DNA of 50,237 nt. Origin: Iphinoe sp. HA4291-MV1 (GTDB lineage: Bacteria; Cyanobacteriota; Cyanobacteriia; Cyanobacteriales; Nostocaceae). Location: the NCBI GenBank assembly GCA_019359415.1, contig JAHHHH010000056.1:1-50237 (forward strand), given 5' to 3'. Shown piece after piece: positions 1 through 50,237 of the stretch. The notes below the pieces were generated by a model. That model was not told where the DNA came from. It ran no database searches and saw only the letters and a program-made list of their open reading frames with translations. Both the position numbers and the translations under genes were made by a program. Within the stretch, counting starts at the first letter, position 1. Every line of letters starts with the position of its first letter.

Positions 1-95
1 AAAATTGGTATGAACTCCAAAGAAATTTATCTCTTCAAGTGGCTCGTGATTTTATTTTAGAACACCTAACACAGAAGTTGAACTTAACTGCATAG
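1..95 (+). CDS. 3' end of an unidentified gene (partial)
   Basis: A frame open from base 3 to a TAG at 93-95 gives a 30-residue C-terminus beginning NWYELQRNLS and ending in KLNLTA. The composition (amphipathic, Leu/Gln/Arg-rich, helical) looks like genuine protein rather than chance reading, and the next gene is convergent with a terminator hairpin between them. The start lies outside the window, so no family can be named. The other two plus frames stop earlier or give less protein-like sequence. Confidence is moderate because only 30 codons are visible. Confidence 0.45.
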   Translation, partial: NWYELQRNLSLQVARDFILEHLTQKLNLTA

Positions 96-228
96 TATCA
101 ATGTTCTGTCAATGCGTAAGTTCTATAAACTTCCCATAATTTTCCACAAACTATCTGCGTTTATCTCTTGTGCATCTGCGGTTTCAAATACTCTTAAACC
201 AGATTCTTGCAAGAAATCTAATACAAAC

Positions 229-250
229 AAAGCCTGCATAAGCAGGCTTT
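229..250 (-). terminator. Rho-independent terminator of the SLH porin gene
   Basis: Perfect 9-bp stem AAAGCCTGC / GCAGGCTTT with a 4-base loop. Read on the minus strand the hairpin is followed by TGTTTGTATT, a reasonable U-rich tail, and it lies 50 bases beyond the porin stop codon. It may also stop the convergent plus-strand gene. A second weaker hairpin (ACCCC/GGGGT) sits at about 260-278. Confidence 0.75.
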
Positions 251-299
251 AATTACATAACCCCACCCTCAAGGGGTGAGAGTTACCGTAGAACTAATT

Positions 300-1979
300 T
301 TAGAAGGTAAAGGTGGTACGTAGTGTACCTACATAAATGGTGTCGTTGTTGTCGTTGTGTTCTGGGTTTAAGATGACCAACACACCAGGGGTGATAGCAA
401 TATTGTCAGTCACTTGAAATCTGTACAATCCTTCTAGGTGGTATGATGTGTCTCTATCTTGACGACGAATGCCGTTTGCTTGGACGAATTCGTTACCGGT
501 TGCTTTAGGTGGTTGACCAAAGATGAAAGCAAGCACATTACCTTGTTTGCCAAAGTCTTTGAAAGAGACAGTACCAGCCCAGTAGTCGAAGTATGCATTA
601 TTACCATCTGCAGTACCGCCCTTAGCTTCTGCCTCACTATAACCATACCAACCACCGATCGTAACCTTGGGACCAAGTCTGAACGTGGCTTCTACGCCGT
701 AGTTGTCAGCAGTTAGAGCAGCACCGCCAAAGGGGTCATTCGCATATACACTACCAGTGGAGTCAAAGAGGCTGATATTTCCGTTATTCTGATAGGTGCG
801 AGCGTAGGTCAAACCGATGTTGAATGCTTGATTGGGCTGGAAGGATATCTGACCCAAAGCTGCATAGCTACCATCGAAAAGACCAAACCCATCGTTAGGG
901 TTATTTGCAGTGAGACCAGGTGCACCTGCTATGTAAGCTGCTGATACAGTGATAGGTCCTTTGGGATTTATGGTCAGTGTTGCACCTGAGCCACCAGCAC
1001 CTTGGCGGTAGATGGGACTGAAACGACCATAGCGAGAAATAGCACCTCTACCAGAGCTAGCCAGATCTGGGTTGAAATTGTTGATGTTTTCGTATAATTC
1101 AGCACCAAATGCATCAATCTTGATGCGCGCTGCGCTGCCTAGATTAAATGCATAGTTGAGTTTGTCGATCTCGATGTCGTTGGATCCTACAGTAGTACCT
1201 CGACCACTGCCAGAACCGCGATCCCCGTCAAAGCTCAAGCGGGTCATGTTAGTACCCGTGACACCCGTACCGTATGGGGTGGTATTTCGAGCTTGTAAAC
1301 GAGTTTGCAATTGGTCTGAGCCAAAGAAGCTGGTGTTCAAGTTCAAACGAACTCGGTTAGAGAAAATAGTATTAGATTGCAACTCGGGAGCCGTTGCTGA
1401 GTTGACACCAGAAGCAACAGCCCGATCATCGCTACCAAAAATATCAGATACATTGAAAATTGCTTCCCCAACCAGTTTTGTCGTGGTGGAGAATTGATTT
1501 GCTTCCAACTCAGCAGTACGAGCTTCTAAGGCATCAACACGACCGCGCAGGGTAGCCAACTCAGCAGAGAACTCTTCTTGCAAACGCTGCAAGGTAGCTA
1601 AGTCTTCTTTCCTGACCAAGTCGGCGGTAGCTGTTGCAATCAGTTCATTCACCCGATCCAAACAAGCGTTCAAACCAGCTGCAAATTCATAACGGGTCAA
1701 AGCGCGGTTACCACGATAGGTACCATTGGGATAACCAGCAATACAACCGTAGCGCTCTACCAGAGACTGCAATGCCTGGAATGCCCAGTCTGTTGGCTGT
1801 ACATCAGAAAACTGGGAAACAGATGTCACTTGACCAATGTTGTCAGATTGCGCTGTCAACTGAGAGACAGAAGTCACCTGTTCGTTGATTTCTCCTGCCA
1901 TAGCGCTATTTGCAGCGAAAAATGTTGCCGCGACAACAACAGGGCTTAGCTTTAGAAAGTTTTTAGATAGTTTCTTCAT
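300..1979 (-). CDS. SLH-domain outer-membrane porin (OprB / iron-uptake porin family)
   Basis: 559 residues, the normal size for cyanobacterial SLH porins of the Slr1841/SomA type. A signal peptide covers about residues 1-28 (Lys-rich start, hydrophobic core, ending SAMA). One S-layer-homology domain follows at about 57-112 (FSDVQPTDWAFQAL... then LTRYEFAAGLNACLDRV), a coiled coil of about 35 residues (LQRLQEEFSAELATLRGRV) and then a long glycine/aromatic-rich beta-barrel ending in TFTF, as expected for an outer-membrane protein. The SLH part should bind pyruvylated peptidoglycan-linked polymer, which fits the presence of csaB elsewhere in the window. ATG start with a GAGA motif upstream. The substrate (ions, sugars or iron) cannot be told from sequence. 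Confidence 0.92.
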   Translation of the reverse strand: MKKLSKNFLKLSPVVVAATFFAANSAMAGEINEQVTSVSQLTAQSDNIGQVTSVSQFSDVQPTDWAFQALQSLVERYGCIAGYPNGTYRGNRALTRYEFAAGLNACLDRVNELIATATADLVRKEDLATLQRLQEEFSAELATLRGRVDALEARTAELEANQFSTTTKLVGEAIFNVSDIFGSDDRAVASGVNSATAPELQSNTIFSNRVRLNLNTSFFGSDQLQTRLQARNTTPYGTGVTGTNMTRLSFDGDRGSGSGRGTTVGSNDIEIDKLNYAFNLGSAARIKIDAFGAELYENINNFNPDLASSGRGAISRYGRFSPIYRQGAGGSGATLTINPKGPITVSAAYIAGAPGLTANNPNDGFGLFDGSYAALGQISFQPNQAFNIGLTYARTYQNNGNISLFDSTGSVYANDPFGGAALTADNYGVEATFRLGPKVTIGGWYGYSEAEAKGGTADGNNAYFDYWAGTVSFKDFGKQGNVLAFIFGQPPKATGNEFVQANGIRRQDRDTSYHLEGLYRFQVTDNIAITPGVLVILNPEHNDNNDTIYVGTLRTTFTF

Positions 1980-2014
1980 GATTTATGTCTCACTCACACC
2001 TACCGACTTAATCA

Positions 2015-2088
2015 TGGTACAATTCCCTAAAGCACATAATTTTAGTTTATTGGGAATTTACTAATGATTTTCTGTCAGGATTGTACCA
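2015..2088 (-). promoter_or_regulatory. Leader of the porin gene with inverted repeats
   Basis: Between the porin start and the upstream regulator lie TGGTACAATTCC (2015-2026) and GGATTGTACCA (2078-2088), an inverted pair, plus GGGAATT (2052-2058), which can instead pair with AATTCCC (2021-2027). The first segment therefore has two mutually exclusive partners. TGGTACAAT on the minus strand also resembles a -10 element (TACAAT). Function is inferred; this could be promoter, operator or leader-RNA structure. Confidence 0.35.
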
Positions 2089-2094
2089 GATTTT

Positions 2095-2124
2095 AGTGGT
2101 GATTAACACAGGTTAATCACCACT
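2095..2124. terminator. Strong 13-bp hairpin downstream of the Crp/Fnr gene
   Basis: AGTGGTGATTAAC / GTTAATCACCACT form a perfect 13-bp stem around loop ACAG, ten bases beyond the stop codon of the Crp/Fnr-type gene. The clear T-run (TTTTT) lies on the plus-strand side, so intrinsic termination would be most efficient for plus-strand transcripts, whereas on the minus strand the stem is followed by AAAATC. It may act as a minus-strand 3' stabilising hairpin or a bidirectional terminator. Confidence 0.55.
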
Positions 2125-2133
2125 CTTTTTACT

Positions 2134-2733
2134 TTAAACTATATTTGACAAACGCAGAATTATACGACGTTTGTGACGTAGTAGGGTTCCTTCTTCCTCA
2201 AACTGTTGAAGCAGCCGAGTTACAGTCACTCGTGTTGTATTTAACACTTCTGCCATTTCCTGATGAGTAACATTGAGGTCGATGAGCTTTCCTTGCTCCA
2301 CATCACGACCGAACTTTCCACTCAACCAGACAAGGAACTGCCATAAACGCAAGGAAATGGGTTTACGGTGTACGATGCTAAGTAATTCTTCTGCTTGTTG
2401 AATGTGAGTCAATAAAGCATTAACATCCTGATTCCACATATGAGGTGGGACTACGCTCACCTCTACGCTAGTTAGGCATTCAATTTGGTAGGGCTTGACT
2501 TTGGACAAAGGATAACCAACTAAATCTCCAGTTCCCCAGTAACCCAAAGTGATATACGCTCCGTCTTCACTCCAAGTTAAAGTGCGAACTGCTCCACGCT
2601 CAATCCGCCACAATACGTCATTACGCGCCGGAATGATTTCGCGGCGTGTAAATAGTCGTTGCGGCAGTTGTCCAGTAGAGGAAGAATTATGAGACTGGGC
2701 AGAATTATGAGAACGACTTGTGGAATACATCAT
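2134..2733 (-). CDS. Crp/Fnr-family transcriptional regulator
   Basis: 199 residues. The N-terminal part (about 20-110) has the short beta-roll pattern of a cyclic-nucleotide-binding-like domain (WRIERGAVRTLTW, then YWGTGDLVGYPL), and the C-terminal part (about 125-195) is a winged helix-turn-helix, with VTHQEMAEVLNTTRVTVTRL as the recognition helix region. It is shorter than NtcA (about 223 residues) and I do not see the NtcA hallmarks, so I call it only to family. The Ser/Asn/Gln-rich first 20 residues suggest the true start could be later; two ATG codons stand in tandem at 2728-2733. It lies directly upstream of the porin gene in the same direction. Confidence 0.85.
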   Translation of the reverse strand: MMYSTSRSHNSAQSHNSSSTGQLPQRLFTRREIIPARNDVLWRIERGAVRTLTWSEDGAYITLGYWGTGDLVGYPLSKVKPYQIECLTSVEVSVVPPHMWNQDVNALLTHIQQAEELLSIVHRKPISLRLWQFLVWLSGKFGRDVEQGKLIDLNVTHQEMAEVLNTTRVTVTRLLQQFEEEGTLLRHKRRIILRLSNIV

Positions 2734-3249
2734 GGGATTTTGTAAAGTGAAACTAATTGAGCGATGGATTAAGAGGTTGTCGGAGCCATCGGTGATGATT
2801 TGGCATCAAACTTTACCTCGTAACGAAATTGATTCAGGTTATCATATCCGTGCTCCTAGACATCAAGCTCAACCAAAAGATAGATTTCAGGATTTAAAGA
2901 CTCTGGTAATCTAAGACGACTACGCTAGTTGACTGTAAAAAATAGGGAAAGTTGATTAATAACTAAATAATTCAGACTCTCTTTTTCTGTAAGCACTGGC
3001 TCAGTGTAAAGATTAGCTTTGTTTTGAGCGTGTGAGAAAAGAACACGGTTAAGTTGTGTTCAGAGTATGCAGTCCTTGTTTTGATATAGAATCATTCTCG
3101 TGTAAAGTCGATTCTTTTTGTTGTTTTTCTTTCTAAAGATTTATGGAGAAATGCTATAAACAGCAGAATTACGTGTATAACAATTCACTTTCTTGAGAAG
3201 AAAAATAGAAACTAGCAGCAGAGAATAATAGCCTTAGCTGAGTGATTTG
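2734..3249. other. AT-rich intergenic region, no gene seen
   Basis: About 515 bases. A 64-codon plus-strand open frame starts inside the Crp/Fnr gene but does not look like protein. The region must hold the promoter of the Crp/Fnr gene; I can point to no convincing operator. Confidence 0.4.
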
Positions 3250-3519
3250 TCAAGTTACTTGGGATTTGAAGATTGCGACAATTGCTGGTTTGGGCGGAGC
3301 ATCAGGATTTTTGCTAGGCCAATTAGAACCAACTGGAATCTGACGAAATTGTAAAAATTCTTCACCTGTTGTAGTACTCATGAGAAATTTTCTGGTTTGA
3401 GACGCTTGGTTTTTACGAGTCCCGTTAGCTTCTCGTTGACAATTTGTTTGAATCACTCGGCATTCAGACCAACTCTTGTCATGCTCATTCAAATTTTCCC
3501 TTCTACTGATGAGGATCAA
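3250..3519 (-). CDS. Hypothetical small protein, doubtful
   Basis: An 89-codon frame. The last 43 residues, from an internal ATG at 3381 (MSTTTGEEF...), read more like real protein (FRQIPVGSNWPSKNP) than the first 46, so the gene, if real, may be 3250-3381. No ribosome binding site is evident at either start and I recognise no family. It lies immediately beyond the RND-pump fragment on the same strand and could be unrelated sequence next to the decayed pump. Confidence 0.25.
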   Translation of the reverse strand: MILISRRENLNEHDKSWSECRVIQTNCQREANGTRKNQASQTRKFLMSTTTGEEFLQFRQIPVGSNWPSKNPDAPPKPAIVAIFKSQVT

Positions 3520-4442
3520 AATCGTGCAACAGCGCCATCAATGCTGGAACCACAGTTGGAGTCAGAATCGTGGAAAACGCTAACCCTCTGGTTAGAGCAA
3601 TTCCCAGTCCTTGATACAGTTCAGATCCCTGTCCTGGAAAGATTGCCAGGGGTATCATGCCCAGGACGCTCGTACCTGCGGACATGAAGATGGGGCGAAG
3701 GCGATCGCGTTGTCTACCACCATCCCCGCCGCAAACCCCTTAGACACTTGCGGCACATTCGCTCCCACCCGACGGATGATGCCAACTCCGGCAGAGGGGG
3801 CATCGTTGAACAGAAACGCGCTGTCCTGGAACTTGCGCCCCATTTCCACGTTAGCAACATCGCCCAGATACACCGTTCCTGCGTCGTCGCGCCGCAGCAC
3901 AAAGGTTTCAAGTTGCTTGAGTTCTTGCGCCCGGTTGACCGTCCGCACCTGATATTCGCGTTTTCCCAGCACCAAGGGACCGCCCCGAATATCGCGATTG
4001 TTGGTTCTCAGAGTATCTGTGACATCGGTGAGGGTGAGATTGCGATCGCTTAAGCCTTTCGGTACCACGACGGCTTGCCCGTTCTGTAGCTGATTGCTAG
4101 AAATCGCCATTGTTTCGCCCATATCAACGACGAGTTTCACTGGCACCTGGGCTGCTTTGCCATTCACAACGGTATACACCAGCCAGGTTTCATCGCGCCG
4201 AACTAGAGCATCGCGCTTTACGACAAAGCTGGATGGATTGACCTGCAACTGTAGTTCTGCGGCGATCGCCATCTTGGGCAACAAGTTCTGGGGTGGATTC
4301 TGCAACCGCACCCGTACCATTTGCCGCCGTGATGCCGCATTGGCAGCCGGAACCACGCCGCTAATCGTGGCGCGGACGCGCCAGTTGGGAAGCGCACGGG
4401 CAGTCAATTCGACGGGTAAACCGGGAGTGACACTGCCGCTTC
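3503..4442 (-). pseudogene. Decayed RND efflux pump: membrane-fusion protein fused to scraps of the inner-membrane transporter
   Basis: Read on the minus strand, 4442-4050 encodes the C-terminal third of an HlyD/AcrA-type membrane-fusion protein (VKRDALVRRDETWLVYTVVN, then GQAVVV), without its start. At the HIP1 octamer 4042-4049 it passes in frame into the porter domain of an AcrB-type transporter (LTLTDVTDTLRTNNRDI, GTVYLGDVANVEMG, GVGIIRRVGANVPQ). The porter then jumps over about 100 residues to the transmembrane motif GMVVDNAI. At a second HIP1 octamer, 3701-3708, there is a further large deletion and a frame change into the end of the transporter (RLRPIFMSAGTSVLGMIPLA ... VVPALMALL, stop at 3503). 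A normal transporter has about 1,050 residues; roughly 200 remain. The fragment appears GC-richer than its flanks, compatible with transfer, though this was not computed. Confidence 0.88.
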
Positions 4443-4469
4443 ATAGTTAACAAAAAATCTTTTGTCCAA

Positions 4470-5156
4470 TTAGCTATTGGATGAGGAAGAACTGGCAGTA
4501 GAGGCAACGATCGCGGCTGTCATACTCGCTGATAGAGCTGCCTGAACACCTGCAACAGTATCTGAAACCGCCTTGCCTACTAGTTCTCCATTAGCAATTG
4601 CTTGAATACGCGGACGGGCTTTTCGTCGTTCTTCGGGCGTAAATAAAGAATCGGTTAGCTGACATGCCTGAATCAGGCTCATCAGTGCAGCCGTGCGGGA
4701 ATGAAGACCGATATTTTCTAAAACTGCTGCACGAACTCGATCAATGATTGCTCGTTGAATCGATGCATCTGTTAGAAAATATCGCTGAACTCGGAAGATC
4801 CATAGCACTCGCTGTTCTTGTTGCGTCAGAACACCCAACTCAACTAAGTTTTGCAAAACTACTTTCTGGAACCCTGAATACTTGCTGCCCCAATGTTTCA
4901 CCCAAAAATTAACCATTCTAGGACGCTGAGCCGTCAGAACCTCGTTAAGGCATTGATCAAAGAAATCATCGCCTGTTGTGTTAGCGTCCACCACAATCAA
5001 ACTGTTGTGATCGATTATTAGTTTGCCTTGCAGCACTAAATCCAGCAGCACTGCTCCCATCAAACTGTAGGATAAAGCAGACGACGCAGAGAACCGAATT
5101 TTTCCTGTTTGATTGTTGAGCGCAAGGAGCATTAAATCTTGTGCAAGATATTGCAT
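4470..5156 (-). CDS. GPP34 (GOLPH3-like) family protein
   Basis: 228 residues from the ATG at 5156, chosen because the family starts close to LAQDLMLLAL; an upstream in-frame ATG at 5216 would add 20 residues of unlikely sequence. Visible family features are LAQDLMLLALNNQTGK at the start, YSLMGAVLLDLVLQGKL, a central helical region ending in the predicted beta-hairpin region, and a low-complexity Ala/Ser tail (STASSSSS). In eukaryotes the family binds phosphatidylinositol-4-phosphate at the Golgi; the role in bacteria is not established. Its 5' neighbour is the GFA gene and it is unrelated to the RND remnant downstream. Confidence 0.8.
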   Translation of the reverse strand: MQYLAQDLMLLALNNQTGKIRFSASSALSYSLMGAVLLDLVLQGKLIIDHNSLIVVDANTTGDDFFDQCLNEVLTAQRPRMVNFWVKHWGSKYSGFQKVVLQNLVELGVLTQQEQRVLWIFRVQRYFLTDASIQRAIIDRVRAAVLENIGLHSRTAALMSLIQACQLTDSLFTPEERRKARPRIQAIANGELVGKAVSDTVAGVQAALSASMTAAIVASTASSSSSNS

Positions 5157-5348
5157 GACTGATACCCACTGTATGTGTGTGACTGTGTGTTGTATGTGCG
5201 CTTCGAAGCGATTCACTTTATTAGCATGGCTATACTTAATGGTTACTTGATGATGTGAAGCTTGTTAGAGTGTGAGTATTTTTTATATTGTAGTATGTTT
5301 GTAGCGTAAACGAAGTTTGCGCTCAATCTGATAATAATATCGCTATCC

Positions 5349-5753
5349 TCAAAGGTGTCGGGTTTCAGCGGGTGGTGATTCCCAATTGTTATTGCGTCCA
5401 TCCGTATAACGAACAGGCGCATTGGCGAGTTCCTCGTCATCCACATCATCCAGGCAGGCAAGGTTGACAGAGTAGAAATCTCCGCCCAATTCATCAAGGT
5501 GTCCATATCCAAACGGGCGTACCCCACAATGCTTGCAGAACCGATGATGGACAATGTAGGAACCAAATTGATAATCACTTAGATCGGCTTTGCCAGCCAG
5601 CAAACGAAAGGCATCTGGCTTGAGAGTGACATTCCACATCCTCGTCTTGGTGCAAATTGAGCAGTTGCACTTGCCCGTACCCGCACTCAAATCAATGTCG
5701 GTTTCAAAGCGAACCTTACCGCAATGACAACTTCCTTTGTATATCTTATTCAT
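5349..5753 (-). CDS. GFA-family (glutathione-dependent formaldehyde-activating-enzyme-like) zinc protein
   Basis: 134 residues. The start at 5753 ([16 protein letters not shown]) is preceded by GGAG eight bases upstream, and an open frame further upstream is not protein-like. The zinc-site cysteines are visible: CHCG near residue 9, CNCSIC near 32, CKHCG near 75, the typical CENP-V/GFA fold pattern. The founding member (Gfa) was linked to S-hydroxymethylglutathione formation, but most relatives have unknown substrates and no formaldehyde pathway genes lie nearby. Length matches the family (120-150). About 195 bases separate it from phoU, so it may have its own promoter. Confidence 0.85.
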
Positions 5754-5948
5754 TTGTGAATCTCCAGTTTTGTGATCATTTCTCGCTAACGTTGAAACTT
5801 TATTTGCTGTGCTTGTGTATGACTCGGATGTTTTCAGTTGCAGTTGAGTGATTTGACTGAGAAAGTGCTGTTGATCTGTAGCAATCTGATCCATCTGGTT
5901 GCTCGCCTGGAAATGGATCAAAGATTTCATTTTTGAATTTTGAATTGG

Positions 5949-6617
5949 TCACCCCCGTTGACCAGTCACAATGTATGCCACACGTTGACCGATGTTGGTC
6001 GCATGGTCCGCCATGCGCTCCAAACAACGAATCGCCAGTACCAGCAGCAAAATAGGCTCAACCACACCTTGGTCATACCGTTGATGAGCTAAGGTCTGAT
6101 AAAGCCGTTCATAAGCATTATCTACCGCATCATCGAGTCGTTTTATACTTCGCCCGTTGACTTCATCTAAATCTGCCAACGCCACTAAGCTCGTTGCCAA
6201 CATTGCTTGTGCATGGTGAGACATGACTGCAATCTCTGGTAAACAGGAATGAGGCGGATAGGGAAAGATTTTAATGGCAATTTCAGCCAAATCCTTGGCA
6301 TAATCACCAATGCGTTCGAGGTCTCGCACAAGTTGCATAAAGGCACTCAAACAACGCAAATCTTGAGCTGTAGGAGCTTGCAGCGTCATGATTGCCGTAC
6401 AGTCTAATTCTATTTGTTTATAAAAGCGATCAATCTTTTTATCTAAAAGAGGAAGTGCCTCAGCTGCTGTCAAGTTGCGAGCAAACAAGGCTTGATGACT
6501 CAGGCGAAATGATTGTTCGACCAGAGCACCCATACGCAACACATCCTGCTCTAAGCGCCTAATCTCGCGAGCTAGCTGGGGTTTTTCAGGATTGGGACTA
6601 TAAAGGGGGACTTTCAC
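5949..6617 (-). CDS. phoU: Phosphate signalling protein PhoU
   Basis: 222 residues with the two tandem PhoU three-helix repeats: LEQDVLRMGALVEQSFRLSHQAL near residue 22 and the second repeat from about 120 (MSHHAQAMLATSLVALADLD). The metal-binding type motifs ERIGDYAKDLAEI (about 97) and ERMADHATNIGQRV (about 200) are intact. GTG start with AAGAG upstream. It follows sphS by about 28 bases in the same direction, so sphR-sphS-phoU is probably one transcript. PhoU normally restrains the phosphate sensor kinase when phosphate is plentiful; the Pst transporter is not in this window. Confidence 0.93.
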   Translation of the reverse strand: MKVPLYSPNPEKPQLAREIRRLEQDVLRMGALVEQSFRLSHQALFARNLTAAEALPLLDKKIDRFYKQIELDCTAIMTLQAPTAQDLRCLSAFMQLVRDLERIGDYAKDLAEIAIKIFPYPPHSCLPEIAVMSHHAQAMLATSLVALADLDEVNGRSIKRLDDAVDNAYERLYQTLAHQRYDQGVVEPILLLVLAIRCLERMADHATNIGQRVAYIVTGQRG

Positions 6618-6645
6618 TCTTGTAGTCTCAAACGTGAAGATATTT

Positions 6646-7962
6646 TCAAATATAATCCTGGCTCAAGGAATTTGCCACAACGCCAGGGAGTTCAACTTGT
6701 AGCCATGCTCCCCCAGTCTTTGGATGATTCATGGCTTTTATGGAACCGCTGTGGGCAAGAACAATTTGCCGGACAATTGCCAAACCCAAACCACTACCCA
6801 CAATTGCCGTAGTAGTTGAATGACTTTCTGAGGTTGTCACACGAGAGCGTGCTTGATCCCCTCGATAAAATCGCTCAAACACATGAGGTAAATCTGCTTG
6901 AGAAAAACCCGTACCGGAGTCAATAATGTTAATTTGTAGTGCTGGTTCTTGATCCTTCTGTTCCGAAACGATTTTTGCTTCAATGAAAATGGTTGTATTT
7001 GGTGAACTATATTTGATACTGTTATCCAGTAAGTTGAGAAACACTTGGTAAATGCGAGATTTATCGGCGTTAATCCAGACATTTTCTGGACCAGAATAGG
7101 CAATCTCAATTTGGTGTAGCTGCGCTAAGGGTGCTAAAGTCTCCCACACAGACATTATTAGCGATCGCACTTCCACTCTTTGGCGATGTAGTTCAATAGT
7201 AGGGTTTGTTTCTAATTGAGTGAGATCCAACCAACTTTGCACCAAGTGAATCAATCTGTCAACCTCCTGTAAGAGGCGGTCAACCCAACGGTCCAAAGGT
7301 GGTTTCACACGGTCTTGTAATGTTTCGACAACCAGACGTATTGAGGTCAAAGGAGTTCTTAGTTCGTGCGCCAGGTCAGAAAAAGCACGCTCGCGTGCTT
7401 GGTTCATATCCAGCACAGACTGACGGTTTTCGATAAATACTCCTACTTGTCCCTTAGGCAAGGGTAAGCTTGTTGCTTGCAACATAAGAGATTTCACCTC
7501 CGACATAGCTGCTGCATTCTCGCAAGAAGGATGAAACACCCATTCCTTGACTTGTGACTTTTGGCGATCGCGCGTTTGCCCAATTAACTGGTCAAGTTCA
7601 TAGGATCTTATTAACTCTAACAACAAACGCACCTGCCCAGGTTGCCATCTTTGCAGATACAACATTTTTTGCGCCTGCTCATTACACCAGAGCAATTGAT
7701 TTTCTTCGTCAACCTGCAAATACCCTACTGGCGCAAACTCTAGCAGGTCTTCGTATGTTTTGAGCAACTGCTGCAATTGTTGCCGTTGCTGCATAATTAA
7801 TCCTATTCTGTGTCGCAAACCTGGAATGAGCAGCGCCACGCCAGAAGAATGGGCGGTTAAAGGTCGCAATACTTGCCCTAGGTAGCGGTTCAATTGAACC
7901 TGTTGCCACACCCAAAAACTTGCGCCTACCGTTATACCCAGTAAAAATCCCAGTATGAGCAT
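6646..7962 (-). CDS. sphS: Phosphate-sensing histidine kinase SphS (PhoR-type)
   Basis: 438 residues from the ATG at 7962; a TTG at 8004 would add 14 residues but that stretch is made of the common spacer pattern TAGTTGTTAG. One transmembrane helix lies at the very N-terminus (LILGFLLGITVGASFWVW), then a PAS-like segment (YEDLLEFAPVGYLQVDEENQ), the dimerisation box with the phospho-His (DLAHELRTPLTSI, about residue 200) and the ATPase with N box (NLLDNSIKYSS), G1 (DSGTGFS) and G2 (GSGLGLAIV). SphS in cyanobacteria senses phosphate limitation together with PhoU and phosphorylates SphR, encoded directly upstream. It contains no second sensor domain. Confidence 0.9.
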   Translation of the reverse strand: MLILGFLLGITVGASFWVWQQVQLNRYLGQVLRPLTAHSSGVALLIPGLRHRIGLIMQQRQQLQQLLKTYEDLLEFAPVGYLQVDEENQLLWCNEQAQKMLYLQRWQPGQVRLLLELIRSYELDQLIGQTRDRQKSQVKEWVFHPSCENAAAMSEVKSLMLQATSLPLPKGQVGVFIENRQSVLDMNQARERAFSDLAHELRTPLTSIRLVVETLQDRVKPPLDRWVDRLLQEVDRLIHLVQSWLDLTQLETNPTIELHRQRVEVRSLIMSVWETLAPLAQLHQIEIAYSGPENVWINADKSRIYQVFLNLLDNSIKYSSPNTTIFIEAKIVSEQKDQEPALQINIIDSGTGFSQADLPHVFERFYRGDQARSRVTTSESHSTTTAIVGSGLGLAIVRQIVLAHSGSIKAMNHPKTGGAWLQVELPGVVANSLSQDYI

Positions 7963-8004
7963 TGCTAGTTGTTTAGTTGTTCTCTGACAACTAAAAACTA
8001 ACAA

Positions 8005-8757
8005 CTATCCAAATCGATAGCCAAAACCTCGTACGGTCACAATATATTCTGGACGACTGGGGTCGATCTCTAATTTTTCGCGTAGCCAGCGAATATGTAC
8101 GTCTACAGTTTTACTGTCTCCGACAAAATCTGGTCCCCAAACTTGGTCTAGCAATTGCTCCCGCGACCAAACTCTACGGGCGTAGCTCATAAACAATTCT
8201 AGTAGTCGGAACTCCTTTGGTGACAAATTCACTTCTTGACCACGAACTAGCACCCGACATTCTTGAGGATACAAAGTCACATCTTTATACTGGAGTACTG
8301 GTAGCTGAGGCAAACAGCTCAAGCGTTGGCGACGGAGCAAAGCGCGACAACGAGCCACTAACTCCCGCATACTAAAGGGTTTGGTTAAGTAGTCATCTGC
8401 TCCCACTTCTAGCCCCAGAACGCGGTCTGTTTCACTCCCTTTGGCACTTAGTATTAAAATTGGCACTGGGTTTCCTTGATATCGGATTAAGCGGCAGATA
8501 TCTAATCCATTAATGTGAGGCAGCATCAAATCAAGAATTACCAGATCAAAGGAAAGCTCTCCTGAATTTGGTTCATAACTTTTCAGGTACTCTACAGCTA
8601 ACCGTCCATCAGTGGCAGTGACCACTCCATAACCTTCCTCTTCCAAAGCTAGAACAAGCATTTCTCGGATGAGTTCCTCATCTTCTACTACCAAAATGCG
8701 GCTTCTTTGTCCGATTTCCGCCGTGTGGGGATACTTGGTCGATTCGCTGGTATACAT
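8005..8757 (-). CDS. sphR: Phosphate response regulator SphR (PhoB-type, OmpR family)
   Basis: 250 residues from ATG 8757; an in-frame TTG at 8793 would add 12 residues. The receiver domain shows acidic pocket VVEDEE, phospho-Asp in LVILDLMLP, Thr/Ser LILSAKG and Lys in YLTKPF. The C-terminal winged helix of the OmpR/PhoB type includes LSPKEFRLLELF, SREQLLDQVWG and the wing YIVTVRGFGYRFG. It would activate Pho-box genes when phosphate is scarce. It is the first gene of the sphR-sphS-phoU run. I looked upstream for Pho-box repeats (CTTAACCT-like) and found only ATTTAACTTTG near 8837, which is not convincing. Confidence 0.9.
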   Translation of the reverse strand: MYTSESTKYPHTAEIGQRSRILVVEDEELIREMLVLALEEEGYGVVTATDGRLAVEYLKSYEPNSGELSFDLVILDLMLPHINGLDICRLIRYQGNPVPILILSAKGSETDRVLGLEVGADDYLTKPFSMRELVARCRALLRRQRLSCLPQLPVLQYKDVTLYPQECRVLVRGQEVNLSPKEFRLLELFMSYARRVWSREQLLDQVWGPDFVGDSKTVDVHIRWLREKLEIDPSRPEYIVTVRGFGYRFG

Positions 8758-8793
8758 TGATATCACAGATTTACGTGGTTGTGATTGTATCAA

Positions 8794-9272
8794 TATTGAT
8801 TATTTAATTTCAGTGTATCTACGCTTTCTTGAAGATATTTAACTTTGGGACATTTTGTAACATACGTAACAGGACTGATATTATTATAAACCAATGCAAC
8901 ACAAAACCAGTAATTGTTTTTTTACAAATTTGCTTTTCAATCGTTAAAAATACCAAAAATAACTATGATCAAGCAAACTTACCATCAGGATTTATAACCA
9001 AAATTTTACTATGTAGCAATTAACTTGATAGATATAACCAAAAAAGAACTCAGAATCATCCGTCAACCCCCTAAACCCTGCGCAAGTGCGTGTTCGTGCC
9101 TTCTATGTCTTTGTCCTCCGGACACTCACTCGCGTTCGGAGGAGCAACGCTTGCGCTCCGCGTGCCCAAAGGGCTTAGGACATAGGAGACACGGAGGAAT
9201 TCAAAACTCAAAATCGCGTTCGCGCAATGAAGAAACCTGCGAAAGCAAGTGCGTATCGCAGGCTTAGACTTA
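8794..9272. other. Non-coding spacer with short palindromes
   Basis: No credible gene. The part 9060-9250 is a patchwork of short inverted repeats and HIP-like words (for example GGAGCAACGCTTGCGCTCC at 9139-9157 and TCGCGTTCGCGC near 9212), the kind of dispersed small repeats common in filamentous cyanobacteria. An 80-codon open frame at 9025-9267 runs through these repeats and is not credible as protein. Confidence 0.5.
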
Positions 9273-9402
9273 GAAGATGTTTGGAAAGTGTCATCGTCTA
9301 CCAAAATTTATTGACGCTCTCCTTAAATCCCCTTTTTCAAAAAGAGTAAAGGAAGAATCTAAATGGTCTATATGTTTCAAACAATACTTCTCAAACATCC
9401 TC
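9273..9402. mobile_element. MITE-like element (about 130 bp)
   Basis: Imperfect terminal inverted repeats GAAGATGTTTGGAAAGT (9273-9289) and, reverse-complemented, GAGGATGTTTGAGAAGT (9386-9402) enclose 96 bases without a gene. The same terminal word (GAGGCTGTTTGAAAAGT) starts the IS5-like element at 50115, and both are preceded by TTA, so this may be a non-autonomous relative. A perfect target duplication is not seen on the right (TGA). Confidence 0.5.
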
Positions 9403-9489
9403 TGAGGCAGGCTTTATTTGTATAGCTGAGACGATGCGTTATAGAGGACTTTTGTTCATAAGCCAAAATTGTCATTTACTAGATATTTT

Positions 9490-9585
9490 TCAAGGAGTTG
9501 GCTTTTTCTTTTCTGAATTGATAAGACCTGGTTCGGTCTTTTTTGGTCTATCTTTTGGTTGTGGAACCTGTTTTTGAGTAGCCAT
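9490..9585 (-). CDS. Small basic Pro/Lys-rich protein, 31 residues
   Basis: ATG at 9585 to TGA at 9490, starting MATQKQVPQPKDRPKK and ending KKKPTP. The frame has good codon flow, an AGAG motif 10 bases before the ATG, and no overlap with another gene. It is strongly hydrophilic, with no signal peptide or membrane segment. I do not recognise it. It stands alone in a 1.2 kb stretch otherwise empty of genes. Short size keeps confidence moderate; it could be a chance frame. Confidence 0.4.
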   Translation of the reverse strand: MATQKQVPQPKDRPKKTEPGLINSEKKKPTP

Positions 9586-9955
9586 ATTTTTATTCTCTGA
9601 CTTAATGTACAAATTTATCTACATCATCTCCATTGCTCATTTCAGAAAAACAATATAAAATACTTATAAAAAAATAGAGACGCTTAATTTTTGCGTCTCT
9701 ACAAGAGAGGAAACCCATTAACAATAAAAATCAAAATTGAAAATTGAAATATTTAAAACAAATATTATTTTGTAAGCACTTTATCAAAGAAGGAAAAGGT
9801 CTTCAAAAAGAAGAAGCAAGAATGAAGACTTCTTTCTCCATTCTTCCTCCTTGTCCCCCAAGTCTTGTCTTCGTTGACGAGCATATTCAGAACTGGATGA
9901 TTGCTTACAACTTGAGATACACGACGGGAAATTACCAATCCGGAAAATCTCAAAA
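9586..9955. other. Intergenic region, nothing else seen
   Basis: AT-rich. A 92-codon plus-strand frame beginning at 9744 runs through the hisA terminator and looks like chance. The promoter of the 31-residue gene should lie at about 9590-9650. Confidence 0.35.
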
Positions 9956-9956
9956 A

Positions 9957-9983
9957 ATAACCGGCTGCAAGCCGGTAAAAAAT
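9957..9983 (-). terminator. Terminator of hisA
   Basis: Stem ACCGGCT/AGCCGGT with a 3-base loop, about 55 bases beyond the hisA stop. On the minus strand it is followed by TATTTTTTG, a good U-tract. Confidence 0.75.
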
Positions 9984-10035
9984 TTGGAACAAGAAACGCG
10001 TTATGGCGTGTCTCTAAACTAGAGAGTAGAAAACA

Positions 10036-10809
10036 TTAGGCAAACGCTGAAAAATCTATATCGGGTGGAATATCCTGAATACGCCCTTGACCAACAGCGC
10101 GCAATGCTTCTCTGAGAGAAACATCTCCCGTATATAGCGCACGACCAACAATAACACCAGTTACGCCTTGTGATTCTAGCGCCAAGAGACTGAGCAAATC
10201 GGTGACAGAACTGACACCACCAGAAGCAATAATAGGAATGGAAATTGTAGCCGCGAGCGATCGCAAAGCTTCTATATTCGGTCCCTCAAGGGTACCATCA
10301 CGATGAATATCAGTATAGATAATGGCTGCTGCTCCCAATTCTTGCATCTGTACAGCCAGTTGAGTTGCGAAAACTTCCGAAGTTTCTTGCCATCCGCGCG
10401 TTGCTACCATTCCATTACGAGCATCAATACCAATAACAATCTGCTCTGGAAATTCTTGACAAAGTTGTTGCACAAGCTGGGGTTGTTCTACGGCTACAGT
10501 TCCCAAAATAACGCGTTGTACGCCTATGTTGAGTAGCTGTTGCACACGAGAGCGATCGCGCACTCCCCCACCAACTTGAATGGGAACCGACACGTCTTGA
10601 GCTATTGCTTCAATTGCTGGCAAATTTACTAATTTACCTGTTTTCGCCCCATCTAAATCGACTACGTGTAATCTGGTGGCTCCCTGTTCAACCCACTGCA
10701 CCGCAACCTCAACTGGGTTATCGCTGAAGACTTGCGATTGTTCATAATCTCCTTGATAAAGTCGCACACAGCGACCCTCTAGTAAATCTATTGCTGGAAT
10801 AACTTCCAT
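10036..10809 (-). CDS. hisA: HisA, ProFAR isomerase of histidine biosynthesis
   Basis: 257 residues, normal for HisA. It converts N'-5'-phosphoribosylformimino-AICAR ribotide to the ribulosyl form, the fourth step of histidine synthesis. A (beta/alpha)8 barrel is recognisable: [20 protein letters not shown] at the start carries the first catalytic Asp (residue 8), [15 protein letters not shown] the second, and the phosphate-binding loops are VGGGVRD and ASGGVSS. ATG start; no other his genes adjoin it, as is usual in cyanobacteria. It has its own terminator downstream and stands alone. Confidence 0.95.
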
Positions 10810-11112
10810 AACCGTCCTGAAAAACTAATTTTTTCATAGAGAGTGGTTAGTAGTTAGTAGTAGTTAGTAGTAAAGAACAACCAACAAATAACGACTACTC
10901 CCTTCCCATCGCCTTTTGGGGAAAACTTTTCGATAAAGCTGAACTTAGCTTTTTCTTCTAGCAATACAGGATACCAAAGTACACAACATTGCACAGTGGT
11001 GAGGAACGCGAGTGAAAGAGTGCATAAGTTAATTTCAATGCTCCCTATATAAATATAGAGGGTTTAGCCATTGCTCTACTCTCCAAAATAGAGTAACAAA
11101 GGTAATATAGGC
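10810..11112. other. Promoter region between hisA and the first caspase gene
   Basis: Divergent intergenic region of 303 bases. It carries a degenerate GTTAGTAGTTAGTAG tract at about 10848-10871 (a simple repeat commonly seen in these genomes), then the near-palindrome CCCTATATAAATATAGAGGG at 11043-11062 and the small stem ACTCT/AGAGT at about 11080-11096 just before the caspase gene. These two hairpins would lie in the leader or core promoter of the caspase gene. Confidence 0.4.
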
Positions 11113-14100
11113 ATGACTCATAACATATACGCGCTGCTGATTGGCATTGACAAATACCTTAGCCCAGTTCCTCCCTTAAATGGTTGTGTCAATGACATCA
11201 TAGCTATAAAAGAGTATCTGGAAGGACGGATTGCTACTGAGGGCTATCAGCTTCATATACGCACACTCTTAAACCAAGATGCGACTCGTCAGGCAATTAT
11301 TGATGGGTTCCTGCAGCATCTATGTCAAGCCCAGAGCAACGATTTCGTTCTTTTCTATTACAGCGGTCATGGTTCTCAAGAACAAGCACCACAGGAATTT
11401 TGGCACTTAGAACCAGATCGACTCGATGAAACCTTGGTCTGTTATGACAGTCGCCATGCAGGAGGCTGGGATTTAGCAGATAAAGAATTGGCGAAATTGA
11501 TTGCTGAAGTTGCAGCAAAAGACCCCAATATTACTATTATCCTGGATTGCTGTCATTCTGGTTCTGGCACAAAAAACCCGCTACAAGAAACGGGGATACG
11601 CCGCATTCGTACAGATAAACGTGAGCGACCATTAGATAGCTTCATTTTTTCACTCGAAGATTTAGAACAACTGTCTGCATCCCGTAGTCTGGAAGAATCA
11701 CCCACTGGTTGGAACATACCCAAAGGTCGTCATATTCTCTTTGGGGCTTGCCGAGATAGTGAAGAAGCTAAGGAATATAATGGAGACGGTCAACAACGGG
11801 GAGCTTTTTCCTATTTTTTGTTGGAAACATTGCGAAATAATGGAAAACTGACGTATCGAGACTTATTTAAACAAGCTAATGCTTTAGTCCGCAGCAAAGT
11901 GACAACTCAGTCCCCTCAGTTGGAGGTGACTCATGCAGAAGATGAAAACCGATTTTTCCTTGATGGTGCGATCGCAGAACGTACCCCCTATTTCACTGTA
12001 AGTCATGACAAGAACTATGGCTGGGTCATTGATGGTGGTGCTATCCACGGAATGAAAAGTGCTTCTGGTAGTGAAACAACTTTACTCGCACTGTTCCCAA
12101 TAGATAGCAACATTGAGGAATTGCACAACCCGTCTAAGTCCATTGGTGAAGCTGAAGTCACACAAGTACTGCCATCGCTAAGTAAGGTTAATACCAGTAG
12201 TGTTGAAAACTTGACTTCTGAACGCACCTTCAAAGCTATTATCACTAGCTTACCATTGCCACCTTTAGGAATTTACTTTGAGGGAGATGAAGCAGGTGTC
12301 AATCTAGCACGCCAAGCATTGCAAACAGTTGGTTTTGACAACAAACCCTCCACCTATGTTCGTGAAGAACAGAAACTCACTCAAGCACAGTTTCGCCTAT
12401 TGTGTCGTCATGAGCAGTATTTGATTGCTCGACCCGCAGATGACCGACCTTTGGTGGATCAGATAGATGGTTACACACCAGAGAATGCAAAAAAAGCGAT
12501 CCAACGCTTAGAACATATAGCCCGTTGGACGACGATTTCTGAACTCTCAAGTCCCGCGACCACTCAGATTCAACCTGGTCATATCCAGATGCAACTTTTG
12601 TTTGAAGATCAGGACATCTCTCAATCCAATCAGATGCGTTTGGAGTACAAGTACAGGGATAATGAATGGCAACCTCCAACTTTTCGACTTAAACTGACTA
12701 ACAATAGTCAAAAGCCACTTCACTGTGCTTTAGTCAATCTTACAGACCTTTACGCTGTCAACGCTCCGTTTTTTGAAGCAGGTAGTATCAGACTAGAGCC
12801 AGGGAAAGAAGCTCTGGCTCTGGATGGACAAGATTTGCAACTCGAAGTACCAGACAAGTTATGGGAACAAGGAATTACCGAGTACAAAGACATTATTAAA
12901 TTAATTGTAAGCACTACCGAGTTTGATCCTCGCTTACTTTCTCAGGAAGCACTTGACGTTCCTCGACCCCCAAAAAGAGATTTACCATCGCCGAATCAAG
13001 GTATACTAGATCGTCTGATGAATCGCGTTCAAGAGCGTGATATCACACCCAGAAGTAACGGAAGATTTGACGATTGGTACACTGAGGAAGTTACCATCAT
13101 CACCGTTCGCCCCTTGGATGCTACTTCAGTTTCTCCCACACAACAGAAGGAATTAGAAACTGGTGTCAGATTACAGCCGCATCCCAGCTTACAAGCTAAC
13201 GTTCGTTTAACAACAATACCACAGACAAGTCGAGACTTAGGAAATAAAATTTTACCGCCTATCTTACGAGAAAATCCTGAACTCATCCAAGCCTTTCAAT
13301 TTACTAGCAGCCGAGGTACAGACCCAGGATTGAGTGTGCTGGAACTTAGTAATGTGCAAGACCACACAGTTGTGACTTCAGATGCACCCTTAAAATTGTT
13401 GGTTGACACGACTTTAGGTAAAGATGAACACCTTTTACCTGTTGCTTACAACGGTGAGTTTTTCCTCCCCTTAGGTCGAGGAAAAACAAATCAAGACGGA
13501 AAGACTGAAATTGAGTTACAAAGATTGCCTGCTCCGGTTAGTGAAGGTCGTCGCAGCTTGCAAGGGTCTATTCGCATTCTATTTCAAAAAGTGATCAGCG
13601 AGAAGCTGGGGTTGGAATGGCGATATCCCATCCTTGCAGTGGCTTCTGTTGGCAATGATGCATCAGTAAAATACGAGACTGATGAAGTACAAATTAAACT
13701 ATTGGTAGCGCAAGCAAAGCGGATTGTCCTCTACATTCACGGGATTATTGGTGATACCAAAAGTTTGGTTTCCAGCATTCATCAGCCCATCATTGGAGCG
13801 GATGGACAAGAACGTTCTATCAGTCAGTTCTACGACCTAGTTCTCACATTCGATTACGAGAACCTGAATACTTCAATTGAAGAAAATGCTCGGAATTTGA
13901 AAAAACGATTAGCAGCAGTGGGTTTGGGAGCAAATCATAATAAACTCCTGCACATTGTAGCTCACTCAATGGGAGGACTCGTTTCCCGTTGGTTTATTGA
14001 GCGAGAAGCAGGAAATCAAGTTGTCCAACACCTGATTATGTTAGGTACACCAAATGGCGGTTTTCCTTGGTCCACTGCTCAAGATTGGGTAACACTGGCT

Positions 14101-14553
14101 CTCGGAATTGGACTTAATAGCCTCTCTACAGTGGCTTGGCCTGTGAAAGTGCTGGGGAGTTTAATCAGTGCAATAGAAACTGTTGATATATCACTAGATC
14201 AGATGAAGCCCAACTCTGATTTTCTTAAGACTTTAGCACAGAGTGATGACCCTGGTATTTCTTACTCGATTGTTGCTGGTAACACATCGATTATTCCTGC
14301 AGCCGTGCAGCCACAAGGAGAAAAATCCAGTTTGCTAGAACGACTCATGCAAAGCTTATTTGGGAAAGTCGTTGCTTTACCTTTCTTTGGACAGCCAAAT
14401 GATATCGCTGTCACTGTCCATAGTATCAAGAATGTTACAGAAGGACGTTCACTTCCTCCTCAAATTCAAGAAGTGGCTTGCGACCACTTGACCTATTTTC
14501 ATCACCCAGCAGGGTTAAAGGCTTTGATTGCAGCTTTTGCACAGCAAAAATAA
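11113..14553 (+). CDS. Caspase-fold protease fused to an alpha/beta-hydrolase
   Basis: 1146 residues. The N-terminal 290 residues form a caspase/metacaspase (orthocaspase) domain: start YALLIGIDKY, catalytic His86 in YYSGHGSQ, and catalytic Cys in LDCCHSG (Cys147). A long middle region (about 300-860), with stretches resembling beta-rich modules, follows without a family I can name. The C-terminal 280 residues are a lipase-like alpha/beta-hydrolase: strand plus oxyanion region VLYIHGIIGD (His876-Gly877), nucleophile elbow AHSMGG (Ser952), then LIMLGTPNGG. There is no signal peptide, so both enzymes should be cytoplasmic. Orthocaspases cleave after Arg/Lys in known cases. The next gene downstream is another caspase protein. 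The 3' end, including the stop codon, is tandemly duplicated (25-bp period, 14535-14581). RBS AAAGGT; ATG start. Confidence 0.88.
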   Translation: MTHNIYALLIGIDKYLSPVPPLNGCVNDIIAIKEYLEGRIATEGYQLHIRTLLNQDATRQAIIDGFLQHLCQAQSNDFVLFYYSGHGSQEQAPQEFWHLEPDRLDETLVCYDSRHAGGWDLADKELAKLIAEVAAKDPNITIILDCCHSGSGTKNPLQETGIRRIRTDKRERPLDSFIFSLEDLEQLSASRSLEESPTGWNIPKGRHILFGACRDSEEAKEYNGDGQQRGAFSYFLLETLRNNGKLTYRDLFKQANALVRSKVTTQSPQLEVTHAEDENRFFLDGAIAERTPYFTVSHDKNYGWVIDGGAIHGMKSASGSETTLLALFPIDSNIEELHNPSKSIGEAEVTQVLPSLSKVNTSSVENLTSERTFKAIITSLPLPPLGIYFEGDEAGVNLARQALQTVGFDNKPSTYVREEQKLTQAQFRLLCRHEQYLIARPADDRPLVDQIDGYTPENAKKAIQRLEHIARWTTISELSSPATTQIQPGHIQMQLLFEDQDISQSNQMRLEYKYRDNEWQPPTFRLKLTNNSQKPLHCALVNLTDLYAVNAPFFEAGSIRLEPGKEALALDGQDLQLEVPDKLWEQGITEYKDIIKLIVSTTEFDPRLLSQEALDVPRPPKRDLPSPNQGILDRLMNRVQERDITPRSNGRFDDWYTEEVTIITVRPLDATSVSPTQQKELETGVRLQPHPSLQANVRLTTIPQTSRDLGNKILPPILRENPELIQAFQFTSSRGTDPGLSVLELSNVQDHTVVTSDAPLKLLVDTTLGKDEHLLPVAYNGEFFLPLGRGKTNQDGKTEIELQRLPAPVSEGRRSLQGSIRILFQKVISEKLGLEWRYPILAVASVGNDASVKYETDEVQIKLLVAQAKRIVLYIHGIIGDTKSLVSSIHQPIIGADGQERSISQFYDLVLTFDYENLNTSIEENARNLKKRLAAVGLGANHNKLLHIVAHSMGGLVSRWFIEREAGNQVVQHLIMLGTPNGGFPWSTAQDWVTLALGIGLNSLSTVAWPVKVLGSLISAIETVDISLDQMKPNSDFLKTLAQSDDPGISYSIVAGNTSIIPAAVQPQGEKSSLLERLMQSLFGKVVALPFFGQPNDIAVTVHSIKNVTEGRSLPPQIQEVACDHLTYFHHPAGLKALIAAFAQQK

Positions 14554-14581
14554 ACTACATTTTGCACAGCAAAAATAAACT
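14535..14581. repeat. 25-bp-period tandem duplication over the stop codon of the caspase-hydrolase gene
   Basis: TTTTGCACAGCAAAAATAAA occurs at 14535 and again at 14560. Each copy contains the end of the gene (AQQK and TAA). The protein itself is unaffected since the first copy supplies the stop. Confidence 0.85.
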
Positions 14582-14596
14582 TTTGCGTAACCACTT

Positions 14597-14677
14597 AGGG
14601 TGCGTTATGGACATTAGTCAAGAGCGCACCGAAAATCTAGGATGGTGCGTAAGAGAGCGGCATAACACACCCTACCA
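14597..14677. repeat. Small dispersed inverted-repeat element
   Basis: TAGGGTGCGTTATG near 14597 and CATAACACACCCTA near 14663 are inverted repeats (13 of 14 match) about 80 bases apart, with internal GCGCACC/GGTGCGT words. Elements bounded by GGTGCGTTA/TAACGCACC are frequent in cyanobacterial intergenic DNA. No coding capacity. Confidence 0.5.
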
Positions 14678-14753
14678 GATGAGATTTGAGGTGATTAAAT
14701 CATTTGTGTGTACACCGTAGCCCCGCAAGCGGGAAGGGGTTTAGGGGGTGGGG

Positions 14754-15261
14754 CAATACGGTTCGGATAAGCTCTTAAAGCTCTTGATACCCGTGGATGA
14801 GTGTTTGATACCCGTGGATGAGTGTTTGATACCCGTGGATGAGTGTTTGATACTCGCGGATGAGTGTTTGATACTCGCGGATGAGTGTTTGATACCCGTG
14901 GATGAGTGTTTGATACCCGTGGATGAGTGTTTGATACTTGTGGATGAGTGTTTGATACTTGTGGATGAGTGTTTGATACTTGTGGATGAGTGTTTGATAC
15001 TCGCGGATGAGTGTTTGATACCCGTGGACGAGTGTTTGATACTCGCGGATGAGTGTTTGATACTCGTGGACGAGTGTTTGATACTCATCCACTCGCAATA
15101 TGGTTCAGATAACCCCGCAGGCGCTCGCCAGTCGGAGACTGGCTCCCTGAACTCCGTTCAGGGGAGGCACTTCGTGCCTCGGGCACAGCGACGCAGTTTA
15201 CACGCCCCACTAATGGCGCACGTGGCGAGGGTGACGGCTCACCGTTAACCGAACCGTATTG
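14754..15261. repeat. 508-bp composite repeat bounded by 17-bp inverted repeats
   Basis: CAATACGGTTCGGATAA (14754-14770) and its near-perfect reverse complement TTAACCGAACCGTATTG (15245-15261; 16 of 17) bound a block containing the 21-bp minisatellite, a third copy of the same word (CAATATGGTTCAGATAA, about 15097-15113) and a string of short hairpins at about 15127-15180 (CCAGTCGGAGACTGG, CCTGAACTCCGTTCAGG, GAGGCACTTCGTGCCTC). A fourth copy of the 17-mer is at 23976. Confidence 0.7.
14786..15079. repeat. 21-bp minisatellite, 14 units
   Basis: Fourteen head-to-tail copies of GATACCCGTGGATGAGTGTT (plus T). Units differ at few sites (CCCGT, CTCGC, CTTGT or CTCGT; GGATGA or GGACGA). Their order is 3 CCCGT, 2 CTCGC, 2 CCCGT, 3 CTTGT, then mixed singles, so neighbouring units tend to be identical. 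Because 21 is a multiple of three, several frames stay open on both strands (LIPVDEC heptads on the plus strand), but no start signal or conserved protein suggests translation. Confidence 0.9.
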
Positions 15262-15422
15262 AAAGGCAATGGGCAAAAGCTCGCAATGGAGAAGCTCCCC
15301 TCCTTGTTCTCCCTACTCCCTGCTCCCCCGTTTTTACAAGAGTTTTAGGACTTCCTGTGAAAAGTCAGGATATGACTTTTACTTTTCTCACAACTGCAAT
15401 TTATGTGAAAGGAAAGTTATTT

Positions 15423-18400
15423 ATGTCTCAATATCAGTTTCATCGAAATTTTGCGGTTATTATCGGTATCAATAATTATAAAAACGGCATCCCATCTCTA
15501 GCTACAGCAGTTCCAGATGCTCATAAACTTGCTCATGTGATCCAAGAGCAACATAGAAAAATTAAAGATAAATATCAAAAACCAAATCAATATGAAGTTC
15601 AATTACTTTTGAATGAAAGAGCTAATCTTTACAATCTGAATCAGTTAATTGAAAACTTCAAAAAAGGACAGATAAGTTTTGACAAAGAAAAAGTGAAGGT
15701 TACCGAGAATGACCGCGTCCTCTTCTACTTTGCTGGACATGGAATCGCCTTAGATGCTTTAGAAAATCAAGAAGGACCAGTCGGTTATCTCATTCCTCAA
15801 GATGCCAAATTAGAAGATAATAGCACCTATTTGCCGATGCAGGATTTACATGATGCTCTCAATGCACTACCATGTCGGCATATGTTAGCTATTTTAGATT
15901 GTTGCTTTGCTGGAGCTTTTCGTTGGGCGAGTCTCAAGCGAGATATTGTACCTCGACTTAAGGTTTATAAAGAACGATATGATCGCTTTATTAGTGATAG
16001 AGCTTGGCAAGTTATTACCTCAGCAGCCGATGACCAAAAAGCTTTAGATTTCTTGGGACAACGGGGAAAAGTACAAGATGGAAACGAGGTTCACTCTCCC
16101 TTTGCCAAAGCTCTTTTTGATGCGCTACGTGGAGATACAGAAGAAAGTGCTGACTTAAACAAAGATGGTATTGTTACAGCAACCGAACTTTACTCGTATC
16201 TTAGGGATCGAGTAGAAATCCTCACAGAAAATCATTACAAAAAACAAACTCCAGGTTTGTGTCCCCTCAGAAAACATGATAAAGGAGAATTCATCTTCTT
16301 ATTACCTGAGTTTGACCGAGATAAATTAGAAGATGCTCCACCATTGATTCCAGAAAATAATCCGTACCGAGGATTGCAATCTTACGACGAAAAAGATAGC
16401 AGCTTGTTTTTTGGTAGGGAAAATCTCATCACACAGCTTTATCAGCATGTCATTTCTGAACAGCAAGCTTTGACAGTGGTACTGGGTGCTTCTGGAACAG
16501 GAAAATCTAGTTTGATGAAAGCTGGTTTATTACCGCGCTTGCGTCATTCTCAGGAGCATCAATTTCAGATTTTACAACCAATGCGACCAGGGGAAAGTCC
16601 CTTGCAAGCACTAGCACAAATCTGTTCACCAATTGCAACTGCAATCACTGCTGAAGAATTCGCAAAAGATGAATACGCCTTAGCAACTATTATTGAAAAC
16701 AGGTGTAAGGCTTATCCCAAAACTCAATTATTACTGCCAATTGACCAGTTTGAAGAGTTGATAACCCTGTGTAAGAGTGAGGAGGAGCGAGAGCAATTTC
16801 AGAAATTGATAAAGAATGCGATAACCCAATTTTCCAAACATATCGATGTAGTTATTACCCTGCGACTCGACTTTGAAGCACAGTTTCAAAATTCTGTTCT
16901 TAAAGACTTTTGGAATGATGCTCGGTTTGTTGTACCACCCATGACTCAGGATGAATTCCGCGAAGCCATTGAGAAACCAGCATCGGAAAAAGTGGTGTAT
17001 TTCGATCCTCCTAGCTTAGTGGACGAATTGATCAATGAAGTCGTACAAATGCCAGGTGGTTTACCTTTGCTTTCTTTCACCTTAAGCGAATTGTACTTGA
17101 AGTATTTAGGCGATCGCACGAGAAATAACCGCGCTTTAACAAAGAAAGATTACGAAGAATTGGGAAGAGTCGTTGGTTCTCTAACCAAGCGTGCGAACCA
17201 GGAGTATGATCGCTTAGTTGCAGAAGACCCCGCTTATAATGATACGGTGCGGCGGGTAATGTTGCGAATGATTTCATTACAGGGTGGAGAGTTAGCACGG
17301 CGACAAGTTCCTAAGTCGGAACTGGTATATCCTGATAAGGATGAAACCGAGCGGGTAAATAAGGTTCTCAAATGTTTTTCTGAAGCTCGCTTAATTGTTG
17401 AAGGTTCTAATTCTCAAGGTGAACCTTATGTTGAGCCAGCCCATGATGCTTTGGTGCAGGGTTGGGATAAGATGCTGAAGTGGAAAAAAGAAGAAGAGGA
17501 AAATTTAATTTTGCAACAGCGGCTAACGCCTGCGGCTGAGGAATGGAACAATATAAAAGATAAGGAAAAAGAACCTAATTCTTTGGTGAAGACATGGGGA
17601 CAAGCAGAGTCTTTTGCAATTGGAAAAATACAAACTTGGCGACGTAATTGGCAACGCAAAAAGCGAGAAAAAACCAAAACTTCCAAAGTTTCAAGTGTAA
17701 AATCAATAGCTTACCTTTGGGATGATGATCCTCGGATTGAGCAATTAAATCAAGTTCTTGATTCTAAAGATAGCTGGCTTAACTGGATTGAAGATAACTT
17801 TGTTCGGCGAAGTATCCTACAAAGAAGTAAAAATACTTATAGATTCAGGACGTTTCTGACAGTAGTCATACTGGGATTGAGCGGGTTAACTTTTTGGGCA
17901 TTAATGAATCTGAGACAAGCAACGCTCAATCAAATGTTGACTAATAGTGAGTCCGCAGATGGTAAATTGGGTTCAAAGCAACCGATTTTAGATGCTTTGA
18001 CTAATAGTTTATCTGCTGGAGAAACCCTTAATGGAGAAAGCCTTAAAAATAAGTTGCTGTTGCAAGTACACCCACCAAAAGAAGACGAAAAAAATAAAGT
18101 CATTAGAACCCTGCGAAAAGCAGTTTACACAGTTAAAGAAGAGAACAGAACAAATGGCTTTCCTAGTGGGGTTGAAAATATTTTTTGGGAGAAAAACGGT
18201 AAGCTACTGGTAGTTAGTACTGAAAATAATGGCACTGTTCAAGTATGGGACAAACAAGCCAAAAAGTTAGCTGAGTTACCAGGAAATCGATACTCAGTTA
18301 CACAAGTCATTTTTAGTCCGGATGGTAGTCAACTTGCTATTGGGACAAATAATGGCAGTCTTATGTTGTGGAATTGGCAAAATCAACAGCAGCCAAAAGT

Positions 18401-19976
18401 ATTACAAAGAAATTTATGTGAAGATACAAATGATAATTCATGTCAGATCACAAGCCTCCGTTTTAACCAAGATGGCAGTCAAATTGTAAGCGTTGCCCAA
18501 AACGGTATTACCCGTTTATGGAATTTATCTAGCAACCAACCTCGGCAATTTCAGATACCTCAAAACAAAATCATCACAGCTGGTTTCCAACCCAATGGTC
18601 AGTTATTGTTCTTTACTACAACTCCAGATAGTAAAACTGTGAGTGTATTTGACTCCTTTTTGCGAGAGTTAGGTAAAACCAAACTTCCAGAACAGGTTGA
18701 TACAATAATCCTGAGTCCCAATGGTGAGCAAGCCGTAATTGTCTACCGTTCATCTACAAGCACCGTGAATAGTGAAAGTTCTTTGTGGAATTGGCGGCAA
18801 AAGAAATTGCAAAAGTTGCTAGGTCAGAACTTCGAGATTCACTTTAGCCGAGATGCTAACAAGCTTGCTGCTACAGGATTCAATGACGGTACTATACGCT
18901 TATGGGACTTGAACAACAGCTACAAAATGAGGGAAATCAAAGGACATCAAGGTCAAATCGCTAGTCTCAATTTTCGCTCAGATGGTAAAGTTTTTGCTAC
19001 TGCGAGTGCTGATGGTACTCTTCGTCTTTGGACTTTGCAAGAACAACAGCCACGTCCATTGCAAAAACTTGCACGCAAAGTTAACAGTCTCACATTTAAC
19101 CGGGATGGCACACTCATAGCAACTCAAGCAGTAGATAGAACTATCCATTTGTTAAATGTATCTGGCAAGCAAGAAAATCAGTTTAACGGTCAGTACCCTA
19201 TCTTCAATAACCTGCGTTTTAGCCCTGATGGTAAGCAACTGGCAACTCTAAGCAAAGAAGGAAGTGTCGGTATATTAGATTTGTCAAGTCAGCAGTACAG
19301 AGAATTTACCGGAAAATATGACTCTGGCAGTAACCTAAGTTTTAGTCCTAATGGTAAGCAACTAGTAGTTACCGGAAATGAGAATAATAACAAAGTAGTC
19401 CATTTACTAGATGTATCCTCACGCAAGCGAAATAATTCTTTTTCTTATGATGAAAAGATTGGCATTAACAATGTGATTTGGAGGAAATCAGACGACAAAA
19501 TCCTGTTAGTTGGTGTAGCTGTCAGTAAAGCCGACCAAAGTATTGTATTGTTGGATGTCAAAACAGGAAAACAAATACAGACTATTGGCGATCTAGGTGG
19601 AGAATCAGAATTTTCCACTATCAGTTCTAACAATGATGGTAGCTTATCCGCTTTTGTCCAAGAGGACGATACTGTCGATACTGTCAGTTTGTGGTACATG
19701 GATGGAACCAAGATGGGAGAATTAAAAACTCCTAAGGACAAAATCAAAAGCGTTGTTTTGAGTCCTGATAGTAGTATACTGGCGACCATTGACAACGACG
19801 GCACTGCTGAGTTGTGGGAACTTGGTAAATTAGATGCACTGCTTGCCAAAGGTTGCGATCGCATTGGTGACTATTTGAATAACCCCAATGTTAGTCAGAG
19901 CGATCGCCATCTCTGTGATCACGTACCACTTCCTTCCCCGAATAATGGTGACACAACCTCATCCACCAAGAAGTAG
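15423..19976 (+). CDS. Caspase - STAND ATPase - WD40 repeat protein
   Basis: 1517 residues from ATG 15423, which has GGAAAG upstream (an earlier GTG at 15357 adds implausible sequence). Order of parts: caspase domain about 1-270 with His106 (YFAGHG) and Cys161 (LDCCFAG); a short DLNKDG acidic loop near 240; an AAA/STAND NTPase (nSTAND1 type) about 315-700 with NPYRGLQSYDEKDSSLFFGR, Walker A GASGTGKSS from residue 355 and Walker B LLPIDQFEEL; a charged linker; one transmembrane helix at about 808-830 (FLTVVILGLSGLTFWAL); then about 650 residues of WD40-type blades (FSPDGSQLAIG, RLWDLNN, TASADGTLRLW). WD40 repeats usually form the sensing or scaffold part, with the ATPase as switch and the protease as output. 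The single helix could tether it to a membrane, with the caspase and WD40 parts then on opposite sides. Confidence 0.9.
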   Translation: MSQYQFHRNFAVIIGINNYKNGIPSLATAVPDAHKLAHVIQEQHRKIKDKYQKPNQYEVQLLLNERANLYNLNQLIENFKKGQISFDKEKVKVTENDRVLFYFAGHGIALDALENQEGPVGYLIPQDAKLEDNSTYLPMQDLHDALNALPCRHMLAILDCCFAGAFRWASLKRDIVPRLKVYKERYDRFISDRAWQVITSAADDQKALDFLGQRGKVQDGNEVHSPFAKALFDALRGDTEESADLNKDGIVTATELYSYLRDRVEILTENHYKKQTPGLCPLRKHDKGEFIFLLPEFDRDKLEDAPPLIPENNPYRGLQSYDEKDSSLFFGRENLITQLYQHVISEQQALTVVLGASGTGKSSLMKAGLLPRLRHSQEHQFQILQPMRPGESPLQALAQICSPIATAITAEEFAKDEYALATIIENRCKAYPKTQLLLPIDQFEELITLCKSEEEREQFQKLIKNAITQFSKHIDVVITLRLDFEAQFQNSVLKDFWNDARFVVPPMTQDEFREAIEKPASEKVVYFDPPSLVDELINEVVQMPGGLPLLSFTLSELYLKYLGDRTRNNRALTKKDYEELGRVVGSLTKRANQEYDRLVAEDPAYNDTVRRVMLRMISLQGGELARRQVPKSELVYPDKDETERVNKVLKCFSEARLIVEGSNSQGEPYVEPAHDALVQGWDKMLKWKKEEEENLILQQRLTPAAEEWNNIKDKEKEPNSLVKTWGQAESFAIGKIQTWRRNWQRKKREKTKTSKVSSVKSIAYLWDDDPRIEQLNQVLDSKDSWLNWIEDNFVRRSILQRSKNTYRFRTFLTVVILGLSGLTFWALMNLRQATLNQMLTNSESADGKLGSKQPILDALTNSLSAGETLNGESLKNKLLLQVHPPKEDEKNKVIRTLRKAVYTVKEENRTNGFPSGVENIFWEKNGKLLVVSTENNGTVQVWDKQAKKLAELPGNRYSVTQVIFSPDGSQLAIGTNNGSLMLWNWQNQQQPKVLQRNLCEDTNDNSCQITSLRFNQDGSQIVSVAQNGITRLWNLSSNQPRQFQIPQNKIITAGFQPNGQLLFFTTTPDSKTVSVFDSFLRELGKTKLPEQVDTIILSPNGEQAVIVYRSSTSTVNSESSLWNWRQKKLQKLLGQNFEIHFSRDANKLAATGFNDGTIRLWDLNNSYKMREIKGHQGQIASLNFRSDGKVFATASADGTLRLWTLQEQQPRPLQKLARKVNSLTFNRDGTLIATQAVDRTIHLLNVSGKQENQFNGQYPIFNNLRFSPDGKQLATLSKEGSVGILDLSSQQYREFTGKYDSGSNLSFSPNGKQLVVTGNENNNKVVHLLDVSSRKRNNSFSYDEKIGINNVIWRKSDDKILLVGVAVSKADQSIVLLDVKTGKQIQTIGDLGGESEFSTISSNNDGSLSAFVQEDDTVDTVSLWYMDGTKMGELKTPKDKIKSVVLSPDSSILATIDNDGTAELWELGKLDALLAKGCDRIGDYLNNPNVSQSDRHLCDHVPLPSPNNGDTTSSTKK

Positions 19977-20011
19977 CTCAAACTCTCTGCTCCAAAAACT
20001 CTACACAATTC

Positions 20012-20302
20012 CTACTCCTGACTCTTGTGAATAACAGCTTCCCGAAAACCCAGCACAATCAAGATATTAGCAAGCGTCAAAAAAATTTCTGCACTCCCAT
20101 GCAACCAGTCAACATTTGCTAGCTCCTTTCCATAATGGACTTGAGCATAAATCCCCGCTGGAATGGTGACAGCGACAAAGACAAGAGTACAGTAGAAACC
20201 ATACAGTGCCAAACGGGGCATTTGCTGAGTGCGGCTGATAAACCACAAGAAACCCAAGTAGGGAAACAGGGAAAGGGCAAACAGGGTTCCTTTTGAAATC
20301 AT
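20012..20302 (-). CDS. DUF3593 membrane protein
   Basis: 96 residues with about three hydrophobic segments (LFALSLFPYLGFLWFI, LYGFYCTLVFVAVTIPAGIYA, EIFLTLANILIVLGF). Matches the small cyanobacterial and plastid-lineage DUF3593 proteins. Its start overlaps the stop of the DUF2499 gene by four bases (ATGA), so the two are translationally coupled, and this pairing is itself typical. Function is unknown; a thylakoid or plasma-membrane location is likely. It converges on the caspase-WD40 gene with only 35 bases between stops. Confidence 0.8.
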   Translation of the reverse strand: MISKGTLFALSLFPYLGFLWFISRTQQMPRLALYGFYCTLVFVAVTIPAGIYAQVHYGKELANVDWLHGSAEIFLTLANILIVLGFREAVIHKSQE

Positions 20303-20646
20303 TGCTCTGATTCTATAGTTTTGCTTGAGACGGGATTATTTGCAGTTTTAGTTGCTCTAGAGGAACGCCAAATCCACACCGCAGCTACCCAAAGCGTAAA
20401 ATTACCCACTAAGGTCATACTAGCTTGCAGTGTTACCAACCATTCTAGAGATTCTGCGTTGTCAAAATAGTGCCAAGTGCAGGCACACATAGCACTAACC
20501 AGAGCAGGTAACATAGCAAAGGATAATGCCCACCAAGTACGGTTACCAGTGACTTCACCGTATTTCCAAATGAACCAAATAGCAGCAATCCACTCAATAA
20601 CGCTAGATACGTGAATAATCCAAGTCGGAATCGAAAGAGCGTGCAT
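20299..20646 (-). CDS. DUF2499 membrane protein
   Basis: 115 residues from ATG 20646 (MHALSIPTWIIHVSSVIEW); a TTG three codons upstream is a less likely start. Three hydrophobic segments are visible, with MCACTWHYFDN and LVTLQASMTLVGN between them, as in cyanobacterial and chloroplast DUF2499 proteins. First of a two-gene unit with DUF3593. Only 39 bases separate it from the divergent csaB start, and that gap is made of repeated AAAAGTC words, so both promoters must be very compact or overlap the neighbouring coding region. Confidence 0.8.
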   Translation of the reverse strand: MHALSIPTWIIHVSSVIEWIAAIWFIWKYGEVTGNRTWWALSFAMLPALVSAMCACTWHYFDNAESLEWLVTLQASMTLVGNFTLWVAAVWIWRSSRATKTANNPVSSKTIESEQ

Positions 20647-20685
20647 AAAAGTCAAAAGTCAAAAGTTAAAAGTCAAAAGGAAAAG
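20647..20685. repeat. AAAAGTC simple repeat in a divergent promoter
   Basis: Four imperfect copies of AAAAGTC(A) fill the gap between two divergently oriented genes. This word is a common low-complexity spacer in filamentous cyanobacteria. Confidence 0.6.
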
Positions 20686-21726
20686 ATGCGGGTACTACTG
20701 TCTGGATACTACGGTAAGGGAAACGGTGGCGACGAAGCTTTGTTAGCAGCGCTTCTGTTGATGCTACCACCATCAGTAATACCTGTGGTTCTCTCTGGCA
20801 ATCCAAAGGAAACCCGCGATCGCTACAATGTGGAAGCGCATAATCGCATGGCACCTTTAACCGTACTACAAGCTTTGCGCTCCTGTGATGCTTTTATTTG
20901 GGGTGGTGGTAGCTTAATTCAAGATACAACCAGTGCCATTAGCCCATTTTATTATGAGGGAATCATGACATTAGCCCAAAAAATGGGTTTGAAAACGATC
21001 GCTTGGGCGCAAGGAATTGGTCCTTTGAAGCGTTCTGTGACTCGTAGGTTAGCACGGCAAAATTTTGGTGGTTGTACAAAAGTGAGTGTGCGCGATCGCG
21101 CTTCTGCTGCATTACTCACTAATTGGCAAATTCCTTTTATCTTGGCTCCCGATCCGGTTTGGGCGCTGCAAAGTAAGCCAGTTCCTGGACTTTGGGATTT
21201 ACCTGCTCCCAGAGTGGCGGTGACTTTACGAACTCACCCGCAATTGACGGAAACACGCCTTGCTAACCTAACTCGCGCACTGGTTGATTTTCAAAAAGCT
21301 ACACAAACTTTTATATTATTGTTGCCTTTTCAAAAGAGTGAAGATTTAGCCATAGCCCAAGCTATTCAACCGCAACTTAAAGATGTCAGCCAAATTATGT
21401 GTTTGGAAGAATCGCAACTTTTAAAAGGAGTGTTTCGCGGCGTGGAAATGGCGATCGGGATGCGTCTGCATAGTTTAATTATGGCAGCTAGTGAAGGGTG
21501 TCGCTGCTTTGCTCTCAGTTACGATCCCAAGGTGAATCGATTAATGGAAGATTTGGATATGCCTGGTTGGGATTTGGCTAATTTGCCAGATGATCCTAAT
21601 TTTATTAGTAAAACATGGATGGAGCATTACGCCAATGGCGACCCATTATCTTCTGAAAAAATTCAGTCTTTGGTGGATAGAGCGTTGATGCATCGCGATG
21701 TGTTAAGGGAAGTCTTAACTGTTTAA
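20686..21726 (+). CDS. csaB: Polysaccharide pyruvyl transferase CsaB
   Basis: 346 residues from ATG 20686, preceded by AAAAGGAAAAG. Family features include the nucleotide-sugar-enzyme-like start RVLLSGYYGKGNGGDEALL, AFIWGGGSLIQD, AWAQGIGPL, APDPVW and the C-terminal GMRLHSLIMAA. CsaB adds pyruvyl ketal to cell-wall polymer, creating the ligand for SLH domains; the SLH porin at 300-1979 is a plausible dependent protein. It ends tail-to-tail with the Uma2 gene, sharing the palindromic TTAA so that both stop codons use the same four bases. Confidence 0.93.
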   Translation: MRVLLSGYYGKGNGGDEALLAALLLMLPPSVIPVVLSGNPKETRDRYNVEAHNRMAPLTVLQALRSCDAFIWGGGSLIQDTTSAISPFYYEGIMTLAQKMGLKTIAWAQGIGPLKRSVTRRLARQNFGGCTKVSVRDRASAALLTNWQIPFILAPDPVWALQSKPVPGLWDLPAPRVAVTLRTHPQLTETRLANLTRALVDFQKATQTFILLLPFQKSEDLAIAQAIQPQLKDVSQIMCLEESQLLKGVFRGVEMAIGMRLHSLIMAASEGCRCFALSYDPKVNRLMEDLDMPGWDLANLPDDPNFISKTWMEHYANGDPLSSEKIQSLVDRALMHRDVLREVLTV

Positions 21727-22286
21727 CTAAATATCCGGGCGAGAGAACAAGTGAACCCAGGTAAAAGTGGTGAACTCAGTTCATCACTGCTCAGTAACGT
21801 TGTCACTAACACCAATGTAGCTTGCTGCCGTCGATAAACCTGAATTTGCTGCAACTGCCAGTCAACAATCCAGTATTCTTTGACACCTTGAGTGGCGTAA
21901 AGCTTCAGCTTCACTTGTTTATCCCGTCGTTCATTATTCTCGCCAGGAGAAAGGACCTCAACTACTAACTCTGGTGCAGCAGTCAGGTGTCCTGCATCAT
22001 CTATCACCAATGCAAGCCGCTCATTACTAATCCACACCACATCAGGAATAACGTTATCAGCATCAGTGAAGATAATACCAGCTGCTGTCACAGCTTCTCC
22101 CAAACCAGATTGGCGAGACCACAGTTTCAACTCAGTACAAATATTATCAGCAGCTTTTTGGTGTATCCAGTGTGGTGCATGTGTCACAAATAACTCTCCA
22201 TCTACAATCTCGTAGCGCTTGCCATTGTCTGGGAACAGCTCTAGATCGGCAGTTGTCCAGCGGACTTGATTTGGAGCTTGGGTCAT
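21723..22286 (-). CDS. Uma2-family (DUF820) putative endonuclease
   Basis: 187 residues with the family layout: N-terminal WTTADLELFPDNGKRYEIVDGELFVT, then the PD-(D/E)XK-like core PDVVWISN ... PELVVEVLSPGENNERRDKQVKLKLY and VKEYWIVDWQLQQIQVY. The acidic residues in PDVVW and VVEVLSP and the Lys in KVKLKLY-like helix are present, so the fold looks intact. RBS TGGAG upstream of ATG 22286. These genes are extremely numerous in cyanobacteria and their function is not established; many lie near mobile DNA. Confidence 0.88.
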   Translation of the reverse strand: MTQAPNQVRWTTADLELFPDNGKRYEIVDGELFVTHAPHWIHQKAADNICTELKLWSRQSGLGEAVTAAGIIFTDADNVIPDVVWISNERLALVIDDAGHLTAAPELVVEVLSPGENNERRDKQVKLKLYATQGVKEYWIVDWQLQQIQVYRRQQATLVLVTTLLSSDELSSPLLPGFTCSLARIFS

Positions 22287-22384
22287 CTTGCAATTCTCCA
22301 GCTTTTTTACTCACATGCTAACTCATTGTTAGCCCGCAAAAAGTTCCTTCGTTTTTTGTACTCAGGCAAATGTGTTTGTTATAT

Positions 22385-22410
22385 GGACGAGCGAGACGCC
22401 CGTCCCACAA
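22385..22410. repeat. Dispersed GACGAGCGAGACGCCCGTC element
   Basis: GACGAGCGAGACGCCCGTCCCACAAG follows the pattern (ACGGGCGAGACGCCCGTCCCAC) of a short repeat seen widely in filamentous cyanobacterial spacers. Inner words GACG/CGTC can pair. Recognition is from memory of the pattern, not a search. Confidence 0.45.
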
Positions 22411-22441
22411 GATTTGAGAAAATTTACACATAGGGTGATAG

Positions 22442-22796
22442 CTACGCTGCTATTTCCTCAGCTTTAACTTCCAACCGATTCTTTGCCAGTCGGTCATAAT
22501 TCATTCGCAACAGTTCTAAAAGTAAAGGTACATCCTCAACACCATGAATGTAGAAAGAAATCCAACCGCTCTTTGGATAGATGTGATGGGGTGAAGCTTT
22601 GCCAGATTCTACGAGTTCTTTACGTATGCGCGTTGTAAAAGGAATATCTGCTTGATAATCTCCATGGAGATGACCAATTTCCCGACCAATTGACCTGAAA
22701 CTCAACACCACCAAAGCGATGAGATGCGACAGTCACACCTAGCCAGGTTTGTACTTCCTGCAAAGTTGCGTCTTTTATATTGCTCATAGCTGTCAT
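22442..22796 (-). pseudogene. Luciferase-like (DUF5519-type) protein gene with a frameshift
   Basis: Translation should begin at ATG 22796 (AGGAG five bases upstream) and gives MTAMSNIKDATLQEVQTWLG ... HRFGGVEF. Near 22700 the frame must shift by one base to continue RSIGREIGHLHGDYQADIPF ... SGWISFYIHGVEDVPLLLEL, ending at 22442. The two halves join into one 118-residue protein of the luciferase-domain/DUF5519 type (GG.EF..G.REIGH.HGD), so one extra base (GAGTTTC|AGG) explains the break. No catalytic activity is established for the family. It could be a sequencing error. Confidence 0.75.
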
Positions 22797-23191
22797 TTCT
22801 CCTGAGGTATGACTCAACCTTCTAGATAAATCATAGTCAAAATGATTATGATTTGGAATAACAGAAGTATGACTGATAACTTCTTGTTGGGTAGCCTGTA
22901 ACCCAACAAAAGCGAACCTGTTGACCTTCAAAACGGAAAGCGCTTTAGCCAGTACGTAAAGTATAAAAGAATTTGATTGAGAAACAAAGTTTCCTTTTTT
23001 GAGAAATAAAGAAAGATAGGAAAAGCATGGAAAGGAGACACAATAACAAGTAATATCTTAAAAAATGAGAAATAACCCTAAATTGATGTTTATTTCCGTG
23101 TTGAATTTAATTTCATGTAAAATCTAAACTCAAAGAGTTAGTTAAGCAAAACTATTTAGTTTTAGCTTATACAATCCCTAAAGGAGTGTCT
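22797..23191. other. Intergenic region with one hairpin
   Basis: Non-coding apart from an upstream extension of the luciferase-like frame. TTGTTGGGT (22884-22892) pairs with ACCCAACAA (22901-22909) around an 8-base loop, a common dispersed hairpin in these genomes. The AT-rich part 22980-23180 should hold the promoter of the exported PEP-CTERM-like gene. Confidence 0.45.
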
Positions 23192-23896
23192 ATGCGTTTT
23201 TCTCAGATTTCAGTAATTCTTGGGGGCACAATAGCAGCTTTTGTATCAATTGCACCCATACGGGCAGAAACCGCAACTTATCAGGTGCAGTCTGGAGTCA
23301 CTAGCGTCTATCATGACCTGAGTTATCTCAGCAGTGTTGGGCTAAACTTAACAGGCACTGACAATACAGTCGAACCAATTAATAGCAATTTTTTGGTTGG
23401 CTTCAACATCACTCCAGCAACTAACTTCACGTTCAGTGACGTGGGTGGTTTGACTCCACTTTCAGGTACAATTGAACACACTGGTACTGTTACCTTCAAT
23501 AATCAAGTTACTGTTGGTAACTTTTCAGTTGGTTTAGATCCGACACGTGCCACAAACAATGCCAGTGGGCTTTTTCTAAAAGACACAGTTTCTCTAAATA
23601 CAATTTTGTTTGATTTGAGCACTCCAGGAACTGTGGCATTTGATGGCAAAGATTTAACTCTCGCTGATGTTAAATTGCTGTTTTCTCCAGAGTTTGCTGG
23701 TGTACTTGGTAACTCTAGCTTGGCGGGAATGCTGGCTGGCATTGCACGAATTGATGCTAAAGTTGTTCGAGTTGCTGCGGTACCAGAAGGAGCAAGTGTG
23801 CTTGCAATTTTGTCAGTAAGTGCGGTTGTATTGGCAACTAAGCGTAGCAAATTGCTTTCCAAAAACATTTCAGACTGCTCAAGAGCATCACTTTAA
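23192..23896 (+). CDS. Exported protein with PEP-CTERM-like sorting tail
   Basis: 234 residues. AAAGGAG lies seven bases before ATG 23192. A signal peptide covers about 1-27 (SVILGGTIAAFVSIAPIRAE). The body is a beta-rich Thr/Asn/Ser domain (YQVQSGVTSVYHDLSYLSS, FLVGFNITPATNFTF) with no cysteines until the tail. Near the end comes VPEGASVLAILSVSAVVLATKRSK: the layout of a PEP-CTERM signal (Pro-Glu motif, hydrophobic helix, basic cluster) but with PEG in place of PEP. Such proteins are handled by an exosortase and often end up in the outer envelope or exopolysaccharide. The 12 residues after the basic cluster are longer than usual. Function unknown. Confidence 0.7.
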   Translation: MRFSQISVILGGTIAAFVSIAPIRAETATYQVQSGVTSVYHDLSYLSSVGLNLTGTDNTVEPINSNFLVGFNITPATNFTFSDVGGLTPLSGTIEHTGTVTFNNQVTVGNFSVGLDPTRATNNASGLFLKDTVSLNTILFDLSTPGTVAFDGKDLTLADVKLLFSPEFAGVLGNSSLAGMLAGIARIDAKVVRVAAVPEGASVLAILSVSAVVLATKRSKLLSKNISDCSRASL

Positions 23897-24408
23897 CTAT
23901 TTCGCCGTTAGCGGTGAGTACTTCATAACCACATTATTGGTTAATAATATCAAGTTCTCATAATGACTCATAATTCAATACGGTTCAGTTAACGATAGCT
24001 GTCACCCTTTAGGGTGCAGCTATACGAACAAAGGCTGCTCGCTCAGATTGACTCCAATTTGCCAAAACCCCCTCTATGCATACACTACATATTTTTGTCA
24101 AAGGGGAACTTTAGTTTAAAAATAAAACACAAATTAATAAATTTCCCCTGCGGCAATGGAGAAAAAACAGGGGAATTAACATTATGTGGATGTTTGTCTA
24201 ACTTTTAATATTATTTAGTTAATGTTAGCGAATATTTTACCATCTATTGACAGATATCATTATTAAGCTTTTGTGTAATTATAGCTACAAAGTATCGTCA
24301 ATTACAGAAAAAATTAATATTAACCAATTCCAAAAGTAGAAGTTGGGGGAAACAGAATTAATTACTTTGTAGTTGCAGAGAACTTTATTATATGATTTTT
24401 ACTGATGG
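23897..24408. other. Intergenic region with dispersed repeat and hairpin
   Basis: CAATACGGTTCAGTTAAC (23976-23993) is a copy of the 17-mer that bounds the block at 14754-15261. It is directly followed by a strong hairpin at 23996-24022 (TAGCTG and CACCCT against AGGGTG and CAGCTA, one bulged base). The hairpin could terminate the upstream gene although no T-run follows. The rest is AT-rich and should hold the promoter of the next gene. Confidence 0.5.
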
Positions 24409-24840
24409 GTGAAGCCTACAACAGGAACTATACTGTTAGTTGAAAACGACCCTGATACACAATTTTTAATAGTAACTTCATTTAAATTCGCTAACTTGCC
24501 AGTCTCTTTTCAAGTTGTTGAAAATGGACAAGAAGCTGTCAACTACTTGTCGGGTCAAAAGCCTTACGCTAACAGAGAGTGTTATCCACAACCAGTGATA
24601 ATATTGACAGATATCAGGATGCCCAATATGTCTGGTTTTGAATTACTTGGATGGGTTAAGCAGCATCCCAAACTGAAACATTTACCAATTGTGGTAGTGA
24701 GTATCTCTAACAGCCCAGATGATATGATTCAAGCTGCTCGCTTAGGCGCTTGCTCCTACTTTGTTAAAATATTACCATTAGATGATTTGATAGACATTGT
24801 GGCGAAACAAGTACTACAACAATGTTGCGTTTCAAATTAA
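24409..24840 (+). CDS. Single-domain response regulator (Rcp1/CheY-like)
   Basis: 143 residues from a GTG start. A complete receiver: acidic pocket VENDPDTQ, phospho-Asp in IILTDIRMPNMSGFELL, Ser in VVVSISNSP and Lys in YFVKILPLDDL. The long loop between strands 2 and 3 (YLSGQKPYANRECYPQP) is typical of the cyanobacterial Rcp1-like class that works with phytochromes or orphan kinases. No output domain and no kinase alongside, so its partner is unknown. It ends tail-to-tail with pgeF, the two stop codons sharing TTAA. Confidence 0.85.
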   Translation: MKPTTGTILLVENDPDTQFLIVTSFKFANLPVSFQVVENGQEAVNYLSGQKPYANRECYPQPVIILTDIRMPNMSGFELLGWVKQHPKLKHLPIVVVSISNSPDDMIQAARLGACSYFVKILPLDDLIDIVAKQVLQQCCVSN

Positions 24841-25643
24841 GTAGAACTAATGCTCACAATACCAGACCACTGCACTTTTTTCTGCTTTTCCCGCCGATAA
24901 GAAAAGAAATACTTTGGGGTTTGATAAGTACAATAGGGTGCGATCGCTATCTGTTCTGGACTTATTCCCATTTGTTCCAGCTGTAAAGCATTCACCCGTC
25001 GGACATCCAACCGCACCCGTTCTGGATTTGGATCTGGGAGTAAAGGAGAATTTGGTAGCTCGTACAATGCAGCGACAATTGCTTTTTCGTCGTTATGTGC
25101 TATAATGCTACTCCCAACTTCAGCGGCAACTTGCTCTGAGACTTGATAAACTTCGCCAGCGATCGCTGGTCCCATCGCTATTCGCAAATCTTTAAGTTTG
25201 CTGCCTTGTGCTTGCATTCGAGTGATAGCTTGTGGTACTATCTTGAGCGCGGTCCCACGCCAACCAGCGTGCACTGCTGCTACCTGTCCCGTTTTCTCAT
25301 CAGCAATGAGCACAGGCGTGCAGTCAGCTGTCGCAACCCATACTGCTTGCAAAGGCTGGTTGGATATTAACCCATCTCCAGATACCAAGGCAGAATCACC
25401 TTCTCCATCTACCTCGTCGCCACCTTCTGCTAACTGAGCTTCAATTTCTTTTGGAGTCAGGATGGCATTGCCATGTACCTGTTTTAAGCGATAGACTGAT
25501 GCTTCTGGATGCAGCACCTTTGTGAGTTCCGAAGGATAACTAGGCGAAAACTGCTGAGTAAAAAAGCCGTGATGCCAAGGTTCCAGTAGACTACTGGTTA
25601 GATAGGGTAGCCCTTCCCAAGTGCGCCAGTGCCAAGCGTGCAT
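24837..25643 (-). CDS. pgeF: PgeF/YfiH/LACC1-family protein (multicopper-oxidase-like / purine nucleoside phosphorylase)
   Basis: 268 residues. Family motifs: VYRLKQVHGNAI, GDGLISNQPLQAVWVATADCTPVLI with the metal-binding Cys, AAVHAGWRGT with its His, and IGPAI-type AMGPAIAGEVYQV. The family binds zinc through His/Cys and relatives have been shown to act on nucleosides or to edit peptidoglycan precursors; it was formerly called polyphenol oxidase. ATG start at 25643. Length is normal. Divergent from birA, with 73 bases between. Confidence 0.88.
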   Translation of the reverse strand: MHAWHWRTWEGLPYLTSSLLEPWHHGFFTQQFSPSYPSELTKVLHPEASVYRLKQVHGNAILTPKEIEAQLAEGGDEVDGEGDSALVSGDGLISNQPLQAVWVATADCTPVLIADEKTGQVAAVHAGWRGTALKIVPQAITRMQAQGSKLKDLRIAMGPAIAGEVYQVSEQVAAEVGSSIIAHNDEKAIVAALYELPNSPLLPDPNPERVRLDVRRVNALQLEQMGISPEQIAIAPYCTYQTPKYFFSYRREKQKKVQWSGIVSISST

Positions 25644-25716
25644 CTTTAACCAAACCTAAAAACAAAATAAATAGCAGTTAACTTATCCTAACACTTGTAA
25701 ATTTAGGTAAACTGCT

Positions 25717-26622
25717 GTGGAATTGGATCGGCAAAAGTTGGAAGCTGCTCTCCAGAAAGAGCGCAAAAGTCCTTATTTACCCTTTTCGCTACATCTTTTT
25801 GAAACTGTTTCTTCAACAAACCAAATCCTCTGGGACTTGCTAGCCCAAGGGGCTGAACCAGGATGTGTCGTTATTGCTACTCAGCAGACAGCAGGACGAG
25901 GACAATGGGGGCGTCAGTGGATGTCATCAGCTGGGGGATTATATCTCTCGGTGGCGATACTCCCAAAGGGAGTCGCGCAAAGCGCGATGGGCAAAGCCCC
26001 GCCAAGCGCGATCGCTAACGGCAAAGCGGCAGAAAATTTGACCGCTTTTTGCCTCCCCAAGCTGTATGCTATCAACAGCTACCAACTTACGCTGGCTACT
26101 GCTTGGGGAATTGCTCAACAATTGCGAAGCTGCGGCGTTCCTGTTGAGATTAAATGGCCTAATGATTTGGTATTAGTTAGCCGAAAACTAGGCGGTATTT
26201 TGACGGAAACTAAAGTACAGCAGGGACAAATCACCCAAGCAGTGATTGGTGTAGGTATGAATTGGGCAAATTCTGTACCGGAAACCGGAATCAATCTCCA
26301 AATGTGGCAAGCAAATCAGCATACCAAACCAATTTCCTGCCTGGAAATGCTCATCTCTACAGTTTTAATTGGAATAGAATCTGGTATACAATGCTTGTTC
26401 GAGGAAGGAGTCAATATATTGATATCCCGTTATCTAGAGTTACTGAAGAACATGGGCGATAAAGTATACGTCAACGATACTATAGGCACTATAGTTGGCG
26501 TAACCAATACAGGGGAGCTTCGAGTTCGTATGGAAACATCAGAACTGAAATCAGTAAAAACACCAGAATTTTACCTTCAACCCGGTATAATCAGTTTGGG
26601 TTACTCTCATTCATCTGACTAA
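25717..26622 (+). CDS. birA: Biotin-[acetyl-CoA carboxylase] ligase BirA with an in-frame insertion
   Basis: 301 residues from a GTG start; no N-terminal DNA-binding domain, so a pure ligase. Catalytic motifs: VSSTNQILWD, TAGRGQWGRQWMSSAGGLYL (biotinyl-adenylate loop), KWPNDLVLVSRKLGGILTE and VIGVGMNW; a small C-terminal beta domain follows. It attaches biotin to the carboxyl-carrier protein of acetyl-CoA carboxylase. Between LSVAILP and YQLTLATAWG about 35 extra residues are present, encoded by a string of short palindromes at 25960-26032. The usual protein has only a few residues there, so the insertion sits on a surface loop and probably leaves activity intact. Confidence 0.9.
   Translation: MELDRQKLEAALQKERKSPYLPFSLHLFETVSSTNQILWDLLAQGAEPGCVVIATQQTAGRGQWGRQWMSSAGGLYLSVAILPKGVAQSAMGKAPPSAIANGKAAENLTAFCLPKLYAINSYQLTLATAWGIAQQLRSCGVPVEIKWPNDLVLVSRKLGGILTETKVQQGQITQAVIGVGMNWANSVPETGINLQMWQANQHTKPISCLEMLISTVLIGIESGIQCLFEEGVNILISRYLELLKNMGDKVYVNDTIGTIVGVTNTGELRVRMETSELKSVKTPEFYLQPGIISLGYSHSSD
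25960..26032. repeat. Palindromic small-repeat insertion inside birA
   Basis: Consecutive mini-hairpins CTCCCAAAGGGAG (25960-25972), TCGCGCAAAGCGCGA (25973-25987), GGGCAAAGCCC (25989-25999) and HIP1 GCGATCGC (26008-26015), each built on a CAAAG-type loop. The pattern matches the small dispersed repeats known from Nostoc-type genomes and is inserted in frame. Confidence 0.75.
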
Positions 26623-26767
26623 GCCAAAACTTTAAATTGGATAATGGGTCTTAGTGAGCGCAAAAGCGTTGACTACAAATAAATACTCAATTCCAAATCA
26701 AAAATAAGTTGACAAGTTACTGACTTCACTTCTTTAAGGTCTCAATACACACAACACCAGAAAAACA

Positions 26768-28366
26768 ATGACGCAACGCAATCACTCTGCCGAGAACCGT
26801 TTGCATCAATTGTGGCAGCAAAGCCTATCAACAAGACGCTTTGCGTCTACGCTCCCAGCACAAAGTCTTGCTTGGCTTGGCAGCATCAGTATGCTAAGTA
26901 ATGGTGGCTTGGTGCTTGCCCAAACCGAATCACAAATAGACAATATCGTTCCTGTTGAAAGTTCCCAACCAACACCAGCGGCAAATCCAATCAAAAAAGA
27001 TTCTGTTGAACAGAACAATAACACCCCCGCAGTGGAGGCGGCACAATCGCAACCCGAATTTTCTCAACGCCGAGCCAGACTCACACAGAGACTATCCAAG
27101 TCAAAAACATCTAGTCCTGCGGTAGTTATTGGAAATTCCAAACCCCGAACAGAAGATTCTGATTCTGAGGTAGCTAATAGAAAGTCAAAACCTCAAGTAG
27201 AAGTTTCCGCACCTACCGAAAGTGTGAGAAAATGGAGAGCGAGGTTAGAGAAAAAGCCTCAAGTAGAGACTTCGCGCTCAAGCACAACTATGAACGAGGA
27301 GAAACCCAAACAAGAGGTTTCCCCCCAAGAGAACAACAACTCCCCTGCCTCCTCTGCTAATAACTCCACCCCTAAAGATTACAACAACGCTTATATCGAC
27401 CCCAATCAATACAACGTTGGTGCTACCGATAAGTATCAAGCACCGAATTCTGTGATGATTACAGAACGGTCTAATACTGAATTACCCCAAAAGAAAGCAC
27501 CCAGTTGGATTAGAAGAAGCAAACCTGCCACCTTAGCAACTGTACCGCCAGTTAGACGCGTTGCTACAGGTGAGAGGAGCTCTCTGGTACGTTCCACTCC
27601 TGGTATTGTTTCTGGTGTTGTGACGAGTACTCTCAGGCGTCGCACTTCTCAAATGGCTTCTAGTAGTGTAACCAAGGATACGTACCGTCCCAATCGATTT
27701 ATCCCTAACTTCACTCCTAACACACCTAACACAACAGTAAGTTCAGTACCCATTGCGCCATCAGGTGGTAGCTTACCAGCGCCAGTCACTGCTGAAAATG
27801 TTGCTCCTCGCCTCAGTAATGTCACTTACGACATCCCGCTGGCAGCAGTATTGCCGCAAATAAACTACGGTGGTATCTATGGTGGCAGACTCGCAAGTGG
27901 TTCAGGATTGATGTATCCCCTTTCTGTTCCCTCTGTAATGACTTCTCTGTTTGGTTGGCGAGTTCATCCCATTACAGGCGATCGCCGTTTCCACTCAGGT
28001 ACAGACATCGGCGCAGCTATGGGAACACCTGTTTTGGCAGCTTACCCTGGTAAAGTAGAGAGTGCTGACTGGTTGGGTGGCTATGGCTTGGCGGTTATAC
28101 TTAACCACAGCAACGCGCAACAAACTCTTTACGGTCATATGTCAGAAATCTTTGTTCAACCCGGACAGTGGGTGGAACAGGGAACTGTCATCGGACGGGT
28201 TGGCAGTACTGGTAACTCCACTGGTCCCCATTTGCACTTTGAGGTGCGTCAGCTGACACCAGAAGGATGGGTTGCTACTGATCCAGGTGCACAATTAGAG
28301 TACGCCCTCGGTCAATTAATTCAATCCTTACATACGGCTCAGGCTCCCCAGCAACCAGGTAGCTAG
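26768..28366 (+). CDS. M23-family murein peptidase (LysM-less, long low-complexity N-terminus)
   Basis: 532 residues. A hydrophobic stretch at about 30-52 (LAWLGSISMLSNGGLVLAQ) looks like an internal signal or anchor. Residues about 55-350 are low-complexity Pro/Ser/Asn/Lys/Arg-rich linker, suited to spanning the envelope. The C-terminal 140 residues are the lysostaphin-type M23 domain: FGWRVHPITGDRRFHSGTDIG (His and Asp zinc ligands), TLYGHMSEI and GPHLHFEV (HxH). All zinc ligands are present, so it should be an active endopeptidase cleaving peptidoglycan cross-links. It is followed at once by a heptamer array. Confidence 0.88.
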   Translation: MTQRNHSAENRLHQLWQQSLSTRRFASTLPAQSLAWLGSISMLSNGGLVLAQTESQIDNIVPVESSQPTPAANPIKKDSVEQNNNTPAVEAAQSQPEFSQRRARLTQRLSKSKTSSPAVVIGNSKPRTEDSDSEVANRKSKPQVEVSAPTESVRKWRARLEKKPQVETSRSSTTMNEEKPKQEVSPQENNNSPASSANNSTPKDYNNAYIDPNQYNVGATDKYQAPNSVMITERSNTELPQKKAPSWIRRSKPATLATVPPVRRVATGERSSLVRSTPGIVSGVVTSTLRRRTSQMASSSVTKDTYRPNRFIPNFTPNTPNTTVSSVPIAPSGGSLPAPVTAENVAPRLSNVTYDIPLAAVLPQINYGGIYGGRLASGSGLMYPLSVPSVMTSLFGWRVHPITGDRRFHSGTDIGAAMGTPVLAAYPGKVESADWLGGYGLAVILNHSNAQQTLYGHMSEIFVQPGQWVEQGTVIGRVGSTGNSTGPHLHFEVRQLTPEGWVATDPGAQLEYALGQLIQSLHTAQAPQQPGS

Positions 28367-28386
28367 AAGATTGGGAATTGGGAATT

Positions 28387-28491
28387 GCCCATTGCCCATT
28401 GCCCATTGCCCCTTGCCCATTGCCCATTGCCCCTTGCCCATTGCCCATTGCCCATTGCCCATTGCCCCTTGCCCATTGCCCATTGCCCCTT
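28387..28491. repeat. Heptanucleotide array GCCCATT, 15 units
   Basis: Fifteen uninterrupted 7-bp units, GCCCATT with GCCCCTT at units 4, 7, 12 and 15, preceded by GGGAATTGGGAATT. This is the short tandemly repeated repetitive (STRR) type of heterocystous cyanobacteria. It lies between the M23 peptidase stop and the convergent ribE stop, ending six bases from ribE. Confidence 0.9.
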
Positions 28492-28496
28492 TTTCC

Positions 28497-29177
28497 TCAG
28501 AAATACCCGTGTTCAACTAAGAACACGGGTGTTATATCATTTGGGATTGTGTCTGTCCCTTGTTTAAGGTCTTGATTGCCAAAAGAAAGGAACTTTTCTA
28601 CGTATTTGCCAAGAATATCTCCCTCTAAATTCACCCAATCACCCGGGCTTAAGTACTGGAAATTGGTTTCAGTGTAGGTTAGAGGAATCACCGCTACCTT
28701 AAATTGTGAGAGTTCTGGCTGATAATCGGCTACTGTAAGGCTGATGCCATTTATTGCAATACTCCCTTTAGGGACGATATAACGAGCGATCGCACCTGGA
28801 GCCGTAAACGTCATTTCCCAAGAGGTTGCTGTAGCTTGTGCTGATACCAGTTGACCTATACCATCCACGTGTCCCATGACAAAATGACCGCCGACTTTAC
28901 CCCCTACCCTCAGCGATGCTTCTAAGTTAACGTACCTTTGTTGTGTTTCTTCTTGTCCCAGTGTCGTGCGGCGTAGGGTTTCTGGCGAAGCCGTAGCGAT
29001 AAATCCGTCTTTTAAAAATTTTTCTACCGTTAGACAGATGCCGTCTACAGCAATGCTGTCGCCCGTCGCTAAATCTTGCATAATGACATTAGATGACTGA
29101 ATCACACAAGTGATTTGCCAAGAATCCCCCTCCAGGGGCCTTACTGTTCCTAATGCTTGGATTATTCCTGTAAACAC
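28497..29177 (-). CDS. ribE: Riboflavin synthase, alpha subunit
   Basis: 226 residues, two homologous lumazine-binding halves: MFTGIIQALG ... GDSIAVDGICLTV, and GGHFVMGHVDGIG ... PKGSIAINGISLTV. It joins two molecules of 6,7-dimethyl-8-ribityllumazine to make riboflavin. The C-terminus after about residue 205 (FGNQDLKQGTD...) is extended by roughly 15-20 residues relative to the common length, and its last codons are part of an inverted repeat (ACCCGTGTTC/GAACACGGGT, 28505-28530) that could double as a terminator. ATG start. I see no FMN riboswitch upstream. Confidence 0.93.
   Translation of the reverse strand: MFTGIIQALGTVRPLEGDSWQITCVIQSSNVIMQDLATGDSIAVDGICLTVEKFLKDGFIATASPETLRRTTLGQEETQQRYVNLEASLRVGGKVGGHFVMGHVDGIGQLVSAQATATSWEMTFTAPGAIARYIVPKGSIAINGISLTVADYQPELSQFKVAVIPLTYTETNFQYLSPGDWVNLEGDILGKYVEKFLSFGNQDLKQGTDTIPNDITPVFLVEHGYF
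28505..28530. terminator. Hairpin overlapping the 3' end of ribE
   Basis: ACCCGTGTTC and GAACACGGGT form a 10-bp stem with a 6-base loop within the last codons of ribE. On the minus strand it is followed by ATTTCTGAGG, only a weak T-run. Position suggests a 3'-end structure for ribE transcripts. Confidence 0.45.
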
Positions 29178-29517
29178 GGCTTTTTTGCAAAACTAACTCT
29201 ATTTTATTGCTTATTTTTGCCTAAAAGCAGCTAGTAATTCTCACATTTTTTTAATATTTAAGGTATAAAATTAGACAAAAAAACTATGTCAATATTTCAA
29301 AATATTTACATCTGTAACTACGCATACTTGAGAAAGTAGATTATTGTCGAATTAGACTGGTTTGACTTACTCTGGTGTTCACATCCATTTAGGAGTTTAA
29401 TAGAAGCAATTATAGAGAATGAAAAGTCATGTTTATCTTTGCCCCAAGATGGATCAAACCAAAGTACGATTTGTTACATATAACCTTAGCGATCAAAGGA
29501 TTTTAGAGGCTTAGCCA
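29178..29517. other. Divergent promoter region (ribE / bifunctional nuclease)
   Basis: 340 AT-rich bases between divergent genes. No repeat or RNA gene seen. GTA-N8-TAC occurs at 29314-29327, matching the NtcA consensus, but spacing to a -10-like TAGACT is 25 rather than 22-23 bases, so it is noted only. Confidence 0.3.
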
Positions 29518-30015
29518 ATGATTGAAATGAAAGTCGCTGGCATAGCATTAGATGCCATAACCCGCAGCCCAATTGTACTGTTGAAAGATGCTTCTGACCG
29601 CCGTGCATTACCAATTTATATCGGTCAGGAACAGGCTAGGGCAATTATGGGCGCACTGGAGAATCAAAAACCTCCAAGACCCTTAACCCATGACCTGATT
29701 GTGAATATTCTGGATGTATGGAACGTCGCTCTGGAAAAGATCATCATTCATTCGTTACAAAAGGATACATTTTATGCATCTTTAATTGTGAAGCAAGGTG
29801 ATGTCAAAAAAGAAATAGATGCGCGTCCCAGCGATGCGATCGCACTCGCCCTCCGTACAAATACTCCTATCTGGGTCATGGAAGAAGTCGTTGCTGATGC
29901 TTCTATCCCCGTAGATCGTGATGCAGATGAAGCCGAACAGCAAGCTTTCCGAGAATTTATCTCCAATCTCCGACCCGAGGATTTGATTAAGCGCTTTGGC
30001 AGTAGCGAAATATAG
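29518..30015 (+). CDS. Bifunctional nuclease (BFN/DUF151) family protein
   Basis: 165 residues: MIEMKVAGIALDAITRSPIVLLKDASDRRALPIYIGQEQA, then RPLTHDLIVNILD and the signature IDARPSDAIALALRTNTPIWV. An acidic segment (DRDADEAEQQAFREF) follows, as in cyanobacterial members. The plant relatives have combined DNase/RNase activity; the bacterial role is not settled. GAGGC eight bases upstream of the ATG is the likely ribosome site. The aldo/keto reductase gene follows 64 bases downstream in the same direction and may be co-transcribed. Confidence 0.9.
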   Translation: MIEMKVAGIALDAITRSPIVLLKDASDRRALPIYIGQEQARAIMGALENQKPPRPLTHDLIVNILDVWNVALEKIIIHSLQKDTFYASLIVKQGDVKKEIDARPSDAIALALRTNTPIWVMEEVVADASIPVDRDADEAEQQAFREFISNLRPEDLIKRFGSSEI

Positions 30016-30079
30016 AAAAGTTATGAGTTATAACTGAGGAGTTATAAGTGACTTGCTTAAACTCCTAACTCTGTTAAAG

Positions 30080-31210
30080 ATGCAGTACCGACGCTTTGGG
30101 AAAACGAATCTGGGCTTGTCTGTGTTTTCCTTAGGGACAATGCGCTATTTAGATTCACCGGAGAATGCATGGCAGACCATCCAGAAAGCTATAGTACTGG
30201 GGATTAATCATTTAGAAACTGCCAGAGGATACGGTAAGAGTGAGGAGTATCTTGGTAGGGCAATTACTCTCGGATTACCAGTTTCTCGTTCTCAAGTTCA
30301 CATCACCACTAAAATTCCACCGACACCGGATGCTGACACTATGCGTCGGTATATCAATGAATCTTTGGAACGGTTAAAGTTGGATTATCTAGATTGCCTG
30401 GGGATTCACGGCTTAAATACATGGGAACATCTTAACTGGGTAAAAGCCAAGGGTGGCTGTATGCAGGCGGTGCAGGAAGCTGTTGGGGATGGTCGGGTGC
30501 GACACGTTGGTTTTTCTACCCATGCACCTTTGGAGATCATTTTGGCAGCGGTAGATACAGATTTTTTTGAATTTGTCAATCTGCATTATTACTATTTTTC
30601 TCAACACAATGCAGAGGCAATTCAAAGAGCTTCTGAGAAAGATATGGGAGTGTTTATTATTTCTCCTGCAGATAAGGGAGGACGCCTGTATACGCCACCC
30701 CAAATTTTGAAGGATTTGTGTTCTCCTTTTTCACCCCTAGAGTTAAATTATCGGTTTTTACTGAGTGACCCTCGAATTACGACTCTTAGCGTGGGACCAG
30801 CACACCCAGATGAATTAACGGAACCTTTGCGAGTTGCAGACCGTAGTGAAAAGCTAACCCCAGAGGAAATCACGGTTTTTCAACGTCTAGAAAATCATCA
30901 AAAAGCTATTTTGGCAACAGATAAATGTAGCCAGTGCTATGCTTGTTTACCGTGCCCGGAAAATATTAATATTCCAGAAGTGTTGCGGCTACGAAATCTT
31001 GCCGTCGCATATGACATGAGCGACTTTGGACAATACCGCTACAAAATGTTTGAAAATGCAGGTCACTGGTTTAGTGGAATGAAAGCTAACCGTTGTACAG
31101 AATGCGGTGACTGTCTTCCTAGGTGTCCAGAAGAGTTAAATATTCCAACTTTGTTACAAGATACTCATAGTAGGCTCAATGGACCATCAGGACGGCGATT
31201 GTGGGGGTAG
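30080..31210 (+). CDS. Aldo/keto reductase with C-terminal 4Fe-4S domain
   Basis: 376 residues from ATG 30080 (MQYRRFGKTNLGLSVFSLGT); a start 27 bases upstream would add a short unlikely extension. The N-terminal 270 residues form the TIM barrel, with HLETARGYGKSEEYLGRAI (catalytic Tyr region), HITTKIPP, GIHGL (His) and FSTHAP. The C-terminal part has two cysteine sets, CSQCYACLPCPENINIPEV and CTECGDCLPRCPEELNIP, typical of ferredoxin-like [4Fe-4S] binding. This fused class is widespread in cyanobacteria and anaerobes; substrate unknown, probably ferredoxin- or NADPH-linked carbonyl reduction. Confidence 0.9.
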   Translation: MQYRRFGKTNLGLSVFSLGTMRYLDSPENAWQTIQKAIVLGINHLETARGYGKSEEYLGRAITLGLPVSRSQVHITTKIPPTPDADTMRRYINESLERLKLDYLDCLGIHGLNTWEHLNWVKAKGGCMQAVQEAVGDGRVRHVGFSTHAPLEIILAAVDTDFFEFVNLHYYYFSQHNAEAIQRASEKDMGVFIISPADKGGRLYTPPQILKDLCSPFSPLELNYRFLLSDPRITTLSVGPAHPDELTEPLRVADRSEKLTPEEITVFQRLENHQKAILATDKCSQCYACLPCPENINIPEVLRLRNLAVAYDMSDFGQYRYKMFENAGHWFSGMKANRCTECGDCLPRCPEELNIPTLLQDTHSRLNGPSGRRLWG

Positions 31211-31372
31211 GGTGATTGGTTTTCTCCCAATTGTAGCTACTGTCGCGTAGTAGTACGCCCATGCTAGTGGGTCGTCCTTTTCTTTTGAAACGTCTAAATA
31301 CCGCACTTCGACGTTAGGTAGGTTCGTATTTTTGATGAAACGTGTGTCAGGATTACCTTGTGTCTTCGTCAT
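31187..31372 (-). CDS. Hypothetical 61-residue protein downstream of a Uma2 gene
   Basis: From ATG 31372, with GAAGTGAG just upstream, 61 codons (MTKTQGNPDTRF ... LAWAYYYATVATIGRKPI). It starts eight bases after the Uma2 stop and overlaps the 3' end of the reductase gene by 24 bases on the other strand. I recognise no family. Coupling to the Uma2 gene and a plausible ribosome site support it, the short length does not. Confidence 0.4.
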   Translation of the reverse strand: MTKTQGNPDTRFIKNTNLPNVEVRYLDVSKEKDDPLAWAYYYATVATIGRKPITLPPQSPS

Positions 31373-31379
31373 CTCACTT

Positions 31380-31967
31380 CTACAATAATCTTGCCAATGG
31401 CAATGTAAACCCAGGCACAACATCTTCACCACTTAAAATAGCTGTAGCTGGATACTGGGTTATTGAACCATTCATACGATAAACCAAAGCTTGCTGATTT
31501 TGACGCTCAATTAACCATCCCAACTTGACACCATTAGCTATATATTCCTCCATCTTAGTTTTCAGTTTTTCTAAACTATCGTTTTTAGAACGAATTTCAA
31601 CGACAAAGTCGGGTGCGAGGTTGATAAACTTGTCCTCTTGTTCATCCCAACCTTCGCTTAAGCGTCCTTTAGACACAAAAGCTGCATCAGGGGAACGTAC
31701 AGCAGTATTGGGTAATCTAAAACCCGTACTTGAACTGAACACTTCACCTAAATCGTGACTTTCTACCCAATTGAACAAATAAGCTCCTGCCTTTATTTCT
31801 CGATTTCCAGAAATTCCCCCTGTTGGTGGCATAGTTTCTAATGTTCCATCAGCATTACGTTCAAATCGAAGTTCTGGGTTTTGTGAACTCGTTAGCATAA
31901 GTTCTTCATCAGTGACAGTGTACAGAGACTGCACCTTAACTTTTTTGCTGTTCATGACAAATGCCAT
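31380..31967 (-). CDS. Uma2-family (DUF820) putative endonuclease
   Basis: 195 residues. N-terminal YTVTDEELMLTSSQNPELRFERNADG, then SGNREIKAGAYLFNWV, PDAAFVS and LAPDFVVEIRSKNDSLEKLKTKMEEYIANGVKLGWLIERQ. The core acidic residues (PDAAF; VVEIRS) and Lys in KLKTKM are present. It differs clearly from the other Uma2 gene at 21723 (that one has the DNKVKLKLY-like helix and is closer to the LSPGENN subtype), so the two are not a recent duplication. It may form a small operon with the 61-residue gene. Confidence 0.88.
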   Translation of the reverse strand: MAFVMNSKKVKVQSLYTVTDEELMLTSSQNPELRFERNADGTLETMPPTGGISGNREIKAGAYLFNWVESHDLGEVFSSSTGFRLPNTAVRSPDAAFVSKGRLSEGWDEQEDKFINLAPDFVVEIRSKNDSLEKLKTKMEEYIANGVKLGWLIERQNQQALVYRMNGSITQYPATAILSGEDVVPGFTLPLARLL

Positions 31968-32102
31968 TGAAAGGTTGATATACAGTTCAATTTTAGTTAG
32001 TGGTTATTTAAAGAATGAAGGATGAAGTCTGAATAATTTCATCCTTCATCCTTGTTGCTTGATGCACAGCTATAAGAAAAATGAATGACTGTTTTCTTTT
32101 TG

Positions 32103-33167
32103 CTAACGGAACATACTACTTACAGAGCTATCTTCGTGAATTCGCCAGATAGTTTCCCCAAGCAGATTAGCCACTGACCGCACCACTAATTGTGGAAAGC
32201 GATCGCGAAGCGGGCGCTCTGCGCCATCGCGCACAGACTCCCCCGGAGTATTGCTTTCTGGGATGGGAATTGTATTTGTGACAATCACTTCCTCAAACAC
32301 GCCGCTTGATAACCGCTCAATTGCAGGTGGTGAGAACACTGCATGAGTAGCACAAGCATAAACCTGACGTGCCCCTTCCTCACGCAAGAGTTTTGCTCCC
32401 GCAGTGATAGTACCGCCAGTGTCTATCATGTCATCCACCAGCACTGCCGTTTTGTCCTTGACATCGCCGATGACATTTAACACTTCGGCAACGTTGTGAG
32501 TCTGACGACGTTTGTCTATAATTGCTAGTGGCGCATCGTTGAGCTTTTTGGCGAATGCCCTCGCTCGTGCTACGCCACCGACATCTGGGGAAACCACGAC
32601 AAGGTCAGGCAGTTGTTTGCTTGCTAGATAATCGAGCAACACCGGAGAACCGTAGACGTGATCTAGCGGTATATCGAAATAACCTTGAATCTGAGCTGAG
32701 TGCAAATCCATTGCGAGAATACGGTTAGCCCCTGCTTCTGTAATGAGATTTGCCACCAGTTTGGCAGTGATTGACTCTCTTCCTGCCGTTTTCCGGTCAG
32801 CGCGGGCATAACCATAATAGGGAATGACTGCGGTGACTTGGCGCGCAGAAGCACGCCGACAGGCATCAATCATAATCAGCAATTCCATCAAATTGTCATT
32901 CACAGGACGACAACAGGGCTGGATGAGATAAACATCACAGCCCCGTATTGATTCTTGGATTTGAATATATAGTTCTCCATCAGCAAATCGTTTGCGAATC
33001 ATTGGTCCCAAATCCATGCCCAGGTAACGAGCGACTTCTTGGGACAGTGGTACATTGGCAGAGCCAGATAACAGCCGCAGGCGAGTATTTTCAGTTAGTC
33101 CTGTTGTAGTCGGCTGCACTTTTAAAGTTACAGAACTGAGCACAGCAGATCCTCGATGTGCATTCAT
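32103..33167 (-). CDS. prs: Ribose-phosphate pyrophosphokinase with an in-frame insertion
   Basis: 354 residues, above the family norm of about 310-330. It makes PRPP from ribose-5-phosphate and ATP. Motifs: RLLSGSANVPLSQEVARYLG, RFADGELYIQIQESIRG, the Mg/ATP loop YYGYARADRKTAGRESITAK, DLHSAQIQGYFDIPLDHVYG, and the PRPP loop VLVDDMIDTGGTI. The first 25 residues are a weakly conserved extension. Near the C-terminus about 18 extra residues (NTPGESVRDGAERPLRD) separate IPIPES from RFPQL, encoded by palindromic repeat DNA at about 32192-32254. The C-terminal ETIWRIHEDSSVSSMF is normal, so the frame is intact. Confidence 0.94.
   Translation of the reverse strand: MNAHRGSAVLSSVTLKVQPTTTGLTENTRLRLLSGSANVPLSQEVARYLGMDLGPMIRKRFADGELYIQIQESIRGCDVYLIQPCCRPVNDNLMELLIMIDACRRASARQVTAVIPYYGYARADRKTAGRESITAKLVANLITEAGANRILAMDLHSAQIQGYFDIPLDHVYGSPVLLDYLASKQLPDLVVVSPDVGGVARARAFAKKLNDAPLAIIDKRRQTHNVAEVLNVIGDVKDKTAVLVDDMIDTGGTITAGAKLLREEGARQVYACATHAVFSPPAIERLSSGVFEEVIVTNTIPIPESNTPGESVRDGAERPLRDRFPQLVVRSVANLLGETIWRIHEDSSVSSMFR
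32192..32254. repeat. Palindromic small-repeat insertion inside prs
   Basis: Contains HIP1 (GCGATCGC, 32200-32207), GGGCGCTCTGCGCC and ACTCCCCCGGAGT, flanked by GAAAGC and its mirror GCTTTC. About 54-60 bases, a multiple of three, added where the protein family normally runs directly from IPIPE to RFPQL. Confidence 0.6.
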
Positions 33168-33725
33168 GGCAATCTTATCACTAGAGATTAGACAGCTTTA
33201 ACCAGAAAATAATCTGAAAAAAATATATAAGCTTTTTTAAGCTTTCATAAAAACTTTAAACATAACCTCCATAAAACGACATCTTGCTCATTTTCCAGCT
33301 CTTGCACTTGCAAACCATTGATAGCTTAACTGAACATTAAGCCTATAAACCATACCTATCATTTAGATTTTTTCGACATGAATTGAAAAAACTAACTCAA
33401 TTGGATGTATGCTTGGCAGACTCTCCCCTTTAACCACCTAATCGATTGCTTTGCTCAAGCATTCACAGCTTAACTATTGAATTTGATTTATGATAAGCAT
33501 AAATACTTAAGAACTGTTCCAATAAGGGAACCTGGATTTTCAATGATACTGGTTCTGACTGCAAATTGAGAAACTGTTAGACTTTTTTTAACTTGTAATC
33601 AAACACTATAATTCCGGGGTACTTAGAGGGTTGGGAAGTCTGATCAGAGTTAAAACTGACATAGTATTGGGAATTGGGAATTGGAAATAGGGAACAAAAG
33701 AGCTGGGAACTGGGAATCGAGCATT
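33168..33725. other. Intergenic region upstream of prs
   Basis: About 550 AT-rich bases with no gene. Contains AAGCTTTTTTAAGCTTT (33230-33246) near the prs promoter side. The last 60 bases before the heptamer array are GGGAATTGGGAATTGG-type low-complexity spacer, as at 28370. Confidence 0.4.
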
Positions 33726-33928
33726 GCCCGTTGCCCGTTGCCCGTTGCCCGTTGCCCGTTGCCCGTTGCCCGTTGCCCGTTGCCCGTTGCCCGTTGCCCG
33801 TTGCCCGTTGCCCATTGCCCATTGCCCATTGCCCATTGCCCATTGCCCATTGCCCATTGCCCATTGCCCATTGCCCATTGCCCATTGCCCATTGCCCATT
33901 GCCCATTGCCCGTTGCCCCTTGCCCATT
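33726..33928. repeat. Heptanucleotide array, 29 units in two homogeneous blocks
   Basis: Twelve GCCCGTT units (33726-33809), then fourteen GCCCATT units (33810-33907), then one each of GCCCGTT, GCCCCTT and GCCCATT. Same STRR family as 28387-28491. The sharp block boundary suggests two separate slippage expansions. It ends about 115 bases before the kinase gene start, so it lies in or near that gene's promoter. Confidence 0.92.
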
Positions 33929-34044
33929 CCCCTTGTCCCCCTTGACGGCTGTCAAAAGAAAGTTCAATCTACGGTGTCCGCTTGGAAACTATCCGTATCA
34001 TAGTAAAGTCCTCCTCTGTTGCTATTACATTCAATTCATCGACG

Positions 34045-35781
34045 ATGCAACCACCGATTACAACTGACACCGTCTTGCAAAACCGTTACCGGATCACTCA
34101 GACTTTGGGTCAGGGGGGATTCGGTAGAACTTATCTGGCTCAAGACCAAAGGCGCTTTAACGAACTTTGTGCAATTAAGGAATTAATTCCAACAGCAACG
34201 GCGGGTTACGCTTGGGAAAAGGCAAAAGAACTTTTTCAACGAGAAGCCGCAATTTTGTATCAAATACAACATCCACAAATACCTCAATTCCGAGAGAGAT
34301 TTGAGCAAGACCAGCGCTTGTTTTTGGTGCAAGACTATGTTGCCGGAAAAACGTATCGTACTTTATTGGACGAGCGTAAAGCTACTGAGAGCGCATTTAC
34401 AGAACAAGAAGTGTTACAACTTGTACGCTCTTTGTTACCAGTCTTAGACTATATTCATCATCAAGGAATTATTCATCGGGATATTGCACCGGATAATATT
34501 ATTCTACGAAAAGGCGATCGCTTACCAGTGCTAATCGATTTTGGGGTGGTAAAAGAACTAGCAACGAAATTGCAATCTCCGGATAACACAATGCCAGCAA
34601 CCACTGTAGGAAAATATGGCTACGCCCCTAGTGAGCAAATCCAGACAGGTCGAGCATATCCTAGCAGTGACTTATATGCACTAGCCGTCACAGCAATTGT
34701 ATTGCTGACTGGGAAAGAACCCCAAGATTTATTTAATGAACACCAATTGACTTGGAATTGGCAACACTGGGTTACAGTCAATCCACAATTTGCTTCTGTA
34801 TTGAATCGAATGTTAAGTCAAAAAGTGAGCGATCGCTATCAAAGTGCTACAGAGGTATTACAAGCATTACAAGCCCAACAACAACCAAATATTTCTACCT
34901 CTAATGTATCTAATATACAAACAATAGCCGTTGGACGCCCCCCTGAGGCGGCGCAACCATCTGCGTCTAATAAACCTAACTCAGTCATTCCACAACAGGA
35001 TAGCCGTTCAATCTTAGATAATCCCTTTGCAATTTTTGCAATTACCATTGTTGTCATTGTTGTCGCAGGATTTGGGTCTTGGGCGGTGGTCAGATCCATC
35101 CGTAGTCAGTCACAAGCAACACCAGAAACCGCAAATCCACAAACTTTCCCTTCACCTGTAATTCCTAATGGAACTGCATTAACTACACCCACATCGACAC
35201 CTACACCCACACCTACCAATAATGAACCTGATGTCTATAGCAAACGCCTAAATTTTGGAACATCTAACACTGCGAATGTTGATGGTACTATTAAAGCTAA
35301 TCAAATAATTCAGTACACATTTTCTGGTGAAGAAGGACAACAGTTAACTGTATTGCTTGCTCCAAAAGACAGTGTTTTGCTATCAGTTTTCGGTCCAAAT
35401 CAAGAACCGATTGATGATGCGGCTAAAGAGTTTTCATTCTATCAAGGAACATTGCCTTTTACTGGTAGATACATTATTCAGGTACGTCCTGTCCCAGAAC
35501 AGCCTCAAAGCAATTACAGTCTTAGCCTTGGATTAGAAAACCCAGTCAAACTTACACCCACACCCACAGACATCTCACCTTCACCTACACCCACAAACAT
35601 CTCACCTTCACCCACACCCACAGATATCTCACCTACTCCTACACCCACAGACATCTCACCTTCACCCACACTCACAGAACAGCCACCCATAGTTCCTCCT
35701 GTTGAGCAACAAAATAACCCGCCTACTGGTGAAACACCAAGCTCTGTTCCTGGTCAAACAGGCTCGCCGTCGAGGTTGTAG
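34045..35781 (+). CDS. Membrane-anchored Ser/Thr protein kinase with PPC-like extracytoplasmic domain
   Basis: 578 residues from ATG 34045. Kinase domain about 13-280: LGQGGFGRTYLA (glycine loop), AIKEL (Lys), IHRDIAPDNIIL (HRD with Asp and Asn), DFGVVK and GKYGYAPSEQ; all catalytic residues are present. A transmembrane helix follows at about 340-362 (IFAITIVVIVVAGFGSWAVV). Outside is a region resembling the bacterial pre-peptidase C-terminal domain (LNFGTSNTANVDGTI ... YTFSGEEGQQLTVLL ... LPFTGRYIIQVRP) and then a Thr/Pro tail built on the repeat SPTPTDI (about five copies). Similar kinases in cyanobacteria are thought to sense envelope signals. Substrate unknown. Confidence 0.9.
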   Translation: MQPPITTDTVLQNRYRITQTLGQGGFGRTYLAQDQRRFNELCAIKELIPTATAGYAWEKAKELFQREAAILYQIQHPQIPQFRERFEQDQRLFLVQDYVAGKTYRTLLDERKATESAFTEQEVLQLVRSLLPVLDYIHHQGIIHRDIAPDNIILRKGDRLPVLIDFGVVKELATKLQSPDNTMPATTVGKYGYAPSEQIQTGRAYPSSDLYALAVTAIVLLTGKEPQDLFNEHQLTWNWQHWVTVNPQFASVLNRMLSQKVSDRYQSATEVLQALQAQQQPNISTSNVSNIQTIAVGRPPEAAQPSASNKPNSVIPQQDSRSILDNPFAIFAITIVVIVVAGFGSWAVVRSIRSQSQATPETANPQTFPSPVIPNGTALTTPTSTPTPTPTNNEPDVYSKRLNFGTSNTANVDGTIKANQIIQYTFSGEEGQQLTVLLAPKDSVLLSVFGPNQEPIDDAAKEFSFYQGTLPFTGRYIIQVRPVPEQPQSNYSLSLGLENPVKLTPTPTDISPSPTPTNISPSPTPTDISPTPTPTDISPSPTLTEQPPIVPPVEQQNNPPTGETPSSVPGQTGSPSRL

Positions 35782-35890
35782 AGTTTGATGCAGATTATGC
35801 ATCAAACTTATACGAAATCCTTATAGAATGGAATTGTCAGCAATTTATGATAATAACTGTTAGCAATAAGTTGTTGGCTACTAATGACTC

Positions 35891-36586
35891 ATGACTGATA
35901 AGCTGTTAAACACACTGTTGATTACAGGAACTGATACAGAGGTTGGCAAAACTGTTTTAACGACAGCATTGGCAGCCTATTGGCAAAAATATCACTCTTC
36001 CCGCAGTATGGGAATTATGAAACTCATGCAATCGGGAGATGGCGATCGCGAATGGTATCAAAAGCTGTTTTCCTTAGACCAATCTCCTGAAGAACTGACA
36101 CCTTTGTATTTTCAAGCACCCCTTGCTCCTCCCATTGCCGCAGCAAGGGAAAATAGAACCATAGATTTAGCAGCAGTGTGGCAAGCTTTTACAGCTTTGC
36201 GTCAGCGCCGTGATTTTCTATTCTTGGAAGCTTTAGGAGGACTAGGTTCACCAGTAACTGATGAGCTGACGGTTGCTGACTTGGCGGGAGAATGGCGGTT
36301 ACCTACAGTGTTAGTTGTCCCAGTCAGATTGGGTGCTATAGGGCAAGCAGTTGCTAATGTAGCATTAGCACGACAATCACGAGTGAATTTAAAAGGTATT
36401 ATTCTTAACTGTGTTCAACCTCGAACAGATACAGAAATTGCTGACTGGACGCCAATAGAGTTAATTCAATCACTTAGTCATATTCCGATTTTGGGCTGCT
36501 TGCCGTATTTAGATAACTTAACTGATTTATCTAAAATGGCACAAGTCGCATCAAATTTAGATATAGAACAATTGCTATATGCTTAA
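35891..36586 (+). CDS. bioD: Dethiobiotin synthetase BioD
   Basis: 231 residues. It forms the ureido ring of dethiobiotin from diaminopelargonate, CO2 and ATP. P-loop TGTDTEVGKT at residues 11-20, then IMKLMQSGDGD (substrate Lys region), FLEALGGLGSPVTDELTVADL and VPVRLGAIGQAVANVALAR with GIILN strand. The usual KP-V substrate motif reads KLMQS here, a conservative difference seen in cyanobacterial proteins. No other bio genes adjoin it. Next is the M20 amidohydrolase, about 100 bases downstream. Confidence 0.92.
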   Translation: MTDKLLNTLLITGTDTEVGKTVLTTALAAYWQKYHSSRSMGIMKLMQSGDGDREWYQKLFSLDQSPEELTPLYFQAPLAPPIAAARENRTIDLAAVWQAFTALRQRRDFLFLEALGGLGSPVTDELTVADLAGEWRLPTVLVVPVRLGAIGQAVANVALARQSRVNLKGIILNCVQPRTDTEIADWTPIELIQSLSHIPILGCLPYLDNLTDLSKMAQVASNLDIEQLLYA

Positions 36587-36684
36587 GAAAGTGTGAAGAG
36601 TAAGGCAAGAAATACCTTTTGCAAAAGTTTGAAGCATAAAAATAAAAATACTTAGCTGTCATTTGAATTTAAAAAATGTGAAAC

Positions 36685-37902
36685 ATGGTTTCTACATTCC
36701 CAAACTCCTCTTCTGTTGATTTATCTCGTGTCCGGCTCTCCATCCGTTCACTGCAACCGCAACTTGTGGAGTGGCGACGACAGTTGCATCAAAAACCAGA
36801 ATTAGGTTTCCAAGAAAAACTAACCGCCCAGTTTGTCTCGCAGAAGTTGCAGGAATGGGGAATTGAGCATCAAACTGGCATTGCCCAAACTGGTATTGTA
36901 GCCACCATTAGGGGTAACAACCTCAGCACTCAAAAAGTGTTGGCAATTCGAGCGGATATGGATGCTTTGCCCATTCAAGAACTCAACGAGGTATCCTACC
37001 GATCGCAACATCATGGAGTCATGCACGCATGTGGACATGACGGACATACAGCAATTGCTCTGGGAACAGCATACTATCTCCACAAGAATCGAGAAACTTT
37101 TGCTGGTACTATTAAAATGATCTTCCAGCCAGCAGAAGAAGGACCAGGAGGCGCAAAGCCGATGATAGAAGCCGGGGTATTGAAAAACCCTGATGTTGAC
37201 GGGATTATCGGATTGCATCTGTGGAATAATTTGCCTTTGGGCACAGTAGGTGTCCGTGCTGGTGCATTGATGGCAGCTGTAGAAACCTTCAAATGTACAA
37301 TTAAGGGCAAAGGCGGACACGGTGCCATGCCTCATCAAACTGTTGATTCAGTAGTAGTTGCTGCCCAAATCGTCAATGCCTTACAAACAATTGTCGCTCG
37401 CAACGTTAACCCTATTGATTCTGCAGTAGTGACAGTGGGTGAACTCCATGCTGGAACCAAAAATAATGTCATTGCTGATACAGCCAGGATGAGTGGTACC
37501 GTAAGGTATTTTAATCCAGCATATGAGGGCTTTTTTAAACAGCGCGTTGAGCAGATTATTGCAGGAATTTGCCAGAGTCATGGTGCTAGTTATGACTATG
37601 AGTGTTGGTCACTTTACCCACCAGTTATCAATGATGTGACTATAGCGGACTTGGTGCGCTCAGTCGCCGAAGAAGTGATAGAAACGCCCGTAGGTGTTGT
37701 TCCTGAATGCCAAACTATGGGCGGCGAGGATATGTCTTACTTCTTGCAACAGGTACCTGGTTGCTATTTCTTCCTGGGTTCCGCGAACCCAGATAAAGGA
37801 TTGGCGTATCCCCACCATCATCCCCGGTTTGATTTTGATGAAACCATCTTGGCGATGGGTGTGGAGATGTTCGTTCGTTGCGTGGAAAAATTCTGTAATT
37901 GA
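36685..37902 (+). CDS. M20-family amidohydrolase (N-acyl-amino-acid / hippurate hydrolase type)
   Basis: 405 residues. Motifs: RRQLHQKPELGFQE, IRADMDALPIQE, HACGHDGHTA (metal Cys/His pair), FQPAEEGPGGA (Glu pair), GLHLWNNLPLG, GKGGHGAMPHQTVD (dimerisation domain) and TMGGEDMSYFLQQVPGCYFFLGS. All metal ligands of the amidohydrolase branch (Cys, His, Glu, His) are present, so it should be an active dinuclear Mn/Zn hydrolase. Substrate could be N-acetyl or indole amino acids; sequence does not decide. ATG start, no signal peptide, cytoplasmic. Confidence 0.92.
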   Translation: MVSTFPNSSSVDLSRVRLSIRSLQPQLVEWRRQLHQKPELGFQEKLTAQFVSQKLQEWGIEHQTGIAQTGIVATIRGNNLSTQKVLAIRADMDALPIQELNEVSYRSQHHGVMHACGHDGHTAIALGTAYYLHKNRETFAGTIKMIFQPAEEGPGGAKPMIEAGVLKNPDVDGIIGLHLWNNLPLGTVGVRAGALMAAVETFKCTIKGKGGHGAMPHQTVDSVVVAAQIVNALQTIVARNVNPIDSAVVTVGELHAGTKNNVIADTARMSGTVRYFNPAYEGFFKQRVEQIIAGICQSHGASYDYECWSLYPPVINDVTIADLVRSVAEEVIETPVGVVPECQTMGGEDMSYFLQQVPGCYFFLGSANPDKGLAYPHHHPRFDFDETILAMGVEMFVRCVEKFCN

Positions 37903-38014
37903 TAAGAGTAGATGGGTATCAATAAATATTAGGTAAAAGGGTTAATGGGAAGTCAATTTTGTCTAAGTTTAACCTAACCCTGCTACTTTATATGTCCACC
38001 CATCTACTCAATCA

Positions 38015-38815
38015 ATGAATTCCCCAACGTTAGATTTATCTGTCGCTGATGCAATCGCAGAATTTGAAAAATCCAACGCCCCCAGTGTTTGGTCGAATTT
38101 AGATAAAAACCAAGTGCTGGCAGAAATGAAAATGCGCCTTTTAGACCCCTTTCAAGTCAACCAAGGTCAACAACCATTTTGCGGTCCTGCATCGATTTTA
38201 TTTGAGCTCGTTCGTAAGCAACCGCTGCGCTACGTGCAAATCTGCCGCAGTTTATTTGAAACGGGTGGTTTTCAAGGGCAAACCAAACGCATTGAAGCAT
38301 CAAATAGGTTGCGTCAAAGTCGAGGTAGACTACGAATGGGGCAAGCAGATTGGATGGTTTTAGCAACGTGGCGAGAATCAGAAAATTTGATTTTCTCTGT
38401 TGAACCAGAAGCACCTGAGATTATCCGCAACATAGCTGGTATGACTAAATCTTGGGAGATGAAAGGATGGACACGGGAAATCTTAGGCTATCGCAATGTC
38501 AAATACACCCACACTTATCTTTTTGGCGAAGTCGATGCTTTGAATGAGGCAGCAAAAGTTATCTCTGTTGGTGGTGTTGCTTTTGCTTTGATTACCGCAC
38601 AAGGTTTGCTAGGTGACAATCCACCACCCCTACCTTACCCCACTCACTGGATCACGCTGTTGGGTAATATCTCAATCCGAGAGGGACTGTTGTGGAAACA
38701 TGACAGCGGTCGTATCAGTATGGATGTTTACACTTGGGGAAGCAAGAGGCACATAGATAAAGATGAAGGTCCTTTTGAAGCTTATTTTTGGGGTATTGTG
38801 ATGAGTTCAATATAA
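38015..38815 (+). CDS. Hypothetical protein with papain/C39-like catalytic motifs
   Basis: 266 residues, cytoplasmic. A Cys within GQQPFCGPASILFEL (residue about 53) and His within PYPTHWITLLGN (about 210), followed by IREGLLWKHDSGRISMDVYTWG, match the order of Gln-Cys-His residues in papain-fold peptidases such as C39-type domains; an Asp or Asn to complete the triad may lie in the region after the His. Between them is a conserved-looking helical region (VQICRSLFETGGF...). No membrane or signal segment. Family membership is inferred from motif spacing; I do not recognise a named relative. It could be a peptidase, transglutaminase or toxin-like enzyme. Stands alone between the amidohydrolase and a convergent gene. 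Confidence 0.7.
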   Translation: MNSPTLDLSVADAIAEFEKSNAPSVWSNLDKNQVLAEMKMRLLDPFQVNQGQQPFCGPASILFELVRKQPLRYVQICRSLFETGGFQGQTKRIEASNRLRQSRGRLRMGQADWMVLATWRESENLIFSVEPEAPEIIRNIAGMTKSWEMKGWTREILGYRNVKYTHTYLFGEVDALNEAAKVISVGGVAFALITAQGLLGDNPPPLPYPTHWITLLGNISIREGLLWKHDSGRISMDVYTWGSKRHIDKDEGPFEAYFWGIVMSSI

Positions 38816-38833
38816 TATCATCAATGTCATAAT

Positions 38834-39297
38834 TCACTTATTCCACTCATCAACAAGCAAATCAAATGTTTTTACCTTAGGCTCAAGTTCGAGAAGGAAT
38901 TCTTTGTCTCTTGGTAAGTGATGAGTTTTCTCAATATCCTCACCAGCATACTTCTTAATTGCCTCTCGTGATATCCAGTAGGAAATGACATAAAATTCTG
39001 CTACCTTATCATCCGTACGTCGGAATACTTGAACGCCTTTATTACCATCAACGAGGCGTATTTTCTTGATACCAGTTTCATAAAGGTATTTTGTGTATTC
39101 AGAAGATTTTGCAGCTGGTGTTCTACCGTGCCACATACGAGCGACAATTGTCTGTTGTGGAGAAGTCGTTATGTTAGCAGAAGGAGCTTTCTGTGCAGAA
39201 CTAACAAGTGGTATTAGTACCAAAAACAGTAAGGTGGTTATGATAAAAAAAAGGTGGTTATGATAAAAAAGATTTGAAACCGCTTTTTTCTCAACAT
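38834..39297 (-). CDS. Exported ABM-like monooxygenase-domain protein, 5' end broken by a tandem duplication
   Basis: The natural start is ATG 39297 with AAGGAG eight bases upstream, giving MLRKKRFQIFF..., the first half of a signal peptide. But an exact 20-bp tandem duplication (39231-39250 and 39251-39270) shifts the frame, so this start now ends at TAA after 19 codons. With one copy removed the frame runs on into LLFLVLIPLVSSAQ (a clean signal sequence) and then the mature domain (IVARMWHGRTPAAKSSEYTKYL ... EFYVISYW), an antibiotic-biosynthesis-monooxygenase-like fold, to the stop at 38834. A GTG start at 39343 also gives an open frame, but lacks a ribosome site and codes for an odd N-terminus. 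Function unknown. Confidence 0.75.
39231..39270. repeat. Exact 20-bp tandem duplication
   Basis: AAGGTGGTTATGATAAAAAA occurs twice in a row. It lies inside the signal-peptide coding part of the monooxygenase-like gene and its length is not a multiple of three. Confidence 0.95.
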
Positions 39298-39431
39298 AGT
39301 AGCTGCTCCTTTTTCTGGGTACAAAGAAAGTAATAAGTTGCACACCAGAACATTATACAACGCAAGTAGAAACTAATATTTTATGTAGAAACAGCTATTT
39401 AACGCACTCAATAACAACTATAGGTGCATAA

Positions 39432-40139
39432 TCAAGGAAATCCTGCCAAAACTCTTGACCAAATTCCTCCACTCCAGCAGGAGAAACCATCGGTTTGTAC
39501 CAGCGATTCTCTTTGAAGTTTGAAGCCGACGCTTCGGAATGCCCATTCATAAGTCGTTTTGCTCAGGTAATAATTTTCAAGGATGAATTTCTGTCCATCA
39601 GCAAATATTGTGTATTTTATCGGCGCGCCTTCCCCAAGTGGTTCATCGATGCTTTTAATAAATCCATATTTTTCAGATGTGAGATAGGACGCTTCTGGTT
39701 GTTCACTGTTATTGTTAATAGTGACGAAACGACAGCCTGGTTTCAAATTGACGAATACACTCTGGCACATTTTGAGAAGTTCTTTTTTGTTTTGAATGGT
39801 ATTTAGCAGATAGGAAGCCACCACCAAATCGAAATTGCCAACCTCACCAAGTTCAAGTGCATCACCAACAATGTATTCAATTGATAGGGGTTCTCTGGCT
39901 TCTTCCTGTCTTGCCAGTTCGATCATTTTTTCAGAAATGTCTACCCCCACAACTCGTGCAGCACCCCTCTGTTTAAATTGCCTGGTATAGAATCCTTCTC
40001 CACAACCCAAATCAAGAAGAGATTTTCCGACCAAATCGCCTAGCAAATTAAAGTATGTATATGCTTCAATATGCAGTCGATACGATAATTGTTTAGATTT
40101 TTTATACTGCTGAGCTATGGTGTCATAATAGTCTGCCAT
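39432..40139 (-). CDS. SAM-dependent methyltransferase with a frameshifted C-terminus
   Basis: 235 residues as it stands. Class I methyltransferase: ADYYDTIAQQYKKSK, motif I LLDLGCGEGFYTRQF, GVDISEKMIELA, DLVVASYLLNTI. The substrate is not evident. Around 39502-39508 the present frame leaves the expected C-terminus (reads ...ESLVQTDGFSCW, stop at 39432); the next frame reads RWYKPMVSPAGVEEFGQEFW ... VVIECVK and stops at 39395, which is what related methyltransferases end with. So one base is missing or extra near GAATCGC. Residues up to about 210 are unaffected, and the active site is intact, so some activity may remain. Confidence 0.82.
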   Translation of the reverse strand: MADYYDTIAQQYKKSKQLSYRLHIEAYTYFNLLGDLVGKSLLDLGCGEGFYTRQFKQRGAARVVGVDISEKMIELARQEEAREPLSIEYIVGDALELGEVGNFDLVVASYLLNTIQNKKELLKMCQSVFVNLKPGCRFVTINNNSEQPEASYLTSEKYGFIKSIDEPLGEGAPIKYTIFADGQKFILENYYLSKTTYEWAFRSVGFKLQRESLVQTDGFSCWSGGIWSRVLAGFP

Positions 40140-40296
40140 TTTCTTCCTGCTCCTTGCCGTTTGAAGGGTTGAGTCATTCGTGACAGGTTAAAATAGGATG
40201 CTTTTTTAAGTAAAAATTTATACCTAAAAAACAGTTAATAATCAGGTATCAAAATAACAAGAGCACTTTCCTAAGCGTAAGGTTTAGGTCGTTGAG

Positions 40297-41385
40297 CTAC
40301 TTGCCGAACACGGTATCCACTAAGAAAGGGGCAATGTCTTTAATGGAAAGCAAATATTGAGCAGCACCTAGAGCGATCGCCTCTTTCACCATACCAAATA
40401 CCACACCATCTTTCTCATCTTGAGCAACTGTCAGACCTCCTACTTGAGAAATTGCCTGTAAGCCTTCAGCACCGTCATTGCCAAGCCCAGTTAATAAAAT
40501 CCCAGCGCTTGTTCTACCATAGAATCTGGCGATAGATTTGAACATAACTGTAATAGAAGGACAATGCTTTTCTGTGCTTAAAGTTTTTGAATAAATAAAC
40601 TTGCCTCGAGAGTCTAATTCAAGATGATTCTTCTCTGGAGCAAAATAAATTGTTCCTGGTGAGGGCGACTCACCAACTTCAGCAACTTTGACTTTTAATG
40701 AACACTCACAGGAAAGCCAATTCACTAATCCTGACAAAACGCCTTCACCCACGTGCAGAGTACAAATAATGGGCAATGGGAAATTAGCTGGCAGTTTACA
40801 GAAAATCTTCTGGATGGCTTGAAGACCTCGTGTAGAAGCCCCTATACTGATAACTTGGATGTCATATGTTGTATTTGTTACTTTTTTCTCAGTGTTTAAG
40901 GATGATACAGACGTTGTAGGCTTTACAGGAGGAGGAGTTAGCGGCTGTTTTTGTTGTTGGGGTTTGACAGCCACTTTCATACTAGAAAGGACTTTAATTT
41001 TGGCAACCAATGCTGCTTTGATTCTCTCGTAATCAGTAGACGAACCAGCAGTTGGTTTAGGGAAAACATCTGCGGCTCCTGCTTGCAACAAACGGAAGAT
41101 ATTGTCTACATCTGTATTTTGTACAAAATTGCTAATCACCAAAATTGGTCGCGGGTCTTGAGCCATCACGCGCTTGGTTAACTCCAGACCATCCATGTTT
41201 TCCATAAGCAGGTCTGTACAAATGACATCCGGCTGCGTCTGGGTAATGATGTCCAAACCCTCCATACCATCACGTGCGGTGCCGACCACAGCAACCTCTG
41301 GCGAGGAATTCAGTAATCGTTGGAGAATTTCCAAAGCAATAGGTGAATCCTCGACCAAAACCACTTTTTTTTGAGATACTGTCAT
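40297..41385 (-). CDS. cheB: CheB-type chemotaxis methylesterase
   Basis: 362 residues. Receiver about 6-125 (VVLVEDSPIALEIL, phospho-Asp in VICTDLLMENMDGLEL, PKPTAGS), linker rich in Pro/Gln/Thr/Val, then the methylesterase domain from about 175: catalytic Ser in ISIGASTRGLQAI, His in CTLHVGEGVLSG and Asp in LTGLGNDGAEGL. The triad is intact although the usual STGG and QHM spots are changed (STRG, LHV). It removes methyl groups from receptor glutamates when phosphorylated. It begins immediately after the CheA stop and is the last gene of the chemosensory operon; no CheR is present in the window. Confidence 0.9.
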   Translation of the reverse strand: MTVSQKKVVLVEDSPIALEILQRLLNSSPEVAVVGTARDGMEGLDIITQTQPDVICTDLLMENMDGLELTKRVMAQDPRPILVISNFVQNTDVDNIFRLLQAGAADVFPKPTAGSSTDYERIKAALVAKIKVLSSMKVAVKPQQQKQPLTPPPVKPTTSVSSLNTEKKVTNTTYDIQVISIGASTRGLQAIQKIFCKLPANFPLPIICTLHVGEGVLSGLVNWLSCECSLKVKVAEVGESPSPGTIYFAPEKNHLELDSRGKFIYSKTLSTEKHCPSITVMFKSIARFYGRTSAGILLTGLGNDGAEGLQAISQVGGLTVAQDEKDGVVFGMVKEAIALGAAQYLLSIKDIAPFLVDTVFGK

Positions 41386-43749
41386 TTATATGAGTCTCCT
41401 TAGTGTATCTAAAAATACTTGTTGTTCAAAGTCAGTTTTTGTGATATATGCATTTGCTCCCACTTGTGTGCCTTGGCGCTTGTTCTCTTCTGAGGCTAGA
41501 GTTGTTACTAAAATGACAGGTAATTCTTTGTATTCTGGTAATTGCCGAATTTTGGCTGTTAATTCTAAACCATTGACATTTGGCATTTGCACGTCAGAGA
41601 CAACGGCATCGAATCTGCTCTGTGTCAGTTTATTGAAGCCGTCTTGACCGTCCATAGCAACTGTAACTTCATAACCAGCGCTTTCCAAAATCCGCCTCAT
41701 TTGAGTACAAATGGGAATTGAATCTTCAATAAGAAGAATCTTCTGTTTGACTTGTGCTTTTTCCCTTAATTCTTTAATCGTGACAGAAACAACTGCCTTC
41801 TTGGCTGACTTGAACAAATCTAGAGGATTGAGTACCATACAAACTTCTCCTGTACCAAGAATTGTGGCACCGGATATGTTGCAAATCCTTTTAAGCAAAT
41901 GACTCTGGGGTTTCAAAACAATGTCCTGTAGCTCTAATGCAGTGTCTACCAACAGTCCCAAACGTTCTGAACCAAGCCGGAGGATAACGCACGGAATGCT
42001 TTTTAAAGCAGTATTCAAAGCTTGGGTTGATACAGGAGCTTTAACAGGCAAGCCTAATAAATCTGCTCCCCAAGCAACTGAGACTGGTTGTCCCTGAAAT
42101 GGGAACGTCTCGCTACCTTCCAGTGGGAAGATTTCCTGTGGAGAAACTAACAGCACCGTTTCCACAAATTCCACAGGAATAGCATAGGGATGTTGGTTGA
42201 CCTGCACAATTAAGACATGGGTTGTTGCTAGAATGCTATTGAGCGTGATGCGAAATAAACATCCCTTGCTTGGTGTAAATTCGACCTGAATGGTTCCCTT
42301 TAGGCGTTCGACATTAGCACGTACAACATCCAGACCAACTCCTCTACCGGAAATCTCGGTGGCTGACGCGCGGGTAGAGAAACCAGGCGCAAATATTAAT
42401 GCCTGAATTTCTGCCGTTGACAGATTTGTCAATTCTTTTTGTGAGCGAATTCCACGGTGCACTGCTGCCACTTTAATAGCTTCGATATCCAAACCACGTC
42501 CATCATCTGAAACTTCAAAACTCACGGCATTACCAGTTTGGTAAGCCCTAAGGTGAATTGTTGCCGTGCTGGGCTTGCCAAGTTTTAAACGTTCTTGGGG
42601 TGTTTCGATGCCATGATCTATTGCATTACGAAGGATGTGCATGAGTGGGTCTTTCATCTCTTCAATAATCCGCTTGTCTACACAAGTCTGCTCACCTTCG
42701 ATGCGAAGATCTACCTCTTTTCCTTGCTGCTTAGCCAAATCTCGTACGACGCGAGGGAAGAGATGAAAAATTGTAGATAATGGCAGCAGTCGCATAGAGG
42801 TTACTCCTGACTGGAGTTCATTAGATACAATTTCGAGTCTGGTAGTATAGTCAAATACTTTATTCCGGTGTCGATTTAAATACTCTCCCAATTGCTTTAG
42901 ACGGTTTTCCATCAAGCTAGAGAAATTTTGCACTTTTTGCAGTTCACTACTTTGCCCGCGTCGCTCTAAGTCTTCATAAGCCTGACGAATCGCAAAGGTT
43001 TGACGACTTAACTCTTCCCACAAAGTTATCATTTCGTCAATTTCAACCAGTTGATCTGCGATCTGATTTTTGGTCACTATCATCTCTCCCACTTGAGTCA
43101 AGAGCTTATCGAGCCTCTGGGCTTCAACGCGGATGGTATCAATCTGGTAATCACTGACTTGAGCAAAATTGTCTACTGCGTTTCCCGTGTATTCACTAAA
43201 GCGATCTGCATCATTCCAAACTGTGGGTAGTTCTGCTGGAGTCAAGACAGAGGAATCTTCCTGTGATTGAGGAGTATCAAAAAACAGGGATGGCTCTGCA
43301 AAAGGCAAGCTAGAGGAATCAAACTCTGATTCAGTTTCCGTTTCCTCAATATCTAACCATGCGTCACTAGACTCTCCGATCATAAGTTGAGCTAGAACAT
43401 GGAAAACACTGACTCCTGCTGGTTGTCCGGTAACGGCTTCATGAGCAATTTTACGAATAGCGTCCAGTCCTTGAGAAAGGCATTCGTACAGTTGGGAAGT
43501 GAAAACTCGCTCACCCCGCTTAACAGACCCCAGAATTTCTTCCATTTGGTGGGTGAGGGTTTCTGCATCTTTGACACCCAACATCCGGGAATCACCTTTG
43601 AGGGAGTGCGTTTCTCGCAGTAATCCTTCTAATTTGGCATAGTCTTGAGGATTTTTTTCTAGGTGGAGTAATCCTGCTTCGATTTTCTGTATGCGTTCTG
43701 TACTGGCTGCTTTGTAAAGCGATCGCAGTTCTTCATCTTCTATCATCAT
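41386..43749 (-). CDS. cheA: Hybrid CheA histidine kinase with C-terminal receiver
   Basis: 787 residues from ATG 43749. Order: Hpt domain with phospho-His in RETHSLKGDSRMLG (about residue 50), an acidic linker, dimerisation and HATPase parts (DPLMHILRNAIDHGIETP, SDDGRGLDIEAIK, GRGVGLDVV), a CheW-like coupling domain (THVLIVQVNQHPYAIPVEFV) and a receiver (ILLIEDSIPICTQM, VVSDVQMPNVNGLEL, Lys in AYITKTDF). This is the PixL/HmpE-type hybrid CheA of cyanobacterial motility or hormogonium systems. The first 25 residues of a longer possible frame overlap the MCP gene and lack protein character. Two ATG codons (43749, 43746) stand in tandem. Confidence 0.9.
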   Translation of the reverse strand: MMIEDEELRSLYKAASTERIQKIEAGLLHLEKNPQDYAKLEGLLRETHSLKGDSRMLGVKDAETLTHQMEEILGSVKRGERVFTSQLYECLSQGLDAIRKIAHEAVTGQPAGVSVFHVLAQLMIGESSDAWLDIEETETESEFDSSSLPFAEPSLFFDTPQSQEDSSVLTPAELPTVWNDADRFSEYTGNAVDNFAQVSDYQIDTIRVEAQRLDKLLTQVGEMIVTKNQIADQLVEIDEMITLWEELSRQTFAIRQAYEDLERRGQSSELQKVQNFSSLMENRLKQLGEYLNRHRNKVFDYTTRLEIVSNELQSGVTSMRLLPLSTIFHLFPRVVRDLAKQQGKEVDLRIEGEQTCVDKRIIEEMKDPLMHILRNAIDHGIETPQERLKLGKPSTATIHLRAYQTGNAVSFEVSDDGRGLDIEAIKVAAVHRGIRSQKELTNLSTAEIQALIFAPGFSTRASATEISGRGVGLDVVRANVERLKGTIQVEFTPSKGCLFRITLNSILATTHVLIVQVNQHPYAIPVEFVETVLLVSPQEIFPLEGSETFPFQGQPVSVAWGADLLGLPVKAPVSTQALNTALKSIPCVILRLGSERLGLLVDTALELQDIVLKPQSHLLKRICNISGATILGTGEVCMVLNPLDLFKSAKKAVVSVTIKELREKAQVKQKILLIEDSIPICTQMRRILESAGYEVTVAMDGQDGFNKLTQSRFDAVVSDVQMPNVNGLELTAKIRQLPEYKELPVILVTTLASEENKRQGTQVGANAYITKTDFEQQVFLDTLRRLI

Positions 43750-43789
43750 GGCTTTGAAGCTATTCTCATTATTAATTGTGTTCTCCTTT

Positions 43790-45247
43790 CTACAGCACAG
43801 CTTGAAGATTCTGAGCGGCTTCATTGAGATCTTCGGTAGCTTCTTTTACCTGGGTGATGGCGATAGTAGTTTCTTTTGCTCCTAAGTTGATGGCATTCAT
43901 AGCTGTAACAACTCTCTGTACTACAACAGCCTGTTGTTTAGCTATCGTGGTAATTTCTTGGTTATTCAGAAACACTCTGTTGACGGCATCGGTGATATTT
44001 ATGAAGACATCACCCGTTTCTTCAGCTAGCTTAATTCCTTGCGTCGCTTTCTTAGTGCCTTCATCCGTTACCATGATGGTAGAGTTAATTGCTGCTTGCA
44101 CTTCGTTAACCAAAAAATGAATTCGGTCAGCTGATTTCCGACTTTGGTCAGCCAGCTTACGAATTTCACTAGCTACGACTGCAAAACCTCTGCCGTGTTC
44201 ACCTGCACGAGCTGCTTCTACGCCTGCGTTGAGAGCCAGCATATTTGTTTGGCTTGCCAAATCTGCGACTAGGTCAGAAACTGTGGTGATTTGTGAGGTT
44301 TGCTCAGAAAGACGAACAATTTGGTTAGCAATTGCTATCACCTGATTTTTCAGTTCCGCGATACCGTCTATTGTCACACCCACTGTTTTTGTTCCTTCCT
44401 CAGCGAGGTTGAGGGCTTTTTGCGCTCCTCCAACGGAGATTTCTGCTTTTTGAGCCGATTGAAGCGAACAAGCTCCCACTTCCTCAATTGTGGTGGTGGT
44501 TTCATTTACTGAGGTAGACTGCTCCAAGATGGCGCGTTCCTGCTCGTCAACAGTCATAGTAATATTTTTGACAGAAGAAGAAACCGCATTTGAAGCATCT
44601 TGGATTGTCTTAGCAATACTGGAGGAGAGGATATAAGAAATGACTATAGACACAGAGACTGCTAGCAATGTACCCAATCCAGCAACAATTTGCATAAGGG
44701 TAGTTGCTTGTTTGACTTGATCAACCGACGACTGGATAATTTGGTCTTGTTCCCGAGCAAACTCATCGTGCAAAGATTCAAACTCTTGAACAAACTGTCT
44801 ACTTTGTAGTGTCTCAAATTTCTTAATTGCCTCATCTTTCCTACCTGTCTGCACTAAACGAATAATCTCTCGAGCAACTTGATTGAGTTGCTCCCCAAGT
44901 TTCACAAGTTTTTTCAATCGCTCTTTCTGCTGCGGATTAACTACAAGCTTTTCAGTAACCGCAAGCGATTTTTCGTATTGAGAGATTGCTACGTCAACAG
45001 ATTCTATGGAAGATGTTTCATTATTATTAAGTATCAGCAAATCAAGCGTTGCCCGTTCGGTTCTTGATACATCCAGCGCTGCTTTAGCTGTTGCTTGAGA
45101 GGCTAACCTAGCATCTGTCGCTTTTTTGAAAGCCGTATCTAAATTTCTGGAATTTATCAAAGCCATACCGCTCAGTAACATCAATAAGAAAAGCGGGAAT
45201 GAATATCCTAATAAAATCCGACCTCTAAACTTTAATTTGATAAACAT
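43790..45247 (-). CDS. Methyl-accepting chemotaxis protein
   Basis: 485 residues. Transmembrane helix 1 at about 10-30 ([18 protein letters not shown]), a four-helix-bundle-like periplasmic domain about 35-185 ([26 protein letters not shown]), helix 2 at about 187-207 ([20 protein letters not shown]). No clear HAMP domain follows; instead a long coiled coil leads to the signalling hairpin with [46 protein letters not shown]. The adaptation Glu/Gln sites are not obvious by eye. It feeds CheA through the double CheW encoded just upstream. The short periplasmic domain suggests direct sensing of a small ligand. Confidence 0.9.
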
Positions 45248-45357
45248 AAATTCATATCCTTCTATATGACAGATTTCTGTAAAAATGATTCAAAAATTGA
45301 ATTCATAATAGAGTCAGAATTGTAAATGATAATCAATATGAAAAACTGTGTTTACAA

Positions 45358-46455
45358 CTAAATTTGTTCATTCACTACCAATTCCCCTAGAGTTAGAATT
45401 TTTGTCAAGTCAAGGACATTCAGGATTTTTTCCTGAAAGAAAGCTATTCCTCGAAAGTAATGTGAATTATTAAGATTTTTGTTGGGTAACAGTGTCATTT
45501 CCGCAGGGTTGAGATAAACAACCTCTAATACTTCATCGACGGGTAGTCCAGCGATAATATCATCAACTTGAACCACCACGGCTTTAGAACCAACTCTTAC
45601 AGGAGTGATTGCCAGATTTAAGACGTTCCAAATATCAATCAAGGTGATAACTTCTCCATGCAAATTCATGTTGCCAACAATATGTTTTGGGCAGCCAGGA
45701 ATAGGTGTAAAATTATCAATTTCAGTAAATTTTCTCACCAGTTCTAAGTTCAGTCCATAGTAATTGTGACTAATACCAATGACTGCTAGAGGTATCAGCT
45801 TGTTTGTTTTTTCTGAGTCTTCTAATGACTGCTTGAGATAAATAGCTCTCTGTCGGAAAATCAATCGTTCTTCAGGAGTTGCACATGGACAATACATGTC
45901 GTAGAAGTTTGGTATCTGGAATTCCTCCTGTAGCTGTTGGTATTCCTCGTCTTGTTGTTGTTCATCATCAAATGCTGTCATAATATTCAACTGGTTTTGT
46001 GCATCCCAAATCAAAGTGATTAAGGTATCTGGTTGACGAACTAACTTCTTGGAATCAAGTAAAAAAATTGTTTTTGATTCTACCTTAGCGATACCAACAA
46101 AAAATTCTGTGTCTATATCACAGGGGAATCCATACATCGGCTGTATTTCAATGATTTCATTATCAATTTCTACCATTTCGTTTATATCATGAACTAGGAT
46201 GCCGATTGGCAAGCTTTTCCATTGGAAAACGATAATTTTATCATGAAAATGACAATGTTGCAGTGAATGCCCCTGTAGCCAATTCAAATGTATTACTGGC
46301 ACGACTTGCGAATGCAAGTTGAGTGTGCCAATAATGTCGTTATCTCCAACAATAGGTATCAATTCTGGAATAGAAAAAAGTTCTTGAACCTTTACTGCTT
46401 CGATTCCATAGTACAAATTATGTATACAAAAGGTTAGGTATTTATTGCTTTCCAT
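45358..46455 (-). CDS. Tandem CheW adaptor (two CheW domains)
   Basis: 365 residues with two CheW folds: first about 1-150 (KYLTFCIHNLYYGIEAVKVQELFSIPELIPIVG ... GTLNLHSQVVPVIHL), second about 210-360 (PLAVIGISHNYYGLNLELVRKFTEIDNFTPIPGCPKHIVGNMNLHGEVITLIDI). CheW domains link receptors to CheA; two in one chain could bridge neighbouring receptor-kinase units. A linker (EEYQQLQEEFQIP, then CPCATPEERLIFRQRAIYL) of about 60 residues joins them. Order in the operon is receiver remnant, this gene, MCP, CheA, CheB. Confidence 0.88.
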   Translation of the reverse strand: MESNKYLTFCIHNLYYGIEAVKVQELFSIPELIPIVGDNDIIGTLNLHSQVVPVIHLNWLQGHSLQHCHFHDKIIVFQWKSLPIGILVHDINEMVEIDNEIIEIQPMYGFPCDIDTEFFVGIAKVESKTIFLLDSKKLVRQPDTLITLIWDAQNQLNIMTAFDDEQQQDEEYQQLQEEFQIPNFYDMYCPCATPEERLIFRQRAIYLKQSLEDSEKTNKLIPLAVIGISHNYYGLNLELVRKFTEIDNFTPIPGCPKHIVGNMNLHGEVITLIDIWNVLNLAITPVRVGSKAVVVQVDDIIAGLPVDEVLEVVYLNPAEMTLLPNKNLNNSHYFRGIAFFQEKILNVLDLTKILTLGELVVNEQI

Positions 46456-46588
46456 TGTCGTTTTTGACTATTTCATTAATGGGATATTTACAGTTAATTA
46501 TCAATAACGATTTAACACTTAATTACAACAAATAAAGTATGAAAAGTAAAAACAAGCCAATTTTCTCGGAATTGTGTCTCAATTTAGA

Positions 46589-46903
46589 TTAGCTCAAGCT
46601 GTAGTCGCAGGGTTTTTTTGAAACTTGTCTTCTTTCGCCAATATATTTCCCCACAATATCAAGTAAAATCCTGCGTTCAAACGGTTTGGTTAAATAATGA
46701 GTTGAACCAGCAATTTGACCTCGGAGTTTATCAGAAAATTTATCTCGTGCTGTGACCATAATAACAGGTAGGTTCTTGAATTTTGGAATGCTAAGTACTG
46801 TACGGCAGAATTCTAAACCGTCAACATCTGACATAATGGCTCTAACAACAACAGTATAATAGGATTGGTATCCATCAACCTTAGAACCACTACATAAATT
46901 CAA
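46589..46903 (-). pseudogene. Truncated CheY-like receiver
   Basis: Only the second half of a receiver is recognisable: SDVDGLEFCRTVLSIPKFKNLPVIMVTARDKFSDKLRGQIAGSTHYLTKPFERRILLDIVGKYI, with Thr and Lys of the active site. The first beta-alpha units with the acidic pocket are missing and the phospho-Asp position (expected xxDIM before SDVDG) reads RAIMSDVDG. Upstream frames contain no receiver N-terminus. The open reading stretch starts at a TTG with no ribosome site. It most likely was the stand-alone response regulator of the operon (PixG/PixH or HmpA/HmpB-like position). Confidence 0.75.
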
Positions 46904-47466
46904 TAATTTGTTAGTTCTAGACTTAGAAGTCTATGTTTTTGATGAATCTTAATTTTGCAATTAACCAGACTAAAAATACAGACAAACCATATCAATTTGG
47001 CTTCTCCGTTTTAAATTTGCCTTTATAACTTACTTTGCTTCGCTAGTAGGTTTACTAGATTCACTCGAGTGCATCTATGTAGAAACAAACAACCACGCTT
47101 ATACTAATAAATGTGCTTGAGTTACAAAAGTTTACACTACTAATTAAAGGCACTCAGTGTAAGGTACCACAGAACACTCGGATTATACAGGAACATGTAG
47201 TAGAGACCCTAAACCTTATCCAGACTTGTAGCTACACCCAACATAACTATTCACAGTTCTGTAAATGGTTTTTTACAGCGATCGCTTTTCCACTTCTATT
47301 GGAAAAAAGCAATAATTCAAGCACGCTACGTACTTAAGTTTACTTATTAAACTAAACCTATCAAACAAAAACCTAAAAATCAAGTAGAGCTTGCTGCTTT
47401 GTGAAAGTGTTTCTTGAGAGCTTTCTGATTGACTTCAACAGCATCCTCTTAGTCTTATTTGATGCT
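46904..47466. other. Intergenic region, no gene seen
   Basis: About 560 bases, AT-rich, one HIP1 octamer at 47279-47286 within AGCGATCGCTTTTCC. A 74-codon plus-strand frame (47113-47337) is not protein-like. Confidence 0.4.
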
Positions 47467-48246
47467 CTAACTTTCCCGGTAAGCAAGGATGAAAAGCCGA
47501 GGAAAAGGAAACAATACACGACCATCTTTTTGTTGAGGGTATGCTTGCACTAAACCAGCATGCAGTCTTTCTTGAAATCGAAGCTTTTGCTCCTCATCTT
47601 CCAAGGCTTCGAGAAAGGGACGCAAAGGAGCACCGCTGACCCATTTCATGATAGATTCATGACTGTCCATAACATGGTAGTATTCTGTTTCCCAAAGGTC
47701 GATTCGAGAGGCAAGAGGTTGCAGTATGTTGTAATAGAAAGACGGCTTTTCTACGATTAATGCGCCCTTCGCCTTGTGCATTTGACTTTTCCATACAGGA
47801 TCATCTGCAATTTCAAGCATGAGTTGGAAAACAGCCAACTTACAATGCATAGGCATTTGCACTGCGAAAACTCCGTTAGGAGCCACCTGTTTCAAAAGGT
47901 GCACAAACACAGAAGCATGATTAGGCACCCATTGCAAGGTGGAACTAGAAAAAACAATGTCAAATGGAGTGTCAGCTGTCCATGTGACAATGTCAGCCAA
48001 AATCCATTTTTCTTCCGGATAAGCTATCGATGCCGCCGCAATCATCTCTGGTGAGTTGTCAAGTCCGATAATGTCGCTTGGTGACCATTGTCGGCGAATG
48101 ATCTCGGTGCTATTGCCCGGTCCACATCCTACATCAAGTATCCTCTTAGGAGGACGAGAAACGGCGATGCGTGTTATTAAATCTAACGATGGCTGCGTGC
48201 GTTCGTTAGCAAATTGCAAGTAAAGGTTAACGTCCCAAGTTGGCAT
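47467..48246 (-). CDS. tam: Trans-aconitate 2-methyltransferase-like protein
   Basis: 259 residues, matching Tam. MPTWDVNLYLQFANERTQPSLDLITRI is the family N-terminus; SAM-binding motif I ILDVGCGPGNSTEII, motif II IIGLDNSPEMIAAA, DIVFSSSTLQWVPNH, then FAVQMPMH. Tam esterifies trans-aconitate, a spontaneous product of the TCA-cycle intermediate cis-aconitate that inhibits aconitase. The substrate cannot be proven by sequence and related methyltransferases act on other small acids. ATG start at 48246. It lies head-to-tail after the phosphate-binding-like gene with a 96-base gap. Confidence 0.85.
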   Translation of the reverse strand: MPTWDVNLYLQFANERTQPSLDLITRIAVSRPPKRILDVGCGPGNSTEIIRRQWSPSDIIGLDNSPEMIAAASIAYPEEKWILADIVTWTADTPFDIVFSSSTLQWVPNHASVFVHLLKQVAPNGVFAVQMPMHCKLAVFQLMLEIADDPVWKSQMHKAKGALIVEKPSFYYNILQPLASRIDLWETEYYHVMDSHESIMKWVSGAPLRPFLEALEDEEQKLRFQERLHAGLVQAYPQQKDGRVLFPFPRLFILAYRES

Positions 48247-48342
48247 TTTTTGGTTTCGTTCGTTGACAATATTTGCTAGTATTTGCTTATACTTTCAGTG
48301 AAGGATTTCAATACCACTACAACTAAAGAATGGTTAATGGCC

Positions 48343-49500
48343 TCAACGCAGGGGGAGGAAACCAGCCTTTTCAACAAACTGTTGACCTTCTTTAGACAGT
48401 AACATATTGGTGTAAGCAACTCCGACTTGTTCATCAATTTTGCCGTCCCGGCGAATCGCAATAAACAGACGTCGAATCATCGGGTAAGTACCATCACGGA
48501 ATGCTGTTGCATTGAGCTGTTTGCCATCATCTATAAAGGGCTGCACATACTCCTTAGTGTCGGTTTTAGCAAGAGGGATGAAGCGGACTGATTTTTGACC
48601 TATAAGTGGTCCACTTCCTCCAAAGGAAATGGCTCCGGGAGTCGAGGCGACCTTACGAATAGCGTCGGTGTAATCCCGGATGTACTGCACCTTCGGACTG
48701 ACCTGATCAACCTCTGGACCGAGAAGCACATGTAATAAAGTCGCAACCTTAGGTCTGGCAAAAGGTATGATGGGCAGATTTGGACCTCCCACCTGTTTCC
48801 AGTTGGTAATTTTGCCCTTATAAATATCCTGGAGTTGATCTACTGAAAGTCCAGGAATAGATAAATCTGGATGGGTAAAGACAATGATCGCATCAATAGC
48901 CACAGGTACTTGTTCCAAGGTAAAGCCACGCTCTTTTGCCTTGCTGTATTCAGTATCTGTCAGAGGTAGAGCAATCTGAGCAAAGCTGATTTCTCCATTC
49001 AGCAGCATTGTCAGACTCCTACTATTACCAGGCTTACCAGATCTAGGTTCAGTGTAGACTAAGTAAAAATTTGGGTGAAATCCTGTCATAGCTTTATGTG
49101 CACCACTACCAGTTATAGATGCAAAAAGGACCGCTCCACCGTAACTGAATGTTCCTTCTGGTACATTCGGGACTTCTTTTATAGAGTTGTACAGCTGAAT
49201 GTCGGAGGAACTGTTGAGACTGTTAGTGGAAGAACTGTCGAGATTGCTAGTGGTCGTTGAGAGTTTGACTGTCTGCCAGAAATAGTAACTTACTACACCC
49301 AAAAACAGTAACATCATGGCTAGTAGACTCAGCACACCCACAAACCGTGTAGACCTAGCAATTCTTCTGTAGCCAACAGATGCAGAAGCAGTTAGAGAAT
49401 GACTACACTTGCGACAATGTGTAGCCCCAAGAGGGTTCTTATCATAGCCACACCTGCCGCAAACTATAGTTTCCTTCTGAAACTCTTGATTATCCATCAA
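48343..49500 (-). CDS. Membrane-anchored PstS-like substrate-binding protein with N-terminal zinc ribbon
   Basis: 385 residues. A zinc ribbon at about 13-33 (CGRCGYDKNPLGATHCRKC) is followed by a basic patch and a transmembrane helix at about 53-75 (VLSLLAMMLLFLGVVSYYFW), then a Ser/Asn linker and a periplasmic-binding-protein type II domain from about 100: FASITGSGAHKAM, QIALPLTDTEYSKAKERG, VAIDAIIVFTHPDLSIPGLSVDQLQDIYKGKITNWKQVGG, and GAISFGGSGPL. These parts resemble PstS (DQLQDIYKG.ITNW). The ribbon should face the cytoplasm and the binding domain the periplasm. No transporter genes are nearby, so it may be a sensor or receptor rather than a transport protein; phosphate ligand is inferred only. 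Confidence 0.85.
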   Translation of the reverse strand: MMDNQEFQKETIVCGRCGYDKNPLGATHCRKCSHSLTASASVGYRRIARSTRFVGVLSLLAMMLLFLGVVSYYFWQTVKLSTTTSNLDSSSTNSLNSSSDIQLYNSIKEVPNVPEGTFSYGGAVLFASITGSGAHKAMTGFHPNFYLVYTEPRSGKPGNSRSLTMLLNGEISFAQIALPLTDTEYSKAKERGFTLEQVPVAIDAIIVFTHPDLSIPGLSVDQLQDIYKGKITNWKQVGGPNLPIIPFARPKVATLLHVLLGPEVDQVSPKVQYIRDYTDAIRKVASTPGAISFGGSGPLIGQKSVRFIPLAKTDTKEYVQPFIDDGKQLNATAFRDGTYPMIRRLFIAIRRDGKIDEQVGVAYTNMLLSKEGQQFVEKAGFLPLR

Positions 49501-49980
49501 ATCTTCTTATCGAACCTTCTTAAAAACGTATGTTGTAGATTGTGGTGTTGCACCTGGTAATTTTTTCTTGTTTCAGTTCTTGGGTATGAGATTTTGTGTT
49601 CAACTCCTGATATTTCTTAGCTCAGGATAAGTTTTGTTGAAGGAAAAATAGATTAAGAATACTAATGATTCGTAGTTAATTGACCCACTCAAGTACGTAA
49701 CAATATCACACTTTTAAGGGAAAATATAAAGAAGATTAGAAAAAATATATCTATATTATTTTTTGCATAATTAATCTTTAAAGTTGATCAGAGTCATCTA
49801 CATTGAAGTTGAATACTTTGAGATTTCAAGAAAACGCGCTAAACCTTTTCCCACTTTTCTTCTCTCTACTCAACTTTAACTAGCAACTGATGTTTAAGAA
49901 CTTGATATATGCTTGCTATATCCAAAAAAATAAAAAATACTATCTTACTGTATATTATTATTTTACTGTTATTTTGGTGC
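49501..49980. other. AT-rich intergenic region, no gene seen
   Basis: About 480 bases of very AT-rich DNA upstream of the zinc-ribbon gene, with runs such as TTATTATTTTACTG. No credible frame on either strand; holds the promoter of that gene. Confidence 0.4.
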
Positions 49981-50077
49981 TATAGCAGTCCGAAATGAGA
50001 TTGTAAATTGACTCATAAGGGTAGGGAACTCTTAACTCTTAACAGGAATTGTTTAGAAATGATTTAGGATTGCTATA
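49981..50077. mobile_element. 97-bp MITE-like inverted-repeat element
   Basis: TATAGCAGTCCGAAATGA at the left and, reverse-complemented, TATAGCAATCCTAAATCA at the right form terminal inverted repeats with three mismatches, enclosing a short non-coding centre. The ends start in TA, fitting insertion at TA dinucleotides as in Tc1/IS630-type MITEs. No coding capacity. Confidence 0.6.
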
Positions 50078-50149
50078 TTATCCATAATATACTTTAAATA
50101 AAATAATATGCTTAGAGGCTGTTTGAAAAGTCGGAGAAATAGTAAAAAA

Positions 50150-50198
50150 GCTCTCTCAGTATACGCTGTTAATAGATAATAGACAGCACTGAGAGAGC
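50150..50198 (+). promoter_or_regulatory. Hairpin just before the transposase start
   Basis: GCTCTCTCAGT pairs perfectly with ACTGAGAGAGC, and an inner GCTGT pairs with ACAGC. It ends three bases before the transposase ATG and would bury the ribosome site, a common way to limit transposase synthesis or block read-through from outside. Confidence 0.65.
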
Positions 50199-50201
50199 AA
50201 C

Positions 50202-50237
50202 ATGAGTAAAGCATACCCTAGCAATCTGACCCGTGTT
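50202..50237 (+). CDS. Transposase, IS5-like family (12 codons, cut by window end)
   Basis: ATG AGT AAA GCA TAC ... gives MSKAYPSNLTRV. This opening resembles IS5-family cyanobacterial transposases that begin with a short form of YPSNLT followed by a QYELI-type helix. Only 12 codons are visible, and the family call rests also on the terminal repeat. No independent ribosome site can be seen outside the hairpin. Confidence 0.55.
   Translation, partial: MSKAYPSNLTRV

Follow-up and report, generated by a model that had tools for sequence, protein, structure and literature searches.

Related systems

In the VMAP (MoxR-vWA) ternary conflict systems, as set out in the sections of Kaur et al. 2020 that treat them (PMC7159879), a central protein that bears a fused caspase is always accompanied by a neighbouring alpha/beta-hydrolase gene. 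The same paper describes EACC1-caspase two-gene systems, in which the caspase carries variable C-terminal domains, STAND included. Hachiman, AVAST and Canu are presented, in the relevant parts of PMC12799240, as systems whose effector is a proenzyme activated by a protease. Metacaspase-NACHT-WD40 proteins have been known since 2012 and are widely distributed, with multi-metacaspase operons counted, cyanobacteria included (passages of PMC3501461), and WD40 repeats occur in 26% of cyanobacterial orthocaspases (passages of PMC3501461 and PMC8283722). The bDLD3 passages of Kaur et al. 2021 (PMC8195603) place bDLD3-caspase genes in an operon with an AP-ATPase and name an alpha/beta-hydrolase as one of the effectors that this adaptor works with.

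The locus analysed here lies in a window of 50,237 nucleotides from Iphinoe sp. HA4291-MV1 and consists of two genes: A, encoding a caspase fused to an alpha/beta-hydrolase, and B, encoding a caspase-nSTAND1-WD40 protein. It shares the caspase/alpha/beta-hydrolase pairing of the VMAP systems described in those sections, but the partner is a caspase-nSTAND1-WD40 protein and the hydrolase is itself caspase-fused; B carries nSTAND1, no VMAP domain is among the 25 of its 65 Pfam families that were listed, and the flanking genes are hisA and csaB, neither a defence gene. EACC1-caspase loci, as described there, are likewise two-gene caspase loci, whereas here the partner is a caspase-hydrolase, and scores of 50.6 and 64.3 bits against the EACC1-caspase subfamily NF047832 lie well below the NCBIfam cut-off of 140. 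Compared with the Avs1, Hachiman, Lamassu and DRT nuclease-protease pairs and Canu, as far as those parts of PMC12799240 describe them, a caspase replaces trypsin on the STAND protein and a caspase-lipase stands in place of a metallo-beta-lactamase-type nuclease. The 8 Pfam families of A and the 25 of 65 listed for B include no nuclease of the kind that accompanies the Canu caspase, and the flanks are hisA and csaB. No Avs model is among the PADLOC matches of A (one) or B (three) up to E 0.01; the PADLOC 'caspase' model scores 136.9 bits in A and 34.6 bits in B. The bDLD3 systems, in the passages cited (PMC8195603), also place a caspase in an operon with a STAND-clade NTPase, but couple them through a Death-like adaptor domain, which a Pfam search did not find in A. 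Metacaspase-NACHT-WD40 proteins resemble B alone, and the passages on them in PMC3501461, its operon section included, and PMC8283722 describe neither an A-type partner nor a caspase-lipase protein.

The original prediction knew of no description of this exact pairing. That stands for the A–B pair itself, of which we found no account in the open-licence PMC full text searched (articles without supplements), but not for the pairing of caspases with alpha/beta-hydrolases, already present in the VMAP sections of Kaur et al. 2020 (PMC7159879). A–B is thus a variant and not a new kind, and the source data of that study may list loci of the A–B type.

Architecture of the two proteins

Gene A (11113..14553, + strand, 1,146 aa) begins with a caspase of metacaspase fold (11128..11934, +), a peptidase C14 domain by its PF00656 score (83.4 bits, cut-off 21.4) and its dyad of His86 and Cys147 within the motifs GHG and DCC. 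The middle region (11965..13032, +; residues about 285–640, limits set by us) is predicted to be beta-rich and, by sequence matches, is common to full and short A proteins. The C-terminal alpha/beta-hydrolase (13708..14538, +) matches DUF7379 (57.9 bits, cut-off 33) as well as lipases, and is of the lipase type in both its fold and its triad of Ser952, within AHSMGG, Asp1097, assigned from conservation, and His1125, which is present in 60 of 66 proteins.

Gene B (15423..19976, + strand) encodes 1,517 aa from the ATG at 15423, the likely start, where relatives begin; the longest frame, 15357–19976, opens with a GTG and encodes 1,539 aa. Its caspase (15444..16262, +), with the dyad His106/Cys161 (His128/Cys183 in the long frame), is also a peptidase C14 domain (PF00656, 57 bits, cut-off 21.4). 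It is followed by an nSTAND1 NTPase (16362..17561, +; PF20703, 345.8 bits, cut-off 27.1) with Walker A GASGTGKSS (K383 in the long frame, K361 from the ATG) and Walker B IDQFEE (D463, long frame), by a single hydrophobic helix that hydropathy predicts to cross the membrane (17850..17906, +; near long-frame residue 832), and by a WD40 region (18054..19856, +; limits set by us). The caspase dyad and lipase-like elbow that the original prediction had read in A are confirmed by the profile matches and the located motifs, as are the caspase, Walker motifs, single membrane helix and WD40 repeats it had read in B, whose residue numbering and spacer the ATG at 15423 reproduces.

The WD40 region is the swapped sensor of the family. 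Between B and two same-genus relatives, identity is 78–97% through STAND and 16–59% thereafter. Among measurable close B pairs, prefiltered by shared four-letter words and not all independent, 8 of 18 combine a sensor identity of at most 35% with a core identity of 68–91% (5 of 15 without the short-tailed L047 and L052). Some relatives carry a periplasmic-binding-protein domain in addition to WD40 or in its place.

A putative receptor and executioner

A and B recur as neighbours, and in some cases as a fusion, in many other bacteria, which makes it very probable that they act together as a single self-destruct or defence unit. On balance we favour an inducible death or defence module with B as receptor and A as executioner. 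Its basis is the domains, catalytic residues, adjacency, fusions, sensor swapping and plasmids; oligomerisation, proteolytic activation and death would proceed as in known STAND, Avs1/Hachiman and Canu systems. The B sensor, WD40 or, in some relatives, a periplasmic-binding-protein domain with or without WD40, would recognise a trigger located in the membrane or close to it. The nSTAND1 domain would then bind nucleotide and oligomerise, and the clustered N-terminal caspases would turn active. The B caspase would cleave A, or work in complex with it, and the A metacaspase would be switched on, probably via processing in its p20–p10 linker. All 31 aligned proteins have Arg172 in this linker. Conserved arginines account for 4 of the 17 conserved positions within low-confidence stretches, compared with 8 of 177 outside them (p 0.013), a weak, post hoc result that is suggestive of the conserved arginines of A as candidate cut sites, Arg172, Arg707, Arg734 and Arg814 foremost. 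The lipase, where present, would be freed or unblocked to attack membrane lipids, and the cell would die or stop growing ahead of the invader's spread. The role of cyanobacterial orthocaspases in cell death is debated. Such a module, if true, would supply them with a defined receptor, a partner and an output that can be tested, and a caspase-lipase would join the nucleases and pore formers among the immune effectors that proteolysis activates.

The active sites are conserved among relatives. In B-adjacent loci, the caspase His/Cys and Walker Lys/Asp are kept in 39 of 39 B proteins and the A caspase is intact in 39 of 39. Of these 39 A proteins, however, 7 have no lipase and 4 have one without its Ser, 11 in all; the constant output of A would therefore be the caspase, and the lipase, judging by these counts, is a common yet dispensable second part. 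Given this loss, the earlier proposal that the STAND protein may cleave A and release the lipase is too narrow. Over the 81 A proteins, which do not form a random sample since 40 loci were hand-picked, in part for being interesting (fusions, large gaps, no B), the caspase His/Cys are kept in 81, a count favoured by selection on similarity to the caspase profile, and 21 have a missing or altered lipase, which in L115 reflects a contig end. These counts, together with the N-terminal position of A in the fusions, would also suit a reversed flow, which we consider unlikely, in which the A caspase activates or restrains B within a mixed caspase complex, the STAND protein is the output and the lipase is accessory. 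A variable C-terminal sensor on B and a conserved A suit the receptor-to-effector direction better, and in the analogous nuclease-protease layout, as described in those parts of PMC12799240, it is the upstream enzyme that becomes activated, by the protease which the defence enzyme carries.

Distribution and mobility

The survey covered 388 genomes of the order and listed 60 A and 91 B rows. A occurs in 50 of these genomes, and its relatives extend to Pseudomonadota, Deinococcota, Chloroflexota, Actinomycetota and Bacteroidota. Some copies are on plasmids, two of which, among those inspected, are typed conjugative. In two loci, A and B are fused, with the frame open through both (L041, 3,057 aa; L042, 3,423 aa). 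The first is annotated as a single CDS (WP_104910174.1) and lies on pNLP1, a plasmid typed as conjugative; such a natural fusion is a single-gene version of the pair. A flanking homologue (more than 35% identity, within 6 kb) is common to 38 of 741 locus pairs, many of these being WD40 paralogues, so that conserved synteny of the whole region is unsupported. The patchy occurrence, the plasmids, the mostly differing flanks, the swapped sensors and the relatives in other phyla all argue against a proteolysis module with a housekeeping or developmental function, such as turnover of proteins or membranes, differentiation of cells or the response to stress. We give that alternative a low probability, although many named carriers are what we take to be filamentous cyanobacteria, hisA and csaB are the neighbours in the window, and the Iphinoe genome has just one full-length A.

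Linkage of A and B

B occurs in 61 of the 388 genomes, and both genes in 41, where about 8 would be expected if they were independent. The search scored at most two A and five B candidates per genome, so partners elsewhere can escape. The lists for 60 genomes hold the 39 strongest A rows and 46 of 48 B rows, with G012:C164 and G007:C171 omitted, so that the apparent lack of B in G012 is an artefact; none of the counts given here draws on these lists. B starts within 3 kb downstream on the same strand in 28 of 42 full-length A rows, with a chance expectation far below one, in 3 of 8 short A rows and in 4 of 10 A fragments; 14 of the 42 full-length rows have no B there. By a hand count, an A gene lies no more than 3 kb upstream in only about 34 of the 91 B rows. 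The gap is 0.66–2.66 kb in 13 of 37 unfused B-adjacent loci, with other genes in between in some, and in one locus (L064) B precedes A. Distances between A proteins correlate with those between B cores (r 0.70, 0 of 5,000 permutations), to which shared ancestry can contribute. On the A tree, which excludes L115, L127 and L128, adjacency to B switches 16 times (with 10 or more of the switches forced by well-supported branches; 26.5 in shuffles), which points to repeated gain or loss of the link.

The co-occurrence search thus found the two genes linked at 3 kb, and the proposed two-part module is strongly supported by adjacency in many genomic settings, fusions, correlated distances and kept catalytic residues. 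Independence, with adjacency a mere by-product of the abundance of caspase genes in these genomes, had been left open by the original prediction and could draw on the seven PF00656 matches in the Iphinoe genome and on the occurrence of each gene without the other, but the linkage counts and fusions rule out chance adjacency and refute it for the family, the correlated distances also speak against it, and we regard it as highly improbable.

In several loci where A lacks B, a CHAT or caspase protein lies alongside. One A protein (L120) is beside CHAT-VMAP and a MoxR-like AAA gene, and A is thus probably of the same kind as the VMAP-system alpha/beta-hydrolases. Another (L101) is preceded in one frame by 575 aa and lies next to a MoxR-like AAA gene; comparison of this extension with the L120 VMAP found no similarity. 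Within the receptor-executioner reading, we tentatively envisage a two-tier caspase cascade, itself somewhat doubtful, in which a caspase-STAND receptor with a built-in initiator and an exchangeable sensor would activate a caspase-lipase executioner, so that one signal would destroy both proteins and membrane, and in which A would be shared by several chassis (caspase-STAND, CHAT-STAND, CHAT-VMAP and CHAT-TPR). Such a cascade would be apoptosome-like. In the Apaf-1 apoptosome, which Kaur et al. 2020 mention as well (PMC7159879), a STAND-WD40 receptor turns on an initiator caspase and then an executioner; in B, by contrast, receptor and caspase share one polypeptide and the NTPase is nSTAND1, not AP-ATPase, and we claim no homology.

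The intergenic spacer

The spacer that separates A from the likely start codon of B, the ATG at 15423, is 869 bp long (14554..15422). In the two nearest relatives it measures 155 and 91 bp, and we therefore reject its length as a sign of separate genes. It contains a 21-bp minisatellite of 14.4 copies (14784..15086). Of 14 promoter-like matches in the spacer, 9 arise from the minisatellite itself and hence prove nothing about a promoter. The minisatellite also makes up the bulk of a low-complexity ORF, 14748–15248.

Conservation of the A–B pair

The caspase–hydrolase gene A (11113–14553, + strand) and the caspase–STAND–WD40 gene B (ATG at 15423 to 19976, + strand) form a real, conserved and functionally linked pair. 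A and B were searched separately, and their places then compared, in 60 relatives and 388 genomes of the order. A is present in 50 of the 388 genomes at E ≤ 1e-80, the N-terminal part of B in 61 at E ≤ 1e-50, and both in 41, where about 8 would be expected under independence. Co-occurrence elsewhere, which the original prediction had named as its check, is borne out: B starts −50 to 3,000 bp downstream on the same strand for 28 of 42 full A matches, 3 of the 8 short matches and 4 of the 10 that are fragments (60 rows in all; the two rows from genome G355 are parts of a single gene), against a per-row chance of 5e-5 to 6e-4 with random placement. By hand count, approximately 34 of 91 B rows have an upstream-linked A, so B is found also without an adjoining A. 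Adjacency to B is clustered on a tree built from 78 A proteins (16 changes versus a mean of 26.5 in shuffles), yet has been repeatedly gained or lost.

The spacer of 869 bp in the window contains a 303-bp minisatellite; A and B are separated by 155 bp in L044 and 91 bp in L045, the nearest two relatives. Across 37 unfused B-adjacent loci, the gap is at most 546 bp in 24 and 0.66–2.66 kb in 13, with other genes intervening in some of the latter. The window also holds heptanucleotide arrays (ATTGCCC ×15 at 28384–28488; CATTGCC ×30.1 at 33722–33932) and an array of a 27-bp unit at 35555–35678.

Constant and optional parts

All 81 distinct A proteins have the caspase His/Cys, and His, Cys, Walker Lys and Walker Asp are all kept in 39 of 39 adjacent B proteins. 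A hydrolase is seen in 66 A proteins, its Ser-Asp-His triad intact in 60 and altered in 6 (Ser column Gly in 3 and Glu in 2, His to Arg in 1), and is not seen in 15, among them L115, which ends at a contig end. The triad is intact in 28 of 39 B-adjacent loci including the window (4 without Ser, 7 without the domain) and in 32 of the remaining 42 (2 altered, 8 without hydrolase). By these counts, the proteases and NTPase are constant and the lipase, absent or altered in 21 of 81 A proteins, is optional.

The sensor of B varies as well. In L044 and L045, from the same genus as the window, the caspase and middle of A are 88–89% identical to the window's, and B is 78–97% identical up to residue ~650–700 (100-residue steps) and 16–59%, mostly 20–40%, beyond. 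Sensors could be compared in 18 of 25 pairs with A identity of at least 75%: sensor identity is at most 35% with a core identity of 68–91% in 8 of 18, or 5 of 15 without the short-tailed B of L047 and L052; L053–L056 and L055–L107 are pairs without a swap. The C-terminal end is a periplasmic-binding-protein domain in L041, and WD40 plus such a domain in L078. A distances correlate with those of the B core (r 0.70) and the sensor (0.36), although common ancestry alone can lift both.

Fusions and a proposed cascade

L041 (3057 aa) and L042 (3423 aa) each encode, in a single frame, the caspase, middle and hydrolase of A and then the caspase and STAND of B, the two halves being joined by a linker of low complexity. 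An alignment of the two fusion proteins shows 36% identity across 1684 columns, and their A parts separate on the A tree, where the L042 branch is long. The fusions may be non-independent, because their genomes share a genus label (g7) and the loci one flanking homologue. L041 is one CDS (WP_104910174.1), with an IS1380 transposase close by; it is carried by pNLP1, a lichen Nostoc plasmid that is typed as conjugative. L101 is perhaps a further fusion, with A (L101:1098–6290) in frame with 575 N-terminal residues without a Pfam family and adjoining a MoxR-like AAA gene. A second kind of caspase–lipase fusion, in Fibrisoma limi (L128:6965–11992), joins caspase, GDSL lipase, an mpaB/Lcp oxygenase-like domain and DUF5995.

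B would activate A. This is the most likely reading because Kaur et al. (PMC7159879) had paired caspases with alpha/beta-hydrolases in VMAP systems and proposed proteolytic release; we infer the direction, cut sites and outcome. The A–B pair is a variant of known peptidase–NTPase conflict systems, and offers a specific, testable cascade.

Other neighbours of A and taxonomic spread

CHAT/AAA_35-type partners occur in 6 of 42 loci without adjacent B, neighbours being scanned for part of these 42. A adjoins CHAT-nSTAND5 (L059, L102), CHAT-AAA_35 and AAA_35-WD40 (L073), CHAT (L118), CHAT-VMAP with a MoxR-like AAA gene (L120) or TPR-CHAT, with B 5.8 kb further (L083). Among plasmid-borne copies of A, that of Anabaena sp. 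90 lies by CHAT-TPR, that of Rhizobium has a divergent CHAT gene at a distance of two genes, and the Deinococcus copy has a B-type caspase situated two genes upstream. Other nearby genes encode an AAA protein (L103, L121), phosphatidate-phosphatase-like protein (L112), methyltransferase (L113), nuclease (L124), GTPase (L057), Uma2 protein (L070) and lysozyme (L076), and several A loci have no same-strand neighbour. These latter loci speak against a general partner rule. The pattern as a whole suggests that A may be a shared effector of several protease–NTPase receptors.

Relatives of A were found in Chloroflexota, Actinomycetota, Bacteroidota, Pseudomonadota and Deinococcota. A and B occur together in Methylomonas fluvii and in an Anaerolineales MAG, where a contig end cuts B; in Allocoleopsis franciscana PCC 7113, a short A relative and B, with 126 bp between them, are plasmid-borne. 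In M. fluvii, an opposite-strand ORF (L125:9528–10562) breaks gene A, and B is open. The gene after A in a Chloroflexi locus (L112:3724–4773) resembles phosphatidate phosphatase APP1, a second lipid-acting enzyme. Short A proteins at L065, L067, L068 and L074 form their own clade with large genes downstream; no Pfam family matches those of L065 (648 and 1142 aa), where DUF1822 is found upstream and TPR-CHAT further downstream.
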